Of a DNA stretch of 64,000 nt, positions 1 through 64,000 are shown one piece after another (the stretch's first letter is position 1; each line of letters opens with the position of its first letter). Position numbers and translations under genes: made by a program. The DNA is from Pseudomonas sp. DC1.2. GTDB taxonomy: Bacteria > Pseudomonadota > Gammaproteobacteria > Pseudomonadales > Pseudomonadaceae. The notes under the pieces are model-generated. The model ran no database searches. It had not been told where the DNA came from and worked only from the letters and a program-made list of their open reading frames with translations. The DNA is taken from the NCBI RefSeq assembly GCF_034351645.1, contig NZ_CP133782.1, forward strand, positions 5,052,001 through 5,116,000, written 5' to 3'.

Positions 1-2193
1 AACGGACAAGTGTTCACCGGTCTTATCTCCGCCGAGCCGTTTGATCTTGATACGACGCCTGCGCTGGTCGTCGTGGTACGCGACATCAGTCAACTCAAGG
101 AAACCCAGAAGCAACTGCAAACCTCCGAAGAGAAGTTCGCCAAAGCCTTTCACGCGTCCCCCGATGGTCTACTACTGTCCCGACAAAGCGACGGCCTGCT
201 GATTGAAGTCAACGAAGGCTTCAGCCGCATTACTGGCTTTAATAGCGCTATTTCCCTGGAGCGCTCGGTCCTCGACCTGGGCATCTGGGTCAACCTGAAC
301 GAACGTAAGCAGATGCTGGACTTGCTGCAACGAGATGGTTTCGTTCGCGACTTCACTTGCCATATTCGCCGCAGTGACGGGCAGATACGACTGTGCGAAG
401 TGTCCAGCCGTCCGCTGCCCATCGGTGATGAAGACTGCATGTTGACCATTGCCAGGGACATCACCGAGCGGCATCTGATGCAGGAAAAACTACAACAGGC
501 TGCCACAGTGTTCGAGAGCACCGCCGAGGGAGTGTTGATTACCGATACACAGCAGCACATCAGCGCGGTCAATCGCGCGTTTACTGAAATCACCGGCTAC
601 AGCGAGAGCGAAGCACTAGGCCACACCCCTCGCCTGCTCGCCTCGGGGCTGCATGACAGCGCATTCTATGCGGCCATGTGGCATCAACTAACCGCCGAAG
701 GTCATTGGCAGGGCGAGATTTCCAACCGACGCAAGAACGGCGAGCTTTACCCCAGCTGGTTGACCATCAGCGCCGTGCGCAATCGAGACAAGCTCATCAC
801 CCATTTTGTCGCGGTGTTCGCCGACATCTCAAGCCTCAAACACGCCCAGGCCAAGCTCGATTATCAGGCCCACCACGACCCCCTCACCGGCCTGCCGAAC
901 CGCACACTGTTCGAGAGCCGATTGCTGGTCGCGCTGAATAGTCAGCAGGAAAACGGCGGTCAGGGCGCAGTGTTGTTCCTCGACCTGGACCGCTTCAAAC
1001 ACATTAACGACAGCCTCGGCCATCCGGTCGGCGACCTGCTGCTCAAGGGCATCGCCGTTCGCCTCAAGGAGCAACTGCGCGACATTGATACCGTGGCGCG
1101 CTTGGGCGGCGATGAATTCATCATCCTGCTTCCGGGCCTTCAACAACCCAGCGACGCCGACCACATTGCCAACAAATTGCTTCATTGCTTCGCCGCGCCA
1201 TTCCAGGCGGGTGTGCATGAGTTTTTCATCAGTGCCAGCATCGGTACCAGCCTCTACCCGCAGGACGGTGGCGACGTCGCCACACTGGTCAAGAACGCAG
1301 ACGCGGCGATGTACCGCTCCAAGGCCAAGGGCCGCAACCGCGTCGAAAGCTACACCCGCGACCTCACCGCGCAGGCCAGCGAGCGCGTGGCGCTGGAACA
1401 CGAACTGAGGCGCGCCATTGAGCGTAATGAGCTGTTTCTGTACTACCAACCTAAAATCAGCCTGGAAGACCACCGCCTCGTCGGTGCCGAAGCGCTTCTT
1501 CGCTGGCATCACCCGACCTTTGGTGACGTGCCGCCAGAACATTTCATTCCGCTCGCTGAAGAGAACGGCATGATCCTGCAAATCGGCGACTGGGTACTCG
1601 AAACTGCCTGCCGACAAATGTACGAATGGAACCGACTCTACGACAGCCCAGGACCACTGTCGGTCAACCTTGCCGGCGCGCAACTGCGCCAACCGAACCT
1701 GCTAAGTCGTATCGAACATCTGCTCAAGGACAACCGCCTGCGGCCGGATTTTCTGCAACTGGAAATTACCGAAAACTTCATCATGAGCCAGGCGGAAGAA
1801 GCGCTTTCGGTATTGCACCAACTCAAACACTTGGGCGTGCAGCTAGCCATCGATGACTTCGGTACCGGCTACTCGTCGCTGAGCTACCTTAAACGCTTGC
1901 CGCTCGACATCCTCAAGATCGACCAGTCCTTCGTCCGCGGCCTGCCGGACGACCCCCACGACGCAGCAATCGTGCGAGCCATCATCGCCCTGGGCCGAAG
2001 CATGCAATTCACCGTCATAGCCGAGGGTGTAGAAACCCTCGCGCAGCAGCAATTCCTCGCCGCCGAAGGCTGCGAACAGATTCAAGGCTACATCGTCAGC
2101 CTGCCCTTACCGCCTGACGAATTCGCCGCGACGTTTCTTCGTATAACCGTTTCAGATTTTTCGGATAGCACAGCGGAGAAACCGTCGCTATAA
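1..2193 (+). CDS. PAS-GGDEF-EAL cyclic-di-GMP signalling protein (5' truncated by window edge)
   Basis: This is the C-terminal ~730 residues of a multidomain sensor protein for cyclic-di-GMP turnover. The frame is open to position 1, and the first residues look like the end of a PAS/PAC domain (VVRDIS), so the true start lies upstream. Two further PAS domains follow (about residues 40-155 and 160-280), then a GGDEF domain with an intact signature (ARLGGDEFIILL) and an EAL domain with EALLRWHHP and DDFGTGYSSL. Both catalytic signatures look complete, so either cyclase or phosphodiesterase activity is possible. In proteins of this architecture the EAL activity often dominates, but that is inference. 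It ends 15 bp before the tRNA gene and belongs to the host chromosome, left of the island. Confidence 0.9.
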   Translation, partial: NGQVFTGLISAEPFDLDTTPALVVVVRDISQLKETQKQLQTSEEKFAKAFHASPDGLLLSRQSDGLLIEVNEGFSRITGFNSAISLERSVLDLGIWVNLNERKQMLDLLQRDGFVRDFTCHIRRSDGQIRLCEVSSRPLPIGDEDCMLTIARDITERHLMQEKLQQAATVFESTAEGVLITDTQQHISAVNRAFTEITGYSESEALGHTPRLLASGLHDSAFYAAMWHQLTAEGHWQGEISNRRKNGELYPSWLTISAVRNRDKLITHFVAVFADISSLKHAQAKLDYQAHHDPLTGLPNRTLFESRLLVALNSQQENGGQGAVLFLDLDRFKHINDSLGHPVGDLLLKGIAVRLKEQLRDIDTVARLGGDEFIILLPGLQQPSDADHIANKLLHCFAAPFQAGVHEFFISASIGTSLYPQDGGDVATLVKNADAAMYRSKAKGRNRVESYTRDLTAQASERVALEHELRRAIERNELFLYYQPKISLEDHRLVGAEALLRWHHPTFGDVPPEHFIPLAEENGMILQIGDWVLETACRQMYEWNRLYDSPGPLSVNLAGAQLRQPNLLSRIEHLLKDNRLRPDFLQLEITENFIMSQAEEALSVLHQLKHLGVQLAIDDFGTGYSSLSYLKRLPLDILKIDQSFVRGLPDDPHDAAIVRAIIALGRSMQFTVIAEGVETLAQQQFLAAEGCEQIQGYIVSLPLPPDEFAATFLRITVSDFSDSTAEKPSL

Positions 2194-2208
2194 TCCGCGG
2201 CCTACTGA

Positions 2209-2285
2209 GGGCCTATAGCTCAGTTGGTTAGAGCAGGGGACTCATAATCCTTTGGTCCACGGTTCAAGTCCGTGTGGGCCCACCA
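2209..2285 (+). tRNA. tRNA with CAT anticodon (tRNA-Ile2 or tRNA-Met), 3' half supplied by the island
   Basis: A 77-nt cloverleaf with encoded CCA. The acceptor stem GGGCCTA pairs with TGGGCCC (one G-T wobble), the T arm is CACGG/CCGTG, and the anticodon CAT is at 2243-2245. The anticodon stem and the TTGGTC variable region resemble the lysidine-modified tRNA-Ile2 (ileX type) more than elongator tRNA-Met; this assignment is inference. The 3' strand of the anticodon stem is TCCTT, giving two G-T pairs with GGGGA. The displaced original 3' half at 21012-21057 has TCCCT, which pairs better. The gene is therefore a host 5' half joined to an island 3' half, as expected for tyrosine-recombinase integration at a tRNA. 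Confidence 0.92.
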
Positions 2286-2325
2286 ACTCCAAAGCCGCGC
2301 ATTGCGCGGCTTTCGCGTTTCTGGC
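2240..2325 (+). other. attL: left attachment repeat of the genomic island
   Basis: The segment from ACTCATAATCC in the tRNA anticodon loop through the tRNA end and its terminator hairpin is repeated, with scattered mismatches, at 21012-21097. The only long exact core is ACTCATAATCC. The repeats bracket the integrase gene and all the accessory genes, and mark the ends of the island. Confidence 0.85.
2291..2313 (+). terminator. Rho-independent terminator after the tRNA
   Basis: The stem AAAGCCGCGC/GCGCGGCTTT lies just after the tRNA CCA end. A near-identical hairpin follows the displaced tRNA half at 21063-21085, so it was carried in together with the tRNA 3' end. Confidence 0.8.
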
Positions 2326-2410
2326 TGGTCCATCGCAGATACAGTCTTATGGTCCAAGGGTACAATTTAGGTACAGTGCTGGTTCGCCAGCCGCCTAGGA
2401 GCACCCTCTC

Positions 2411-3466
2411 ATGGCAACTCTCGTCAAAACTCCTTCCGGCACCTGGAAGGCGCTCATTCGTAAAAATGGCTGGCCCACTGTCGCCAAAACCTTCCGCACA
2501 AAGCGTGATGCGGAGGACTGGTCGAGGCGTACCGAAGAAGAAATGGTGCGTGGCGTGTACATCCGGCGTAGCGGCTCGGAGAAAATGACGCTAGAGGCTG
2601 CACTCAAGCGCTACCTGAGCGACATAACCCCCACCAAGAAGCCCACCACTCAGCGTGGCGAAACCTCGAAAGCCAAGAAACTCATCGAGCACCTGGGTAA
2701 ATACTCACTGGCTGCCCTCTCCGCTGAAATCATCGCCGGCTATCGTGACAAGCGCCTGAACGAACCCAGCCGTGGTGGGACCATCAGCAACAACACCGTG
2801 CGCCTCGAACTGGCCTTATTGAGCCACCTGTACACGGTAGCAATTCAGGAGTGGGGTTTGGGTCTGACGTTCAATCCAGTGCTGAACATCCGTAAGCCAA
2901 GCCCTGGGGATGGTCGTGACCGAAGGTTATCGCCGGAGGAAGAACGCCTTCTGCTCGCGGCAGTGAATCGACACAGCAACCCTATGCTGGGCTGGATTGT
3001 TTGCATCGCTCTGGAAACGGGCATGCGCTCGTCTGAGATCTCATCCCTACGACGACCCCAAGTGGATCTGGCAAAGCGTGTCATACGTCTCTCAGACACG
3101 AAGAACGACGGCTCCCGAACCGTTCCACTGAGCAAGCGCGCTACTGAGGTGTTCAAAGCTGCGATGGACAACCCGGTGCGACCAATCGACTGCAACTTGG
3201 TGTTTTTCGGTGAGCCCGGGAAGGACAAGAAACGTCGACCTTATACCTTCACGAAAATTTGGGGACAGCTGAAGAAAAAGCTCAATCTGCCTGACTTCAG
3301 GTTTCACGACCTGCGCCATGAAGCAGTGAGTCGGCTTGTCGAAGGCGGATTATCTGACCAAGAGGTTTCAGCCATCAGTGGTCATAAGTCGATGCAGATG
3401 CTGAAGCGATACACCCACCTTCGAGCTGAAGATCTGGTGGATAAACTGGACAAAATCTCAAAATGA
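2411..3466 (+). CDS. Island integrase, tyrosine recombinase family
   Basis: A site-specific recombinase of 351 residues that would integrate and excise the island at the neighbouring tRNA. The N-terminal ~50 residues look like an arm-site-binding domain, followed by a core-binding SAM-like domain (about 60-150) and a catalytic domain. Visible catalytic elements are the first arginine in ETGMRSSEISSL, the HDLRHEAVSRL box, the GH of the ISGHKS segment and the terminal tyrosine in KRYTHL. The full R-H-R-H-Y set appears intact. It lies 125 bp past the tRNA and points away from it, the usual arrangement for tRNA-borne islands. The ATG start follows an AGGAG-like sequence at about 2397-2401. Confidence 0.93.
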   Translation: MATLVKTPSGTWKALIRKNGWPTVAKTFRTKRDAEDWSRRTEEEMVRGVYIRRSGSEKMTLEAALKRYLSDITPTKKPTTQRGETSKAKKLIEHLGKYSLAALSAEIIAGYRDKRLNEPSRGGTISNNTVRLELALLSHLYTVAIQEWGLGLTFNPVLNIRKPSPGDGRDRRLSPEEERLLLAAVNRHSNPMLGWIVCIALETGMRSSEISSLRRPQVDLAKRVIRLSDTKNDGSRTVPLSKRATEVFKAAMDNPVRPIDCNLVFFGEPGKDKKRRPYTFTKIWGQLKKKLNLPDFRFHDLRHEAVSRLVEGGLSDQEVSAISGHKSMQMLKRYTHLRAEDLVDKLDKISK

Positions 3467-3743
3467 CTAAGTTTTTATAAAAAATCGTGAAAAAATGCGG
3501 CTATTTTTATAGTCGCATCATCGAAAACTAACAAACACTAGCAAACCCCCGATATATATAGGCGCTATCAGACACCCTCCATTTAACTCCAAAACCAATA
3601 CAGCCAACCCAAGACTACCAAGACGTACAAAACAGCCAACCAAGATACTATATATTGGTAATTTCGGCGCATCAGCCAGTTTGACAATACGCCAATACCC
3701 CTCAAGAATTCGCAGACCTTCTCCAAACACTGCGAGCTTACAC
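3467..3743. other. AT-rich non-coding region downstream of the integrase
   Basis: About 277 bases without a convincing gene. It is clearly richer in A and T than the chromosome. It has short repeats of the type AACAAACACTAGCAAAC and a TATATATA stretch near 3552. It could hold the promoter of the following DNA-binding gene or excision-control sites. A long frame on the minus strand overlaps the next gene antisense and shows no recognisable domain. Confidence 0.4.
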
Positions 3744-3986
3744 ATGACAACTGAAGAGTATCTACTCAACCGTTTCGGCCCCTTAATGAGCATTCCAGAC
3801 ATTGCCACTCTACTAGGGCGCTCTCCTGATGGAGTAAGGGTCTCTCTGTATTCAGACACCGACATTTCCCGAAAGCTCAAACCGGCAATGATCCGGATCG
3901 GCCGCCGCGTATATTTTAGGACAATGCAGATCAATGACGCGTTAAATTTAGATATTGAGGTGAGTCCTCAGGACAGATTGCAATGA
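3744..3986 (+). CDS. Small DNA-binding protein, excisionase/HTH-like
   Basis: An 80-residue protein from the ATG at 3744. It has the layout of a MerR/AlpA/excisionase-type winged helix: a helix around MSIPDIATLLGRSPDGVRVSL, then a basic segment with IRIGRRVYF, a pattern seen where such proteins contact DNA. Its place after the integrase fits a recombination directionality factor or a regulator of the island. It overlaps the next gene by 4 bases (ATGA), so the two are probably translated together. An earlier in-frame start at 3681 has no good ribosome site. The specific role is inference. Confidence 0.6.
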   Translation: MTTEEYLLNRFGPLMSIPDIATLLGRSPDGVRVSLYSDTDISRKLKPAMIRIGRRVYFRTMQINDALNLDIEVSPQDRLQ

Positions 3987-4753
3987 GCTACAAAGCCTAC
4001 GACTGGGTCTGGACGCACGAGTTCGGTTCTCCGACCGCAAAGCTTGTAATGATGGCATTAGCCAAACATGCAGACGAAAAGGGAAAAAGCTGGCCAAAAG
4101 TGCAAACCCTCGCAAAGTTCTGCGGCATTTCCTCCAGAACAGTGCAACGTCAAATTAAGGAATTTGAGCGGGCAGGCCTATTAACCATCCAAAAAGAATA
4201 TCGTGACGATGGCGGTCAGACGACGAATAGATACTTCATAAACCTTCCGTCCGCAAAAGCCTTAGACCCCACTGACAAAGCTGTCACAGGGGGGATGACA
4301 TCTACGACACCCCTGCCCCAGACAGCATTGTGTCGCGGGGGGAATGACACAGCGATGACATACCAAGAACTACCAACCGAACAAAAAAAAGAAATACTAC
4401 AAACAACAGAGGATACCCTCCGCTATCCCACGAAGCTGAAAGCCAGTGATAGCGTATGGATCGTCAAGCTTTTGCAGGACATACCAAAGGAGGACGCTCA
4501 GTTGCTCCTTGACGAGCTTGCAGCCGCACTGAATGCTGAGAGAATCAAAGGCCCATCCTCAAGATGGTTTTACGGGCTCCTTCAAAACTACTACAAAGGA
4601 AATTTCTGCCCGTTGGCTAAGCCGAGTAAACCGAAGCTAAATTCTAATAGCCCTACTATTGAGACCAGCAACGGACTAAACGTCCGAAGTGAAATTGGGG
4701 CTAACACCCTGACCGGGTTAAAAAGGCAAATCCGAAACAAGTCTTTACTTTAG
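3983..4753 (+). CDS. Helix-turn-helix protein, replication-initiator/phage O-like
   Basis: A 256-residue protein. Residues ~5-90 form a winged-helix domain of the type found in phage replication O-like and plasmid replication proteins: YDWVWTHEF, LAKHADEKGKSWPK, then SSRTVQRQIKEFERAGLL. The middle is low in complexity, with a run of polar residues around 125-145 (EQKKEILQTTED). The rest is helical with no known motif. Overlap with the preceding gene suggests one transcription unit. Such proteins on integrative elements often support replication or control of excision, which would help retention during transfer. No enzymatic motif is visible. Confidence 0.6.
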   Translation: MSYKAYDWVWTHEFGSPTAKLVMMALAKHADEKGKSWPKVQTLAKFCGISSRTVQRQIKEFERAGLLTIQKEYRDDGGQTTNRYFINLPSAKALDPTDKAVTGGMTSTTPLPQTALCRGGNDTAMTYQELPTEQKKEILQTTEDTLRYPTKLKASDSVWIVKLLQDIPKEDAQLLLDELAAALNAERIKGPSSRWFYGLLQNYYKGNFCPLAKPSKPKLNSNSPTIETSNGLNVRSEIGANTLTGLKRQIRNKSLL

Positions 4754-4809
4754 TAACACTTGGCGCCCTCAGAAAACCTCATCCCACCCAATAACGCTAA
4801 GGAAATAAA

Positions 4810-5067
4810 ATGATGCCACTTCACTTTAAGCAACTTGAAAGCTATTGCGACAGCTTGGACAGAACAGGTGACATACAAGTTATCCTACGAGCACACTACA
4901 AGAATGGCTTTGCGCTCAGCGTATCGGACGGGGTAGTCGACCACACCGTCATCGACGAAGAAAACCGCCCATACTGGTTTAGGACAGTAGAAATGGCATT
5001 AGATGAGCTTGCAAATATCCCTTATATTTCTGACCAGATTATGATTGATCGAAAGTTTTGGTCTTGA
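4810..5067 (+). CDS. Hypothetical protein, 85 residues
   Basis: A small acidic protein preceded by a good ribosome site (AAGGAA, 8 bases before the ATG). No recognised domain. It contains aromatic residues spread through a likely alpha/beta fold (RAHYKNGFAL, YWFRTVEMALDEL). Base composition matches the preceding island genes. It may be co-transcribed with them. Confidence 0.5.
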   Translation: MMPLHFKQLESYCDSLDRTGDIQVILRAHYKNGFALSVSDGVVDHTVIDEENRPYWFRTVEMALDELANIPYISDQIMIDRKFWS

Positions 5068-5125
5068 TTACATAAATGAAGCAATCAAATACTGAGCGCA
5101 GCTAATTTATACCCTAAGAATGCTT

Positions 5126-5218
5126 CTGCGTACTGGGTGCTGGGGCTGAAAAGAAAGTCCCTGACAGGTGGGAATAGTAGCTCGATAGAAAGAGCCACCG
5201 GACAAGCAGCGGAAAGAC
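5126..5218 (+). repeat. ~90-bp direct repeat, copy 1, upstream of virB5
   Basis: The segment from GCGTACTGG to GGAAAGAC recurs at 5252-5338. The best-matching stretch is around AGTAGCTCGATA. Not protein-coding in any convincing frame. It lies in the leader/promoter region of the conjugation gene module. Confidence 0.65.
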
Positions 5219-5251
5219 GCGCCGTATAGACCACATCCCAAGAGCGCCGCA

Positions 5252-5338
5252 AAGGCGTACTGGATACGGGCCTTAAACAAGCCCTGACTGGCGGGAACAG
5301 TAGCTCGATAAAAAGAGTCGCCGGACAGCTGGAAAGAC
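5252..5338 (+). repeat. ~90-bp direct repeat, copy 2, upstream of virB5
   Basis: Second copy of the repeat at 5126-5218, ending 38 bases before the virB5 start codon. Shared blocks include GCGTACTGG, CCCTGAC, AGTAGCTCGATA and GGAAAGAC. A regulatory or processed-leader role is possible. Confidence 0.65.
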
Positions 5339-5376
5339 AGCTCTGCGTTCGCCCCAACCCGATTAGGAGCGACAAC

Positions 5377-6126
5377 ATGATTTTTCACCTGAGATCTTTC
5401 GCCATCATCAGCGCACTCACCGTACCAATATCTGCGCAGGCCCAAATCCCGGTAACCATCACCAGCGACATACCCGCAACATTGAACCAAGTACAAACGA
5501 TGGCTCAATGGACGCAGCAAATTTCCGGGATGAAACAGCAATACGACCAGATGCAAACGGATTATCAGCAGATGGTTCGCCAATATGAATCGACCACGGG
5601 CTCTCGTGATCTCGGCCAGATAATGAATGACCCCAAGCTGAGGAACTACCTGCCAAACGACTGGCAAGACGTTTACGACAGCGTGAAAAAAAGCGGTTAT
5701 TCAGGGTTGAGCGGATCGGCCAAGAGCATCTATGAAAATAACCAAGCCTACGATGGCTGCGCTCACATCGTGAGCGAGCTCGAGCGCACTTCTTGTGAAG
5801 CGCGATCAGTGAAGGGGGCTCAGGACAAAGGATTCGCCCTGGAAGCTTACGGCGCGGCCCAAGCACGTATGGGGCAGATTGATCAGCTCATGGCCGAAAT
5901 CAACAACACTCAAGACCCCAAGGCCATCGCGGAGCTGCAAAGCCGCATTTCGATTGAACAGGCAAACATTCAGAACGAGCAAACAAAGCTTCAGATGTAC
6001 GGCATGGTCGCCGCCGCTGAAGACAGCCTACAGCAGCAACGGCAATCCGAACTCAATGCAAAGAGCAATGCACGTCGTGGATGGGTTCGTCCTCAGACGG
6101 TCCAGCTCACCAGCCGTGGAGAGTAG
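5377..6126 (+). CDS. virB5: VirB5/TrbJ-like type IV secretion minor pilin
   Basis: A 249-residue secreted protein of the P-type conjugation family, which forms the pilus tip and helps contact the recipient. The N-terminus is a signal peptide (hydrophobic stretch then AQAQ). The rest is mostly helical and glutamine-rich (QWTQQISGMKQQYDQM, then a second helical region around 165-225), as in VirB5/TraC proteins. The start follows AGGAG with a 7-base spacer. It begins a tight operon with a membrane protein, EexN and VirB6. None of the other VirB genes are in the window, so it cannot work alone. Confidence 0.8.
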   Translation: MIFHLRSFAIISALTVPISAQAQIPVTITSDIPATLNQVQTMAQWTQQISGMKQQYDQMQTDYQQMVRQYESTTGSRDLGQIMNDPKLRNYLPNDWQDVYDSVKKSGYSGLSGSAKSIYENNQAYDGCAHIVSELERTSCEARSVKGAQDKGFALEAYGAAQARMGQIDQLMAEINNTQDPKAIAELQSRISIEQANIQNEQTKLQMYGMVAAAEDSLQQQRQSELNAKSNARRGWVRPQTVQLTSRGE

Positions 6127-6128
6127 CC

Positions 6129-6617
6129 ATGATCACCATCATCCATCTTCCTCTGATCCTAATCTGCTTCTTCATAGCATTTTCGATTCACCGATTCTGG
6201 GCCTGCGTCCGTCAAATGGGGTTCACGAAAGAGATTAATGCGCGAGCGCCGCTGATGATTCACCGAGACGTATTCGCCGCCGCGTTGGTTCTAACACCCT
6301 TCATGATCGCAATAGCCGACTGGTCCAGCCTTACCCTACCAGGGCACTCCACTCCGATTTCATCGACGCTGTCCGTATGGATATCGATTGGCCTCCTGGT
6401 AGCGAGCTTGTTCACATTGAGGGACTCCCTTGAACGTGTTGCAGGAAGCTGGGCCGGAACTCGTGAGAGCGTGCTGCGTACCGTTGCAGCACTGCGCATC
6501 ATAGACGACCTTGCCCTCATCAAAGGTTCTGGCCTGGCTGAGGTGCCTTACACGACGGTTGAGCATCAGCCCCATCAACACCGCCAGGATCGTGGCGACA
6601 ACGGAGTGGGAAAATGA
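6129..6617 (+). CDS. Inner-membrane protein of the virB5-virB6 module
   Basis: A 162-residue protein with a hydrophobic N-terminal segment (ITIIHLPLILICFFIAF) and at least two more membrane segments (around 50-65 and 80-100), then a soluble tail. Family not recognised. It starts 2 bases after virB5 and overlaps eexN by 4 bases, so it is translationally tied to the conjugation genes. Similar small membrane proteins sit between VirB5 and the exclusion lipoprotein in conjugation operons, but its function is unknown. Confidence 0.6.
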   Translation: MITIIHLPLILICFFIAFSIHRFWACVRQMGFTKEINARAPLMIHRDVFAAALVLTPFMIAIADWSSLTLPGHSTPISSTLSVWISIGLLVASLFTLRDSLERVAGSWAGTRESVLRTVAALRIIDDLALIKGSGLAEVPYTTVEHQPHQHRQDRGDNGVGK

Positions 6618-6865
6618 GGACTTTTCTAACGTTTGTATCTCTGGCTGCCGCCCTCTCGGCCTGCGGAGATTCGAATATTCATGACGTCGATTGGTATAAA
6701 AAACACGACGTCGAAAGAACATCGGTGATTTCCGGTTGTAGCAACTCCCCTGGAACCCTGGCTATTTCTCCTAACTGCGTAAACGCAAAGCAAGCAGAAA
6801 CTCAGTTGGCCAACTCACGTCGAGGCTGGCTCAACCCAGCAACGACCAAAACACAGGGGCAGTAA
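6614..6865 (+). CDS. eexN: EexN-family entry-exclusion lipoprotein
   Basis: An 83-residue lipoprotein. The signal peptide ends in a lipobox (LSAC, cysteine at residue 17). The mature part has the EexN pattern: DVDWYKKHDVERTSVISGC, a second conserved cysteine (PNCVNAKQAE) and a C-terminal RRGW. Entry-exclusion lipoproteins act in the recipient to block redundant conjugation by plasmids with the same transfer channel. The gene overlaps the upstream membrane-protein gene and ends 2 bases before virB6, the pore subunit thought to be linked to exclusion specificity in related systems (by analogy with TraG/Eex pairs). Its presence on an element lacking a full channel is notable. Confidence 0.8.
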   Translation: MRTFLTFVSLAAALSACGDSNIHDVDWYKKHDVERTSVISGCSNSPGTLAISPNCVNAKQAETQLANSRRGWLNPATTKTQGQ

Positions 6866-6867
6866 AA

Positions 6868-7947
6868 ATGGATAGTCCTATGCTGTTTCAGTTTCTAGGA
6901 GAAAGCATCGATTCGGGCCTTGGCTCTTTCGTCGATGCCACAGCCGGTAATGTGATCAACTCGTTCACGACGCTGGCCGTGGCCTTTGCAACGCTCTACT
7001 ACGTTTTAGTGGGCTTTATGATGATCACCGGCCGTGTAGAACAGACCGGGTCCACGTTCTTGATTTCATGCGGGAAGTTTCTGCTGATTGCAGGGTTCGC
7101 GCTCAATGTCGATAGCTACATGACCTGGGTCGCCCAGACATTGCAGGGCCTCGAAACAGGCGTCAGCTCCGCATGGGCCGGATCTAACGCAGACTACCCA
7201 CCCAAATCCATCTATGAACTCATTGACGGAGCACTGGGCAAGGGCTGGGGGATATCCGGTGATCTTTGGGAGAAAGCGGGCAATCGAGGTTGGCAGGAAA
7301 CCAACATGGCGTTCGGAGACTATTTCAACGCAGTGATCATTGCCCTCGCCACAGGAATTATCGCTATCCCGGCCGGGGGAATGATCGTCGTTGCGAAAGC
7401 GGCCCTGGTCATCATGTTGGGGATTGGCCCGATGTTCGTCATGTGCTTGATGTTCCCTGCCACGCAACGATATTTCGATTCGTGGCTCGGTCAGGTCATG
7501 ACCTACATTTTTCGAATTGCCCTGATGGCTACGGTGCTCTCACTAGCCGTCGTGATCTTCAACAACCTCGTGTCGGCGGTCGACCTAGAGAGCGATCAGA
7601 ACACCCTATTCACATCACTGCTCTTGATCGGCGCGACGGTGGTTCTGGCTCGTCTCCTGGACGAGATGAATACCGTCTCAGGGCAGTTAGCAGGCGGCAT
7701 GTCATTAGCCACCTTAACCTTTGGCCGTATGGTGGCCGGAGCCACTTCACCACTGAGAGTGGCCGGCAACGCAATAAATCGCCAATCGACAAGGCGCGAT
7801 ATGCAATCGGGCATGATGGTCACCGGGGGCAGGCTCAACCATTTGGCGGCGGGCAATACCATGTGGAACCCTGCGTATCGGCAACATGTCATGCAGAACA
7901 TGGGGAAAAACTGGGGGCCAGCCGCAGGGGGCAAAACGAGTCAGTAA
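6868..7947 (+). CDS. virB6: VirB6/TrbL-like conjugation channel protein
   Basis: A 359-residue polytopic inner-membrane protein of the VirB6/TrbL family, the central pore component of type IV secretion. Several hydrophobic segments are visible: about 30-55, 70-85, 150-210 (including IIALATGIIAIPAGGMIVVA and MLGIGPMFVMCLMF) and 230-265. A periplasmic loop rich in tryptophan lies between (about 95-145). The C-terminal ~90 residues are soluble and basic. Last gene of the virB5 operon, followed by a terminator. No VirB4, VirB11, VirB7-10 or VirD4 accompanies it. Confidence 0.85.
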   Translation: MDSPMLFQFLGESIDSGLGSFVDATAGNVINSFTTLAVAFATLYYVLVGFMMITGRVEQTGSTFLISCGKFLLIAGFALNVDSYMTWVAQTLQGLETGVSSAWAGSNADYPPKSIYELIDGALGKGWGISGDLWEKAGNRGWQETNMAFGDYFNAVIIALATGIIAIPAGGMIVVAKAALVIMLGIGPMFVMCLMFPATQRYFDSWLGQVMTYIFRIALMATVLSLAVVIFNNLVSAVDLESDQNTLFTSLLLIGATVVLARLLDEMNTVSGQLAGGMSLATLTFGRMVAGATSPLRVAGNAINRQSTRRDMQSGMMVTGGRLNHLAAGNTMWNPAYRQHVMQNMGKNWGPAAGGKTSQ

Positions 7948-7968
7948 AAGGATCAACGACAATGGATC

Positions 7969-7994
7969 GACCTCGCCTAGGCGGGGTCTTTTTT
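7969..7994 (+). terminator. Rho-independent terminator after virB6
   Basis: Stem GACCTCGCC/GGCGGGGTC (one wobble pair) followed by six T residues. It closes the virB5-virB6 operon. Confidence 0.85.
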
Positions 7995-8016
7995 ACCCGT
8001 AGCAAGGAGCAAGGCA

Positions 8017-8406
8017 ATGACCGTGATGTTCATGCCGGAATCGGGGAGAAACCGGTACTACGTCTACCACTTGATCAATGCAGCCAACGAGCTTCCGTTC
8101 TACGTCGGGTACACCTCCGACCCTTATGGCAGGTATCGGACACATTTGAAGAAAAACCCTGGAACGCTTGAAGGTGCGGCACGGTTCAGGCTCATCAGCG
8201 CGTTAGCAGATGCAGGCATTGGCTTTGAGCTAGTGGTACATCACTCATTTCGCTACCGGGGAGACGCAATGAGGCGCGAAAGCGCGATGATCAAGGAAAT
8301 GCTTCTGAGCGGGGCTGCAATATTGAATTATCCAGCGAAGGACATTTATCAAAAGCTGGGCAAACACCTTGCCTGTCTCCCAAGTACAAAAGACCTATTC
8401 AAGTAG
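8017..8406 (+). CDS. GIY-YIG domain protein
   Basis: A 129-residue protein with a GIY-YIG-like nuclease fold. The first motif is YYVYHLI and the second is FYVGYT, followed by a conserved arginine (YGRYRTHL) and a possible catalytic glutamate in MRRESAMIKEM. The C-terminal asparagine (ILNYPAK) also fits the family. The protein is a single domain without a DNA-binding partner. Start ATG 8017 has AAGGAG 7 bases upstream. Related stand-alone proteins occur on plasmids and islands. Substrate unknown. Confidence 0.7.
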   Translation: MTVMFMPESGRNRYYVYHLINAANELPFYVGYTSDPYGRYRTHLKKNPGTLEGAARFRLISALADAGIGFELVVHHSFRYRGDAMRRESAMIKEMLLSGAAILNYPAKDIYQKLGKHLACLPSTKDLFK

Positions 8407-8409
8407 CGT

Positions 8410-8600
8410 ATGACGGGTCAAGGGGTTGGTGCGGCCCGCAGACGCGAAGCGACGAGGACTCGGCCCCTTGACGCGGCAGAAGCGACCAACGCTCACGGCA
8501 TGGGTGTAGGGGATCAAGGCCGGAGGCCTCCCCTGCACCCTTGACGACAGAGGGCGACTCGCTCCCTTCCCGCTTGCGGGAAGGGCGGGGGGATGGGATA
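8410..8600. other. GC-rich structured non-coding block 1
   Basis: No convincing gene. It holds several inverted repeats: TCAAGGGG near 8418 with CCCCTTGA near 8465, GGGTGTAGGGGA (8502-8513) with TCCCCTGCACCC (8529-8540), and the small hairpin TTCCCGCTTGCGGGAA near 8566-8583. The motif CCCTTGAC recurs here and in a second block at 9150-9400. Much richer in G and C than the genes either side. Function unknown: structured RNA or replication/transfer site are both possible. Confidence 0.5.
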
Positions 8601-8709
8601 TGAAAGAACGTTAACACTATGAATTTAATTAACTAATCTCAAAAACAAGACAATTTCAGCGTTCTTGTTTTGATGACTCATGCGTGTAAAGCCGTCCTGC
8701 GCCGGTTGA

Positions 8710-9024
8710 TCACTTGGTCCGGTAGATCCGTCGAAACCAAGTCTTGCCCGTATAAAGACGCTTACAGATCTTTATGGACAGAATACCTACCAGAACGAAG
8801 ACGACCCCGAACACAACCCACAAGACTGTCGAATTGGTAGACAGGTGATCGTGAACGAGCTTCGCCGCATACCAGCCTGCTGCCACCGAAACGATAATGA
8901 AAACGACGATACTTGCCCGAGGGGTGCCATAGGAAATTTCAGCATGACAGCCCCTACAAACTGAGGCGCCCCATGGAACGTTGTTCATGCAATGTGGGCA
9001 ACTGGCGGTTTGGTTGGTTTGCAC
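8710..9024 (-). CDS. Zinc-ribbon membrane protein
   Basis: A 104-residue protein. The N-terminus carries two CxxC pairs (CPHC and CRGC) forming a zinc ribbon, then two hydrophobic segments (about 38-57 and 68-87) and a basic tail ending RIYRTK. Small membrane-anchored zinc-ribbon proteins are common accessory genes with no known function. It is the only minus-strand gene in this part of the island, and it lies between the two GC-rich structured blocks. AAGGAG near 9038 provides a ribosome site. Confidence 0.65.
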   Translation of the reverse strand: MQTNQTASCPHCMNNVPWGASVCRGCHAEISYGTPRASIVVFIIVSVAAGWYAAKLVHDHLSTNSTVLWVVFGVVFVLVGILSIKICKRLYTGKTWFRRIYRTK

Positions 9025-9149
9025 CGATTCACTCCTTTGAAAAGCTTCCTTGAAGAACCACTAGTCTAACCGAGGTTCTCCCCAGTAAGGCATCGGAGGA
9101 GGCGCTTGCTCGGATCAGAAACCCAAACGATGGGAATGTTTGAACACCA

Positions 9150-9400
9150 GTCCTGAAGCTCCGCGCTCCGCTTGGGCAACCCCTTCGGTTGCATCCCGTG
9201 TCCGAACTTGCCGGACTGGCTGCGGGGCAGGCACGGCGGGCGGAGCCCTTGACCTACCCCTAGCGATAGGCTGAGCGCTTCCTGTGGTGTCAAGGGTACG
9301 GCTACGCCCGGCATCCTCACCCGTTCGGTGCTCGCCTTCGGCTCCGCTCCGCGTGCGGCCTCCGGTGCCGCCCTTGACACCACATCCAGCAAAAACCTTG
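9150..9400. other. GC-rich structured non-coding block 2
   Basis: No convincing gene. A perfect 14-base inverted repeat, TGTGGTGTCAAGGG (9283-9296) and CCCTTGACACCACA (9371-9384), encloses a GC-rich core with smaller hairpins (for example GCCCGGC and CTTCGGCTCCG). An additional CCCTTGACC lies near 9245. The motif CCCTTGAC links it to the block at 8410-8600. Confidence 0.5.
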
Positions 9401-9526
9401 GTACTTTCGCAAACCCAAGCTTCGCGTTCGTGTTGGGGCCCAGCCAAGATCAAGAACGGCTGAGATTGCCTTACACCGCTATCCTTTACATGATCAAGAA
9501 TTCTCAAAAAACCATCAGGAACCACT

Positions 9527-9787
9527 ATGAGTTCGGAAGACCAAAAAACCGATCAACATCAAAAAAACGTCGAGCTGTCAGCCGGAATTGACCATCCCAA
9601 GGTATACCAACTCTCGGAGGCTGAGCGGAGCAAGCGAAGGGAAGCTGTAGCCTTTGCCAACGCCTCAGCAAACCTGTCCGCATTTGAAATCACTGACGGT
9701 ATGAAACGCCTCGGCGAGCGTTACATCAGCGGCGAGATTGATCTGGAAGAATTTATAGCGACCTCGGGACAAGAACACGCCCAGTGA
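9527..9787 (+). CDS. VbhA-like antitoxin, no Fic toxin partner
   Basis: An 86-residue protein. The C-terminal ~50 residues match the VbhA/FicA antitoxin pattern: RREAVAFANASANL, then ERYISGEIDLEEFI. VbhA proteins silence Fic AMP-transferase toxins through an inhibitory helix with an S-x-x-x-E-G motif. Here the corresponding stretch reads S-A-N-L-S-A, so the inhibitory glutamate and glycine appear to be missing. No Fic toxin gene (HPFxxGNG) occurs in the window. It may have lost its toxin or been reused, for example as a regulator near the transfer origin, which begins about 60 bases downstream. Confidence 0.65.
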   Translation: MSSEDQKTDQHQKNVELSAGIDHPKVYQLSEAERSKRREAVAFANASANLSAFEITDGMKRLGERYISGEIDLEEFIATSGQEHAQ

Positions 9788-9849
9788 AGTGAAATCCAGA
9801 GATGCACATATTTTCATTGCAGGCGTGCGTGCATCGAACCGGAAAAAGC

Positions 9850-9913
9850 TTGTTCATGAACAAGGATTCAAGCACATGGAGATCTAGTGCAGGATAGGCT
9901 TTCGCCGGGAATG
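9850..9913. other. oriT-like repeat 1 with MOBP-type nic core
   Basis: Palindrome TTGTTCATGAACAA (9850-9863), an exact 20-base gap, then CTAGTGCAGGATAGGC (9884-9899) and CGCCGG. On the minus strand this reads CCTATCCTGCACTAG, which contains the RP4/MOBP nic consensus YATCCTG^Y. First of three copies ahead of mobC. Confidence 0.7.
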
Positions 9914-9976
9914 TGACACCCACTACGCCTGCCTTCGCTCTACCCCAGCTATCCGACACACTGCATCAAGGAAAGC

Positions 9977-10035
9977 TTGTTCATGAACAAAAGTTTGGGG
10001 GATATGAGACCTAGTGCAGGATAGGCCTTCACCGG
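9977..10035. other. oriT-like repeat 2 with MOBP-type nic core
   Basis: Same layout as repeat 1: palindrome 9977-9990, 20-base gap, CTAGTGCAGGATAGGC from 10011, then CACCGG. The minus strand reads GGTGAAGGCCTATCCTGC, close to the RP4 nic region. Confidence 0.7.
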
Positions 10036-10075
10036 AAAGCTGTATTACACAACCTCATCTCACCCACGAATTTCC

Positions 10076-10137
10076 TTGTTCATGAACAAATTTAGACGTC
10101 TATGGAGCACTAGTGCAGGATAGGCCAATCGCCGGTA
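10076..10137. other. oriT-like repeat 3 with MOBP-type nic core
   Basis: Same layout again: palindrome 10076-10089, 20-base gap, CTAGTGCAGGATAGGC from 10110, then CGCCGG. It is closest to mobC. Confidence 0.7.
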
Positions 10138-10153
10138 AAGTGTGCGCACACTT
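10138..10153. promoter_or_regulatory. Perfect 16-bp palindrome upstream of mobC
   Basis: AAGTGTGCGCACACTT lies directly after the third oriT-like repeat and 52 bases before the mobC start. It is a plausible operator for MobC autoregulation or another relaxosome binding site. This is inference from symmetry and position. Confidence 0.5.
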
Positions 10154-10205
10154 ATAGTGAGGCTACAGCCCTTGCTAAATTGTTTATCGCTGAATGGGAG
10201 TATTT

Positions 10206-10781
10206 GTGGACAAGCCGAGCCGTTCCATGAACGTCCACCTAGGGACAGAGCTTAAAGCCCGCTGGACGGATTATTGCCTTGCTTTAGGCAAGTCTCCGGG
10301 GGCAGCAGTCAAAGCGGCCATTGAGCACCAACTAGCGCAAGCAGCAGCCCCTGAACTAAAGACTTACCAGCAAATCGCAGAGACTCCGACTCGCGAGCCC
10401 AAGCAACGCTTTGAAATCCTACTGACCGCCTCGGAAAAAGCAGCGATCCAAGAGCGGGCTCACCTAGAACGGTGCTCCATGCGCCGCTGGATCATCGATG
10501 CGATACGCGTCGGTTTGACCCACGAACCACAGTTTGGCATGGACGAAATCGACGCATTAGGCGAATCGAACTATCAGCTTTTGAGGCTAGGACGAAATCT
10601 CAACCAGATCGCTCGCCGTCTGAATGATGGTGAATACGAGCCAGTAACAGTGGAGAGGATCGAAGTGTTAAACGGGTTGATCCGGAAGCATACTGAAGTC
10701 GTCAGCCAGGCCATTCGCGCAAGCCTTGAACGTTGGGATATCGAAGGGACATCACTTCCACAGAAATCATCACACGTATAA
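10206..10781 (+). CDS. mobC: MobC-like relaxosome accessory protein
   Basis: A 191-residue DNA-binding protein that helps a relaxase act at oriT. The N-terminus is ribbon-helix-helix-like (SMNVHLGTELKARW). A second such segment begins at RFEILLTASEKAAI, and the family hallmark LLRLGRNLNQIARRLN is clear near residue 130. The GTG at 10206 has GGGAG five bases upstream and is preferred over the ATG at 10194, which has no ribosome site. In MOBP systems a relaxase gene normally follows or overlaps mobC; none is present here, so the island would need a helper relaxase. It lies directly downstream of three nic-containing repeats. Confidence 0.85.
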   Translation: MDKPSRSMNVHLGTELKARWTDYCLALGKSPGAAVKAAIEHQLAQAAAPELKTYQQIAETPTREPKQRFEILLTASEKAAIQERAHLERCSMRRWIIDAIRVGLTHEPQFGMDEIDALGESNYQLLRLGRNLNQIARRLNDGEYEPVTVERIEVLNGLIRKHTEVVSQAIRASLERWDIEGTSLPQKSSHV

Positions 10782-11271
10782 CTGGCAGCTGTTAAATCGG
10801 TCATATAATGCACCGAAAAAATCAGCTGCTAGCCAAGTATGAGTACTAGGATTGCGCACTGCGCAGGCCGAACAGGCACGATAAATGGACATTAACGCTG
10901 CTAAGTCGAACCTGGCCTTGGGTTGTGGATTCAACCGTTCGCGAGGGCAGCAATCGCCCGAGACTGTGTGAAAACGTTTTAGAGCAGGTTTGACAGTCAG
11001 GACGGGGCCGACAATCGCGTTCCTACGCAAATTTTCGGTCTGTTGATTAACCAAACGCTGGCAGACTTCACGTAGCAACGCAGACTTCAAAACGGCGCAT
11101 GCGTTTTCACACGGCCTGGACCCGTAGCGGTCATCCCACGCCAAAACAATCACCAGACAGCAAAAGACAGTGAGCGAGGTGTGCCCTCAAGCCAATTACA
11201 CGGGATTGGTTAACTGTCAGAGCGACGATGGTAGAAAAGACTGAATCTTGCAGTTCAGCCTTCTCCTTAAG
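10782..11271. other. Non-coding junction between the transfer region and cargo, with an IR-flanked relic
   Basis: No supported gene. It contains the inverted repeats GTGTGAAAACG (10966-10976) and CGTTTTCACAC (11102-11112), about 125 bases apart, followed by GGCCTGGACCCG. This resembles ends of small non-autonomous or decayed insertion elements in Pseudomonas. A long minus-strand frame crosses it but looks fortuitous. Confidence 0.4.
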
Positions 11272-14200
11272 TTAAAGACTGCTGTCTATAGCAGAAGCGA
11301 TGGTGTCCAGTAGCTGATGAGATTTGATCTGGTCAGGATCGCCCATTAGATACTTCAGGAGTTCCTGGCTTGGCAGGGTTTCCCACTCCGAAACCGAGAT
11401 TCGCTCAATCAGCGACTTACTGTCTTCCAGAAGCTTCTTCAGCGGTTGACTTTCATCCGTGTGGATCAGCGCAGCGATACGACGGGCGAGGGCATAGAGC
11501 CAGAGGTTGACCTCATGCGCACAGATGAACGATGTCCAATCGACCTGCGCGCTCAGCGGCTGGCGAATAATCCGAGCTAGATTATTAAAGATCTTGAGGA
11601 GCTCACCTGCGATGTACTGCTGATCTGCTGGCGCAAGGTGCGCGCTCAACGTAGCAAGCTCGTCGGTGAAGGCGCCATCCCCATCAAATTTGAAGTAAAG
11701 CGAACCGCCTTTGAGCGCAGATTTCCACTGGGTGGTGAGGTCCCCCAGCCATTCGCGTGACACTTGTGCAACGTCGACGACCTTTAGCCCAAGCATCGGG
11801 ATCAGAAGTGACTCCAGGATCCAGGGCGTGAAGTGATGGAGCTTTCCGAGGCGACCACGCACAGGTTGGAGGATGTCTTTCAGTTGTACGTCGCTGAGCG
11901 GACTCTCGATCGAGGCAGTCAGCCTGTTAACTAAATGATGCTTGGCAGAGGAATCGGCATAGTTGGCCTCATTGATCAGCCAGCACAACGTGGTTTGCCG
12001 ATCCCCGGATTGGAGCATGTCGAGCATGCCAAGGGCATCGACCGTGAAGGTGCTGGCGTTGAACGCACCCTTGAAAGCATGGACGCCTACCCAGACCAGG
12101 ATATTTGCTTTACATCTCAACAATGCACCGATTTGCGACGGATCCTTATCGAATTCAAGCGACAGGCAAATGAGTTGCAGAGCCTGGACGACTAACGCAC
12201 GCCTGCGGGGATCCTCATTCATTGGACTGGAGCATTCCTGATCCAGCCAATTGACAAGTGCTTGGGGCGCCTTCAACCACAGGATCTTGATGGCGTAACA
12301 GTCGCTCCAAGCGGTATCGATGGTTGAATATCCAAACACTCGTTCCGGATGGTCGTTGGAGAGTAAGAGTTCTTTGAGGTTTTTGCGTTGGTAGTAATCA
12401 AAGTCCAGGTAGCTTTTTTTGACCTTTGGCGCTAATGCGTCTTGCCGCGTTGAGCTCAGGTGCGCGAGAAGGTCGCTCCTCAGCGAATCCGGCAGTGACT
12501 TCTGGTCATCGTTGTAAAGGTGACCTGCATGTGAATGAGCCAATACAAAGCCTGCGGCGTCCCATGCTGAGTGGACGTCTGGGAGCAAAAAACCATCGTT
12601 CCAGAATTTCGAGGGAATGTCCTTGAAACGTTTTGGGGCGAGCTTGCCTTCTTCTAGGTTCCCCTTGGCTTGCATCAGATCGTGCAATTCTGATCCTGAG
12701 CGACCGGCCAGCTCTGGATCGTCCAACCACCATGCAAAGACATCTCCTGACCGTTTGTGATCAGTGAAGGACGAGCGGTGACTTAGCAGTATTGGATCGT
12801 TCTCTTCCTCCGGGCTTTCAGTGCTGGAATCGAAAATTAGCTTCGCAGTGGGCGCTTTCTTGCCGTCCGTGTGCAGAGTGCTTTGGATGATACGGTCCGC
12901 TAATACGAAAACGTTCGGCAACACGTCAAGCGGGATTGGGGTGGCCAGCAGCGGATGTTCAATGTTGGCTCGCTGTATAGAGTTGGACAAGTGGTAGCCG
13001 GCAATAGGTCGGCCATTAGCCGCCCGAATTAGGATGATCCGGTCGTGAAGTTTACTTTCCGGTACAGCAAGTACCCTCAGTTGGACGTTACCGTAGTAGC
13101 CCTTACCCCAAGCAGCGCAGCTCGCCAGCAACTTCTGGATGCGGTTTGGCTCACCTGGCGCAGCCTTGGAGTCTTCAGTGGACAGTTTCTCGGTCGTGAT
13201 GATGAGATACTCGCTGGTCGCAGTGCCAAGCGTGTTGAGTAGGTCGATGCCCGCGTTTTCCATGTACGGATCGATCCAAGCAACCTGAGCGTCATGGTGC
13301 TGCTCAAAGATCTTTCGCAGCCAATCGGTCAACTGCAGACGGCTCGTTCCGCCACTCACCGATAGTGTCTGGAAAAAGCGTCCGTTGGAGGGCTTAGGCA
13401 ACAGCGAACCTACATCGTCCTCGATCAGCCGATTCTGAGTGACCCAGGGATCATCGGCGTGTCCGCCGATTTCGGAGCGGTTGGGCCGGTGAGCTCGGCC
13501 AATACGGCCCGCTGCTTCAAGCTTGGTTTTCTGCTTGCCTGGTACCTGCTTCGCGAGCCAATCCATGCGACCGGTTGAGTGAACGGATTCGACGACGTGC
13601 ATATTCATGTTCACGCTGCGAATGAAAAAGGAGCCAGTCTGTAGCACTAGGTTCGATTCCCCGCCGTCAGCACCGATGGCGTAGATTTCCAGGCTGTACG
13701 CGGTAGCTACTTGGTTCTTGAAGGTATCGATTGCAAAGATATGGTCTACGGGATACTCGACATCCCTAGACAGGCGAGTGATGTGCGACATTTGCGAGGC
13801 ACCGTCGCTGTAGGTGTTCACTACCACCAGAAGCTCTGCAGGATCCCGCATTAGCGGCTCGAACAGTTTTAGCGAAGAGTTTTTCCCTTTGAGCTCCAGC
13901 TTAAATTTCAGACGTTCGCTCTTGGTCAGACCAGGCACACAGACGAACTCGAAATCCCCAAGGCGCCAAGCGTCCAAGGTGCCGAACTTCATACCCGTAT
14001 CGGCGTCCAGCGCGTCACACGCGGCCCTGGCAAGCTTACTTTCAAACTCTTCAGCGGCAGCAAAAAGCAATGGTTTGCTCGGCGATGAGACAGCGCCAGT
14101 ATTGGCACTAGCAAGGCTTGTCGGACTCAACCGTTTGATGTGGTAAAAATACAAGTCATGTGATGGAAAATGCATCACTGGCCGAGCAGTGGGTTTGCCG

Positions 14201-14580
14201 CCAAAGTTGACGTCTAGGACGTGTCCAACCAGTTTCGCATCTAGCTCGATATCCGCCTGGAGACTCGCTTCCCGAAGAGAAGCACCATCGAGGAAGCTTC
14301 GGACGAAAGCCTTTAGCTTGTCGGCCGACGTGTGTAGCGTCAGTCCGTGAGTTCTTACAGTGCTAGTCGCGCCAAGAAGGGTCCTGCTGCTGGTCGTACC
14401 CGTCCATTTATCTGCACAGAAGGTACCTGGCAGAGAACGTCCGTATAGAAATTTGACCTCGGTCGTGTTCTCGTGCTCGATCTCCAGTACCCAAAGTTGA
14501 GTGGCGCTGAGATTCTCGGTGTCTCCGAAGAGATCGTGTAGCCTAAAGTCAGATACTAAGGACTCGAAGTTGATAGTCAT
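11272..14580 (-). CDS. Large cargo protein with PLD-like motif, candidate defence protein
   Basis: A 1102-residue protein not recognised with certainty. Around residues 420-560 a phospholipase-D-like region is visible: AQVAWIDPYMENAGIDLL, then LHDRIILIRAANGRPIAG and YHLSNS. This matches a variant HxK/R...GxxxxN half-motif of PLD-type nucleases. The N-terminal ~300 residues are mixed alpha/beta, and the C-terminal ~450 are mostly helical, with no other motif. The overall design recalls large proteins annotated as VPA1262 family, but I cannot confirm this. It has its own ribosome site (AAGGAAG) and lies alone on the minus strand, divergent from two small genes. Cargo position in a mobile island beside a CBASS-like operon suggests anti-phage defence (inference). 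Confidence 0.7.
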   Translation of the reverse strand: MTINFESLVSDFRLHDLFGDTENLSATQLWVLEIEHENTTEVKFLYGRSLPGTFCADKWTGTTSSRTLLGATSTVRTHGLTLHTSADKLKAFVRSFLDGASLREASLQADIELDAKLVGHVLDVNFGGKPTARPVMHFPSHDLYFYHIKRLSPTSLASANTGAVSSPSKPLLFAAAEEFESKLARAACDALDADTGMKFGTLDAWRLGDFEFVCVPGLTKSERLKFKLELKGKNSSLKLFEPLMRDPAELLVVVNTYSDGASQMSHITRLSRDVEYPVDHIFAIDTFKNQVATAYSLEIYAIGADGGESNLVLQTGSFFIRSVNMNMHVVESVHSTGRMDWLAKQVPGKQKTKLEAAGRIGRAHRPNRSEIGGHADDPWVTQNRLIEDDVGSLLPKPSNGRFFQTLSVSGGTSRLQLTDWLRKIFEQHHDAQVAWIDPYMENAGIDLLNTLGTATSEYLIITTEKLSTEDSKAAPGEPNRIQKLLASCAAWGKGYYGNVQLRVLAVPESKLHDRIILIRAANGRPIAGYHLSNSIQRANIEHPLLATPIPLDVLPNVFVLADRIIQSTLHTDGKKAPTAKLIFDSSTESPEEENDPILLSHRSSFTDHKRSGDVFAWWLDDPELAGRSGSELHDLMQAKGNLEEGKLAPKRFKDIPSKFWNDGFLLPDVHSAWDAAGFVLAHSHAGHLYNDDQKSLPDSLRSDLLAHLSSTRQDALAPKVKKSYLDFDYYQRKNLKELLLSNDHPERVFGYSTIDTAWSDCYAIKILWLKAPQALVNWLDQECSSPMNEDPRRRALVVQALQLICLSLEFDKDPSQIGALLRCKANILVWVGVHAFKGAFNASTFTVDALGMLDMLQSGDRQTTLCWLINEANYADSSAKHHLVNRLTASIESPLSDVQLKDILQPVRGRLGKLHHFTPWILESLLIPMLGLKVVDVAQVSREWLGDLTTQWKSALKGGSLYFKFDGDGAFTDELATLSAHLAPADQQYIAGELLKIFNNLARIIRQPLSAQVDWTSFICAHEVNLWLYALARRIAALIHTDESQPLKKLLEDSKSLIERISVSEWETLPSQELLKYLMGDPDQIKSHQLLDTIASAIDSSL

Positions 14581-14795
14581 CTTACTTCCTTTTAGTGAGA
14601 GGCAAGGTAGCCACTGCCTCGTGCGGAGGCGCCTCGGCCTAACGTCTCCAAACCGACGCGCTCGATGTGTTGTTACCGGGGAGTTGGCTTGCTGGCGATG
14701 AGACCCGTGCAGACGTCAAATTCCCCGAGGCCTTACATCACAGACCGTTTGCATCTTAGTCACCGCTTGTAGAAAATCATCGTCTTTTTGCACGA
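14581..14795. promoter_or_regulatory. Divergent intergenic region between the 1102-residue gene and two small genes
   Basis: A 215-base spacer that should contain promoters for both directions. Short GC-rich dyads (GCCACTGCC, GGAGGCGCCTCGGCC) are visible near 14608-14640. No specific sigma or operator site can be assigned. Confidence 0.35.
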
Positions 14796-15308
14796 ATGGA
14801 TACGCGCATGAAGTTCGAGAAGACCACGCAGTACAGGTCCGAGGAAGGGATCGTCTTCAATCTGTCTCAAATCACCCTCATGGAAAGCGACCGAGGTAGC
14901 CTGCGCGAGCTGCACTTTGGCGAAGCGAAACGCGCCCATTACCAAGTCAACAGCATGGTCGTCGATATGTACGACCGAATGCAGGCTCGAAACCTGCCAT
15001 GCCTGCTGACAGTCTGCATTTCCAATCCCCTGACCCGGCAGCAGGCCGATGCTATCAGCACTATGCGCGGCAACGTCGCCAAGGGAATTGCTGCGGCCTC
15101 AGGTGGCGTTGCCGGGAGGGTAGGTGCGTTGGGCGGGCCGCTCATTGGCTGGGCTTCAGGTGCAGTCGTGACGACAGGTGTCAACTGGTACCTCAAAGGG
15201 GCCCTGCCGAACCTGCATGCAGGTGACGTGCTGGTCAGCATCGAGGGAGAGGTCCATGGCGGGATTGGCCCACAGCGCTCTGTCGTGACGCTGGTCATCA
15301 AGGTCTGA
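14796..15308 (+). CDS. Hypothetical protein with glycine-rich hydrophobic segment
   Basis: A 170-residue protein without a recognised family. The first ~90 residues look soluble (YRSEEGIVFNLSQITLMESD). Residues ~95-135 are rich in glycine and alanine and hydrophobic (AAASGGVAGRVGALGGPLIG), like a glycine-zipper membrane segment. The C-terminus is beta-like. It ends 11 bases before the next small membrane-protein gene, so the two form an operon. No clear ribosome site precedes the ATG at 14796; the second methionine at residue 5 is an alternative start. Confidence 0.5.
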   Translation: MDTRMKFEKTTQYRSEEGIVFNLSQITLMESDRGSLRELHFGEAKRAHYQVNSMVVDMYDRMQARNLPCLLTVCISNPLTRQQADAISTMRGNVAKGIAAASGGVAGRVGALGGPLIGWASGAVVTTGVNWYLKGALPNLHAGDVLVSIEGEVHGGIGPQRSVVTLVIKV

Positions 15309-15319
15309 GGAACTGCACA

Positions 15320-15562
15320 TTGCCCTACATCATGCAAACTGTCGTCCTTCTGGTGCTGGGCGCGATCCTCGTTCAGTTTCTGAAACCATACCCGCTGCGC
15401 AAGTGGCTGGGTTTGGCGCTGCTGGCAACGGGCTTGGTCAGCATCTTCAAGGTTGGTGAGCAGCAGGTGCTGGGCTTTGACCTGGAGCTGCTAGCACTGC
15501 TGGCCGTGCCGCTGGGCGTGGTGCTTTTCCTGACGCGGCGGCGGTTCACGGAGGGGGACTGA
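15320..15562 (+). CDS. Small two-span membrane protein
   Basis: An 80-residue protein with two or three hydrophobic segments (TVVLLVLGAILVQFL, LGLALLATGLVSIF and LLALLAVPLGVVLFL) and a charged C-terminus (RRRFTEGD). The TTG at 15320 has TGAGGA eight bases upstream; the ATG at 15332 is the alternative. Downstream partner of the glycine-rich protein. Unknown function. Confidence 0.5.
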   Translation: MPYIMQTVVLLVLGAILVQFLKPYPLRKWLGLALLATGLVSIFKVGEQQVLGFDLELLALLAVPLGVVLFLTRRRFTEGD

Positions 15563-15606
15563 AGCCCTGGCACGATTTCTCGGTGCCGTCTCTGCCCCAA
15601 AATCAT

Positions 15607-15690
15607 ATGGGACAACAGTCGATCAACAGCGCTGACTTCGTCAGTGCTGCGATTCGAGCAAGCCTGGAGCGTTGGAGTATTACTCGCTAG
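15607..15690 (+). pseudogene. 3' relic of a second mobC gene
   Basis: In frame, this reads SADFVSAAIRASLERWSITR and stop. The intact mobC product ends with EVVSQAIRASLERWDIEG. The DNA also matches well (GCAAGCCT-GA-CGTTGG). Only the last ~20 codons are recognisable, so this is the tail of a divergent mobC copy. It marks the far side of the cargo block that starts after the intact mobC. Confidence 0.65.
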
Positions 15691-15833
15691 GCTTAAATGC
15701 CTAGCATGGACAACATTTAATGCATACGCTTAGACATGCAGTCGATCCGGTACGCTTTGTTGATCGGCTTTACCGCCTCTATTACCGTACGCCTACCAAA
15801 AACGCAGCAACTTAAATTTCTTAGGACTAACCC

Positions 15834-16700
15834 GTGAAAGTTTCTATTAATTTAAAACAAGACTCTCAAGAAATAAAAAATATCAACCAGCAGATCAACA
15901 GCATGGTAGCGAGACACAAAGAAATATTACTTGAAAGCGTGACAAACGATCCACAAAAAATCATTATCCGTCGCTATCTAATCGTTCTGTACGAATTGTG
16001 CCAACAGGCCTGCAAGTGCTTAGACGCCAAGGCTTACTCGACGCTGGAGGCATTGAGCCGCGTAATAATTGAGCAATCGGCCAACATGCTATATGTATCT
16101 ATGGATAAAGGCGATAACGCTCTGGCATTGCTTCGCAGTAGCAAGCAGCTGACAGAAAACAACGGTAAGGCTTGGTCGACTTACCTAGCGTCGCAAGGGG
16201 CAGTTAATCCCGCCGCACAAGCTAGGCAAAATTCTGGGGCCGCTATGTTAGCAAAGTTCGACAAGCGCTGGCCGAACATAGAGCGCTACCCAGGGAGTAA
16301 AGGCTTATTCCGGGCGCTAGGCTGGGAGAGTCATTACTATGCGTTTTATTCACCACTTTGCGACTCTGTCCACAGCTTTTCCGACGAAATGTCAGTACTT
16401 GTTGATCTCGGGGAACTATTTTCAATATCAATGACTGAGGGAGAAGATGCATTAATTTGCTGGAACAAAGAGAGGTTACGCTTGGCAACCTATCATTATG
16501 CGATTGCTATAGGACTACGTGCAGAGGCTTTTTCAAGATGTTGTAATTTACTAGCGCCAGACCTGACTGACGACACAGCAGAATTACTCTCCAGAACATT
16601 AAATGAATTAATAATGCGACACGATCATTTCGACCACACTAGGTTAGAGGGTGTAAACTCTGGCACTGCTACATTTGAAGAATTTCTGATAAATACCTAG
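15834..16700 (+). CDS. DUF5677-like protein
   Basis: A 288-residue, mostly helical protein. The segment YAFYSPLCDSVHSFSDEM resembles the histidine-containing core of DUF5677 proteins (a helical family of unknown function in mobile and defence contexts). Other features include a long N-terminal helix pair and ALSRVIIEQSANMLY. Start GTG 15834 has AGGA upstream. It has a lower GC content than the chromosome (many AAA, ATT and AAT codons), in keeping with recent transfer. It faces the CBASS-like operon tail to tail. Confidence 0.55.
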   Translation: MKVSINLKQDSQEIKNINQQINSMVARHKEILLESVTNDPQKIIIRRYLIVLYELCQQACKCLDAKAYSTLEALSRVIIEQSANMLYVSMDKGDNALALLRSSKQLTENNGKAWSTYLASQGAVNPAAQARQNSGAAMLAKFDKRWPNIERYPGSKGLFRALGWESHYYAFYSPLCDSVHSFSDEMSVLVDLGELFSISMTEGEDALICWNKERLRLATYHYAIAIGLRAEAFSRCCNLLAPDLTDDTAELLSRTLNELIMRHDHFDHTRLEGVNSGTATFEEFLINT

Positions 16701-16743
16701 ATCTAGCGATATATCCCCTCGACTAGGAGGTGCCAGCTCTGCG

Positions 16744-17706
16744 TCAGAGCGAGTAAATCTTTTCGTGCGCGCCACTCTTCCTAATTTTCGTCGTTTCAAA
16801 CGCATAGTCATTTTCGTCAAAATTACACACCGAAATAAAATGAGTGTATTTCAAACTCTTCACACGGGTCATAACTTTGCTTTTACGCAGGTCCGTCGTT
16901 TTATTCTGAACATTCATTTCAGGTGAGAAGTAATTGATCAAACCGGCCTCGGCGGCGAGCACGAGATTTTCTTCCCCTAAGCTCAGATAGTCGTTAGATT
17001 GTTTGAGGATCATGCCATCGCGAGACGCAATCGCCTCGAATCGCGGAGTGAAAAAGTACAGATAGATTTCCGCATCGTCCTCGCATTCTGCCTGGGCTTG
17101 CTGCACACGTTTGTGCCCGTCCATTCGATCAGACAGCTCCATGGCCTTGCCGATGTACATGACTTCGTATTTTTCCGGAACGTCACTGGTAACACGCAGC
17201 AGCTGATGAGCAAAGATGATATGCCTGTTTTCATCCCTGGGCATCGGGTCCGCAGGTGTCAGGAAATGGTAGGCGATCGCTCGATCCACGCGCTCCTTCT
17301 CCCCGTTTCCCGGCATGACGGCTGCGACCAAGGGCTCTCGCTTCAGCAGGCGCTCATACTCATCCGCGGACTCGACATACTGAATCATTGATTGCAGATG
17401 GGCCGGGGTCGGAAAGTATTTTTTGTTGATAGCCGGCGCGCCATGTATCAGTTGAGCAATGTCGACCTTATGCGGGCGCGACAGCATGCCCTGTGAGGCA
17501 TACTTAAACACGATTTGGCACTTTTTGCTTAGACAGACACTGGAAAACCGCGCTTTACGTCGTTTGACAATAAAATAGATTCGTCCGTTTCTGAATCTCT
17601 CCACCGCCTCTAGAGGTTTCTCGAATTCGCGATACAACTTTTCGGACGTGATGAAAAACGCATCTACCAGATGAGATTTAAGAATTTTGAACGGTGGTTT
17701 TATCAT
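16744..17706 (-). CDS. GIY-YIG-like protein, third gene of the CBASS-like operon
   Basis: A 320-residue protein. In the central part (about 185-275) it has features of a GIY-YIG-type fold: YEVMYIGKAMELSDRMDGHK, with the YIG, a following arginine and histidine, and later EAGLINYFSPEMN, which carries the usual E...YF-P-N end. The N-terminal ~110 residues are basic and unassigned, and the C-terminus is unassigned. The ATG at 17706 follows AAGGAG with a 5-base spacer and is preferred over the GTG at 17712. It lies 106 bases downstream of the SLATT gene on the same strand, so it is likely a third component. An accessory nuclease or effector role is inference. Confidence 0.55.
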   Translation of the reverse strand: MIKPPFKILKSHLVDAFFITSEKLYREFEKPLEAVERFRNGRIYFIVKRRKARFSSVCLSKKCQIVFKYASQGMLSRPHKVDIAQLIHGAPAINKKYFPTPAHLQSMIQYVESADEYERLLKREPLVAAVMPGNGEKERVDRAIAYHFLTPADPMPRDENRHIIFAHQLLRVTSDVPEKYEVMYIGKAMELSDRMDGHKRVQQAQAECEDDAEIYLYFFTPRFEAIASRDGMILKQSNDYLSLGEENLVLAAEAGLINYFSPEMNVQNKTTDLRKSKVMTRVKSLKYTHFISVCNFDENDYAFETTKIRKSGAHEKIYSL

Positions 17707-17812
17707 GACCACTCCTTAGGCGACGCCATTACATCACAACGAGCGATTCACGGCTCGAGTTCATCGTGATAGAAAACTCCAATCTCGCTATCACTCCAAA
17801 CTCTGACATGGG

Positions 17813-18424
17813 TCAGGCGATACCAAAACAGCTCTTGACTGAGTCTATGTGTAAAGCGAAACAGGTGACGATCAACACGAAAATTGCGGCCATAGCCAGC
17901 CATGCCGTAAGCGGCACTTTGTCTCTCCAAAAGCTAAAGCTCTTCTGGTTTGCTACCCAGTCAATTTGATACTGCCAGAAGAATTTGTAGTGCGCGTACC
18001 AGTCGCTGAATAGAATTTGCTTGCTGATGGAAGCACCATAATATTGAGATTCAAATGTAGCCAGTCGTGCCCAATAGATGGAAAAATCTGCATTTGCCGC
18101 CAACGCTTCAACCTCGCGGTACAGGTCACGCAGGCCATTGAAAATCTTGGTTATCTCCACGGCAGACTTCTCGTAGTCCGATTTCTTGGAATCGTAAACC
18201 GAGATATAAATACCGATAACGCCAAAAACCGCCATAACCGCAGAAACATTTTTGGCGGACAGTGACTCGTAGACCAGAGAAAAAATACCTACGGCCGTAC
18301 CAATAAACCCAATCAATCCTGGGATCTTATCTACGATGTCATACGTAGCCCAGTGCTTGCGTCCACCAAAGCCAACGTTATAGCCCGTTTCTGCGATACT
18401 TTTGAGTAACGACGCTTGGCTCAT
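17813..18424 (-). CDS. SLATT-like two-transmembrane effector
   Basis: A 203-residue membrane protein. Two adjacent N-terminal membrane segments (about 33-50 and 60-77: IPGLIGFIGTAVGIFSL and AVMAVFGVIGIYI) are followed by a helical cytoplasmic region and a last hydrophobic segment (about 175-195). This matches the SLATT class of pore-like effectors that accompany CD-NTases. Its start overlaps the CD-NTase stop by 4 bases, so production is coupled. In characterised CBASS systems, cyclic nucleotide made on phage infection opens or assembles such membrane effectors and kills the cell. Confidence 0.7.
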   Translation of the reverse strand: MSQASLLKSIAETGYNVGFGGRKHWATYDIVDKIPGLIGFIGTAVGIFSLVYESLSAKNVSAVMAVFGVIGIYISVYDSKKSDYEKSAVEITKIFNGLRDLYREVEALAANADFSIYWARLATFESQYYGASISKQILFSDWYAHYKFFWQYQIDWVANQKSFSFWRDKVPLTAWLAMAAIFVLIVTCFALHIDSVKSCFGIA

Positions 18425-19728
18425 ATGTTTTCACTGATAGGTACAGTTATTTCGCTGCGAGCCACGACAACACCATCCTTGAGGATATAACACTCAACCG
18501 AGTGGTCGCCTTTAAAGCTTGTGGACTCCTGGATTGTCTCATGGCCCTGGTCGGCGGTTATGTAGCCGCGGATGCAATCTCGCTTCTCAGCTTCTTGCCC
18601 GATATTGAGAACCTTCCATTTTACGGTGTACGGATCTGGAACGTCGTTTCGAGCAATCTTGAATTTGAGTGTCTTGCGCGCCTGGAGGGGCAATCCTAGT
18701 GAAATCAATTCACTCAGCAACCGTTCTCGGAAACCTTTTTGCTCCACATCACAGTCGAGTACCAAGGGGTAGCGGACATCGATAGGGGCGAGATCCTCGA
18801 TGAATTCCTCTGTGTCCCTGAAGGTATAAAGGGACTTGGCCAGTGACTCCATAGCGGCACGTGCGGCTGTACGTGTGGTCGGAAAGTCGCGACCAAATAC
18901 TTTCTTCCACCGCTCCCCCTCATTTTCCTTACCCGCAGCTTCAATGGCCTTCAGGGAAAGCTCATATGCACGCTTGGCCGGCTTTTGAAATTTCTGTTTC
19001 ACTTTGACGTGCTGGCGACTGCCCAGCGCCGCGTAACGTTCCTGTTGTGGAAGGTTTGATGCGTAGTAAAAGAAATCCCTGACCATGCAGTCGTATGAGG
19101 CGAAACTTTTGTCAACATAATCGTCCGTCTGCGTGAGGAAATTATGTGCCAGCGTGTCGATCAGGAGGCCCCCAATCCCGATCCCATGCTTGTTCTTCCA
19201 CGCCCGAAGCATTTTGCAGAGGCGACGCAGGTTTCCATTTTGGTCATCATCGACGTCGCTGGTAGCCTTGATTTCATCTTTGGGCTTAGTGATCTTCCAC
19301 GATCCGCCGTTGTACGTATCAGGATATTTGAAGCTGCCGTCGTCTTGCTTGAAAACGGGCTGAACCTCGACGTTGAAATTCTGGAACTTGACGCACACCA
19401 CTAGGCGGTCAACCGTAATCGTGGTCGTGGAGTACCGTTCCTGGATTGCAGCCTTGGTATCTGAAAGCAGCTTCGATTGCCCCCCCTCCTTGTTGTACCT
19501 ATCCCAATCACTGTCGGGCATGATGTACAACATATCGAGGTCGGAAACGCCTTTGATGGCTGTCCACCGGCCATACGAGCCTACTTGGAGGTTATTGGCG
19601 GTGGAATCCAACGTCCGAAAATACTTATTCAGCGAGCGTGTGATACCAGCGTAACGATCTTCAATCGTTACGTGGTTGGTGATGCGCAGATTGGATACAA
19701 AATCCTTAAAAATAACAGCAACTGACAT
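18421..19728 (-). CDS. CBASS CD-NTase with C-terminal AGS-C-like sensor
   Basis: A 435-residue nucleotidyltransferase of the SMODS/CD-NTase group, which makes cyclic oligonucleotide alarm signals. The GS motif and metal-binding carboxylates are visible as GSYGRWTAIKG and SDLDMLY, with a third acidic position in FNVEVQPVF. The helical domain includes MLRAWKNKHGIGIGG. The C-terminal ~130 residues (from about 315) form a beta-rich domain (TVKWKVLNIG, RDCIRGYI, VECYILKDGVVVARS) like the AGS-C sensor. The ATG at 19728 is preferred because GGGA lies at suitable spacing; the ATG at 19734 is an alternative. First gene of a tight operon with the SLATT effector. Confidence 0.8.
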   Translation of the reverse strand: MSVAVIFKDFVSNLRITNHVTIEDRYAGITRSLNKYFRTLDSTANNLQVGSYGRWTAIKGVSDLDMLYIMPDSDWDRYNKEGGQSKLLSDTKAAIQERYSTTTITVDRLVVCVKFQNFNVEVQPVFKQDDGSFKYPDTYNGGSWKITKPKDEIKATSDVDDDQNGNLRRLCKMLRAWKNKHGIGIGGLLIDTLAHNFLTQTDDYVDKSFASYDCMVRDFFYYASNLPQQERYAALGSRQHVKVKQKFQKPAKRAYELSLKAIEAAGKENEGERWKKVFGRDFPTTRTAARAAMESLAKSLYTFRDTEEFIEDLAPIDVRYPLVLDCDVEQKGFRERLLSELISLGLPLQARKTLKFKIARNDVPDPYTVKWKVLNIGQEAEKRDCIRGYITADQGHETIQESTSFKGDHSVECYILKDGVVVARSEITVPISENI

Positions 19729-19734
19729 CGGCAT

Positions 19735-19970
19735 CCCTACTGGTCAAGTCCCCAATCACGCTCTGTTGGAGTACGAGCATAGTAGCCGACGGCTATCATA
19801 AAGGTCCATCGTCTGACATTTTAGTGGGCTACGTGGGTAAGAGCCGGCGTAACCTACTACCCATAGTCCCGCGAACGGCAAAAAATGACTGAGAGCTCAT
19901 AATTGCCCGTCGACAGGAGGGTGCCGGCTAGGATCGAAGCACACTTTCGATGGACACGGGGAACAAGCAG
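19735..19970. other. Intergenic region upstream of the CD-NTase
   Basis: About 236 bases with no gene. It should contain the CD-NTase promoter if the exonuclease gene is not co-transcribed. No specific element identified. Confidence 0.4.
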
Positions 19971-20606
19971 CTACGAGATGCATCGAGCCTTTTCCAACAG
20001 CAGCGTAACCATATTGGCGAGATTCCTAGCGTCATCGATGCCTCGGTGGTACCGGCCGCTCCAAGCTAGGCCAAGCGCTTCGACTGCGGGCCTCAACCCT
20101 AATGATGGACATGCAAATATTTCGCAATAGCGCCGTTCAAGATCCAAGTACGCAATTCCAGGCAGTATCGGCCTGCAATTGGCTCTCAGGACATCAGCCG
20201 CAAGCTGGTCAGCATCGTAATGTCCCCAAGAGCCCCACAATGCGCTTGGATATTTTTGTAGGAGCGCAGTGACCTCCATGGCGACCTCCGAGAATGCTTG
20301 GGCGGCATCCACATCAGCTTGCTTAATTGAGGTCAGACTGGTACAGAACTCTGTCAGAGTAGGGTGAAGGGCCGGGCGAACATAGCGCTGAAACATTTCA
20401 ACAGTTTCCAGTGTTCGCAGATCCACCACGGCTAGCCCTATCTCGATGGTTTCCATCTCATCCGGTCTTACGATCAGTGCTCGAGGAGTCTCGGACTCCA
20501 TGAGCTCGTCGCATGTCGCTTCAAGGTCGACGCATAGCATAAAATCGAAAGCACTTACAAATGTCTCGAACGCCTGCAGTTGTTGGGTATTGGGGAGAGT
20601 TTTCAT
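19971..20606 (-). CDS. DEDDh 3'-5' exonuclease, ERI1-like
   Basis: A 211-residue exonuclease. The DEDDh residues are visible: MLCVDLEATCDE (D and E), GHYDADQLAADV (D) and HRGIDDARNLANMV (H and D). The DLEATC pattern resembles the ERI1/3'hExo group, which trims RNA, more than DnaQ. The ATG at 20606 has AGGAAGG just upstream and is preferred over the upstream TTG/GTG-type start. It is co-directional with the CBASS-like operon (237 bases apart), so joint expression is possible but unproven. Last gene of the island before the right attachment site. Confidence 0.75.
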   Translation of the reverse strand: MKTLPNTQQLQAFETFVSAFDFMLCVDLEATCDELMESETPRALIVRPDEMETIEIGLAVVDLRTLETVEMFQRYVRPALHPTLTEFCTSLTSIKQADVDAAQAFSEVAMEVTALLQKYPSALWGSWGHYDADQLAADVLRANCRPILPGIAYLDLERRYCEIFACPSLGLRPAVEALGLAWSGRYHRGIDDARNLANMVTLLLEKARCIS

Positions 20607-20636
20607 CTGCCTTCCTAGAATCGGGCTCTTCAACAC

Positions 20637-21011
20637 TCCATTGGCGTAGAGGGTGACAAACCGGGTCTTGAAGCGTAAGGCTTGCTGAATGGCAGAGAAA
20701 AATTACTCATCTGCCAACCTTCTTATTGAGTAAGACCTCATCGCCAACCATCCGTTTAGCCCTTCGAGAAATAAGGGACCACTGCACAGTTCTCCAGATC
20801 TAGTGAGCGTCACCGCCTGCGAGTTTGCCTTGGAGCCGATCCTCGCTTACAAATGTGCACGAGCTGCAAAAACAGTACCTTTGCGGTACAGTGCCCAGCT
20901 TGAACAACCTTCTCAAAACTACGCTCAACACCAGTAACTACGGGGCCTCCAGCTATGCCAACCTACGTTCACCTACGAACGCTTTCTCTAGGCATACCAG
21001 CTCGCCCAGCA
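20637..21011. other. Non-coding right end of the island
   Basis: No supported gene. The sequence GGTACAGTGC at 20885-20894 also occurs at 2370-2379 near the left end, between tRNA and integrase, and may be an arm-type recombinase site. A short direct repeat (ACCTACGTTC/ACCTACGAAC) lies near 20961-20980. Confidence 0.4.
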
Positions 21012-21057
21012 ACTCATAATCCCTTGGTCGTAGGTTCGAGTCCTACTGGGCCCACCA
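21012..21057 (+). pseudogene. Displaced 3' half of the host tRNA (attR)
   Basis: ACTCATAATCCCTTGGTCGT through to CCCACCA is the 3' half of the tRNA, with anticodon loop, variable region, T arm (GTAGG/CCTAC) and CCA. It has no 5' half and cannot be processed as a tRNA. It was displaced when the island entered, and marks the island's right border. The repeated region continues into the terminator. Confidence 0.88.
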
Positions 21058-21062
21058 TACTC

Positions 21063-21085
21063 AAAGCCGCGCACTGCGCGGCTTT
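21063..21085 (+). terminator. Original terminator of the host tRNA gene
   Basis: AAAGCCGCGC/GCGCGGCTTT hairpin, one base different in the loop region from the copy at 2291-2313. Part of the duplicated attachment region. Confidence 0.75.
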
Positions 21086-21270
21086 CGTGTTTCTGAAGGG
21101 GCTGTATTGGGGATGAACCCGCCATTCAGCCCTGACCTAAGCAGCACATACGCATTCAAACAGTCCCTCGGTACGGCGGCATCTGAATATAGAGGCAGGG
21201 GCAAGCGCCACGAGCGTGGTGTGTGTCTGTAACATGCTATCCCCATGATTGGTGCCGACGGAGAGACCCC

Positions 21271-21732
21271 TTGCCTGATATACGCCCGCCTGTGCTGGAT
21301 GAAATCGACCGCCAATTGATCGCGGCTTTGCAAATCAACGCCCGTGAAAGCGTGGCGATGCTCGCGCGGCAGTTGGGCATCGCCCGCACCACGGTCACTT
21401 CGCGATTGGCACGCCTGGAAAAGGCCAGGGTAATAACCGGTTACGGAGTGCGTCTGGGTCAGCGCCTGGTGGACGGCGGGTTACAGGCGTATGTCGGAAT
21501 CACCGTGCAACCGCGCTCGGGCAAGGAAGTGCTGCGGCGGCTCAGCGCGATGGCTCAGGTTCAACAGTTGTGCGCGGTGAGTGGCGAATTTGATTATGTC
21601 GCGTGGTTGCGCACTGACTCGCCGGAGCAACTGGATCAGTTACTGGATCAGATTGGCAGCGTGGATGGAGTGGAGAAGACGACCACTTCAATCATCTTGA
21701 GCAGCAAGATTGATCGCGGACAGCCGGTTTAA
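21271..21732 (+). CDS. Lrp/AsnC-family regulator, probably of davBA
   Basis: A 153-residue transcription factor. The N-terminal HTH is clear (LDEIDRQLIAALQINAR, then ARTTVTSRLARLEKARVI), followed by the C-terminal RAM ligand-binding domain (AYVGITVQPRSG, VSGEFDYVAWL). The TTG at 21271 is chosen because GGAGAG lies a few bases upstream; an upstream in-frame start would add unrelated residues, and the GTG at 21289 is also possible. Its position immediately before davB matches other Pseudomonas genomes, where a homologue is thought to respond to lysine. First intact host gene right of the island. Confidence 0.85.
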   Translation: MPDIRPPVLDEIDRQLIAALQINARESVAMLARQLGIARTTVTSRLARLEKARVITGYGVRLGQRLVDGGLQAYVGITVQPRSGKEVLRRLSAMAQVQQLCAVSGEFDYVAWLRTDSPEQLDQLLDQIGSVDGVEKTTTSIILSSKIDRGQPV

Positions 21733-21935
21733 GGGTTTATCCGATAAATCATCCGTCGCGGGCAAGTGCAAAAAAATGAACAGTGTGCAGTTTAAAATCG
21801 TCATATTGACCAGCAAACTTGCATATCGACGACACATTGCGTCTTATTACCGTGCTCTACGCGCTCTAGAATGGCTGCCATCTTTTCCTATACTCAAATG
21901 CGCCCTCCCGCATCGAGTCGCCAGCAAGGTCAGCC

Positions 21936-23633
21936 ATGAACAAGAACAATCGCCATCCTGCAGACGGTAAAAAGCCAGTCACCATTTTCGGCCCGGACTT
22001 CCCTTTTGCCTTCGACGACTGGATTGAACATCCGGCGGGCCTCGGCAGCATCCCGGCACAGCATCACGGCGCAGAAGTGGCGATTGTCGGTGGGGGTATC
22101 GCAGGGTTGGTGGCGGCTTACGAACTGATGAAGCTCGGCCTCAAACCTGTCGTATACGAAGCCTCGAAAATGGGCGGTCGCCTGCGCTCCCAAGCGTTTA
22201 ATGGCGCCGATGGCATCATCGCCGAACTGGGCGGCATGCGCTTCCCGGTATCGTCCACTGCGTTTTATCACTACGTCGATAAGCTCGGCCTCGAAACAAA
22301 ACCGTTCCCGAACCCGCTGACACCGGCTTCCGGCAGCACCGTCATCGACCTGGAAGGCAAAACCCATTACGCAGAGAAACTGACGGATCTTCCTGCGCTG
22401 TTCCAGGAAGTCGCTGACGCCTGGGCCGACGCGCTGGAAGCAGGTTCGCGCTTCGGCGATATCCAGCAAGCCATTCGCGACCGCGACGTACCGCGCCTCA
22501 AAGAGCTTTGGAACAAGCTGGTTCCGCTGTGGGATGACCGCACCTTCTACGACTTCGTTGCCACGTCCAAAGCGTTCGCCAAGCTCTCGTTCCATCACCG
22601 CGAAGTATTCGGCCAAGTGGGCTTCGGTACTGGCGGCTGGGACTCGGACTTCCCCAACTCAATGCTGGAAATCTTTCGCGTGGTGATGACCAACTGCGAC
22701 GATCACCAGCACCTGGTGGTCGGCGGTGTGGAACAAGTGCCCCTGGGCATCTGGCGCCATGCCCCGGAGCGTTGCGTGCATTGGCCCGTAGGCACCAGCC
22801 TGAGCTCGCTGCACAGCGGCGCACCACGCACAGGTGTGAAACGCATTGCCCATGCGGACGGCGGGCGTTTTGCGGTCACCGACAACTGGGGCGATACCCG
22901 TGAATACGCGGCGGTGCTGACAACCTGCCAGAGCTGGCTGCTGACCACCCAGATCGAGTGCGATGAAACCTTGTTTTCGCAAAAGATGTGGATGGCCCTG
23001 GACCGTACCCGCTACATGCAATCATCGAAAACCTTCGTGATGGTCGACCGGCCGTTCTGGAAGGACAAGGACCCGGAAACCGGTCGCGACTTGATGAGCA
23101 TGACACTCACCGACCGCCTGACCCGTGGTACCTATTTGTTTGATAACGGCAAATTCGACAACGGCGTCGATAAACCGGGCGTGATTTGCCTGTCGTACTC
23201 GTGGATGAGCGATGCGCTGAAAATGCTCCCGCAACCTGTGGAAAAGCGCGTGAAGCTGGCACTGGATGCGTTGAAAAAAATCTACCCGAAAGTCGATATC
23301 GCGGCGCGCATCATCGGCGACCCGATTACTGTGTCCTGGGAAGCCGACCCGCATTTTCTCGGCGCGTTCAAAGGCGCCCTACCCGGTCACTACCGTTATA
23401 ACCAACGCATGTACGCGCATTTTATGCAGGACGACATGCCCGCCGAGCAGCGCGGTATTTTCATCGCCGGCGACGACGTTTCATGGACTCCCGCCTGGGT
23501 TGAAGGCGCAGTACAAACCTCGCTAAACGCGGTATGGGGCATCATGAAACACTTCGGCGGTGAAACTCACGCCGAGAACCCGGGTCCAGGAGATGTGTTC
23601 AATGAGATCGGGCCGATCGTCCTGCCCGAGTAA
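21936..23633 (+). CDS. davB: Lysine 2-monooxygenase, flavin amine oxidase family
   Basis: A 565-residue FAD enzyme that would convert L-lysine to 5-aminovaleramide. The dinucleotide-binding motif is EVAIVGGGIAGLVAAYEL (about 48-65), with the GG motif following (GGRLRSQAF) and a second FAD contact near the C-terminus (GIFIAGDDVSWTPAWVEGA). Length and sequence style match lysine/tryptophan 2-monooxygenases. Its neighbour davA (amidase) settles the lysine assignment, since the two act in sequence; tryptophan monooxygenase is the main alternative. It lies 12 bases before davA. Confidence 0.88.
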   Translation: MNKNNRHPADGKKPVTIFGPDFPFAFDDWIEHPAGLGSIPAQHHGAEVAIVGGGIAGLVAAYELMKLGLKPVVYEASKMGGRLRSQAFNGADGIIAELGGMRFPVSSTAFYHYVDKLGLETKPFPNPLTPASGSTVIDLEGKTHYAEKLTDLPALFQEVADAWADALEAGSRFGDIQQAIRDRDVPRLKELWNKLVPLWDDRTFYDFVATSKAFAKLSFHHREVFGQVGFGTGGWDSDFPNSMLEIFRVVMTNCDDHQHLVVGGVEQVPLGIWRHAPERCVHWPVGTSLSSLHSGAPRTGVKRIAHADGGRFAVTDNWGDTREYAAVLTTCQSWLLTTQIECDETLFSQKMWMALDRTRYMQSSKTFVMVDRPFWKDKDPETGRDLMSMTLTDRLTRGTYLFDNGKFDNGVDKPGVICLSYSWMSDALKMLPQPVEKRVKLALDALKKIYPKVDIAARIIGDPITVSWEADPHFLGAFKGALPGHYRYNQRMYAHFMQDDMPAEQRGIFIAGDDVSWTPAWVEGAVQTSLNAVWGIMKHFGGETHAENPGPGDVFNEIGPIVLPE

Positions 23634-23645
23634 GAGGAATCCAAA

Positions 23646-24440
23646 ATGCGCGTAGCCCTTTACCAATGCCCACCACTGCCTCTGGACGTCGCAGGTAACC
23701 TGCAACGCCTGCATCAACTGGCGCTGGAGGCCAAGGGCGCAGACTTACTGGTGTTGCCAGAGATGTTCCTCACCGGCTACAACATTGGCGTCGATGCGGT
23801 CAACGTGCTGGCAGAGGTGTACAACGGTGAATCTGCGCAGCAGGTGGCGCGCATTGCCAAAGCGGCGGGCATTGCCATCGTGTATGGCTACCCAGAGCGC
23901 ACGGAAGACGGGCAGATTTACAACTCGGTGCAGTTGATCGACGCCCATGGCGAGCGGTTGTGCAACTACCGCAAGACTCATCTGTTCGGCGACCTTGATC
24001 ACTCAATGTTCAGCGCTGGGGGGGATGATTTTCCTCTGGTTGAGCTCAATGGCTGGAAACTCGGGTTCCTGATCTGCTACGACCTGGAGTTCCCGGAAAA
24101 CGCCCGGCGCCTGGCCTTAGCCGGTGCCGAGTTGATCCTGGTGCCGACGGCGAACATGGCACCCTACGAATTCATCGCCGACGTCACGGTCCGCGCCCGT
24201 GCCTTTGAAAACCAGTGTTATGTGGCCTACGCCAACTACTGCGGCCATGAAGACGATATCCACTACTGTGGCCAAAGCAGCATCGCCGCGCCCGATGGCA
24301 GCCGCATCGCCCAGGCGGGTCTCGATGAGGCGCTGATTATCGGCGAATTGGATCGTCAATTAATGAGCGATTCCCGCGCGGCCAACCGCTACCTCCTTGA
24401 TCGCCGCCCCGAGCTTTACGGCGCGCTGAGCAAACGCTGA
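23646..24440 (+). CDS. davA: 5-aminovaleramidase, nitrilase superfamily
   Basis: A 264-residue carbon-nitrogen hydrolase. The catalytic triad is visible: Glu in VLPEMFLTGY, Lys in YRKTHLFGD and Cys in GFLICYDLEFPE. It would hydrolyse 5-aminovaleramide, the product of DavB, to 5-aminovalerate and ammonia in the lysine degradation route. The start follows AGAGG closely. Operon partner of davB. Confidence 0.9.
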   Translation: MRVALYQCPPLPLDVAGNLQRLHQLALEAKGADLLVLPEMFLTGYNIGVDAVNVLAEVYNGESAQQVARIAKAAGIAIVYGYPERTEDGQIYNSVQLIDAHGERLCNYRKTHLFGDLDHSMFSAGGDDFPLVELNGWKLGFLICYDLEFPENARRLALAGAELILVPTANMAPYEFIADVTVRARAFENQCYVAYANYCGHEDDIHYCGQSSIAAPDGSRIAQAGLDEALIIGELDRQLMSDSRAANRYLLDRRPELYGALSKR

Positions 24441-24487
24441 GGCCTCTAATCCGCTAGCATTAGCGCTTCTCTGTACTGGAAGTGCTC

Positions 24488-26920
24488 ATGCCCGCGCTGA
24501 ATCACCCTCGCCCTCACACAGAAGCCCTGGCCAACGGTTTGCGGTTAACGCTGCGTCACGCCCCTCATCTGAAGCGCTGCGCAGCGGTGTTGCGAGTCGC
24601 TGCGGGCAGTCATGACGTGCCATTGGCGTGGCCTGGGCTGGCGCATTTTCTTGAGCATTTGTTGTTCCTGGGTACAAAACGCTTTCCTGCCGCGCAAGGG
24701 CTGATGGCTTACGTGCAACGTCATGGTGGACAGGTCAATGCACGCACCCGTGAGCGCACCACGGACTTCTTTTTCGAATTACCGCCGCCATCATTTGTGG
24801 GAGGGCTGGAGCGTCTGTCGGACATGCTCGCTCACCCGCTTATGAATCTGGATGATCAATTGCGGGAAAGGGAAGTGTTGCAGGCCGAGTTTATGGCTTG
24901 GTCTCAGGATGCCGCCGCGCAACAGCAAATCGCCCTGTTCAATGGACTATCGGCGACTCACCCGTTGCGCGCGTTTCATGCTGGCAACCGCGACAGTCTG
25001 CCGGTGCCGCAACCTGAGTTTCAGCAAGCGTTGAAAGACTTCTATCAAGGTTTCTATCAGACCGGACAGATGACCTTGAGCCTCGCTGGCCCGCAGAGTC
25101 TGGAAGAACTGCGGACGATGGCAGAAACCTTCGCGGGTGACATGAGCCGCAACGGAAAAGGCCTACAACAAGCACCCGCTCGCCTGATGGACTCCTCCAA
25201 CCATAGTTATCAACAGATCGACGACCGTCGGCTGGACCTGCTGTTCGCCTTCGAAGCGCTACCCGCCTCGTCATCCGACGCGTTGGCGTTCCTGTGTCAC
25301 TGGCTGAACGCCGCGAAACCCGGTGGTCTGCGGGTAGAGCTGCAAAACTGCGGCGTGGCCGACAACCTGAAAGCCACCGTGCTTTACCAGTTCTGCGGGC
25401 AAGCGCTGCTGCACATCGAAGTCACGTTGTCTGCCAACGCGAGTCCGACGAGCGCCCGTGAACAACTATTGGATTGGCTCGGGTTCTTTGCGGCCCAACA
25501 AAACTGGAGCGGATTACGCGCCGAGTACGCGGCCCTGCTGCAACGCCAACAACACGTCAGCGGCGCGTTGCCGTTGGCGCAGCGGGACGTTGAACAGCTT
25601 GAAACCGGACTCTGCGAGCAAGGCGTCGCAACCCTAAAGGACGTCCTGAAACAAATCGGGGCTGTGGATAACTTCACAGGCCAATGGCAACTGCCGGCGC
25701 CCAACCCATTTTTGCGTTCAGAGGCCCCCGCGACCAACGCCGGGCTCATCCGTGGCCAGACCAGCGCTCACCGTGGACTGCGCACATTTGCCCAGGATCG
25801 CTCGCGAGGTCGTCGCGAACGCTCGCCGATGCAGTTCAGCCAGACACTGGCAGAGACCACCGAGGAAGGCGCCCTTTATCTGCGATGGCGTCTGGACTCG
25901 ACGCCGGAGAGTCGCCTTCAATCGAACCTGGAAAACCACCTTCAGCCATTACGCGAAGACGCTCGTCAGGCCGGTGTCGATTTTTCCTTCAACGCTTCAG
26001 GCAATGAATGGTTGCTGAAGATGACAGGCCTGCAAGAGCCGATGCCGATAGTCCTCGAACATGCGCTGACAGCACTGACAACAGTGGATGCCGACTGCCT
26101 GCAGGCAGCGCCGAAAACCCCTGCGTTGATGCCGATTCGACAGCTACTCAACGTGCTACCTGAGCGCTGCGTTCAAGACACCGCCGTCTCAGCCGGCCTG
26201 CAACAACTCTGGTCGAGTGCGCGATGGGATGGCCTCGCACTCGGTCTATCCATGCAGACACAAACAGCCATGGGCGTTGCCCTGAGCCGTGTCCCCGGTA
26301 CCGCGGACAATCAATCGACACCGCCGCCATCGATTAGCTCGCAGTACGTGTGGGATACCGTCGATACAGGGGCCGGAGAACACGCACTGCTGCTCTTTTG
26401 TCCGACAGCCACCCACGAAATCGCTGACGAAGCCTCCTGGCGTCTACTCGCACACCTGAGCCAGACACCGTTCTATCAACGCCTGCGTGTAGAGTTGCAA
26501 CTGGGCTACGCCGTGTTCAGCGGGGTGCGCCAGATACACGGCCAGACAGGGCTGCTGTTCGGCGTGCAATCACCAAGCTGGGTTGCGCAAAGTTTGCTTC
26601 AACACATCGAACAGTTCCTCAGCGGACTGCCCGAGATGATTCAAAACATGGCCGAACCTGACTTCAACGCCCAGCGCAAAGCCCTCGCCGATCAACTCGA
26701 TTCAAATACCCTGCCTCATGCCCAAGCCGCCGAACTACTGTGGCAGGGCAAACTGGCTGGCCGCTCGTCGGATTACCTGTCACTGCTGTGCGAGGCGATT
26801 CTGATGATCGACCGACCCGCCCTGCTCGCCGCCGCACAACGCCTGAATACCGCTGAAGGTGGCTGGCGCTGCCTGGCCAACGGGACTTGTCCGGGCGCCC
26901 CTTGGCTAGTGAAAGCATGA
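24488..26920 (+). CDS. pqqF: PqqF, M16 metallopeptidase of PQQ biosynthesis
   Basis: An 810-residue insulinase-family peptidase. The inverted zinc motif HxxEH is HFLEH in GLAHFLEHLLFLGTKRFP, and the second glutamate lies about 75 residues later (DQLREREVLQAEFMAW). Four M16 repeats are expected across this length, with the later ones degenerate, as in known PqqF. It is thought to help cut the modified PqqA peptide. The ATG at 24488 has GGAAG five bases upstream. It precedes pqqA, the usual order in Pseudomonas. Confidence 0.87.
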   Translation: MPALNHPRPHTEALANGLRLTLRHAPHLKRCAAVLRVAAGSHDVPLAWPGLAHFLEHLLFLGTKRFPAAQGLMAYVQRHGGQVNARTRERTTDFFFELPPPSFVGGLERLSDMLAHPLMNLDDQLREREVLQAEFMAWSQDAAAQQQIALFNGLSATHPLRAFHAGNRDSLPVPQPEFQQALKDFYQGFYQTGQMTLSLAGPQSLEELRTMAETFAGDMSRNGKGLQQAPARLMDSSNHSYQQIDDRRLDLLFAFEALPASSSDALAFLCHWLNAAKPGGLRVELQNCGVADNLKATVLYQFCGQALLHIEVTLSANASPTSAREQLLDWLGFFAAQQNWSGLRAEYAALLQRQQHVSGALPLAQRDVEQLETGLCEQGVATLKDVLKQIGAVDNFTGQWQLPAPNPFLRSEAPATNAGLIRGQTSAHRGLRTFAQDRSRGRRERSPMQFSQTLAETTEEGALYLRWRLDSTPESRLQSNLENHLQPLREDARQAGVDFSFNASGNEWLLKMTGLQEPMPIVLEHALTALTTVDADCLQAAPKTPALMPIRQLLNVLPERCVQDTAVSAGLQQLWSSARWDGLALGLSMQTQTAMGVALSRVPGTADNQSTPPPSISSQYVWDTVDTGAGEHALLLFCPTATHEIADEASWRLLAHLSQTPFYQRLRVELQLGYAVFSGVRQIHGQTGLLFGVQSPSWVAQSLLQHIEQFLSGLPEMIQNMAEPDFNAQRKALADQLDSNTLPHAQAAELLWQGKLAGRSSDYLSLLCEAILMIDRPALLAAAQRLNTAEGGWRCLANGTCPGAPWLVKA

Positions 26921-27077
26921 TCATTACCGACGCTGTAACGAGCTTTCTCAAAGTTTCACGGGCAACGGCTTTGTAATTTTGAGTAACATAGCCCCCTAAC
27001 TATCGGAACATCTCCGGCTGGAGGTGGACTATATGTATACGTCTTGACTGTCCCATCCACCTGAAAGGAGCACTCCC
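26921..27077 (+). promoter_or_regulatory. Leader and likely promoter region of pqqA
   Basis: A 157-base spacer with an AT-rich stretch around 26965-27000 (TTGTAATTTTGAGTAACAT). A good ribosome site (AAAGGAG) lies seven bases before pqqA. A tiny frame (MYTS) just upstream is probably meaningless. PQQ genes usually have their own strong promoter here. Confidence 0.45.
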
Positions 27078-27152
27078 ATGTCCTGGTCCAAACCCGCTTA
27101 CACCGATCTGCGTATCGGCTTTGAAGTCACCATGTACTTCGCAAGCCGCTAA
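27078..27152 (+). CDS. pqqA: PqqA, precursor peptide of PQQ
   Basis: A 24-residue peptide, [20 protein letters not shown] followed by FASR. Glu16 and Tyr20, the two residues joined to build the PQQ backbone, are both present in the conserved EVTMY motif. ATG 27078 has AAAGGAG upstream. PqqE, with PqqD as chaperone, cross-links the two residues and the peptide is then cut out. Confidence 0.95.
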
Positions 27153-27168
27153 ATTTGTATTGCAGTGC

Positions 27169-27196
27169 AACGCCTCGGTCCGCCGAGGCGTTTTTA
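27169..27196 (+). terminator. Terminator-like hairpin between pqqA and pqqB
   Basis: Perfect stem AACGCCTCGG/CCGAGGCGTT followed by TTTT. It should reduce read-through, so that far more pqqA than pqqB-E mRNA is made, which fits the need for excess precursor peptide. Confidence 0.85.
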
Positions 27197-27224
27197 TTTT
27201 CAGCGTTGAAAGGATAGAGCGACC

Positions 27225-28136
27225 ATGTTTGTGCAGATTCTAGGTTCCGCCGCCGGCGGTGGTTTCCCGCAGTGGAATTGCAACTGCGTGAACTGCGCCG
27301 GCTTTCGTGACGGCAGCCTGAATGCCAAAGCGCGGACCCAATCGTCTATCGCCATTTCCGATGACGGTGTGAACTGGGTGCTGTGCAACGCTTCGCCGGA
27401 CATCCGCGCTCAACTCCAGAGTTTCGCCCCGATGCAACCGGGCCGCGCGCTGCGTGATACCGGGATCAGCGCGATCATCCTGATGGACAGCCAGATCGAC
27501 CACACCACCGGTTTGCTCAGCCTGCGCGAAGGATGCCCGCATCAAGTCTGGTGTACCGACATGGTCCACGAAGACCTGAGCACTGGTTTTCCGCTGTTCA
27601 CCATGCTCACCCATTGGAACGGCGGGTTGAACTGGAATCGCATTGAGCTCGACCAAAGCTTCACCGTGCCGGCCTGCCCGAACCTGCGCTTCACGCCATT
27701 GCCACTGCGCAGCGCGGCACCGCCCTATTCGCCGCACCGCTTCGACCCGCACCCCGGCGACAACATCGGCCTGATCGTCGAAGACATCAGCACCGGCGGC
27801 AAACTGTTTTATGCCCCAGGCCTGGGCAAGGTCGATGGGCCGTTGCTGGAAATGATGGCCAGCAGCGATTGCCTGCTGGTGGACGGCACGATGTGGGATG
27901 ACGATGAAATGCAGCGCCGTGGCGTCGGTACGCGCACCGGTCGGGAAATGGGTCATCTGGCACAAAACGGCCCCGGCGGAATGCTGGAAGTCCTGGAACA
28001 ACTGCCCAAACCACGCAAAGTGCTTATCCACATCAACAACACCAACCCGATCCTCGATGAAGACTCGCCGGAGCGGGCAGCGTTGGCTCGGCGTGAGGTT
28101 GAAGTGGCCTATGACGGTATGAGTATTGAATTGTAG
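27225..28136 (+). CDS. pqqB: PqqB, metallo-hydrolase-fold PQQ biosynthesis protein
   Basis: A 303-residue protein of the metallo-beta-lactamase fold. N-terminus [19 protein letters not shown] is typical of PqqB, with the CNCxNC cysteines. The metal-binding region appears as [13 protein letters not shown]. It is reported to hydroxylate the tyrosine ring at a late stage of PQQ formation. ATG 27225 lies 29 bases after the pqqA terminator. Confidence 0.95.
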
Positions 28137-28147
28137 GAGCGAGCTAA

Positions 28148-28900
28148 ATGACTGACACCGCAATGTCCCCCACAGAGTTCGAAGCCGCCCTGCGTGCCAA
28201 AGGTGCCTATTACCACATCTACCACCCGTACCACGTGGCGATGTACGAAGGCCGCGCGACCCGCGAGCAGATCCAGGGCTGGGTCGCCAACCGCTTCTAC
28301 TATCAGGTGAACATTCCCCTGAAAGATGCCGCGATCCTGGCCAACTGCCCGGACCGCGAGATTCGGCGCGAGTGGATTCAGCGCCTGCTGGACCATGACG
28401 GCGCCCCCGGAGAAGACGGCGGCATCGAAGCGTGGCTGCGACTGGGCCAAGCCGTTGGCCTGGACCCGGATCAACTGCGCTCCCAGGAACTGGTGCTCCC
28501 CGGCGTGCGTTTCGCCGTGGATGCCTACGTCAACTTCGCCCGCCGGGCCCGTTGGCAAGAAGCCGCCAGCAGCTCGCTGACTGAGCTGTTCGCGCCGCAA
28601 ATCCACCAATCGCGCCTGGACAGTTGGCCGCAGCATTACCCATGGATCGACCCGGCCGGTTACGAGTATTTCCGCACGCGCCTGGGTCAGGCCCGTCGCG
28701 ATGTCGAGCACGGTCTGGCGATCACCTTGCAGCACTACACCACCCGGGAAGGCCAGGAGCGCATGCTGGAAATTCTCCAGTTCAAACTGGACATTCTTTG
28801 GAGCATGCTCGACGCCATGACCATGGCCTACGAGCTAAAGCGCCCGCCTTATCACAGCGTGACCGAGCAACGGGTCTGGCATAAAGGAATCACCCTATGA
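28148..28900 (+). CDS. pqqC: PqqC, pyrroloquinoline-quinone synthase
   Basis: A 250-residue cofactorless oxidase that carries out the final eight-electron oxidation and ring closure to PQQ. Helical bundle of the TENA/PqqC family. Conserved motifs [20 protein letters not shown] and [14 protein letters not shown] are visible. It overlaps pqqD by 4 bases. Confidence 0.96.
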
Positions 28901-29172
28901 GTTTTGATCGCAGCAAGACCCCGACCTGGCGTACCGGCTACCGTTACCAGTACGAACCGGCGCAGAAAGGCCACGTGCTGCTCTACCCCGAAGGCATGAT
29001 CAAACTCAATGAAAGCGCCGCACTGATTGGCGGTTTGATCGACGGCGAGCGTGATGTCGCGGCAATCATCGCCGAACTGGACGCGCAGTTCCCCGGCGTA
29101 CCTGAACTCGGTGAAGACATCGAGCAATTCATGGAGGTGGCCCGTGCTCAGCACTGGATCGAACTTGCCTGA
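28897..29172 (+). CDS. pqqD: PqqD, peptide chaperone
   Basis: A 91-residue RiPP-recognition protein that delivers PqqA to the radical-SAM enzyme PqqE. Typical core: [18 protein letters not shown] and [13 protein letters not shown]. Start overlaps pqqC, and the pqqE start lies within its last codons. Confidence 0.95.
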
Positions 29173-30313
29173 TTCGCGGGTCTTACCGCCCACACCGGAC
29201 ATCGGCCTGCCACTGTGGCTGCTCGCCGAGCTGACTTACCGCTGTCCGCTACAATGCCCGTATTGCTCTAATCCGCTGGATTTCGCCGAACAAGGCAAAG
29301 AACTCAGCACCGAGCAGTGGATCAAGGTGTTCCGCGAAGCGCGGGAGATGGGCGCGGCACAGCTGGGGTTCTCGGGTGGCGAACCGTTGGTGCGTCAGGA
29401 CTTGGCCGAACTGATCGCCGAAGCGCGCAAGTTGGGCTTCTATACCAACCTGATCACCTCCGGCATTGGCCTCACCGAACAAAAAATCAGCGACTTCAAG
29501 AAGGCTGGCCTGGACCATATCCAGATCAGCTTTCAGGCCAGCGATGAGCAAGTGAACAACCTGCTGGCCGGCTCGAAAAAAGCTTTCGCGCAAAAACTGG
29601 AAATGGCCCGAGCGGTGAAAGCCCACGGCTATCCGATGGTGCTGAACTTCGTCACCCATCGGCACAACATCGACAAAATCGACCGGATCATCGAGCTGTG
29701 TATCGCGCTGGAGGCGGACTTCGTCGAGCTCGCGACGTGCCAGTTTTACGGCTGGGCGCAGCTCAACCGCGTTGGCCTGCTGCCGACCCAGGAGCAACTG
29801 GTCCGCGCCGAACGAATCACCAACGAATACCGCGCCAAACTCGAAGCCGAAGGGCATCCGTGCAAATTGATTTTCGTCACCCCGGACTATTACGAAGAAC
29901 GCCCGAAAGCCTGCATGAACGGCTGGGGCAGTATTTTTTTGACGGTCACGCCGGACGGAACCGCACTGCCGTGTCACGGTGCCCGGCAGCTGCCGGTGCA
30001 ATTTCCCAATGTACGCGACCACAGCATGCAGCACATCTGGTACGACTCGTTCGGCTTCAACCGCTTTCGCGGTTACGACTGGATGCCCGAGCCGTGCCGC
30101 TCGTGCGATGAGAAAGAAAAGGATTTTGGCGGCTGCCGCTGCCAAGCGTTCATGCTCACCGGGGACGCAAGCAACGCGGACCCGGTATGCAGCAAGTCGC
30201 ACCATCACGGCGTGATCCTCAAGGCCCGAGAAGAAGCCGAGAACGCGACCCATACCATCGAACAACTGGCCTTTCGCAATGAACGAAACTCACGCCTCAT
30301 CGCCAAAGGTTGA
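29144..30313 (+). CDS. pqqE: PqqE, radical-SAM PqqA cross-linking enzyme
   Basis: A 389-residue radical-SAM/SPASM enzyme that joins Glu16 and Tyr20 of PqqA. The iron-sulfur motif CxxxCxxC is CPLQCPYC, and [16 protein letters not shown] follows. Cysteines for auxiliary clusters are in [30 protein letters not shown] and [10 protein letters not shown]. The GTG at 29144 is favoured: GGAGG lies six bases before it inside pqqD. It overlaps the next peptidase gene by 35 bases. Confidence 0.94.
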
Positions 30314-32114
30314 GCCTTTGAGCGCCGCCAAAGCCGTCACGGCCGGTATCGATTTCGCCGAACTGCAACTGGGCGAACAGGGCCTGTTCTGGAACGAGTA
30401 CCGTCCCAAGGACGCTGCATGCCGTATTTGGCACTGGCGCGACGGGGAGGCGCAATGCCTGACGCCTCCGGGGTTCAGCGTGCGCAGTCGGGTGTACGAA
30501 TATGGCGGCGGGGCGTTTTGCCTGACAGACAACGAAGTCGTTTTCGTCAACGAGGCGGATCAGCAACTGTATCGACAGTCGCTGAAGGGCGAGACGCCTG
30601 AGAGGCTGACCTCGGGCGACTGTCGTTATGGCGATCTGCAATTCGCCAATGGCCAAGTGCTGGCAGTTGAAGAACATCGCAATCAGCATCGACTGGTGAG
30701 CATCAACGTGTCGGACGGTGTGCGTCAGTTGCTCGCCGAAGGTGCCGATTTTTACGCCGCACCGACGTTGAGTGCCGATGCTCGACGCTTGGCCTGGATT
30801 GAATGGAGCCGTCCGAATCAGCCATGGACGGCGACGCGCCTGATGGTCACCGAGCATCTGGACGACGGCAGCTATGCTAAACCGCGTTGCGTGGCGGGTT
30901 ATGGCGCTGAAGAATCGCTGCAACAACCTCGATTCGACGCCGGTGGCCGCTTGTATTGCCTGACGGATCGCGGCGGTTACTGGCAGCCCTGGGTGGAATC
31001 GGTCGACGGTCTGAGCCCACTGGCCAGCGCCGATGCAGACCATGGCCCGGCGCCTTGGCAGCTCGGCGGCTGCACCTGGTTGCCGCTTGGCGAAGCGCGT
31101 TATCTGGCGAGCTGGACCGAGGACGGATTCGGCCGATTGGGCCTATGTGGCAACGTTGCCAACGAAAGCTTCGCGGGTGAATACAGCCGGTTCCGCCACC
31201 TTGCGCTGGATCAACAGTTCATTTATTGCATTGCTGCCTCGCCAGTCAGGCCATCAGCCGTAATCGCCATCGACCGCCAGACCGGGCAGGTCGAGGTACT
31301 GGCTGGCGGCGTAGCACTGCTGCCCGCCGAACAGATCAGCCATCCACAAACCCTGCGTTACCCAAGTGGTTCGGGGGAGGCCCACGGTTTTTTCTACCCG
31401 GCGCTGAGTGCCGAAAAAAAACCACCATTGGTGGTGTTCATCCATGGCGGCCCGACCTCGGCTTGTTACCCGATGCTCGACCCCCGTATCCAGTATTGGG
31501 CGCAACGAGGCTTTGCCGTGGCAGACCTCAACTACCGTGGCAGTAGCGGCTACGGGCGGGCTTATCGCCAGGCGTTGCATGCAAGTTGGGGCCAGGTGGA
31601 TGTCGAGGATGCTTGCGCGGTCGTTGCCTTTCTTGCTGGACGTGGGCTGATTGACGGCACCAAAGCCTTTATTCGCGGCGGCAGCGCCGGCGGTTACACC
31701 ACCCTTTGCGCGCTGGCCTTTCACAAGGTGTTTCGCGCAGGCGCCAGTCTTTATGGCGTCAGCGACCCCGTTGCCTTGGGCAAGACGACCCACAAGTTCG
31801 AGGGCGATTATCTGGATTGGCTGATCGGCGATCCACTACACGACGCCGAACGTTACGCCGCCCGAACGCCATTGCTACACGCGAGCAACATTGCCGCACC
31901 GGTGATTTTCTTCCAGGGCGAACTGGATGCCGTAGTAGTGCCGCAGCAAACCCGTGACATGGTCACGGCGCTTCAGGAAAACGGCATTCTGGTCGAGGTC
32001 CACTATTACGCTGATGAGCGCCACGGCTTTCGCAAGGCAGCCAATCAGGCTCATGCGCTGGAACAGGAGTGGTTGTTTTATCGGCGGGTGATGGCGTTGG
32101 CGGATACGGCATAA
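30279..32114 (+). CDS. S9 prolyl-oligopeptidase family protein linked to the pqq cluster
   Basis: A 611-residue serine peptidase. N-terminal ~370 residues form a beta-propeller, and the C-terminal alpha/beta-hydrolase has the nucleophile elbow GGSAGG ([12 protein letters not shown]), the likely aspartate in GELDAVVV and the histidine in DERHGFRKA. The gene starts inside the end of pqqE. Homologues at this place in P. fluorescens-type pqq clusters have been named pqqM; whether it trims the PQQ precursor is not established. Confidence 0.85.
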
Positions 32115-32118
32115 ACGG

Positions 32119-32215
32119 GGACACGCCCATCGCGAACAGGCTCACTCCCACATGCAATCGCATTCCCCTGTGGGAAGCGATCAATGTGGGAGAGCGCCTG
32201 CTCGCGAAAGCGATC
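32119..32215. repeat. REP element pair (inverted)
   Basis: Two inverted copies of a Pseudomonas REP sequence: CCCATCGCGAACAGGCTCAC near 32126 and TGTGGGAGAGCGCCTGCTCG near 32185. They lie between convergent genes, as these elements usually do. Confidence 0.7.
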
Positions 32216-32233
32216 TATCTGACGCCGCTGTAC

Positions 32234-32392
32234 TCAGCGCTTAGCGATGATGTACACCGCATGTACGATCCCGGGGATATAGCCGCACAACGTCAGCAGA
32301 ATATTCAGCCAGAACGCCCCGGCGAAACCTACTTGCAGAAACACACCCAGTGGCGGCAACAGAATGGCAATGATGATACGAATGAAGTCCAT
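32234..32392 (-). CDS. Pmp3/YqaE-family small membrane protein
   Basis: A 52-residue protein starting MDFIRIIIAILLPPLGVFLQ, with a second hydrophobic span (FWLNILLTLCGYIPGIVHAV) and ending AKR. This is the classic two-helix Pmp3/UPF0057 pattern with LPPLGV and CGYIPGI. Members affect membrane potential and salt stress in yeast and plants; the bacterial role is unclear. It lies just downstream of the REP pair. Confidence 0.9.
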   Translation of the reverse strand: MDFIRIIIAILLPPLGVFLQVGFAGAFWLNILLTLCGYIPGIVHAVYIIAKR

Positions 32393-32510
32393 GGGTCAGC
32401 TCCTGATTAAAGTTGGCTCGCACGAGCCACACAGCTAATCGACCCACACCGTTCTTCAGGGTTCAGTCCGGATCTTGGCGCCCCCCCTTCCACAACTGAC
32501 TATCACAGAC

Positions 32511-32549
32511 AAAAAAACGCCCCACGCAAAAAGAATCAGGCGTGGGGCG
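32511..32549 (-). terminator. Rho-independent terminator of the aminotransferase gene
   Basis: Stem CGCCCCACGC/GCGTGGGGCG followed on the minus strand by seven T residues. It lies 50 bases past the aminotransferase stop codon. Confidence 0.85.
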
Positions 32550-32598
32550 ATGCGTTATACCGCGAGACGGTTCGGTTATGCGTGTAGGACGGGGCTGA

Positions 32599-33882
32599 TC
32601 AGACAGCAATCCCTTTGCGGCAGTGCAACTGCGCGGTGCGCACCCGAGCAAACGCTCGGGCCAGGCGCAGGAGCATTTCATCGATGTTGGCTTTGCTCAC
32701 GGTGAGCGCCGGCGTAAAGCGCAGGCAGTCGGGTTGCGGGGCGTTGAGCAGCAAACCTTCGGACAACGCAGCGTTGACGACCGCGCCTGCTGAATCATCG
32801 GACAGGCTGAGTCCCCACAGCAGCCCTCGCCCACGCAGTTCACCGTGGCTATAGCGACGGGCCAGGCGAACCAGCCCCTCACGTAGGTATTGACCGGTCA
32901 ACTCCACATGATCAAAAAAGTCCTTGCCCTGTACGCTCTCCAAAACGACTAGGCCGGCGGCGGTCATCAGCGCATTACCGTGATGAGTGCCGGTCATTTC
33001 ACCGATGTCAAAACAGCACGCCTTGCCCCGCGCCAGCAGTGCCGCCAACGGAACACCGCCGCCCAAGCCCTTGCCGAGCACAACGATATCGGCCCTTACA
33101 CCGTAGGATTGTTCGGCGAGCAAGGTACCGCAGCGACCGATTCCCGTTTGGACTTCGTCGAGGATCAGCAGGATGCCAAGCTCACGACACAGGCGCTCGA
33201 CCCCCTTAAGGTAATGCCCAATGGCCGGAATGACCCCGGCTTCGCTCTGGATCGGCTCCAGCATGATCGCCACGGTTTGAGCGTCCACCGCTGCATGCAA
33301 CGCGGGAAGGTCATTAAAGGCAACGCGGCTGAAACCCGGCAGCTGTGGCTCGAAGCGATTGAGCAGATTCGAACTGTCCGACGCCGAAATCGTCCCGAGG
33401 CTACGTCCATGGCAACCATGACTGGCGACAATAATCCGCGAAGCCCCATTACGATGCCGTTGGCCCCATTTGCGGGCCAGTTTGATTGCAGCCTCACACG
33501 CCTCGCTGCCACTGTTGAGCAAGCAGGCCTGATGGCTATCAGTTCTGGCACAGAGACGCTCAGCAAGGTTGAGCATGCCGCGGTTATGCAGCTCGAAACC
33601 GGGGTTGATCAACGCATGGGCCTGATCCGAGATTGCTTTAACCAGCACTGACGGGCTATGCCCAAGGCTGTTGGCGCCGCCATTCTGGGAGAAATCCAGA
33701 TAACCGCGGTCAGCGCTGTCCCACAGCCAGGAGCCCTGACCGCGCACAAAAATCTGCGCTGGACGCTCGATACTGGGCATCAAGTATTCGCTGGAAGAAT
33801 TGTCGTGGCGGGACGGTTGTGACGGGTCAATGATCAAGTCATCGAGGCTGAGGGGGGTGCGCCGCAAATTGAACAAATTCAT
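32599..33882 (-). CDS. Class III aminotransferase
   Basis: A 427-residue PLP enzyme of the ornithine/acetylornithine/GABA aminotransferase class. Visible hallmarks: NSGSEACEAAIKLAR (phosphate-binding), DEVQTGIGRCGTLL (PLP-binding aspartate) and VVLGKGLGGGVPLAAL with the Schiff-base lysine. Substrate cannot be assigned. Homologues occupy the same place next to pqq genes in Pseudomonas, and P. fluorescens work has grouped one with the pqq genes, but a direct role in PQQ synthesis is unproven. Its upstream region is interrupted by an IS3 element. Confidence 0.83.
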   Translation of the reverse strand: MNLFNLRRTPLSLDDLIIDPSQPSRHDNSSSEYLMPSIERPAQIFVRGQGSWLWDSADRGYLDFSQNGGANSLGHSPSVLVKAISDQAHALINPGFELHNRGMLNLAERLCARTDSHQACLLNSGSEACEAAIKLARKWGQRHRNGASRIIVASHGCHGRSLGTISASDSSNLLNRFEPQLPGFSRVAFNDLPALHAAVDAQTVAIMLEPIQSEAGVIPAIGHYLKGVERLCRELGILLILDEVQTGIGRCGTLLAEQSYGVRADIVVLGKGLGGGVPLAALLARGKACCFDIGEMTGTHHGNALMTAAGLVVLESVQGKDFFDHVELTGQYLREGLVRLARRYSHGELRGRGLLWGLSLSDDSAGAVVNAALSEGLLLNAPQPDCLRFTPALTVSKANIDEMLLRLARAFARVRTAQLHCRKGIAV

Positions 33883-33996
33883 CGGCCAACACCTCGCTTG
33901 AGGTTTTTTGACTTTCCTATGAAAACACCACCAAGGTAAACGGTATTCATCGTCCTTTCTGGACTGGCCCCTATCAAACCGGACACCTGCACCCCG

Positions 33997-34869
33997 TTAA
34001 ATTGATGCCGCTGCCAAACGCCTAAACTCCCGTGGTGAACGGTATTTCAGCGCGCTGTGCGGATGCTCCTCGTTGTAATGCTCAAAGGCAATCGTCAGGT
34101 TACGCAAGGCTGTTTCCCGGTCAGGTTTGGGCATGTGCGCGACGTAGTCGCGTTTCATCGTTTTGACGAAGCTCTCGGCCATGCCGTTGCTCTGCGGGCT
34201 ACGCACCGGTGTGGTCACCGGTTGCAAACCGATCTGTCGGGCAAACTGGCGTGTCTGTTCAGCGATGTAGGCCGAGCCATTGTCGCTCAGCCATTGCACC
34301 GGGGTGGCAGGCGCCTCTTCACCGAAGCGTTTTTCCACCGCCTCCAGCATCAGATCACGGATATCGTCGCCGCTGTACCCGGTCGGGCTGGCCACCCAAC
34401 CGATGGCTTCGCGGTCGCAGCAGTCCAGGGCAAAGGTCACGCTCAGCTTGGCGTTATCATCACAGCGAAACTCAAACCCGTCCGAGCACCACCGGGTATC
34501 GCTGGTGGCCACGGCAATTCGGCCTTCGTGACGGCGTGCCACACCCGGTTGTTTAATCCGTCGCTCCAGCAGCAACTGATGATCGCGCATGACGCGATAA
34601 ACCCGCTTGACGTTGATCGGCGCCTGACTCTGCTTTTCACGCCGACGACGCAGCAACCCCCACACACGGCGGTACCCGTAGCTGGGCAGTTCACTCACTT
34701 CAGCCTGAATTTCTTCGACCAGTGCGGCATCGTCCAGCGCAGGGCGACGCCGCTCGACCTGAGCATTTGGGTTGAGTCGAACCGTCAATTGCGAGCGCGC
34801 TACACCGAGACTTTCACTGATCAGCTTCACTGGTCGTCCCCCGGCAACAAGGGTGAGTGCGCAATCCAT
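33997..34869 (-). CDS. IS3-family transposase OrfB (DDE domain)
   Basis: A 290-residue integrase-like protein from ATG 34869. The frame is open further upstream across orfA, so a -1 frameshift fusion OrfAB is likely. DDE residues: the first aspartate in [11 protein letters not shown], the second in [11 protein letters not shown] and the glutamate in [16 protein letters not shown]. The HTH_21 region precedes ([13 protein letters not shown]). Full-length for IS2-type elements. Confidence 0.9.
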
Positions 34870-35219
34870 TTTCGCGACCGAGCAATCTCCACAGCTTCCT
34901 GAAGGATCTCGACCTGCATGGTTTTCTTGCCAAGCATGCGCTGTAGCTCGCGGATCTGCTTGAGCGCATCGGCCAGCTCGGAAGCGGGCACCACGCTCTC
35001 CCCAGCACTGACAGCCGAGAGACTGCCGCTCTGATAGAGCTTGCGCCACTGAAACAACTGGTTGGCATTCACGCCATTCTGTCGAGCCACCACCGAGACG
35101 CTTTGCCCCGGTTGCAGGCTCTCGCGAACCATGGCCAGTTTTTGCTCCGGGCTCCAGCGGCGACGCCGCTCCTGACCCAAAAGCTCCCCACCCTTATCGT
35201 TTCTATTAGTCATATACAC
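34827..35219 (-). CDS. IS3-family OrfA, DNA-binding
   Basis: A 130-residue protein (or 128 from the ATG at 35213). The HTH is [17 protein letters not shown] and [15 protein letters not shown], followed by a leucine-zipper-like coiled coil ([20 protein letters not shown]). It overlaps orfB by about 43 bases. A short A-rich tract near 34920-34926 could be a slippage site. Confidence 0.9.
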
Positions 35220-35380
35220 AGTCGTTTGCCTATCCCTTATGTTAAGGGGGAAACGGTGTCCTGTCTTTCAGGGGGCTCGTCCACTTTCTGGCCCTGTAAG
35301 CCTTGTGAATGCGGGTAGACTAGGCGCGCCCATGGCCCTCGGCCATTTCGATTTCACAGTATTTTCGATAAGTATTACTT

Positions 35381-36310
35381 ATGGATTTCAAGCAACTGCG
35401 TTATTTCGTCGCGGTCTACGAAGAGGGCCATGTGGGCCGGGCCGCCGAGCGACTGTCGATCTCTCAACCGGCGCTCTCCCAGCAGATCCGTCACCTGGAG
35501 CAGAACCTCGACGTCACGCTGTTCGAACGTAGCAGCAAACGCTTGCTGCCAACCCTCGCTGCCCACACGTTGTACAACCACGCCCAACCCCTACTCGATG
35601 GCCTGCAACGGGCGCGGGAAGCACTGGGCAACTTCAAAGGGCAGGCATTGCGCACGTTGGCGATCGGGGTTTTGCAAACGGTGCATACCAGCCTGGTGCC
35701 ACAGATGCTGGAGCGGGTTCGCAAAGCCCAGCCGCATCTGGTGGTGCAGATCTACGAATTGACCGGCCTGGAGATCGAGAGACGGTTGCTTAACGGCTCA
35801 CTGGACATCGGTATCAGCTACCTTCCACCGCGTCAGCCTGGATTGCATGGCGTGATGCTGTACGAAGATGAACTGACCCTCGTCATCCCGGCGGACCACC
35901 CTTTGCGTGAATTCAAGAAGGTCTCGATGAGCCAAGCCGCCGAATTGCCCATGTTATTACTGGGCGAGGAGTTTCAGGTGCGACAGATCTGGCAGGCGCA
36001 ATTAGCCAATCTGGGACGACGTCCTCAGGTGCAAGCCGAACTGAACAACATGGCGGGGATTCTCGACAGCTTGCCCCATACGCGGCTGGCGACTGTACTT
36101 CCCGGGCGCTCGCAAAAAGCACTCGACAACAATGAGTTGCTCTGGAAACCGCTGACCGAGCCGCGAGTGCCGCTGAAAGTCGGATTAGTGTGTCGGGATG
36201 TGCAGCGGCAACAAGCCTCGTTGGCGTTATTGCGGACCTTGCTGGAGGAAGTGATCAATGGCGCGGACGAGCGCCGCAGCGGCTCGATGCCAGGCGACGA
36301 AACCAACTGA
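35381..36310 (+). CDS. LysR-family regulator
   Basis: A 309-residue regulator. N-terminal winged helix: MDFKQLRYFVAVYEEGHVGR and SQPALSQQIRHLEQNLDVTL. The effector domain (about 90-295) is CynR/CysB-like. It was originally divergent from the class III aminotransferase gene, the usual layout for a LysR gene and its target; the IS3 element now separates them by about 1.5 kb. Homologues beside pqq clusters are known, but the effector is not identified. Confidence 0.88.
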   Translation: MDFKQLRYFVAVYEEGHVGRAAERLSISQPALSQQIRHLEQNLDVTLFERSSKRLLPTLAAHTLYNHAQPLLDGLQRAREALGNFKGQALRTLAIGVLQTVHTSLVPQMLERVRKAQPHLVVQIYELTGLEIERRLLNGSLDIGISYLPPRQPGLHGVMLYEDELTLVIPADHPLREFKKVSMSQAAELPMLLLGEEFQVRQIWQAQLANLGRRPQVQAELNNMAGILDSLPHTRLATVLPGRSQKALDNNELLWKPLTEPRVPLKVGLVCRDVQRQQASLALLRTLLEEVINGADERRSGSMPGDETN

Positions 36311-36328
36311 CTTTTCAGCAGATAAAAG

Positions 36329-36352
36329 AAAACCCCGCCGAAACGGGGTTTT
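36329..36352 (+). terminator. Terminator after the LysR gene
   Basis: Stem AAAACCCCG/CGGGGTTTT with a CCGAAA loop, 18 bases past the stop codon. Confidence 0.85.
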
Positions 36353-36496
36353 GCAGACTGTTTCCCTGACATCCATTTCACTCCGCCGTCCTGGCAGAAT
36401 CCTACGTGTCCGTGTTATCTCTTTGCGCTTCCTGCGCTACGTCCATGTGAAGCAGATTAACTGTGGATCCAATCTTCGGATAGGGGAAAACAGCAG

Positions 36497-36528
36497 CACG
36501 TCGTGTAAGCATTCTCTTACACGACGTG
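36497..36528. terminator. Long perfect hairpin after the acyl-CoA dehydrogenase gene
   Basis: Perfect 13-bp stem CACGTCGTGTAAG/CTTACACGACGTG, just past the stop codon of the dehydrogenase on the minus strand. The T-run is weak (CTGCTGTTTTCC), so it may act as a terminator or mRNA 3'-end stabiliser. Confidence 0.65.
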
Positions 36529-36535
36529 GCATTTC

Positions 36536-38314
36536 TCAGAATTGTGCGGCTTCCAGCAGGAACAGCGACTCGCTACCCGCCTTGACCGACGCACTCAACG
36601 AGTGAATTCGTGGCAACAGGCGTGCGAAATAGAACCGCGCCGTACCCAACTTGCTGGCGTAGAAATCTTCCTGCGCCTCTTTGCCAAACGCGGCCTTCGC
36701 CATCAATGCCCACATGTAGGCATACGCGACGTAACCAAATGCTTGCAGGTATTCAACCGAGGCCGCACCGATTTCGTTCGGATTGTTTTTCGCCCGGTCC
36801 AGTACCCATGCGGTCAGTTCATCAAGGGTACTGACTGCGTCGTTCAGCGGTTTGGTAAACTCGCCCAAATCAGCACTGGCGGTTGCGGTGAAGTGCCGAA
36901 TCTCGTCTGCAAACAGATTGTAGAGCGCTCCGCCGCTGCCGACGATCTTGCGCCCTACCAAGTCCAATGCCTGGATACCGTTGGTACCTTCGTAGATCTG
37001 GGTGATACGCACGTCACGGACGAGTTGCTCCTGGCCCCATTCACGGATATAGCCGTGGCCGCCAAACACTTGCTGGCCATGGACCGTGGTTTCCAAACCG
37101 AGGTCAGTCATGAACGCCTTGGCTACCGGGGTCAGCAACGCCACCAAGTCTTCAGCACGCTTGCGGGTGCTAGCGTCTTCGCTGAATTTGGCGGTATCGA
37201 GTTGCATTGCCACGTAGGTAGAGAACGCACGACCGCCTTCATTAGAGGCTTTCATGGTCAGCAGCATACGACGCACGTCCGGGTGGACGATGATCGGGTC
37301 CGCGACTTTGTCCTTGTTCTGCGCCCCCGTCGGCGACCGGCTTTGCAGGCGGTCGCGGGCATATTCGACAGCATTCTGGTAAGAGCGCTCGCCGGTGGCC
37401 AGGCCTTGGATACCTACGCCCAGACGCTCGTAGTTCATCATGGTGAACATCGCCGCCAAACCTTTGTTAGGTTCGCCGACCAAGTAACCCACGGCCTCGT
37501 CGAAGTTCATCACGCAGGTCGCGGACGCCTGGATGCCCATCTTGTGTTCGATCGAACCACAGTTGGCCGGGTTGCGTGCGCCAAGGCTACCATCCGCATT
37601 AACCATGACCTTGGGCACCAGGAACAGCGAAATACCTTTCGGACCTGCCGGTGCATCTGGCAGTTTCGCCAGCACCAGGTGGATGATGTTCTCGGTGAGG
37701 TCGTGCTCGCCGCCGGTGATGAAGATCTTGGTGCCGCTGACTTTGTAGGAACCATCGGCCTGAGGTTCAGCCTTGGTGCGAATGATCCCCAAGTCAGTGC
37801 CTGCGTGAGGTTCCGTCAGGCACATGGAGCCGGCCCAGACACCTGCATACATGTTCGGCAGGTAAGCGGCCTTCAACTCTTCGCTGGCATGGGCATTGAT
37901 CGACAGGCAGGCGCCGGCCGTCAGCATGGGGTACAGCCCGAACGACAGGCTGGCGGAGTTGACCATTTCTTCGACCTGGGCCGAAACAGCCTTGGGCATG
38001 CCCATGCCGCCGTAAGTCGGGTCACCACCGACGCCGACCCAACCGCCCCCAGCATAGGTCTGATAAGCCTGCGGGAAACCGGCCGGCGTAGTGACGGCAC
38101 CGTCCGCCCAATGACAGCCTTCTTCGTCAGCCACACGGCTCAAGGGCGCGATGCTTTTACTGGTGACCTTGCCGGCCTCTTCGAGAATCGCTTCGACGGT
38201 TTCAGCATCGACGGTTTCGGCCAGCGCCGGCAGTTCGGCCCAGAGTTTGGCGACCTCGAAAACTTCATTGAGGACGAAGCGCATATCGCGCAGGGGCGCT
38301 TTGTAGTCAGCCAT
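36536..38314 (-). CDS. Acyl-CoA dehydrogenase, FadE-type (paralog 1)
   Basis: A 592-residue flavoenzyme for the first step of fatty-acid beta-oxidation. N-terminal extension [20 protein letters not shown] is typical of the long bacterial subfamily. The FAD/substrate region has MCLTEPHAGTDLG and SGTKIFITGGEHD, and a later segment is VFGGHGYIREWGQEQLVRD. The C-terminal ~120 residues form the extra helical domain. In P. aeruginosa the equivalent genes (PA0506-PA0508) flank the bio operon and one pair is called FadE1/FadE2; chain-length preference is not visible from sequence. Confidence 0.88.
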   Translation of the reverse strand: MADYKAPLRDMRFVLNEVFEVAKLWAELPALAETVDAETVEAILEEAGKVTSKSIAPLSRVADEEGCHWADGAVTTPAGFPQAYQTYAGGGWVGVGGDPTYGGMGMPKAVSAQVEEMVNSASLSFGLYPMLTAGACLSINAHASEELKAAYLPNMYAGVWAGSMCLTEPHAGTDLGIIRTKAEPQADGSYKVSGTKIFITGGEHDLTENIIHLVLAKLPDAPAGPKGISLFLVPKVMVNADGSLGARNPANCGSIEHKMGIQASATCVMNFDEAVGYLVGEPNKGLAAMFTMMNYERLGVGIQGLATGERSYQNAVEYARDRLQSRSPTGAQNKDKVADPIIVHPDVRRMLLTMKASNEGGRAFSTYVAMQLDTAKFSEDASTRKRAEDLVALLTPVAKAFMTDLGLETTVHGQQVFGGHGYIREWGQEQLVRDVRITQIYEGTNGIQALDLVGRKIVGSGGALYNLFADEIRHFTATASADLGEFTKPLNDAVSTLDELTAWVLDRAKNNPNEIGAASVEYLQAFGYVAYAYMWALMAKAAFGKEAQEDFYASKLGTARFYFARLLPRIHSLSASVKAGSESLFLLEAAQF

Positions 38315-38500
38315 GGCAAACCTCGCAAGATCTAAACAGGTGATTCGTAGGAGTGATTCGTTCGTTGGGTCCGAGTGTAACCCAACAACTTTTACGACAC
38401 ATAGGGTCAGCTCGTGACCGCTTTGTAATTTTTAGTCACCAAGCGACGAGTAATGAGTAAGCCCCCGATCACAAGGGCTCCTTGTGCCTGACTTGAAAGA

Positions 38501-40297
38501 CTAAAGTGCAAACGACTCCGCAGGCAGCGTCATCAAGCAATCACTTCCCGCCTCGACAGCGGCCCGATGAGCGGCAGTCCGCGGCAACAATCGCTTGAAG
38601 TAAAACGCGCAGGTCGCCAGTTTGCCTTGGCAATAATCAGCATCACCTGCGCCCTCGTCGAGTTGGGCTTGGGCCACCAGCGCCATGCGTAACCATAGAT
38701 AGCCAAGGATGATGTAACCGCTATACATCAAGTAATCCACCGCCGCGGCGCCTACTTCATCCGGATTTTTCATCGCGGCCACGCCCACTTGAGTGGTCAG
38801 CTCACCCCACTGCTGATTCAAGCCATTGAGCTGTGCGATGTAAATGGCGAGTTGTGGATGGTCAGCGTTGGCGGCGCAGAACGTGTGGACCACTTTGGTA
38901 AAGCCACGCAGCAACTTTCCTTGGCTGCCGAGGACTTTTCGCCCAAGCAAGTCCAGCGCCTGAATGCCATTAGTGCCTTCGTAGATAGGTGCGATACGGC
39001 AATCACGAACCAACTGTTCCATACCCCACTCGCGGATGAAACCGTGACCGCCGAACACCTGCATGCCAAGGTTGGTCACTTCGAGGCCCGTATCGGTCAT
39101 AAACGCTTTGCAGATTGGCGTGAGGAATGCGAGCACATCTTCGGCCTCCTCACGCGCTGCTTGATCCTGACTTAGATGGGCAACATCCAGCCACTGCGCG
39201 GTGAAGTAAGTCAGCGCCCGATTGCCTTCGTTGAACGCCTTCATGGTCAGCAACATTCGGCGCACATCAGGGTGAACGATGATCGGATCGGCGACTTTTT
39301 CCGGCGCTTTTGGGCCCGTCAGCGAGCGCATTTGTAAGCGATCATTGGCGTATTTGACCGCCCCCTGGAAACTCGCTTCGCCCAGACACAAACCCTGCAT
39401 GCCAGTGCCCAGACGCGCGTGGTTCATCATGGTGAACATGCAATTGAGGCCTTTATTCGGCTCGCCGATCAAGAATCCCTTGGCGTCGTCAAAATTCAGC
39501 ACGCAGGTGGCTGAGGCCTTTATCCCCATTTTGTGTTCGATGGAGCCGCAGAAAACCCCGTTGCGCTCGCCCGCTTCACCCTCGGCATCAGGTAGGAATT
39601 TTGGAACGATAAACAGCGAAATACCCTTGGTTCCAGCCGGCGCATCCGGCAGTTTCGCCAACACTAAGTGAATGATGTTGGTACTTAGGTCGTGCTCGCC
39701 GGCGGAAATAAAGATTTTGCTGCCGGTTATCGTGTAACTGCCATCGGCCATAGGGACTGCACGGGTCTTGATAATGCCAAGGTCGGTGCCGCAATGCGCT
39801 TCAGTCAGGCACATGGTGCCAGTCCACTCACCGGCGGTGAGTTTTCTGAGGTAAGCCTGCTTTTGCTCATCGGTGCCATGGGCGTGGATCGCCGACATCG
39901 CGCCGTGGGTCAAACCGGGGTACATGCCCCAAGACGTATTGCTGGAGCCAACCATCTCGCTGATCAACAGGCCCAGCGAACTTGGCAAACCCTGACCGCC
40001 GTAAACCGGGTCAGCGGCCAAGCCATGCCAGCCACCCGCCACATAGAGTGCGAACGCTTGCTTGAAGCCCGTAGGCGTTGTAACCACGCCGCTGTCGAAA
40101 TGGCAGCCCTCTTCGTCACTACTGCGGTTCAGTGGCGCAAGAACGTTTTCACAGAATTTGGCGCCTTCTTCAATGATTGCATTGACCGTGTCCGGACTGG
40201 CGTCGGATGCGCCCAGCGTGGCGTAGTGACTGTGAAAGTCGAAGACGTGATCGATCAGAAAGCGCATGTCACGCAAGGGAGCTTTGTACTCAGGCAT
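38501..40297 (-). CDS. Acyl-CoA dehydrogenase, FadE-type (paralog 2)
   Basis: A 598-residue paralogue with the same layout. Start MPEYKAPLRDMRFLIDHVFD, motifs MCLTEAHCGTDLG and SGSKIF-type in [18 protein letters not shown], and VFGGHGFIREWGMEQLVRD. It lies upstream of paralog 1 on the same strand with a 186-base gap, so the two may be transcribed separately. It resembles paralog 3 (45510-47315) more closely than paralog 1 in its N-terminus and in [13 protein letters not shown]. Confidence 0.88.
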   Translation of the reverse strand: MPEYKAPLRDMRFLIDHVFDFHSHYATLGASDASPDTVNAIIEEGAKFCENVLAPLNRSSDEEGCHFDSGVVTTPTGFKQAFALYVAGGWHGLAADPVYGGQGLPSSLGLLISEMVGSSNTSWGMYPGLTHGAMSAIHAHGTDEQKQAYLRKLTAGEWTGTMCLTEAHCGTDLGIIKTRAVPMADGSYTITGSKIFISAGEHDLSTNIIHLVLAKLPDAPAGTKGISLFIVPKFLPDAEGEAGERNGVFCGSIEHKMGIKASATCVLNFDDAKGFLIGEPNKGLNCMFTMMNHARLGTGMQGLCLGEASFQGAVKYANDRLQMRSLTGPKAPEKVADPIIVHPDVRRMLLTMKAFNEGNRALTYFTAQWLDVAHLSQDQAAREEAEDVLAFLTPICKAFMTDTGLEVTNLGMQVFGGHGFIREWGMEQLVRDCRIAPIYEGTNGIQALDLLGRKVLGSQGKLLRGFTKVVHTFCAANADHPQLAIYIAQLNGLNQQWGELTTQVGVAAMKNPDEVGAAAVDYLMYSGYIILGYLWLRMALVAQAQLDEGAGDADYCQGKLATCAFYFKRLLPRTAAHRAAVEAGSDCLMTLPAESFAL

Positions 40298-40387
40298 GGT
40301 CGTTTCTCCGGCAGCAGATCACTCAAACCTACTGCTGCCGACCCGGCCTCACAATCACAGTCCAGGCGCTGAATGCGCCATCATCAC

Positions 40388-41677
40388 TCAACCCGCAGAG
40401 GCGTCCATGCGCACCGCCCCACGGCGATTCTGGCCGAATGCAATCACGCAATTTCGACCGGCGCCCTTGGCACTGTAGAGCGCCTCGTCGGCGGACTTGA
40501 GCACTTGCTCAGGGGTACGTTGCTCAAGTCGTTCGGCCACACCAATACTCACCGTTACCGACACACTCGACGCACCTGGGCCGGCGCGATACTGGCGACC
40601 TTGCGAGTCATCCTGAGGGCGGTTGTCTTGATTGCGCAGCTGAATATTGTAGGAGGCGATGGATTCGCGCATGACCTCCAGGTGCGGCATGCATTCCTCA
40701 AGCGTTTTGCCTGCAAATACCAAGGCAAACTCCTCACCGCCGTAGCGATACGCCCTACCGCCACCGCCGATTTTCGACAGCTTGCTGGCCACCAGCCGTA
40801 GCACTTGGTCGCCAACATCATGGCCATGGGTGTCGTTAAACTTCTTGAAGTGATCGACGTCGCTCATGGCCAGCACGTAATTACGTCCCAGCCGCTGCAT
40901 ACGCTCATTCAAGGCACGGCGCCCCGGAATACCGGTGAGCTCGTCGCGAAAGGCCATTTGATAAGCCTCATGGGCAACCGCTGCGGCAATCATCAGCATT
41001 ACTTGGCTGCACATGATGTTCAGGGTGAAAGGCAGGATGAACGTCTTGGGCAACATCCAGAACAAGCCCAGCAAGCCCACCAACTGCGCCGCATGCAAAG
41101 GCCTTGGATTACGCCAGTATTGCCAGCCCAGCAGTACAAAAGAACCGATGAACACTGGGTAGGCCAGCTGGATCAGGCTCATCCAGGCGCCGTGTAAGGC
41201 TGGCCAGCGGATTTCCGACAGCCACATCAGCAACGGTTGTGGATAACTTTGCTCCAGCCCCAACGCCACGCTGCCGAACGCTGCCAGCACCGCGAAACGA
41301 GCCACCATGTCCTGAAACAGGTGAGTACGTTCCTGCCAAGCTGCGAACAGACCGAACAACAGCGGCAGTAGCAGGCAACAGAGATGGAACACCACCGCCG
41401 CGTCTTCACGCACTTTGCCGTTGTCACGGTAATAATCGGTCTGAGTATCGAGCAGGAAGTAGGCAATGTAGACCGTGACCATCAGAAACAACTCACGCTG
41501 GCGTCTGTAAACAGCGCAATACGCACCGCCGAGCAACAGCACCAGGGTTGGTAGCACGTTGAACAGCGAGGTGAAGAATACGTTGAGATCCTTGATATAC
41601 GCAGCCGAAAGCCCCGCGAACAACAGCAGTAATGACGGCAGAAAATGGCTGAAACGTACAGCGGAAGAACGCGGCAA
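40388..41677 (-). CDS. Membrane diguanylate cyclase (GGDEF)
   Basis: A 429-residue protein. The N-terminal half has about seven hydrophobic segments (for example LFAGLSAAYIKDLNVFF, LFLMVTVYIAYFLL and LGWQYW). The C-terminal GGDEF domain has an active-site signature RYGGEEFALVF and DVDHFKKFNDTHGHDVGD. The cyclic-di-GMP synthesis site therefore looks intact. The inhibitory RxxD site does not stand out. In other Pseudomonas it lies among the same acyl-CoA dehydrogenase genes. Confidence 0.87.
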   Translation of the reverse strand: MPRSSAVRFSHFLPSLLLLFAGLSAAYIKDLNVFFTSLFNVLPTLVLLLGGAYCAVYRRQRELFLMVTVYIAYFLLDTQTDYYRDNGKVREDAAVVFHLCCLLLPLLFGLFAAWQERTHLFQDMVARFAVLAAFGSVALGLEQSYPQPLLMWLSEIRWPALHGAWMSLIQLAYPVFIGSFVLLGWQYWRNPRPLHAAQLVGLLGLFWMLPKTFILPFTLNIMCSQVMLMIAAAVAHEAYQMAFRDELTGIPGRRALNERMQRLGRNYVLAMSDVDHFKKFNDTHGHDVGDQVLRLVASKLSKIGGGGRAYRYGGEEFALVFAGKTLEECMPHLEVMRESIASYNIQLRNQDNRPQDDSQGRQYRAGPGASSVSVTVSIGVAERLEQRTPEQVLKSADEALYSAKGAGRNCVIAFGQNRRGAVRMDASAG

Positions 41678-42506
41678 GGGTAAAGCTCCGACCCGTCATA
41701 GCAATTGATGGCATTGTGCCTGCGGCGCGCACGATTAAGCACACGAATGTGATGCAAATCACCTGAACGTCTCTTTAACGGCAGAAATGCTGACTTTCTG
41801 AGTGACTTACTAAGGTTTTTTAATACAACCCAAAACCTTTATCGAGGCGGCTTGCTCCCGCCTGGCTGCGAAGCAGTCGCAAACTTGTCCACCAACACAC
41901 CTGATGAAACTCGGTTGTTCGTGACAGGGGACGCTGCTCGGCCCAACGGGGGCAAGCGCCCTCGCCATAGCAAACCCCTGCGTCACCTATATTGAGCACT
42001 TCAAACAGGTTCAGACCCTCGACCTGCCGGGCATTTATTGCCTGATGATCGCCCTGCAAATAGGCATCCGGCGGCGCCCGATCCGCGATCAACGTAGATT
42101 CGTACATCGGGATGGCGAGCCCGAAGAACGGCGGAGAATTCGCCTCGATCCGGACCATAAGCTTGATCAGCTCACGTTAAGTAGGCCGGCGCGCCCCGGA
42201 AAGGTTTGCAATTAACCTGTCATTGCCTGCGTCTGATCACTTCTTTTGTGGGGGGATCTGACTCAGCAATGGGCAGCTGATTACGCATCCCTCAATTCTT
42301 GCTAGCCCTTGGCGATGTCTCTGGCGCTTTGTTTCCCGCTGAATAACGACGAGCAACACGCAAGAAGCGAACCACCTGCAACTGACAAGTTTGACAGTAT
42401 CGCTTCAGTTCGCCCTCGGCGTTTAATGTCATGGACCACTCGACTGAGCCCAGCCAACGTTTTCGGGACACGGGAGTGTCCTTCGAACTTGACTGGAGTG
42501 ACATGT
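41678..42506. other. Intergenic region with REP-like fragment and no supported gene
   Basis: About 830 bases. A REP-like segment (GGCTTGCTCCCGCCTGGCTG) is at 41847-41866. A minus-strand frame at 41820-42158 could encode up to 112 residues (AIPMYESTLIADRAPP), but it ends within the REP-like piece and no family is recognised; it may be a decayed gene. The sequence upstream of 42507 is open in frame with the next gene, but a better start lies at 42507. Confidence 0.4.
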
Positions 42507-44087
42507 ATGAGCGACACCATATTCGGGTCATTACTCACCAGCTCACCTTTTCTGATTGATAACGCCATACCCAGGCTGAGACCTCTAAGAGTGGTGGAAG
42601 CCATTCCCGATGCCGGGGGCTTGACTCCCTTGACGGCGGCAGCCCGTGACCTGCGCATTCTTATTCCGGCACTGCCGCAACCCGGGCCTCCCGGCTCTCG
42701 ACCCACCATTCGGGTGTACGCTGAGCTACCTCCTCCAGCTGAATATCAAGTGTTGGCCTTCCTTCAATTGCCGGCTTATCCCACAGGTGATTTTGAGGTG
42801 CTGGTGCCACGCCGCATGGTGGGTAATGAAGGCGAGTACCGGCTCACGTTTGTTCTGGACGATGGCGACAATTTACTGCGCGCCACAGCCAGTACCCCCT
42901 TGCTAATCCAGAAAACACCACCTTTTGGCCTTCTGACCATCACCCCACCGCGCCCACTGTTGCCACTAAACTTGGCGACTGCGCTTATTACCGAGGCTTA
43001 TCTGGCCAACAATGATCCGGTTATGTTCCGTATACCGCCGCACCCAGAAATTGATAACCAGATTGGCCTGCGCTACGTTCCCTATTATGGAAACACTGAT
43101 AGCCATATGGAGGTTTCTTATGCCACTCCACCGGTTATCACCTTGCCCGACTTTCCGGCCGATAGGCTGATCGCCGTGCCGGCGGCAACTATTCGTGCAC
43201 GTGGTAATGGCCTACAGCAGCTAACTTACCGGGGTATTGATCGGGCAGGTAATCGTGCTCGGGACTCTTTGATTCTTGAGGTCAGGGTCGCGCTTCGGAT
43301 AACACCTTCGAATATTTCCATGCCACGAGTGACCGAGGCGATCGCGCCGGACAATACCGTGACCTTGGCCGACATCACCCCAGACGGGATGGAGGTGTGG
43401 TTAGACAGCGTCAACGGCCTGCAAATCGGCGACTCAATAGTCCCTGTCATTGGTAACGTTGCAATGCCCTCCGTTATTTACTCGGGACAGCCGTTGCCGA
43501 CGCGTTTTGTTGTCACTTCGACACGAGTACAGAACGCTGTCCCAGGGTCGGCCAACGCTGATACTCCGGCTGCCGTAAGGTTCAGGATTACCAGTGGCAC
43601 AGTAAGCGTCGAAAGCCCCCCAAGGAATCTCATTTTCAACCTGTCGACCTTGATGCAGTTGTTGCCGCCAGTGGTGAGGAACCTGAATGAAGGCACCGCC
43701 AACTGTGCCTCGCCGCAGCCTACGAGCGCTCCCTATGCCGACCGTTTCATTGAAGTGTTTTTGCCACCCTCTGTGCTCTTGCGTGCCAACGTGGCAGTGA
43801 ATTTGATCTGTGTACTCAGCAGCCAGGACGATGGCGCGACCCTCATCAACCCTCCAATTACGATCTCGACACAACTGTCAGCCGATGCTTCGACTTTGGG
43901 TCAGACCTTGCGCTTGCCATACTCGCAGACGATGAAAGTTATCGGCAGAGGCGTGATGTATGTCAGCTATACGACGACCAATACCGGCGGGCAGGTGATT
44001 CGCTCTGCGACAGGGGCCATACCGGTCAGGGGTGTTTTGCCAGGCAATTTTTATTGCGACGGAGATCCATTTATCCCGACGCCTTAA
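42507..44087 (+). CDS. Unrecognised 526-residue protein, beta-rich, Ig-like repeats possible
   Basis: Not recognised. The sequence is rich in proline, valine and threonine. It has repeating units of ~100 residues that look like Ig-like beta-sandwiches (VLVPRRMVGNEGEYRLTFVL, LTYRGIDRAGNRARDS, VMYVSYTTTNTGGQVIRSAT). The last repeats, with a YRGID-AGN pattern, are typical of bacterial surface or toxin-associated proteins. There is no signal peptide or membrane anchor. ATG 42507 is preferred because GGAG lies nine bases upstream. It sits between housekeeping genes beside a decayed IS110, so it may be accessory. Confidence 0.6.
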   Translation: MSDTIFGSLLTSSPFLIDNAIPRLRPLRVVEAIPDAGGLTPLTAAARDLRILIPALPQPGPPGSRPTIRVYAELPPPAEYQVLAFLQLPAYPTGDFEVLVPRRMVGNEGEYRLTFVLDDGDNLLRATASTPLLIQKTPPFGLLTITPPRPLLPLNLATALITEAYLANNDPVMFRIPPHPEIDNQIGLRYVPYYGNTDSHMEVSYATPPVITLPDFPADRLIAVPAATIRARGNGLQQLTYRGIDRAGNRARDSLILEVRVALRITPSNISMPRVTEAIAPDNTVTLADITPDGMEVWLDSVNGLQIGDSIVPVIGNVAMPSVIYSGQPLPTRFVVTSTRVQNAVPGSANADTPAAVRFRITSGTVSVESPPRNLIFNLSTLMQLLPPVVRNLNEGTANCASPQPTSAPYADRFIEVFLPPSVLLRANVAVNLICVLSSQDDGATLINPPITISTQLSADASTLGQTLRLPYSQTMKVIGRGVMYVSYTTTNTGGQVIRSATGAIPVRGVLPGNFYCDGDPFIPTP

Positions 44088-44374
44088 ATACAGCCTAAAA
44101 CGTTTCCCCTTCCTCGCCCAAAAATCTATGCTCACCCCCATTTTTGTAACACTGATTAACGGGCGATGTGGTTGGCTTGCTTAAATTTATTCGGCGTCCA
44201 TTGGGGCATGCCCCGCGCCACGATGGGAGTCGCGCCTGGCGACCCTGAAAAACCACTCGGCTTCAAAGGCCGATTTGTATGTCAGGATCTTCGCCGGGGC
44301 GGTTGGCCGTTCACATTATCTGTTGTTCAGCTATCGCAAAGGGTGAAGCGTGGCACAGGTGCAGGGTCATGCAT
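44088..44374. other. Gap before the IS110 remnant
   Basis: About 290 bases with no gene. It probably includes the 3' non-coding end of the decayed IS110 element and the 3' region of the preceding gene. Confidence 0.4.
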
Positions 44375-45400
44375 TCAGAGTGTTTGGCCCTGCTTTAAAC
44401 TCGGCATGGTGGTAGCTATCGCCCAAGCGTTACGCGCCAGTTTGTTGGCCAAAGCGCAGGCCACAACCGTTGAGTGGCGCCGCATCAGCAATGAGCGCTC
44501 CAAGTCAACCAAGGCGCCTTTTTGATGCTCCAGTCGCTGCATATAGCCCCTTGAGCAATGAACCAGCAGTCGCCCGAGATTCTTGTCGCCTCGCTTACTG
44601 ATCCTCAGCAGATTGGCCTTGCCGCCAGTGCTGTACTGCCGGTGCACCAAGGCGACAGAGGCGACAAAATCGCGACTGCGCCGGCACTGCTGGCCGTCGC
44701 CCATTTCCACGGCCAGCAGGCTGGCGGTGATCGGACCGACGACGTTATGCCCAGCAAACGACTGCCCAGATCATCGTCGGCCAGTTGGCAAGCCAGCTCT
44801 TTATCCAGCGTCTTAATCTGCCCATCCAGGTAGACGAAGTGATCGTGCAGACGCTGCAACAGCAAGTTCAGTCGTACTGGAGGTTCATGCTCCGCCAGAA
44901 GACTGGATAAGCGCTTCATGACAGTCCGCCTTTGCGGCAGGCTGATGCCAAACCCGAGCAGAACACCGTGCATCTGATTGAAGACCTTAGTGCGGTCGCG
45001 GATCAGTGACTCGCGCAGACGGTGCAAAACAGAAAGCGTCTGTTGGGCCTCAGTCTTGGGAAAAACAAAACGCGTTGATGGCCACCAAGCAGCTTCACAA
45101 ATCGCTTCGGCGTCAACAAAATCGTTTTTGTTGCCCTTAACGAAGGGCTTAACGAACTGCGGGGAAATCAGCGCGCCTTGATGCCCTATAGCAATCAGCT
45201 TGCGAGCGACAAAATGCGCTCCGGCGCAGGCATCCATCACCACGGTGAAGGCGGGATATTGCTGAAGTAGCGCATCATCTGCTGACGCGAACACTTCTTG
45301 GGAAACACCTCTCTACCCGACTTATCCTGGCGATGCAGATGGCAGGTATGTTTGACGAGGTCGATACCGACCAATGCCAAGTCGCTCCTGAGGCTGGTCT
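44375..45400 (-). pseudogene. IS110-family transposase, frameshifted
   Basis: Three reading frames on the minus strand together make one IS110 transposase. The N-terminal piece near 45400 reads ALVGIDLVKHTCHLHRQDKS, with the DEDD-type first aspartate. The main piece (45294-44710) has VVMDACAGAHFVARKLIAIG, KPFVKGNKNDFVDAEAI and a RuvC-like organisation. After GITSSV it shifts into a frame giving GGKANLLRISKRGDKNLGRL and continues to 44375. At least two frameshifts (near 45290 and 44700) mean it is inactive. Confidence 0.8.
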
Positions 45401-45405
45401 GCGAA

Positions 45406-45443
45406 TAAAAACACCCTGCGAAAGCGTAGCCCTCGCAGGGTGT
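45406..45443 (-). terminator. Rho-independent terminator, minus strand
   Basis: Stem ACACCCTGCGA/TCGCAGGGTGT followed on the minus strand by TTTTTATTC. It lies downstream of the acyl-CoA dehydrogenase at 45510-47315. A second dyad, AACCGCT/AGCGGTT with six T residues on the plus strand, is at 45464-45493. Confidence 0.75.
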
Positions 45444-45509
45444 CTAGGGTGACCATCTCATTAACCGCTACTCCGCAAAGCAGCGGTTTTTTAATAACTG
45501 CGCGAAGGT

Positions 45510-47315
45510 TTAGTAACCCAGTGCGAAGTCTTCCTCTTTCATGTCCATCAAGTTATTGGCGCCCGACAGCATGGTGACCACGTGAGTGCGGGTACGCGGC
45601 AGGATCCGCTGAAAGTAGAAGCGCGCGGTCTGAAGTTTGGCAGTGTAGAACGCCTCTTCGGAGGTGCCGGCAGCCAGTTTTTCGGCAGCCAGTCGCGCCA
45701 TGTCAGCCCAGAAGTAAGCCAGGCAGGCGTAACCGGAGTACATCAGGTAATCCACCGAGGCAGCGCCTACTTCTTCACGGTCTTTCATGGCCGCCATACC
45801 GACCTTCATGGTCAACTCGCCCCACTCTTTGTTCAGCGCAGCCAATGGCTCGACGAACTCTTTGACCGCCTCGTTACCTTCGTTGGTCTGGCAGAACTTA
45901 TGCACGATCTTGGTGAAGCCTTTCAGCGCCTCGCCTTGAGTCATCAGCACTTTACGGCCCAGCAAGTCGAGTGCCTGGATGCCGGTAGTGCCTTCGTACA
46001 GCATCGAAATGCGGCTGTCGCGAACGTTCTGCTCCATGCCCCACTCGGCAATAAAACCGTGGCCGCCGTAGATTTGTACGCCATGGTTGGCGGCTTCAAA
46101 ACCGACTTCAGTCATGAACGCTTTGGCAATCGGGGTCATGAAAGCCAACAGGCCATCCGCTTGCTTCTTCGCCGCTTCGTCGGTGCCGTATTTGACGATG
46201 TCGACTTGCTTGGCGGTGAAGTAAACCATTGCGCGATTGCCTTCGGCGAAGGCTTTCATAGTCAACAACATGCGACGTACATCTGGATGAACGATGATCG
46301 GGTCTGCGGCTTTTTCCGGCGCTTTCGGACCGGTCAGCGAACGCATTTGCAGACGATCACGGGCGTATTTCAGGCCACCCTGGAAACCGATTTCGGCGTG
46401 AGCCAGACCTTGCAGCGCGGTCCCCAGACGTGCGGTGTTCATAAAGGTGAACATGCAGTTCAGACCTTTGTTCGCCTGGCCGATCAGGAAACCGGTGGCC
46501 GCGTCGAAGTTCATCACACAAGTAGCGTTACCGTGGATACCCATCTTGTGTTCCAGGGAACCACAGTTCACCGCGTTGCGAGCACCGATCGAACCGTCCG
46601 CGTTTGGAAGGAACTTGGGAACGATGAACAACGAAATGCCTTTGGTGCCAGCTGGCGCATCCGGCAGACGTGCCAGCACGATGTGGACGATGTTGTCGGC
46701 CATGTCATGTTCGCCAGCCGAGATGAAAATCTTGGTGCCGGTGACTTTGTAGGAACCGTCAGCCTGTGGCTCGGCTCTGGTGCGTAACATGCCCAGGTCG
46801 GTGCCGCAGTGCGATTCGGTCAAGCACATGGTGCCGGTCCATTCGCCGGAAACCAGTTTGGTCAGGTAGGCCTCTTGCTGCTCAGCCGTACCGTGCTCGG
46901 AAATGGTATTCATCGCGCCATGCGACAGGCCTGGGTACATGCCCCACGACCAGTTAGCTTCGCCAACCATTTCGCTGACCGCCAGACCCAGAGACTCCGG
47001 CAGGCCTTGGCCGCCATGCTCGACGTCATGGGCCAGGCTTGGCCAGCCGCCTTCAACAAATTGCTTGTAGGCTTCTTTGAAACCCGTCGGGGTTTTTACG
47101 CCGGACTCGCTCCAGGTACAGCCTTCGGTGTCACCCACGCGGTTCAGCGGCGCCAGCACCTGCTCACAAAACTTGGCGCCTTCTTCGAGAATGGCGTCAA
47201 CCATGTCCGGAGTTGCGTCATGGCAAGCCGGGAGGCTCTGATAGTGAGCTTCGTAACCGAGCAGTTCGTCACGAACGAAGCGAATATCACGCAAGGGGGC
47301 CTTGTAATCAGGCAT
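45510..47315 (-). CDS. Acyl-CoA dehydrogenase, FadE-type (paralog 3)
   Basis: A 601-residue flavoenzyme of the same subfamily as the two others. Hallmarks: [50 protein letters not shown] and [20 protein letters not shown]. Its position next to the bio operon matches PA0506 of P. aeruginosa, described as a long-chain FadE; the chain-length assignment is by position only. A terminator follows. Confidence 0.88.
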
Positions 47316-47542
47316 AGCGATAAACCTCTGCTGATGTAACCGGGAATGAACAACCGCGTTGATTTGTTATGGCGGTCAAACAGTTGTTTGAAACATACGT
47401 TTACGCCTAAATCTTGTCAAGCGCCGATCTTTTGCCGTTCGTCATCCCGCCGTGAGCAAGCACGCCACGCGGCAGCGCAAAGACGACGACAAAGCCGCTG
47501 GCGATGTAGGAAAGATTAGTTAAAGGAGAAAGACTTAGGCAG

Positions 47543-47568
47543 AAAAACGCCGCGAAGAGTCGCGGCGT
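47543..47568 (-). terminator. Terminator of the 98-residue protein gene
   Basis: Perfect stem ACGCCGCGA/TCGCGGCGT followed by five T residues on the minus strand, 25 bases past the stop codon. Confidence 0.85.
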
Positions 47569-47592
47569 GAAGGGAACAGATCCAACCCGAGA

Positions 47593-47889
47593 TCAAGCGT
47601 AGGTATTGATCAACGTACCGAGCATTTCATCGGAAGCCTTGGCGACTTTCGCCCCAAGTTCCGCCTGAAGCTTGCCCTGAGACATTTCGACCATATTGCT
47701 AGCCAGGTCCGACTGCTGACTGCGGTCAACTGACCGCAAACGATCAACCTGAGCTTCGGAAGACTGGCTGGTCTCCGAGCGCTGGACAGTGGTGTTAGCG
47801 ATCTGGCTGGCGGCTTGATCGACGCGGTTCTGCCCTGTCTGAATGGTGCTCAGACCGGCATAAAAAGCGGTACTTCCTGAGATTTCCAT
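47593..47889 (-). CDS. Conserved small protein, flagellar rod-like helices
   Basis: A 98-residue helical protein, MEISGSTAFYAGLSTIQTGQ at the start and EMLGTLINTYA at the end. The middle contains RSVDRSQQSDLASNMVEMSQ. The amphipathic N- and C-terminal helices recall flagellar rod/hook-associated proteins (also the NMVEMSQ pattern), but the resemblance is not enough to assign a function. A homologue of unknown function lies between bioD and an acyl-CoA dehydrogenase in P. aeruginosa (PA0505 position). Confidence 0.65.
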   Translation of the reverse strand: MEISGSTAFYAGLSTIQTGQNRVDQAASQIANTTVQRSETSQSSEAQVDRLRSVDRSQQSDLASNMVEMSQGKLQAELGAKVAKASDEMLGTLINTYA

Positions 47890-47997
47890 AGGAGAACTCG
47901 TCTTTGTAAAGATTCAACAGCCGTCATTGAAGCAGACGCGTCACCAAAACGCCCGACAAAAACACTAATGGCACAGTGCCTTGTCATAGTTAAAACC

Positions 47998-48678
47998 CTA
48001 GTCCAGCAAATCCAGCTGAAGATATTCAGCCACCGCCTCAGCAGTGACCGACTTGAGTTTAGGTACCCGACCGAGGCAAGGCGCGGGTATGCGCTCGGCC
48101 AACGTGGCGAGGTTCTCCTCCAGCCTCGATGTTTTTGAATCGATGATGTTGGCCACCCAGCCCGCCAATTGCAGCCCATCCCGGGCAATCGCCTCAGCCG
48201 TCAGCAGCGCATGATTGATACACCCCAATCGCACACCCACCACCAGAATGACCGGCAGATCCAGCGCCATTGCCAAGTCCGACAGGTTGTCCTGATCCGC
48301 CAATGGCACCCGCCAACCGCCTGCGCCTTCGATTAGGGTGAAGTCCGCCTTCAGATCAAGAATCTGCCGCATGGGCGCCAATAAGGATTGCACTGTCAGC
48401 GCGACGCCGGCCTCCCGCGCCGCCAGGTGGGGGGCAATCGCCGGCTCGAACGCGACAGGATTGACCTGTGCATAAGTCAGCGGCACCGAGCATTGCGCCA
48501 ACAACGCCAATGCATCGGCATTGCGCAAACCTTTGGCGGTCACCTCGCAACCAGAGGCCACCGGTTTGCCCGCAGCCGTGCTCAAACCGGCCGAGCGCGC
48601 GGCATGCAGCAACCCGGCAGCAATAGTGGTCTTGCCGACGTCGGTGTCAGTACCAGTAATGAAATAGGCTGCGCTCAT
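47998..48678 (-). CDS. bioD: Dethiobiotin synthetase
   Basis: A 226-residue ATP-dependent enzyme closing the ureido ring of dethiobiotin from DAPA and CO2. The P-loop variant is [20 protein letters not shown], and [14 protein letters not shown] is the family motif. The start overlaps the bioC stop by 4 bases. Last gene of the bio operon. Confidence 0.95.
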
Positions 48679-49499
48679 AAGGGTTTCTCCAACACGGCGT
48701 AAACCACTTGATAAGTCGCCGGCAGTCCCTGTGCCTGACGAAACTGCTCATAAGCCTCAATCAAACCGAGGATCCGCGCCCGACCAGTCAAACCACCTGG
48801 ACGACCGGGGTTCAGATTATGTGCCCCTAAAGCCTTCAATTCGTGAGTCAGGCTACGCACATCAGGGTAATGCAACACGTGAGGGCAGGTTTGCAGGCTC
48901 GCCACCTTCAAGCCACTGGCGGCACACAATTGCTGATACACACTGAACTCGCGGAAACGATTGACGTGGACCCTGCCATCCACGTGACGCCAACTGTCTC
49001 GCAACTCGTACAGCGTGCCTGCACACAGACTAGCAAACGCGAAGAGGCCTCCCGGTTTAAGTACCCGATACGCTTCACTGAGCACTGAGCTGAAGTCGGC
49101 GCACCATTGCACCGCCAGGCTGGAGAAGATCAGGTCGCAGGTCGAATGCCGGATCGGCAAACATTCAGCATCGCCGGCGATGAAATGCGAGGCACCACCC
49201 AAGGGCCGGGCGTGATTGAGCATGCCTTCGGCGATGTCCAGCGCCAGTCCGTGCCCCCGAGGAAAATTCGCCTCCAGCGCCCGACTAAAATAACCGGTGC
49301 CACAGCCCAAATCGAGCCAGCAACCAGGTGAAAAACCCGATGGCAAACGACTCATCAATTGGCTGCCAACATCGCGCTGCAACTCGGCCACACTGTCGTA
49401 GCTCGCTGCCGCACGGGAAAAGGATGCCGCCACGTGGCGCTTATCAGGCAAGCCGCCGGGCAGGTCATGCAGGGACAAATCAGTCATCACCGGACTCAT
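48675..49499 (-). CDS. bioC: Malonyl-ACP O-methyltransferase
   Basis: A 274-residue SAM methyltransferase that caps malonyl-ACP to start pimelate formation. SAM motif [15 protein letters not shown] and a post-motif I aspartate in [11 protein letters not shown]-terminal [20 protein letters not shown] is the usual BioC signature. ATG 49499 overlaps the bioH end; the ATG at 49487 is an alternative. Confidence 0.94.
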
Positions 49500-50211
49500 G
49501 CAAAAAGGCCTGGATCGCCCCTGCTACACCCAAGGGATCTTCCAGAAGAAACGCGTGACAGGCCTTTTCGATCAGGCCGATTTCAACATCTGGCAGCAAC
49601 GCGAACAGTTCACCGGCGGCTTCTGCCGGAACGAGCCCATCAAGCCCGGCGAACAGATGTAACTGCGGCCCCTGAAAGTCCAACAGAGCCTGGCGTGTAT
49701 TCAATCCGCCCAACAGCGCCAGACCACTGAGCAACGCTGAAGCCGGCGTGTTGGGGGCCTGCGCCAGGATGCTTCGGGCCAGAGCCCGCGGTTCGGTAGA
49801 GCCCTGAGCGCACAGCAGACTGAAACGTTTCAAGGTAGCACCGGGATCAACACGGCAGCCGTTGAGGAACGCGTTGAAATCTTCTTCGCGCATGGCATGG
49901 GTCCAGCCAGCAAACGCTACGAAGCATGGATTGCTGGCCAGCGTCAGCAAACCACAGCAACGATCACCACGCCGGGCCGCCAACGCTGAAGCAAGCATGC
50001 CACCCAGCGACCAACCTCCGAGCCAAACGTCCTGCGGCAACGTCGAATCGAGCTCATCGAGCCAATCCTCAAGAGTGCTCGAATCCAGCTCCGGCAGCGG
50101 TTCTATCTCAACCCGCAGGTGTTTATCCAGCCCACGCAGCGCAGCCGCCAAAGGCTCCAGCGGTGAAACGCCGAGCCCCCAGCCGGGTAGCAGAATAAGA
50201 CGATCACGCAT
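49480..50211 (-). CDS. bioH: Pimeloyl-ACP methyl ester esterase
   Basis: A 243-residue alpha/beta-hydrolase that removes the methyl cap and ends the pimelate stage. Starts [14 protein letters not shown] (ATG 50211). The nucleophile elbow is [11 protein letters not shown], and the catalytic histidine is in IEKACHAFL. It overlaps bioF by 8 bases and bioC by 20 bases, so expression is coupled. Confidence 0.93.
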
Positions 50212-51382
50212 GACTTGGCTCCGGTCCCAGTTGTGCAAAACAATCGGCCAGTGCGTTTAACAATAGCTGCACCTGCGCCTCGCTGTGGGCAGCGGTCAGC
50301 GTCACACGCAAACGTGCGCTGCCGGCAGGCACTGTCGGTGGTCGGATCGCGGTCACCATCAGGCCGCGCTCGCGCAACATCTGCGACAGGTGAACGGCGC
50401 GGCCGGCGTCGCCAATCATAATCGGTTGGATCGGCGTAAAGCTGTCCATCAATGCCAGGCCAATCTGCTCGGCACCCTGGCGGAACTGGCGGATCAACGT
50501 ATTGAGATGCTCACGGCGCCAATGTTCGCTGCGTAGCAACTCAAGGCTTTTGAGCGTCGCACAGGCCAGCGCGGGCGGCTGACTGGTGGTGTAAATATAA
50601 GGACGGGCGAACTGAATCAGACTTTCGATGAGCTCTTCACTACCGGCCACAAACGCGCCAGCGGTGCCAAAAGCCTTGCCAAGGGTGCCGACCAAGACCG
50701 GTACATCATCCTGACTCAGACCGAAATGCTCAACAATCCCACCGCCATTGGCGCCCAACGGGCCAAAACCGTGCGCGTCGTCAACCATCAGCCACGCGCC
50801 TTTAGCCTTGGCTTCCCGGGCCAGGGCCGGTAAATCGGCGACATCGCCGTCCATGCTGAACACGCCGTCGGTCACCACCAGCGTGTTGCCGGTGGCCTTT
50901 TCAAGACGCTTGGCCAGGCTAACCGCATCGTTGTGCAAATAGCGATTGAAGCGCGCGCCGGACAACAGGCCAGCATCCAGCAACGAGGCGTGATTGAGCC
51001 GGTCTTCAAGCACCGTATCGCCCTGCCCCACCAGCGCCGTGACGGCGCCGAGATTGGCCATGTAACCGGTAGTGAACAGCAACGCCCGCGGGCGACCGGT
51101 CAAGTCAGCCAGGGCCTCCTCCAGCGCATGATGCGGGCTGCTGTGACCGATGACCAAATGCGAGGCTCCGCCGCCGACGCCCCAACGGGTCGCCCCAGCG
51201 CGCCAGGCTTCGATCACTTGCGGGTGATTGGCCAGCCCCAAGTAGTCGTTGTTACAGAACGCCAGCAACGGCTGACCGTCGACTACCACTTCCGGGCCTT
51301 GAGGGCTCTGGAGCAACGGGCGCTGGCGATAAAGATTTTCGGCACGACGGGCAGCAAGGCGTGCGGCGAGATCGAAGGACAT
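50204..51382 (-). CDS. bioF: 8-amino-7-oxononanoate synthase
   Basis: A 392-residue PLP enzyme of the alpha-oxoamine synthase family, condensing pimeloyl-ACP with alanine. Motifs: [43 protein letters not shown] and the PLP-lysine region [15 protein letters not shown]. Confidence 0.95.
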
Positions 51383-51424
51383 GCGGGCCTCGTTGGGCGG
51401 AATTCAGAAGTGATCGCAACACCT

Positions 51425-51517
51425 TATGGGAGCGGGCTTGCTCGCGAAGAAGTCCACACAACCAACATAGACGTTGACTGTAAGGTCGCTTTCACGAGCA
51501 AGTTCGCTCCCACAGGG
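51425..51517. repeat. REP element pair (inverted) between bioF and bioB
   Basis: TGGGAGCGGGCTTGCTCGCG (from about 51427) and an inverted copy CGAGCAAGTTCGCTCCCACA (to about 51515) bracket a spacer. Typical Pseudomonas REPIN. It lies in the bioB-bioF spacer and may affect mRNA stability. Confidence 0.85.
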
Positions 51518-51550
51518 TTTCGCATTCCGTCAGAAGGATCGGCGGACGCT

Positions 51551-52606
51551 TCAGACAGCCGCGTTATAAAACTGCTCGCTGCTCTTCTGCTCCACCAGGG
51601 CCTGCTCAATGGCGGCCTGATGCACTTCGTCGGCATGTTCTTCGCGGGCTTCCGGCAGGATGCCGAGGCGCGAGAACAACTGCATGTCCTTGTCAGCCTG
51701 CGGGTTGGCAGTGGTCAGCAGCTTGTCGCCGTAAAAAATCGAGTTAGCTCCGGCAAAGAAGGCCAGCGCCTGCATCTGCTCGTTCATCGCTTCGCGGCCA
51801 GCGGACAGGCGCACGTGGGATTGCGGCATCAGGATGCGGGCGACAGCGAGCATGCGGATGAAATCGAACGGGTCGATGTCGTCGGCATTTTCCAGCGGCG
51901 TACCCGCTACTTTGACCAGCATGTTGATCGGCACCGACTCCGGATGCTCCGGCAGGTTGGCCAACTGGATCAGCAAGTTGGCCCGGTCGTCGAGAGACTC
52001 ACCCATGCCCAGAATGCCGCCGGAGCAGATCTTCATTCCCGACTCACGCACGTAGGCTAACGTTTGCAGGCGCTCGCCGTAGGTGCGCGTGGTGATGATG
52101 CTGCCGTAGAACTCCGGCGACGTATCGAGGTTGTGGTTGTAGTAGTCCAGACCGGCATCAGCCAGCGCGACGGTCTGGTCCTGATCGAGACGACCGAGGG
52201 TCATGCAGGTTTCCAGGCCCATGGCTTTCACGCCCTTGACCATCTCCAGCACGTAAGGCATGTCTTTGGCAGACGGGTGCTTCCACGCCGCCCCCATGCA
52301 GAAACGCGTCGAACCGATGGCCTTGGCACGAGCAGCCTCTTCGAGGACTTTCTGCACTTCCATCAATTTTTCTTTTTCCAGGCCGGTGTTGTAGTGACCG
52401 GACTGCGGACAATATTTGCAATCTTCCGGGCAGGCGCCGGTTTTGATCGACAGCAGCGTCGAGACTTGAACCCGATTAGCGTCGAAATGCGCGCGGTGCA
52501 CCGTCTGCGCCTGGAACAGCAGGTCGTTGAATGGCTGAACGAAGAGTGCTTTGACTTCGGCCAAAGACCAGTCATGACGCAGAGTTGCAGTGGTGCTGGC
52601 GCTCAT
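51551..52606 (-). CDS. bioB: Biotin synthase
   Basis: A 351-residue radical-SAM enzyme that inserts sulfur into dethiobiotin. The CxxxCxxC motif is [10 protein letters not shown]. Other features: [20 protein letters not shown] and [12 protein letters not shown]. First gene of the bioBFHCD operon. The 90-base spacer to the divergent comF gene holds the promoters for both. Confidence 0.96.
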
Positions 52607-52696
52607 GGGTGTTTCCTTGTTTATGCTTGGCTAGCGACTGGGGAATGGAATACCCACAGGCGCGACACGGATGTTCGGCATATTTAAGGAAGAGCG
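52607..52696. promoter_or_regulatory. Divergent promoter region of bioB and comF
   Basis: A 90-base spacer. It should hold both promoters. No convincing BirA or BioQ-type operator can be identified by eye. Confidence 0.4.
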
Positions 52697-53437
52697 ATGC
52701 GCTGTCAACCACGATACGAAGGACCGGTCTACATCTGGTTAAAAAACAAACAAATCTGTTTGCTGTGCTCAGAGCCTTGTGATTTCGCAACGCCCATCTG
52801 CACGGCCTGCGAAACCGAACTGCCCTGGCTCCGTAATCATTGCCAGTGCTGCGCCCTGCCCTTGCCCAACTCGGGCCTGACGTGCGGCCAGTGCCTGCGA
52901 CAGCCGCCGGCGTTCGAAAGGGTTATTGCGCCCTGGACCTACAGCTTTCCGATCGACACGCTGATCACTCGCTTCAAACACAGCGCCAAGTGGCCGTTTG
53001 GCAACCTGCTCGGCGAACTGCTCGTGCAGTTCCTGCATCATCGCTTCGATGAGGACTTGGAGCGACCCGACGCCCTGATCCCGGTACCATTGGCCACAAA
53101 ACGCCTGCGCCAACGCGGCTTCAATCAAGCTGCGATGCTCGCCCGATGGCTCAGCGAAGGCCTGAGTATCCCTTGCGATGAAAACCTGTTGCTGAGGATT
53201 CAGGACACCAGCGCCCAACAGGAACTGAACGCCCAGGCCCGCCAGCGAAACCTGCGAAACGCCTTCGCCCTTAAGTCCGACGTGCCGGTCGCGGGCCGTC
53301 ATCTGGCCCTGATTGATGACGTGCTGACCACCGGCGCCACCGCGCAAACAGTGGCCCGCCTGCTGATGGACGCCGGAGCGGCCCGGGTCGATGTCTATTG
53401 CCTGGCCCGCACCCCAAAACCCGGTGACACGGTTTAA
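52697..53437 (+). CDS. ComF-family phosphoribosyltransferase-like protein
   Basis: A 246-residue protein. N-terminal zinc-finger-like cysteines (CLLCSEPC, CTAC, CQCCALPLPNSGLTCGQC) and a C-terminal PRTase domain with DALIPVPLATKRLRQRGFNQ and LIDDVLTTGATAQTVA. Homologues (ComF/GntX) have a part in DNA uptake or sugar-acid metabolism; the bacterial substrate is not known. Divergent from bioB. Confidence 0.9.
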   Translation: MRCQPRYEGPVYIWLKNKQICLLCSEPCDFATPICTACETELPWLRNHCQCCALPLPNSGLTCGQCLRQPPAFERVIAPWTYSFPIDTLITRFKHSAKWPFGNLLGELLVQFLHHRFDEDLERPDALIPVPLATKRLRQRGFNQAAMLARWLSEGLSIPCDENLLLRIQDTSAQQELNAQARQRNLRNAFALKSDVPVAGRHLALIDDVLTTGATAQTVARLLMDAGAARVDVYCLARTPKPGDTV

Positions 53438-53448
53438 CTAAAGAGCGC

Positions 53449-53530
53449 AAACCTTGTGGGGGAACTTGTTCGCGAAGGCGTCATTACCGTCAACTTCAAT
53501 GTTGACTCCTATGGCCACATCGCGAGCCGG
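53449..53530. repeat. REP element pair, degenerate
   Basis: GTGGGGGAACTTGTTCGCGA near 53456 with a weak inverted copy around 53508-53525 (GGCCACATCGCGAGCCGG). Pseudomonas REP-like. Confidence 0.6.
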
Positions 53531-53619
53531 CACACTCCGACAGCGATTGCAGCCCGACTTGACTCCCACGCCACAAGCCCCCAACGTCGTCCCATTGCCA
53601 CAACCCAAAGCCCCCAGCC

Positions 53620-54384
53620 ATGTCCTTGCCTACGTTGTTGTCCCAGCACATTGTCCGTCGCCCACAGCGCATTGCCCTGCTGCAACACATCGCCGAACAG
53701 GGCTCGATCACCCGTGCGGCGAAAAGCGCCGGGCTGAGTTACAAGGCAGCGTGGGATGCCATCGATGAACTGAACAACCTCGCGCACAAACCCTTGGTGG
53801 AACGTAGCGTCGGCGGTAAGGGCGGTGGTGGCGCCAAATTGTCCAGCGAAGGCGAACGGGTGTTACGCCTGTATAAGAAGCTGCAAGCGTTGCAGGCGCA
53901 GGTGCTTGAGGCTGCCGAAGAGGCCAGCGACCTGGACCTGCTCGGTCGGCTGATGCTGCGAACCAGCGCCCGCAACCAATTGCACGGCAAGGTCGCGACC
54001 ATTGAATCCCAGGGCCACAATGACCGCATCCGCCTGGAACTGGCCGAAGGCTTGAGCATCCATGCGCACATCACCCACGACAGCACCTTACGCCTAGCGC
54101 TGCAAACCGGCACCGAAGTCGTCGCGCTGATCAAGGCCGGCTGGCTGGAAGTGTGGGATATCGATCATGTAGAAACAGTTGGCAACAATTGTCTGAAGGG
54201 CACCATTGAGGCGATTCTCGACGCCGAAAACGGTCCCAGCGAAGTGCGCATTGCCCTGTCAAACGGCCTGATACTCTGCGCTCTGGCCGAACCACAGCAA
54301 CTGCGCGCCCAAGGCCTCGCCGTCGACAAAGCGGTACACGTGCAATTCGCACCGTCCAACGTCCTGCTAGGCACACCGCTGTGA
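53620..54384 (+). CDS. modE: ModE-like molybdate-responsive regulator
   Basis: A 254-residue regulator. Winged HTH: QHIAEQGSITRAAKSAGLSY and KAAWDAIDELNNL. The GGKGGGGAKLSSEGERVLRL linker is typical of ModE. The C-terminal half has two Mop/TOBE repeats (SARNQLHGKVATIESQG and GNNCLKGTIEAILDAE). It should bind molybdate and repress molybdate transport genes, which are not in the window. Confidence 0.87.
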   Translation: MSLPTLLSQHIVRRPQRIALLQHIAEQGSITRAAKSAGLSYKAAWDAIDELNNLAHKPLVERSVGGKGGGGAKLSSEGERVLRLYKKLQALQAQVLEAAEEASDLDLLGRLMLRTSARNQLHGKVATIESQGHNDRIRLELAEGLSIHAHITHDSTLRLALQTGTEVVALIKAGWLEVWDIDHVETVGNNCLKGTIEAILDAENGPSEVRIALSNGLILCALAEPQQLRAQGLAVDKAVHVQFAPSNVLLGTPL

Positions 54385-54442
54385 AACAAAAGCTTCATTG
54401 AGGCTCATTAAGGTGACTGCAAAAACCAGCAGGGAGCCTGTT

Positions 54443-56344
54443 ATGAGCCTATTAGAAGACAACCAACCCACCGACCTCGAAACCATGGTCGGCCTCAGTC
54501 GTCGCGGTTTCATCGGCGCCGGTGCCCTTTGCGGTGCAGCGATGTTCCTCGGTGGCAACCTGCTGAGCCGCAGCGTGCTGGCGGCCAGTGTCAGCGCAGG
54601 TTCCGGCAAACTCCTCGGCTTCAACAGCATCCCTGCCGCCACCGCCGACGCGATCAGCCTGCCGCCCGGCTACACCTCATCGGTGCTGATCAGTTGGGGC
54701 CAACCCCTGCAAAAGAACGGCCCAGCGTTTGACCCCAGTGGCAACGGCACGGCGGTAGCCCAGGAAGTCCAGTTCGGCGACAACAACGATGGCATGAGCC
54801 TGTTCGCCTTTCCCGGCGACCACGATCGGGCGCTGATGGCGATCAACAACGAATACACCAACTACCGCTACCTTTACCCACACGGCGGCCTGCCGAAATC
54901 GGCCGAAGAGGTGCGCAAGGCCCAAGCCTGCGAGGGCGTCTCGGTGATCGAAGTACAACGTCGACGGGGTCAATGGGCGTTCGTTCAGGGCTCGCGTTAC
55001 AACCGACGCATCCACGGCAACTCGCCGATCAGCCTGAGCGGTCCGGCGGCCGGCCACGCGCTGCTTCAAACCAGCGCCGACCAACACGGCAAGAACGTCC
55101 TCGGCACCTTCCAGAACTGCGCCAACGGTAAAACACCGTGGGGCACTTACCTGACGTGCGAGGAAAACTTCACTGACTGCTTCGGCAGCAGCAACGCCCA
55201 GCAGACGTTCGACGCCGCGCAAAAACGCTACGGTGCCTCGGTCGCCAGCCGCGAGATTAACTGGCATCAACACGACCCACGCTTCGACCTGGCGAAGAAC
55301 CCCAACGAACTGAATCGTCACGGTTGGGTGGTGGAAATCGATCCCTTTGACCCGCAATCGACCCCGGTCAAGCGCACCGCGCTGGGCCGTTTCAAGCATG
55401 AAAATGCCGCCCTTGCACAAACCAATAACGGTCGTGCCGTGGTCTACATGGGCGACGACGAGCGCGGTGAATTCATCTACAAATTCATCAGCCGCGACCC
55501 GATCAACCACCGTAACCCCAAGGCCAACCACGGCCTGCTGGACCATGGCACGTTGTACGTGGCGCGCTTCGACGCGGGCGACGGCAACGCCGATCACCCC
55601 AAAGGCCAGGGCCAATGGATTGAACTGACCCACGGCAAAAATGGCCTCGACGCCAGCAGCGGTTTTGCCGATCAGGCCGAGGTGCTGATTCACGCGCGTC
55701 TTGCCGCCAGCGTCGTGAGCGCCACGCGCATGGACCGCCCGGAATGGATCGTCGTCAGCCCTACGGACGGCCAGGTGTATTGCACCCTAACCAACAACGC
55801 CAAGCGCGGCGAAGACGGCCAACCCGTCGGCGGCCCTAACCCTCGCGAGAAAAACGTCTACGGGCAAATCCTGCGATGGCGCACCGACGGTGACGATCAT
55901 GGCTCTAAAACCTTTGCCTGGGACCTGTTTGTAGTAGCCGGTAATCCGGGCGTTTACGCTGGCACGCCGAAGGGCGGTTCATCGAACATCACGCCGCAGA
56001 ACATGTTTAACAGCCCTGATGGCCTGGGGTTCGACAAGGCCGGACGCTTGTGGATATTGACTGACGGCGATTCGAGCAATACCGGTGACTTTGCCGGCAT
56101 GGGCAATAACCAGATGCTTTGCGCCGATCCGGTCAGCGGTGAAATCCGCCGGTTCATGGTCGGTCCGATTGGCTGTGAGGTCACCGGGATCAGCTTCTCG
56201 CCGGATCAGAAGACCCTGTTTGTCGGGATTCAGCATCCAGGCGAAAACGGCGGTTCGACGTTCCCCGAGCATCTGCAAAATGGCAAGCCACGCTCTTCGG
56301 TGATGGCTATCACGCGTGAAGATGGCGGGATCGTCGGCGCCTGA
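54443..56344 (+). CDS. PhoX-family phosphatase, Tat exported
   Basis: A 633-residue protein of the PhoX/DUF839 group, which includes calcium/iron-dependent alkaline phosphatases. Twin-arginine signal: LSRRGFIGAGALCG, followed by a hydrophobic segment. Beta-propeller-like repeats through the rest, with DxN/D-rich turns (GDDERGEFIYKF, LTCEENFTDCFG, GDHDRALMAINNEYTNYRY). ATG 54443 has AGGGAG six bases upstream; an earlier in-frame start at 54398 would place the Tat signal too deep. Phosphatase activity is family-based inference. Confidence 0.85.
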   Translation: MSLLEDNQPTDLETMVGLSRRGFIGAGALCGAAMFLGGNLLSRSVLAASVSAGSGKLLGFNSIPAATADAISLPPGYTSSVLISWGQPLQKNGPAFDPSGNGTAVAQEVQFGDNNDGMSLFAFPGDHDRALMAINNEYTNYRYLYPHGGLPKSAEEVRKAQACEGVSVIEVQRRRGQWAFVQGSRYNRRIHGNSPISLSGPAAGHALLQTSADQHGKNVLGTFQNCANGKTPWGTYLTCEENFTDCFGSSNAQQTFDAAQKRYGASVASREINWHQHDPRFDLAKNPNELNRHGWVVEIDPFDPQSTPVKRTALGRFKHENAALAQTNNGRAVVYMGDDERGEFIYKFISRDPINHRNPKANHGLLDHGTLYVARFDAGDGNADHPKGQGQWIELTHGKNGLDASSGFADQAEVLIHARLAASVVSATRMDRPEWIVVSPTDGQVYCTLTNNAKRGEDGQPVGGPNPREKNVYGQILRWRTDGDDHGSKTFAWDLFVVAGNPGVYAGTPKGGSSNITPQNMFNSPDGLGFDKAGRLWILTDGDSSNTGDFAGMGNNQMLCADPVSGEIRRFMVGPIGCEVTGISFSPDQKTLFVGIQHPGENGGSTFPEHLQNGKPRSSVMAITREDGGIVGA

Positions 56345-56349
56345 CCGGG

Positions 56350-56430
56350 CCTCTTCGCGGGCAAGCGCGCTCCCACAGGGTTATGTGTTCGCACAGCCAG
56401 TGCAGGAGCGGGCTTACTCGCGAAAGCGTC
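56350..56430. repeat. REP element pair
   Basis: CTCTTCGCGGGCAAGCGCGC (from 56351) and CAGGAGCGGGCTTACTCGCG (from 56402) are Pseudomonas REP sequences separated by a short spacer. Confidence 0.75.
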
Positions 56431-56529
56431 AGCCAAGGCAGACTCATCTCAAGCTCAACCACTATCCAAGCCCCGTCTGCGCTACCATGCTTGGCCGGAC
56501 GCGGCAGCCTGCTGCGCGCAGGAGTCAGC

Positions 56530-57504
56530 ATGGCCCACCCGTTTGCAACCCTCACCCCAGACCTCGTGCTCGATGCTGTCGAAAGCATCGGCTTTCTCAG
56601 CGACGCGCGCATTTTGGCGCTCAACAGCTACGAGAACCGCGTCTACCAGGTCGGCATCGAAGACTCCGAGCCGCTGATCGCCAAGTTCTATCGCCCGCAG
56701 CGCTGGACCAACGAAGCGATTCTCGAAGAGCATCAGTTCACCTTCGAACTCGAAGGCTGCGACGTGCCGGTCGTTGCACCGATGATTCACAACGGTGCGA
56801 GCCTGCACGAACACGCCGGATTCCGTTTCACCCTGTTTCCTCGCCGTGGTGGCCGTGCGCCAGAGCCAGGCAATCTCGATCAGTTGTACCGCTTGGGCCA
56901 ACTGCTCGGGCGTTTGCACGCCGTCGGTGCGACCAAGCCGTTCGAACACCGTGAAGCATTGGGCGTGAAGAATTTCGGTCACGACTCGCTGAACACGTTG
57001 TTAGAGGGCAATTTCGTCCCCAAAAGCCTGCTGCCAGCCTACGAGTCCGTCGCCCGCGATCTGCTCAAGCGTGTGGAAGAGGTCTACAAGGCCACGCCGC
57101 ACCAGAACATCCGCATGCACGGTGATTGCCACCCAGGCAACATGATGTGCCGCGATGAGATGTTCCACATCGTCGACCTCGACGACTGCCGTATGGGCCC
57201 GGCGGTGCAGGATATCTGGATGATGCTGGCCGGTGATCGTCAGGAATGCCTCGGGCAGTTGTCGGAATTGATGGACGGCTATAACGAGTTCCACGACTTC
57301 GACCCCCGTGAACTGGCGCTCATTGAACCGTTACGGGCGTTGCGCCTGATGCACTACAGCGCTTGGCTGGCGAGGCGTTGGGACGACCCGGCGTTCCCAC
57401 ACAGCTTTCCGTGGTTTGGCAGCGAGCGCTACTGGGGCGATCAAGTGCTGGCATTGCGTGAGCAGTTGTCGGCGCTCAATGAAGAACCGCTAAAACTCTT
57501 CTGA
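56530..57504 (+). CDS. srkA: Stress-response serine/threonine kinase SrkA
   Basis: A 324-residue eukaryotic-like kinase (YihE/RdoA family). The catalytic loop is HGDCHPGNMM, the metal-binding segment DLDDCRMGP, and the ATP-site lysine is in IAKFYRPQRWT. ATG 56530 has GGAG nine bases upstream; earlier starts run into the REP region. Family members protect against stress-induced death. Confidence 0.9.
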   Translation: MAHPFATLTPDLVLDAVESIGFLSDARILALNSYENRVYQVGIEDSEPLIAKFYRPQRWTNEAILEEHQFTFELEGCDVPVVAPMIHNGASLHEHAGFRFTLFPRRGGRAPEPGNLDQLYRLGQLLGRLHAVGATKPFEHREALGVKNFGHDSLNTLLEGNFVPKSLLPAYESVARDLLKRVEEVYKATPHQNIRMHGDCHPGNMMCRDEMFHIVDLDDCRMGPAVQDIWMMLAGDRQECLGQLSELMDGYNEFHDFDPRELALIEPLRALRLMHYSAWLARRWDDPAFPHSFPWFGSERYWGDQVLALREQLSALNEEPLKLF

Positions 57505-57517
57505 CTATTACAGATCC

Positions 57518-57612
57518 CATGTGGGCAAGCGCCTGCTCGCGATGACGGCGGCATACCCAGCCCATTAGAGGCTGATAAACCGCTACCGCGAACAGACTTG
57601 CCCCACAAGGTC
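57518..57612. repeat. REP element pair
   Basis: ATGTGGGCAAGCGCCTGCTC (from about 57519) and CCGCGAACAGACTTGCCCCA (to about 57604) are divergent REP copies in inverted orientation. Confidence 0.7.
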
Positions 57613-57677
57613 GGCGACCACTCCTACAAATCTCCTTACAATCATCACGTTGTTAGTTGCCTACACAAGGATTCTGC

Positions 57678-58565
57678 ATGCAAGCCGCCAACCCGCGTCG
57701 CGGGTACATTTTGGGCCTTACCGCCTACATCATCTGGGGACTGTTCCCGCTCTACTTCAAAGCCATTGCCTCCGTCCCAGCCGTAGAAATCATCATCCAT
57801 CGGGTGCTGTGGTCCGCACTGTTCGGCGCCTTGTTGCTCATGGTCTGGAAGCATCCGGGCTGGTGGCGCGAGTTGCGCGACAACCCCAAACGGTTGGCGA
57901 TCCTGGCCCTGAGCGGCACGTTGATCGCGGCCAACTGGCTGACTTACGTGTGGTCGGTGAACAACGGACGCATGCTCGAAGCCAGCCTCGGTTACTACAT
58001 CAACCCGCTGGTGAACGTACTGCTAGGGATGTTAATCCTCGGTGAGCGGCTACGGCGCATGCAGTGGCTGGCGGTGGCGCTCGCTGCGGCCGGGGTGGCG
58101 CAACAAGTATGGCAAGTCGGCAGCCTGCCATGGGTCTCTCTGGTGCTCGCGCTGACCTTCGGTTTCTACGGACTGATCCGTAAGCAAGCGCCGGTCAAAG
58201 CCTTGCCTGGCCTGGTGGTGGAAACCTGGATGCTGGTGCCGATTGCCGTCGCCTGGCTATTGTTCAATCAGACGGCGGCCAGCGCACAACCTGAATTCTG
58301 GACCACTTCCCAGGCCTGGTGGCTGGTCGCGGCCGGTCCCGTCACGCTGGTGCCGCTGGTGTGTTTCAACGCCGCAGCGCGGCATTTGCCCTACACCACT
58401 TTAGGATTTCTCCAGTACCTGGCGCCGACGCTGGTACTGCTGCAAGCCGTTCTGCTGTTTGGCGAGCATTTGTCTTCCAGCACGCTGGTGGCGTTTATCT
58501 TTATCTGGGCCGGCTTGGCGGTTTACAGCGTCGATGCCTGGATGAGTTTGCGCCGACGTCGCTGA
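57678..58565 (+). CDS. rarD: RarD-like EamA-family transporter
   Basis: A 295-residue inner-membrane transporter of the drug/metabolite family. About ten membrane segments in two EamA halves (for example YILGLTAYIIWGLFPLYFKA, ALFGALLLMVW, LGYYINPLVNVLLGMLIL). The RarD name follows from sequence style; homologues are called chloramphenicol-sensitive protein. ATG 57678 has AAGGA six bases upstream; the TTG at 57657 is less likely. Confidence 0.88.
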   Translation: MQAANPRRGYILGLTAYIIWGLFPLYFKAIASVPAVEIIIHRVLWSALFGALLLMVWKHPGWWRELRDNPKRLAILALSGTLIAANWLTYVWSVNNGRMLEASLGYYINPLVNVLLGMLILGERLRRMQWLAVALAAAGVAQQVWQVGSLPWVSLVLALTFGFYGLIRKQAPVKALPGLVVETWMLVPIAVAWLLFNQTAASAQPEFWTTSQAWWLVAAGPVTLVPLVCFNAAARHLPYTTLGFLQYLAPTLVLLQAVLLFGEHLSSSTLVAFIFIWAGLAVYSVDAWMSLRRRR

Positions 58566-58587
58566 TCAGAAAATGTACAACCCGCCA

Positions 58588-58610
58588 CAGGCCACGTCGT
58601 TCGTGGCCTG
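58588..58610. terminator. Perfect hairpin after rarD
   Basis: Stem CAGGCCACG/CGTGGCCTG with a TCGTT loop, 23 bases after rarD, without a clear T-run. Confidence 0.5.
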
Positions 58611-58628
58611 CATTAAACCGTCCCAAGG

Positions 58629-58749
58629 TTATCCACAATGTGATCCCCGGCGTTTGTGTGCAACTTATTGAAACGGCTGATTTTTCGATCAAATCCTGAA
58701 GAGCTGCCGCCGACGGCGCCTGGCGAGTAATCTCTACCGGTTATCCACA
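58629..58749 (+). other. Pair of consensus DnaA boxes
   Basis: Two exact TTATCCACA sequences in the same orientation at 58629-58637 and 58741-58749, in the spacer between rarD and the gcvR-like gene. They may bind DnaA or be coincidental. Confidence 0.55.
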
Positions 58750-58780
58750 GGCAGGAGCACGCGTAATCTGGATAACCCGT

Positions 58781-59299
58781 TCAAGGCTCGCTGCGCAGCA
58801 CCAGCTCAACCATCAAATCATCCGCCAACGTTTCCAGGCGCGACTGCAGCACATCCAGCGACAACGTCAGCGGCACCGCCAGAATGGCTTCGGCGTGGAA
58901 CAGCAGCTCACTGCTCATCGGCGCCGGGCGCACCTCCGTCACCAGTCGCTCGAGGTTCACGCCCTGCTCGCTCAACAAACGAGTGATGTCGCGCACGATC
59001 CCCGGCCGATCATTGCCCACCAGCTCCATGGCGATCGGCTTCCAGGTGCAGGACTGCTCGATACCACTTTCAGCAATCAACACTCGAATCCCCTGAGCGG
59101 ACAACGCTTGTAAGGCATCGACCAATTCATCGTAGGCCTCGGCCGGCACCCCCACCCGAAGAATCCCAGCGAACTGCCCAGCCATACGCGACATGCGGCT
59201 CTCCAGCCAATTTCCGCCGTGTTCAGCGATACATTGGGCAATGTGCTCGACCTGACCAGGCTTGTCCGGGGCGAATACGGTGAGTACCAGATGGTCCAT
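58781..59299 (-). CDS. GcvR-like ACT-domain regulator
   Basis: A 172-residue protein with two ACT domains (MDHLVLTVFAPDKPGQVEHI and MELVGNDRPGIVRDITRLLS). This matches the GcvR family, glycine-cleavage repressor accessory proteins. ATG 59299 follows an AGGG-like site; upstream in-frame codons are unlike the family. Co-location with glcB is conserved in Pseudomonas, but any regulation of glyoxylate metabolism is inference. Confidence 0.85.
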   Translation of the reverse strand: MDHLVLTVFAPDKPGQVEHIAQCIAEHGGNWLESRMSRMAGQFAGILRVGVPAEAYDELVDALQALSAQGIRVLIAESGIEQSCTWKPIAMELVGNDRPGIVRDITRLLSEQGVNLERLVTEVRPAPMSSELLFHAEAILAVPLTLSLDVLQSRLETLADDLMVELVLRSEP

Positions 59300-59588
59300 G
59301 GCGAAGCCCTCTTTTGTTATAGAAAGAGAAGTATAGGCAAGGGATGTTGCGGCGCTGAAGGAACGAGACTTACCCGCGAACGGAGTGCTGCCGCCCCCTG
59401 CCAAAACACCAATCGTGTACAAGTTTTTATATTTAACTGGAACAATCTGTTAGTTTTTTGAGAACATCCCGTGCCCTGACGTGACTGCAATGCGTCACGG
59501 GGTCGCAGAACGACGTAATTAGTCTAATTTTCACAACCGCAATTCATCATGTAGTATGCCGCTGCGCGCACTACATAACGTTGGATCG
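59300..59588. promoter_or_regulatory. Divergent spacer between gcvR-like gene and the glcB leader
   Basis: About 290 bases with no gene. AT-rich around 59420-59460 and 59510-59560 (TAATTAGTCTAATTTTC), where promoters are likely. No specific site identified. Confidence 0.4.
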
Positions 59589-59708
59589 ATGTCTGCCGCA
59601 GGCGCAGTCGCAACCCTGAAAACCCCGTCAGCATGGCTCCCGGCCTTTGATTGGAACAACCCCAGCCGCCAGCAATGGCATGTACTGGTAGACGGGTTTG
59701 TGGTTTAA
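59589..59708 (+). CDS. Possible 39-residue leader peptide ahead of glcB
   Basis: An open frame, MSAAGAVATLKTPSAWLPAF and DWNNPSRQQWHVLVDGFVV, ending in TAA directly followed by the ATG of a second small frame. The composition is protein-like. No ribosome site is clear. It may be chance. Confidence 0.3.
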   Translation: MSAAGAVATLKTPSAWLPAFDWNNPSRQQWHVLVDGFVV

Positions 59709-59786
59709 ATGGCCAGAGGCTTCATTGTCAAAATTGAAGAGCTGAAAAGCGAAATAGCTGAGCAGAGTGAGGCAAGCAATGACTGA
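59709..59786 (+). CDS. Possible 25-residue peptide overlapping the glcB start
   Basis: [20 protein letters not shown] then EASND. It starts immediately after the previous stop (TAAATG) and its end overlaps the glcB start by 8 bases, a layout used for translational coupling. Confidence 0.3.
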
Positions 59787-61956
59787 ACACGTTCAAGTCG
59801 GTGGCCTGCAGGTCGCCAAAGTCCTGTTCGACTTCGTGAACAACGAAGCCATTCCCGGTACCGGCCTCACCGCCGATAAGTTCTGGGCCGGCGCCGACAA
59901 GGTCATTCATGACCTGGCGCCGAAGAACAAAGCCCTACTCGCCAAGCGCGATGATCTCCAGGCGCGTATCGATGGCTGGCACCAATCCCGTGCGGGTCAA
60001 CCCCACGACGCCGTGGCCTACAAAGCCTTCCTGCAAGACATCGGTTATCTGCTGCCAGAAGCGGCTGATTTCCAGGCAACGACGCAAAACGTCGATGAAG
60101 AAATCGCCCGCATGGCCGGCCCGCAACTCGTTGTGCCAGCGATGAACGCGCGCTTCGCGCTCAATGCCTCCAACGCCCGCTGGGGTTCGCTATACGACGC
60201 GCTCTACGGCACCGATGCCATTAGCGAAGCTGACGGCGCGGAAAAAGGCAAAGGCTACAACAAGGTTCGCGGCGACAAGGTCATCGCCTTCGCTCGGGCC
60301 TTCCTCGACGAAGCCGCGCCCCTGGCGGCGGGCTCTCACGTCGACTCCACAGGCTACAAGATCGTTGAAGGCAAACTGGTTGTCAGCCTCAAGGGTGGCA
60401 GCAACAGCGGCCTGCGCAACGATGCACAACTTATCGGCTTTCACGGCGACACCGCCGCCCCCACCGCTATCCTGCTGAAAAACAACGGCCTGCACTTCGA
60501 AATCCAGATCGATGCCAACACCCCGGTCGGCCAGACCGATGCCGCTGGCGTCAAAGACATCCTGATGGAAGCCGCGCTCACCACCATCATGGACTGTGAA
60601 GACTCCGTCGCCGCCGTCGATGCCGATGACAAAGTGCTGATCTACCGCAACTGGCTCGGCCTGATGAAGGGCGATCTGTCAGAAGAAGTATCCAAGGGCG
60701 GTCAGACCTTTACTCGCACCATGAATACCGACCGCACCTATACCGGCCTCGATGGCAGCGAATTGAGCCTGCACGGTCGCTCACTGTTGTTCGTGCGCAA
60801 CGTGGGGCACCTGATGACCATCGATGCGATCCTCGACAAAGACGGCAACGAAGTGCCAGAAGGCATTCTCGATGGCCTGCTGACTTCGCTGGCCGCCATC
60901 CATAGCCTCAACGGTCATAACTCGCGCAAGAACAGCCGTACCGGCTCGGTCTATATCGTGAAGCCGAAGATGCACGGTCCAGACGAAGCAGCGTTCACCA
61001 ACGAGTTATTTGGTCGCATCGAAGACGTACTCGAGCTGCCGCGCAACACCCTGAAAGTAGGGATCATGGACGAGGAGCGCCGGACCACGGTCAACCTCAA
61101 GGCCTGTATCAAGGCTGCCAGCGAGCGCGTGGTGTTCATCAACACCGGCTTCCTCGACCGCACCGGCGACGAAATCCACACGTCCATGGAAGCCGGGCCA
61201 ATGGTTCGCAAAGCGGACATGAAGGCTGAGAAATGGATCGGCGCCTACGAAAACTGGAACGTCGATATCGGTTTGAGCACCGGCCTGCAAGGCCGTGCGC
61301 AGATCGGTAAAGGCATGTGGGCGATGCCGGATCTGATGGCGGCGATGCTCGAACAGAAAATCGCGCACCCGATGGCCGGCGCCAACACCGCTTGGGTCCC
61401 ATCGCCTACCGCTGCCGCGCTGCATGCACTGCACTATCACAAGGTTGATGTGTTTGCCCGTCAGGTCGAACTGGCCAAACGTCCTCGCGCATCGGTGGAC
61501 GACATCCTGACCATACCGTTGGCCGTGAACCCGAACTGGACACCAGAACAGATCAAGAACGAACTGGACAACAATGCCCAGGGTATTCTCGGCTACGTGG
61601 TGCGTTGGATCGATCAGGGCGTGGGTTGCTCGAAAGTGCCGGACATCAACGACATTGGCCTGATGGAAGACCGTGCAACGCTGCGTATTTCCAGCCAGCA
61701 CATCGCCAACTGGCTGCGTCATGGCATCGTCACTGAAGCTCAAGTGATGGAAAGTCTCAAGCGCATGGCACCGGTGGTTGACCGTCAGAACGCCAACGAC
61801 CCGCTCTACCGTCCGCTGGCACCGAACTTCGACAACAACATCGCCTTTCAGGCGGCAGTCGAATTAGTGATCAAAGGCACGCGGCAGCCGAACGGCTATA
61901 CCGAGCCGGTTCTGCACCGTCGTCGTCGCGAGTTCAAGGCTGCCAACGGCCTGTAA
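59779..61956 (+). CDS. glcB: Malate synthase G
   Basis: A 725-residue enzyme of the glyoxylate cycle that joins glyoxylate and acetyl-CoA to malate. Characteristic segments include [66 protein letters not shown] and [20 protein letters not shown]. Length fits the monomeric G form. ATG 59779 (MTEHVQVG) is the usual start. Confidence 0.97.
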
Positions 61957-61980
61957 CCAAGCGTTGACACCGAACATGAA

Positions 61981-62012
61981 AAAGCCCTGATCTTTCGGTC
62001 AGGGCTTTTTCA
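61981..62012 (+). terminator. Rho-independent terminator after glcB
   Basis: Stem AAAGCCCTGA/TCAGGGCTTT with a run of T residues, 24 bases past the stop codon. Confidence 0.9.
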
Positions 62013-62047
62013 TTTGCGATCCACGCAAAACATGGGGGCAATCACCG

Positions 62048-62494
62048 CTAAGGCTCCATTCCCAGTTCATGCTTGACCAGTTCCAGCAACTTGTCGGTGT
62101 TGATCGGCTTTAACAGAAAGTCCACCACACTCAAATGCATCGCAGCAATCGCATCTTTCACGTCGGCGTCACCGGAGACGATGATGATCGGCAATGCTGC
62201 CCGTACCGACTCCCGAACCTGACGAATCAGCTCCAGACCATCGACATGCCCCATGCGCAGGTCGGTGATCACTAGGCCAATCGAAGGTGTTGTGTCCAAC
62301 AGTTTGAGTGCCGTTTCGCCACTGGCAGCAGTCATGGAGCGCACGCCGTCCATGGCAAGAATCTCAGATAGCAACTCGCGAGCATCTTTATCGTCATCGA
62401 CGATCAAAACGCGCTGCGGTGGCAAGTCAGGCTCCTGCATGATGGCACTCAGCGCCTCGCGCTCAGCGTCACTTAAAATATCGTGGTCGGACAT
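62048..62494 (-). CDS. Single-domain response regulator
   Basis: A 148-residue receiver-domain protein with a ~27-residue N-terminal extension (SDAEREALSAIMQE). Phosphorylation site LVITDLRMG (Asp), acidic pocket VLIVDDDKDARE, and the conserved lysine in DFLLKPINTDK. No output domain, so it probably signals to another protein. It is divergent from the CBS-domain gene that starts at 62758. Confidence 0.87.
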   Translation of the reverse strand: MSDHDILSDAEREALSAIMQEPDLPPQRVLIVDDDKDARELLSEILAMDGVRSMTAASGETALKLLDTTPSIGLVITDLRMGHVDGLELIRQVRESVRAALPIIIVSGDADVKDAIAAMHLSVVDFLLKPINTDKLLELVKHELGMEP

Positions 62495-62757
62495 GGTTCT
62501 CTCTACATTTCCAGTTCAATCCCCTAGCACAATGGTCAGACATTGCTAAGCAGAGCTTTAATGTGCACTTCGTCGGATAATTTTCATAGCGAAAATATGT
62601 GCGTTTTTTGTACACAACCTGTGTCAGGGCTGACCGACATCACTGTACGTGCAGCGAATACCTAGACTTACGTCCAATGGGCACCCCGCGCTCGGGGGCC
62701 GACCATAGCTGCAACCATCCGACAACAACAATTCGAAAAAGACTGCGGTAATAAGTG

Positions 62758-64000
62758 ATGAGTAAAGCGGACGCCTTCACCCAGGCAGGGAAAACCGCGG
62801 TGTTGCAGAACATCCAGGGCACTTTGCAGTTCCTTCAGCGCTTCCCGCCCTTCAATCAGATGGAACATGCTCATTTGGCCTACCTGGTCGAGCAATGCCA
62901 GCTGCGATTCTACGGTCCCGGCGAGAGCATCATCAAACCCGCCGATGGCCCGGTCGAGCATTTCTACATCGTCAAACAGGGCCGAGTCGTCGGCGAGCGC
63001 CCGCACACGGCAAAGGGCGGCACTGAAACCACCTTCGAAATAACCACAGGGGAATGCTTTCCCTTAGCCGCATTGCTGGGCGAACGAGCGACCCGAACCG
63101 AGCATCTGGCGGCTGAAGACACCTTTTGCCTGCAATTGAACAAACTGGCGTTCATCAAATTGTTCGCCCTCTCCAACTCGTTTCGCGACTTTGCCTTGCG
63201 TGGGGTTAGCAGCCTGCTGGATCAGGTCAACCAGCAGGTCCAGCAAAAAGCCGTGGAAACCCTTGGCACTCAATACTCGTTGAACACTCGGCTCGGCGAA
63301 CTGGCCATGCGTCATCCGGTGACGTGTAGCCCGGCCACGCCCTTGCGTGAAGCCGTGACCTTGATGCATGAGCAGCAGGTCGGCAGCATTGTCATCGTCG
63401 ACGAGCAAAAAGCCCCCTTGGGGATTTTCACCCTGCGCGATCTGCGCCAAGTGGTGGCCAACGGCACCAGCGACTTCAATGAAGCCATCGCACGGCACAT
63501 GACCCAGGCGCCGTTTTTCCTGACCCCCGATCACAGCGCCTTCGACGCCGCCATTGCCATGACCGAGCGACACATCGCCCACGTCTGTCTGGTAAAAGAT
63601 CAGCGCCTGTGTGGCGTGGTGTCCGAGCGCGATCTGTTTTCCCTGCAGCGAGTCGATCTGGTGCATCTGGCGCGCACTATTCGCAGCGCCCAGAAGGTCG
63701 AGAACCTGGTGGCGATTCGCGGCGAGATCAGCCAGCTGGTGGAACGCATGCTCGCCCACGGCGCGTCCTCAACCCAGATTACTCACATCATTACGTTGCT
63801 TAACGATCACACGGTGTGCCGCGTCATCGAACTGACCCTGGCCGAAAAAGGCGACCCTGGCGTGCCATTCAGTTGGCTATGTTTTGGCAGCGAGGGTCGC
63901 CGCGAGCAGACACTGCACACCGATCAGGACAACGGCATTTTGTTCGAGGCCCGGGACGCCGCCCATGCCGCCGAGATTCGCGGCAAGCTGTTGCCCATTG
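62758..64000 (+). CDS. CNMP-binding/CBS/DUF294 nucleotidyltransferase-like protein (truncated by window edge)
   Basis: The first ~414 residues of a protein running off the right edge. It starts MSKADAFTQAGKTAVLQNIQ at ATG 62758. A cyclic-nucleotide-binding-like domain (about 25-150, with YIVKQGRVVGE) is followed by two CBS repeats (about 175-300: MHEQQVGSIVIVDEQ, ITVTERHIAHVCLV-type) and a DUF294 nucleotidyltransferase-like region (SWLCFGSEGRREQTLHTDQD, with the G-S and D-x-D-like carboxylates). Similar proteins in Pseudomonas are adjacent to signalling genes. No stop codon falls in the frame through position 64000. Confidence 0.87.
   Translation, partial: MSKADAFTQAGKTAVLQNIQGTLQFLQRFPPFNQMEHAHLAYLVEQCQLRFYGPGESIIKPADGPVEHFYIVKQGRVVGERPHTAKGGTETTFEITTGECFPLAALLGERATRTEHLAAEDTFCLQLNKLAFIKLFALSNSFRDFALRGVSSLLDQVNQQVQQKAVETLGTQYSLNTRLGELAMRHPVTCSPATPLREAVTLMHEQQVGSIVIVDEQKAPLGIFTLRDLRQVVANGTSDFNEAIARHMTQAPFFLTPDHSAFDAAIAMTERHIAHVCLVKDQRLCGVVSERDLFSLQRVDLVHLARTIRSAQKVENLVAIRGEISQLVERMLAHGASSTQITHIITLLNDHTVCRVIELTLAEKGDPGVPFSWLCFGSEGRREQTLHTDQDNGILFEARDAAHAAEIRGKLLPI

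Follow-up and report, generated by a model that had tools for sequence, protein, structure and literature searches.

A same-strand array of three PromA-type oriT units on a relaxase-less chromosomal island of Pseudomonas sp. DC1.2

Gene content of the island

The window analysed here is a 64-kb stretch of the Pseudomonas sp. DC1.2 chromosome, and the term refers to that whole stretch. It holds an island of about 18.8 kb inserted at tRNA-Met, with an integrase (PF00589) beside the attachment site. This extent follows from the tRNA-Met gene at 2209-2285 and a displaced copy of its 3' half at 21012-21095, 18.8 kb away. An exact 14-mer scan for attachment repeats found none, and the repeat was found instead as an 86% match. 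The features of the island are listed below.

2209..2285, plus strand: tRNA-Met (CAT), attachment site at the left end, repeated at 21012-21095
2411..3466, plus strand: tyrosine integrase (PF00589, E 4e-32)
3681..3986, plus strand: small HTH protein, HTH_17-like, below the cut-off
3983..4753, plus strand: winged-helix protein with a replication-protein-like N-terminus (HTH_36, E 9e-17)
4810..5067, plus strand: orf85
5377..6126, plus strand: VirB5 homologue (PF07996, E 1e-56), 56% over 220 positions to VirB5 of P. syringae pUSA011-1
6081..6617, plus strand: p178, no Pfam match
6614..6865, plus strand: EexN-like entry-exclusion lipoprotein, 46% over 74 positions to the annotated EexN of pXCP1
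6868..7947, plus strand: VirB6 homologue (PF04610, E 2e-42)
9527..9787, plus strand: VbhA-type antitoxin-like protein (PF18495, exactly at the cut-off)
9850..9923, plus strand: oriT unit 1, palindrome 9850-9863, nic core 9884-9899
9977..10050, plus strand: oriT unit 2, palindrome 9977-9990, nic core 10011-10026
10076..10150, plus strand: oriT unit 3 and presumed mobC promoter, palindrome 10076-10089, nic core 10110-10125
10194..10781, plus strand: MobC/NikA-type relaxosome accessory protein (PF21983 and PF05713, both over the cut-off)
17813..18424, minus strand: cargo, SLATT_6 effector with two TM segments (CBASS-type)
18421..19734, minus strand: cargo, SMODS/AGS_C oligonucleotide cyclase (CBASS-type)
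21012..21095, plus strand: displaced 3' half of tRNA-Met with terminator, right end, 86% over 84 bases to 2240-2323

The integrase was 97-99% identical over its full length in three related stretches (L021, L134, and L138) and was matched in part in L014 (94%) and L020 (99%), with no match within the fetched stretches L018 and L142. The small HTH protein was matched in L014, L015, L018, L019, and L021. Matches to orf85 were found in L014, L018, and L021 (TTGTTC islands) and none in L015-L017, L019, L020, or L022. The winged-helix protein may have a role in replication.

In related islands and in some plasmids p178 also lay between virB5 and eexN. It was matched in only 13 of 72,556 plasmid records (E 1e-5), including the small plasmids that combine p178, EexN, and VirB6, and it may be a marker of the hitchhiker lifestyle. 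The EexN-like lipoprotein had no Pfam match over the cut-off. The VirB6 homologue matched TraH/TivB6 of pSN0729-62 and the pXap41-type plasmids at 58-59%. A gene for a GIY-YIG protein stood between the VirB6 and VbhA-like genes. The VbhA-like gene lay just left of the array, and several related islands also had a VbhA match close to the left of oriT. No Fic domain was found among the 20 island ORFs scanned. The island MobC had the N-terminal strand MNVHLG and was 73% identical to MobC of pUSA011-1. To the right of MobC lay the cargo, which included the CBASS-type pair. An exonuclease-domain protein (19971-20636) adjoined this pair, and a 1102-aa island protein at 11272-14580 had no Pfam or PADLOC match.

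Structure of the oriT array

All units lay on one strand, within about 280 bases of the island. Each of the three combined the left palindrome TTGTTCATGAACAA with the core CTAGTGCAGGATAGGC across a gap of 20 bases, and the unit starts were 127 and 99 bases apart. The first-pass annotation had reported these positions and distances, and all were present in the sequence; the mobC-like gene that it placed downstream of the units is the MobC/NikA-type gene. A palindrome to the right of each nic was absent from that description, and this right palindrome was the part that differed among the units, the nic core and left palindrome being common to all three. The right operator of unit 2, TGTATTACAC, was that of the pSB102/pSN0729-62 MobC class, a class without a gene on the island. 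Unit 3 carried TGTGCGCACA, the operator of the class of the island's own MobC, and the right arm of unit 1 fit no MobC operator class.

When up to 3 mismatches were allowed, the core occurred 3 times in the window (expected 0.26), and at up to 2 mismatches the palindrome also occurred 3 times (expected 0.18); no shuffle out of 100 gave as many as 3 for either motif. A 50-base pattern (palindrome, 20 free bases, core) had 3 exact matches in the 5.82-Mb genome, all within the array, and its reversed control had none. The shuffles and the genome-wide pattern count ruled out a chance origin of the three units. Simple tandem duplication was also rejected, since the units combine identical nic cores with right arms that differ in operator class.

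Relation to PromA-type oriTs

We searched the units against plasmids with blastn. Unit 3 matched the region before mobC in PromA, P. syringae, and Xanthomonas plasmids (best E 7e-8), the PromA plasmids including pIPO2T, pTer331, pSB102, and pYK0413-01. The best plasmid match of unit 2 was A. salmonicida pS28-3 (E 1e-4), and that of unit 1 was a Comamonadaceae plasmid bearing mobC (E 4e-4). All three units matched pSB102, units 1 and 2 weakly (E 0.2 and E 0.06). In the fetched annotations most of the matched plasmids had mobC directly behind the site, and the PromA ones had a relaxase behind mobC. The search that the first-pass annotation had proposed, of the segment against plasmids and Pseudomonas genomes, thus returned PromA-type oriT regions before mobC, and kin of the array in Pseudomonas. 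Its reading of a MOBP nic core held, the oriT being of the PromA type, but the family is PromA/IncU-like and not RP4 itself, to which the core had been likened. We took the exact nick position within the island motif from the MOBP consensus.

The left palindrome lay 19-21 bases from the core in most of the matched sites, with different letters (TTCGTCATGACGAA and TTGGTCATGACCAA, against TTGTTCATGAACAA on the island), and pLH3.2 and pPLS206 had no left palindrome. The constant spacing between palindrome and core, which had been put forward as a mark of the element, was therefore exact here but is near-constant across the PromA oriT family and not specific to the island. No helper bearing the left palindrome TTGTTCATGAACAA was seen, which counts against a reading in which the array widens the range of helpers. 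An in silico assignment puts the nick sites of PromA plasmids over the -35 element of the mobC promoter and presumes the palindrome at or after the -10 to be the MobC operator, as described in the available text of PMC4175270. The array had the conserved nic core beside mobC. A palindromic operator near the -10 that matched the class of the adjacent MobC was found in unit 3; unit 2 carried the operator of another class, and unit 1 had none assigned.

Absence of relaxase and transfer machinery

A profile search of the whole genome (E 0.001) found neither a PF03432 relaxase nor a PF03135 VirB4. The PF03432 model matched the relaxases of three helpers (L029, L030, and L042) over the cut-off; it thus detects PromA-type relaxases, which makes the absence meaningful for the PF03432 family. 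Pfam scans of 20 chosen island ORFs found no relaxase of other families, and the T4SS genes among them were VirB5 and VirB6 only. By these searches the island has neither a relaxase nor a complete mating-pair system, and the earlier statement that it has no relaxase gene was borne out. The element is therefore not a PromA plasmid, which would bring its own relaxase, VirB4, and full T4SS.

Related islands and multi-unit arrays

Relatives of MobC were present in 10 of 298 same-genus genomes, its own included. A single MobC protein used as a query against genome contigs confirmed no relative, the viral contigs scanned contained no unit, and a PDB sequence search gave one match (E 0.12), which we disregarded. 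Among the 10 MobC genomes, PF03432 was matched in G083 (on another contig) and G287 (beside mobC, on a 28.8-kb contig), and PF03135 in G091 and G287. The exact unit pattern occurred in 14 of 398 genomes, with 3 units in G000, G083, G261, and G304, 2 in G182 and G256, and 1 in the other eight.

A scan of species-representative genomes gave 61 stretches with at least one exact unit, by name mostly from Burkholderiales and then from Pseudomonas. At a relaxed criterion 10 of the 61 had further units: Dyella monticola (4 units, each with a different perfect left palindrome), Propionivibrio (3), Pseudomonas GM50 (3), P. marginalis (3), P. antarctica (3), P. frederiksbergensis SI8 (3), Pseudomonas SJZ074 (2 or 3, at a contig end), P. 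oryzihabitans (2), Bordetella genomosp. 5 (2), and Sediminihaliea (2). Some of the further units had a core mismatch, an imperfect palindrome, or an odd gap, and in both P. oryzihabitans and P. frederiksbergensis the last unit had a gap about 10 longer. The four left palindromes of Dyella monticola (L136 9636-9997, reverse strand) were perfect over 14 bases, with the centres ACGT, AGCT, ATAT, and CATG; because these centres are self-complementary, they argue for a site of a dimeric protein over a hairpin loop.

A relaxase match was seen in 13 of the 61 stretches, none of which had more than one unit; since the stretches were at most 8 kb long (one of the 13, L047, is a fragment), absence in the others means absence within that length. 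PF03432 over the cut-off was found in none of the nine named multi-unit genomes tested, two of which had weak matches below it. EexN and VirB6 matches lay beside the units in 12 of 17 longer contexts. In L016 only VirB5 was matched, and in L139, a short contig, only VirB5 and p178. The longer context of L020 had no EexN or VirB6 match, Dyella had no match to any gene query, and Bordetella (L140) had only a weak integrase match.

Two further loci were recorded. In L159 (G003), two tRNA-Met-like repeats enclosed an insert of about 5.6 kb that carried one oriT unit and a 23-residue MobC match, with no integrase match; it may be the relic of an element at this tRNA hot spot. In L047 (1492-1569, turned strand), an oriT unit and a mobC match were followed by a relaxase match cut to about 26 residues, which may represent a transition from helper to hitchhiker.

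Correspondence between MobC and the right operator

We listed 41 units before a mobC gene with their left palindrome, right arm, and MobC. For the Mantel comparisons 37 of the 41 rows were kept, 32 after dereplication. Rows were dropped for L020 (the mobC frame appears broken, and the selected ORF does not have the usual mobC start), for one L059 unit not beside mobC, and for L038 and L039, which are without a left palindrome. Over the 32 rows, MobC distance correlated with the right arm (rho 0.49, p 0.0005) and weakly with the left palindrome (rho 0.13, p 0.023), and right arm and left palindrome were not correlated with each other (-0.02, p 0.69); these p values are optimistic, because the operator classes were defined on the counted rows and the rows are related by descent. 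In a dereplicated set of 29 rows MobC was split into parts. Against the left palindrome, rho was 0.045 (p 0.21) for the first ribbon-helix-helix (RHH) and 0.12 (p 0.05) for the second part, the latter becoming 0.17 (p 0.035) without the TTGTTC rows. Against the right arm the two parts gave 0.44 and 0.39 (both p 0.0005).

The beta-strand motif of the first RHH agreed with the right operator in 28 of 29 dereplicated MobC/oriT pairs, a figure that is a description and not an independent test, as the classes were drawn up from the same rows. NxH MobC went with TGTGCGCACA in 7/7 rows, NxY with TACGCGCG in 4/5, DxY with TACCNNGGTA in 5/5, and SxK or SxR with TGTCATAC in 2/2, and the YxxRxP group went with a looser GT...CACTA in 10/10. 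Each half of MobC correlates with the right arm, so the strand is the likely reader of the operator, though not a proven one. The simplest reading of these correlations is that MobC binds the right palindrome and that something else reads the left one, which is probably not a MobC site; MobC as the reader of the left palindrome was not favoured, its correlation there being weaker than that with the right arm. The first-pass annotation had named the left palindrome as the possible MobC target, and that idea now moves to the right-hand palindrome, since the left one barely tracks MobC.

Operator classes within arrays

Operator class was scored in 15 arrays, 40 units in all; compared with an earlier operator assignment, this set includes L119 and omits the third unit of L138, which is weak. 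Allowing up to 1 mismatch, 28 of the 40 units contained a class operator, against 0.9% per unit in shuffled arms. At least two MobC operator classes occurred in 10 of the 15 arrays, which come from several lineages, although five of these ten are sister three-unit islands of one lineage. In all five three-unit islands, unit 2 carried the pSB102/pSN0729-62-type operator with 0 mismatches, and unit 1 had no operator class within 1 mismatch. Unit 3 was of the local MobC class in the four islands with a readable mobC (NxH in two, NxY in two). In the fifth, G182, unit 3 had a DxY operator and the mobC frame looks broken.

Operators also occurred without a local mobC. P. oryzihabitans (NxH and SxK) and P. 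frederiksbergensis (YxxRxP, SxK, and NxH) had no mobC match in the fetched context. Against multi-specificity, 5 of the 15 arrays had fewer than two assigned classes: L138 had no assigned unit, L021 and L140 had one each, Dyella repeated the DxY class, and Sediminihaliea repeated the YxxRxP superclass.

The base before TGCAGG

The base before TGCAGG was tallied over 111 units, with related rows counted as found and 11 stretches (L059, L060, L066, L072, L075, L076, L085, L096, L097, L102, and L103) left out as duplicates, since longer contexts covering them were already in the tally; the search pattern required the core, so the tally cannot show how often the core is retained. In units before mobC and a relaxase this base was T in 12/15, A in 3/15, and G in 0/15, and where the fetched DNA showed mobC but no relaxase behind the unit it was G in 17/27 (Fisher p 4e-5). 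G also preceded TGCAGG in 10/13 upstream array units and in 32/45 units with no mobC behind. In the window this base stands at 9887, 10014, and 10113, and across all units without mobC and relaxase behind them it was G in 59/85. The hitchhiker units are thus not exact mimics of the units before mobC and relaxase, a point against an array that widens the range of helpers. As T completes the TTGCAG -35 hexamer, hitchhikers may have a weaker mobC promoter; alternatively, the nic context of their units may differ in function.

Conservation within and around the arrays

Across the five three-unit islands, 2 of 90 palindrome and core columns varied against 19 of 60 spacer columns (p 3.8e-7). For units 1, 2, and 3 the varying motif columns were 2/30, 0/30, and 0/30, and the varying spacer columns were 10/20, 1/20, and 8/20. 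In units 1 and 3 the motifs are visibly constrained, and unit 2 is uninformative because its spacer is as conserved as its motifs. Left of unit 1 the pairwise identity was 24 to 79%. Right of unit 3 it was 40-60% in 9 of 10 pairs and 96% for G083 against P. marginalis. Between nic 1 and nic 3 the identity was mostly 80-100%, with 60-100% in spacer 3. Because the flanks diverge outside the outer units, these units look like joints of a cassette exchange that includes mobC and its operator. Exchange by a relaxase at nic, or by homologous recombination in the conserved core, would do this.

Interpretation of the array

We consider it probable, on the features of the sequence, that the locus is a same-strand array of PromA/MOBP-type oriTs on a relaxase-less integrative mobilizable element (of the iOriT type) and that the array widens the range of helpers. 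The idea that the element is adapted to a helper relaxase, with unit copies of distinct specificity, had been raised in the first-pass annotation and is supported by the PromA match, the missing relaxase and VirB4, and the differing operator classes. A PromA-like conjugative plasmid entering the cell would supply relaxase and T4SS; its relaxase would nick the minus strand of one unit at 5'-GCCTATCCTG^CACTAG, and its T4SS would export the excised island. Unit 3 would be read by the island's own MobC, which would recruit the helper relaxase there, and unit 2 appears built for a pSB102-class MobC brought by the helper. Unit 1 may be degenerate or belong to an unsampled class. Because the units differ in the MobC operator right of nic, such an array would broaden the helper range. 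The island VirB5, EexN, and VirB6 would probably replace or protect subunits of the helper T4SS.

The array could instead be a passive scar in which exchanges at nic, relaxase-mediated or homologous, stacked half-oriTs, with only unit 3 at work. We regard this as unlikely, though deserving of weight. In its favour, the flanks swap at units 1 and 3 and bring different mobC alleles, no operator can be recognised in unit 1, which in G182 is degenerate, and unit 2 with its spacer is uniformly conserved, like a recently shared block. Such a scar does not account well for the conserved palindromes and nic cores of units 1 and 3 between drifting spacers, for the exact foreign-class MobC operator that unit 2 keeps in 5/5 islands, or for the recurrence of multi-unit arrays in Dyella, Propionivibrio, Bordetella, Sediminihaliea, and several Pseudomonas.

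The array might also serve dosage, offering a single relaxosome several nic sites and so more initiation, with no wider helper range. The identical left palindromes and nic cores of the three-unit islands (except for the degenerate unit 1 of G182) would suit this, as would the two units of one operator class in Dyella and the two of one superclass in Sediminihaliea. The right operators differ, however, in 10/15 arrays, and same-strand copies 99-127 bases apart would be expected to favour abortive termination. We regard dosage as improbable. Least credible is a purely regulatory role, in which the units would be operators for MobC or another factor and take no part in transfer. The units do contain palindromes, unit 3 overlaps the presumed mobC promoter, and the MobC of RA3 is described as an autorepressor in the text available of PMC4175270, but all 3/3 units keep the nic core that is common to conjugative-plasmid oriTs before mobC and relaxase, and the locus lies on islands carrying T4SS genes in most of the fetched contexts.

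The wider form of the helper-range reading is that such islands are a widespread, undescribed class of Gram-negative hitchhikers, and we give it an even chance. Tandem same-strand oriT arrays would act as a key ring, with a common nic core and per-unit operators of different MobC classes set by a beta-strand code (NxH to TGTGCGCACA, NxY to TACGCGCGTA, DxY to TACCNNGGTA). The relaxosomes of several helper lineages would launch the island, and the nic sites would double as joints for exchanging mobC-operator cassettes. Many genomic islands have no known transfer route, and here a readable logic is suggested: likely helpers could be matched to an island from a 10-base operator and a few MobC residues, and one passenger island could use several vehicles if its units are readable by different helper plasmids. 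As a CBASS-type defence pair is among the cargo, the same logic also bears on how defence genes travel.

Comparison with known systems

The PromA plasmid oriTs (pSB102, pIPO2, pTer331, and pSN0729-62) and the oriT-mobC-nic region of the IncU plasmid RA3 share the nic core, the palindromic operator near the -10, and mobC directly downstream with the island, and PromA oriTs also have the left palindrome at a near-constant gap. Their fetched stretches, mostly 3 kb long, each contain one unit with mobC and relaxase behind it, whereas the island has three units and no relaxase.

Some small plasmids (the Acidovorax 12.4-kb plasmid, pMRSN12121, and pXCP1/pXap41) carry p178, EexN, and VirB6 as on the island, and pXCP1 also carries VirB5. 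No PromA-type unit was present in pMRSN12121 or in the 24 of 41 kb seen of pXCP1, which have instead an LPD7 relaxase-like protein, another mobC, and a protein with a T4SS DNA-binding domain (coupling-type). The plasmid of Acidovorax sp. GBBC 1281 (L037), typed as non-mobilizable, has a single PromA-type oriT, mobC, EexN, and VirB6, with no relaxase in its PLSDB gene table, which is incomplete.

SGI1 has a single oriT, and T4SS subunit substitution of its kind dodges entry exclusion. The island VirB5, EexN, and VirB6 are proposed as substitute subunits by analogy with TraN, TraG, and TraH of SGI1, which are thought to act in this way. SGI1-family islands are likewise integrated and helper-dependent, with a few T4SS subunit genes (traN, traG, and traH) and mobilization factors, according to the part available of PMC10954446. 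They differ in their site (trmE), their helper (IncC), and their T4SS subunits and mobilization proteins, and the 20 ORFs scanned here show VirB5/VirB6- and MobC-type proteins and not the traN/traG/traH and MpsA/MpsB that define that family.

Relaxase-less islands, multiple oriTs, and specificity set by RHH proteins are already known. The term iOriT denotes an integrative mobilizable element without a relaxase, and pEC156 is named as carrying multiple oriTs, both in the available text of PMC11389934. In the literature searched, which covers no preprints and few subscription journals, we found neither Gram-negative chromosomal islands with tandem same-strand oriTs of mixed MobC classes nor the correspondence between MobC strand and operator.

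The closest precedent of the array, by analogy of organisation, is the multi-oriT staphylococcal plasmids. The oriT mimics of the pWBG749 family are likewise relaxase-less, with two or three oriTs mostly of different subtypes, in the accessible parts of PMC4652767 and PMC8136818; they are Gram-positive plasmids, likened to the island by organisation only, and the island is chromosomal with all units on one strand. There the oriT subtype is read by the RHH protein SmpO, whose N-terminal residues set specificity (same parts of PMC4652767 and PMC8136818), and smpO in cis lets a non-cognate helper mobilise a plasmid (PMC8136818, as far as its available text goes). By analogy with smpO in cis, we propose that the island MobC recruits a helper relaxase to unit 3. 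The portion of PMC4652767 available to us counts 42 plasmids with two oriTs and 15 with three, mostly of different subfamilies, the pairs always on opposite strands and no three-oriT plasmid with all on one. It also reports that same-strand oriTs recombined and that such oriTs are expected to delete, which counts against a functional array here. The same-strand tandem arrays described above thus defy both the staphylococcal pattern and the expectation of self-deletion, and they offer a direct test of termination control.
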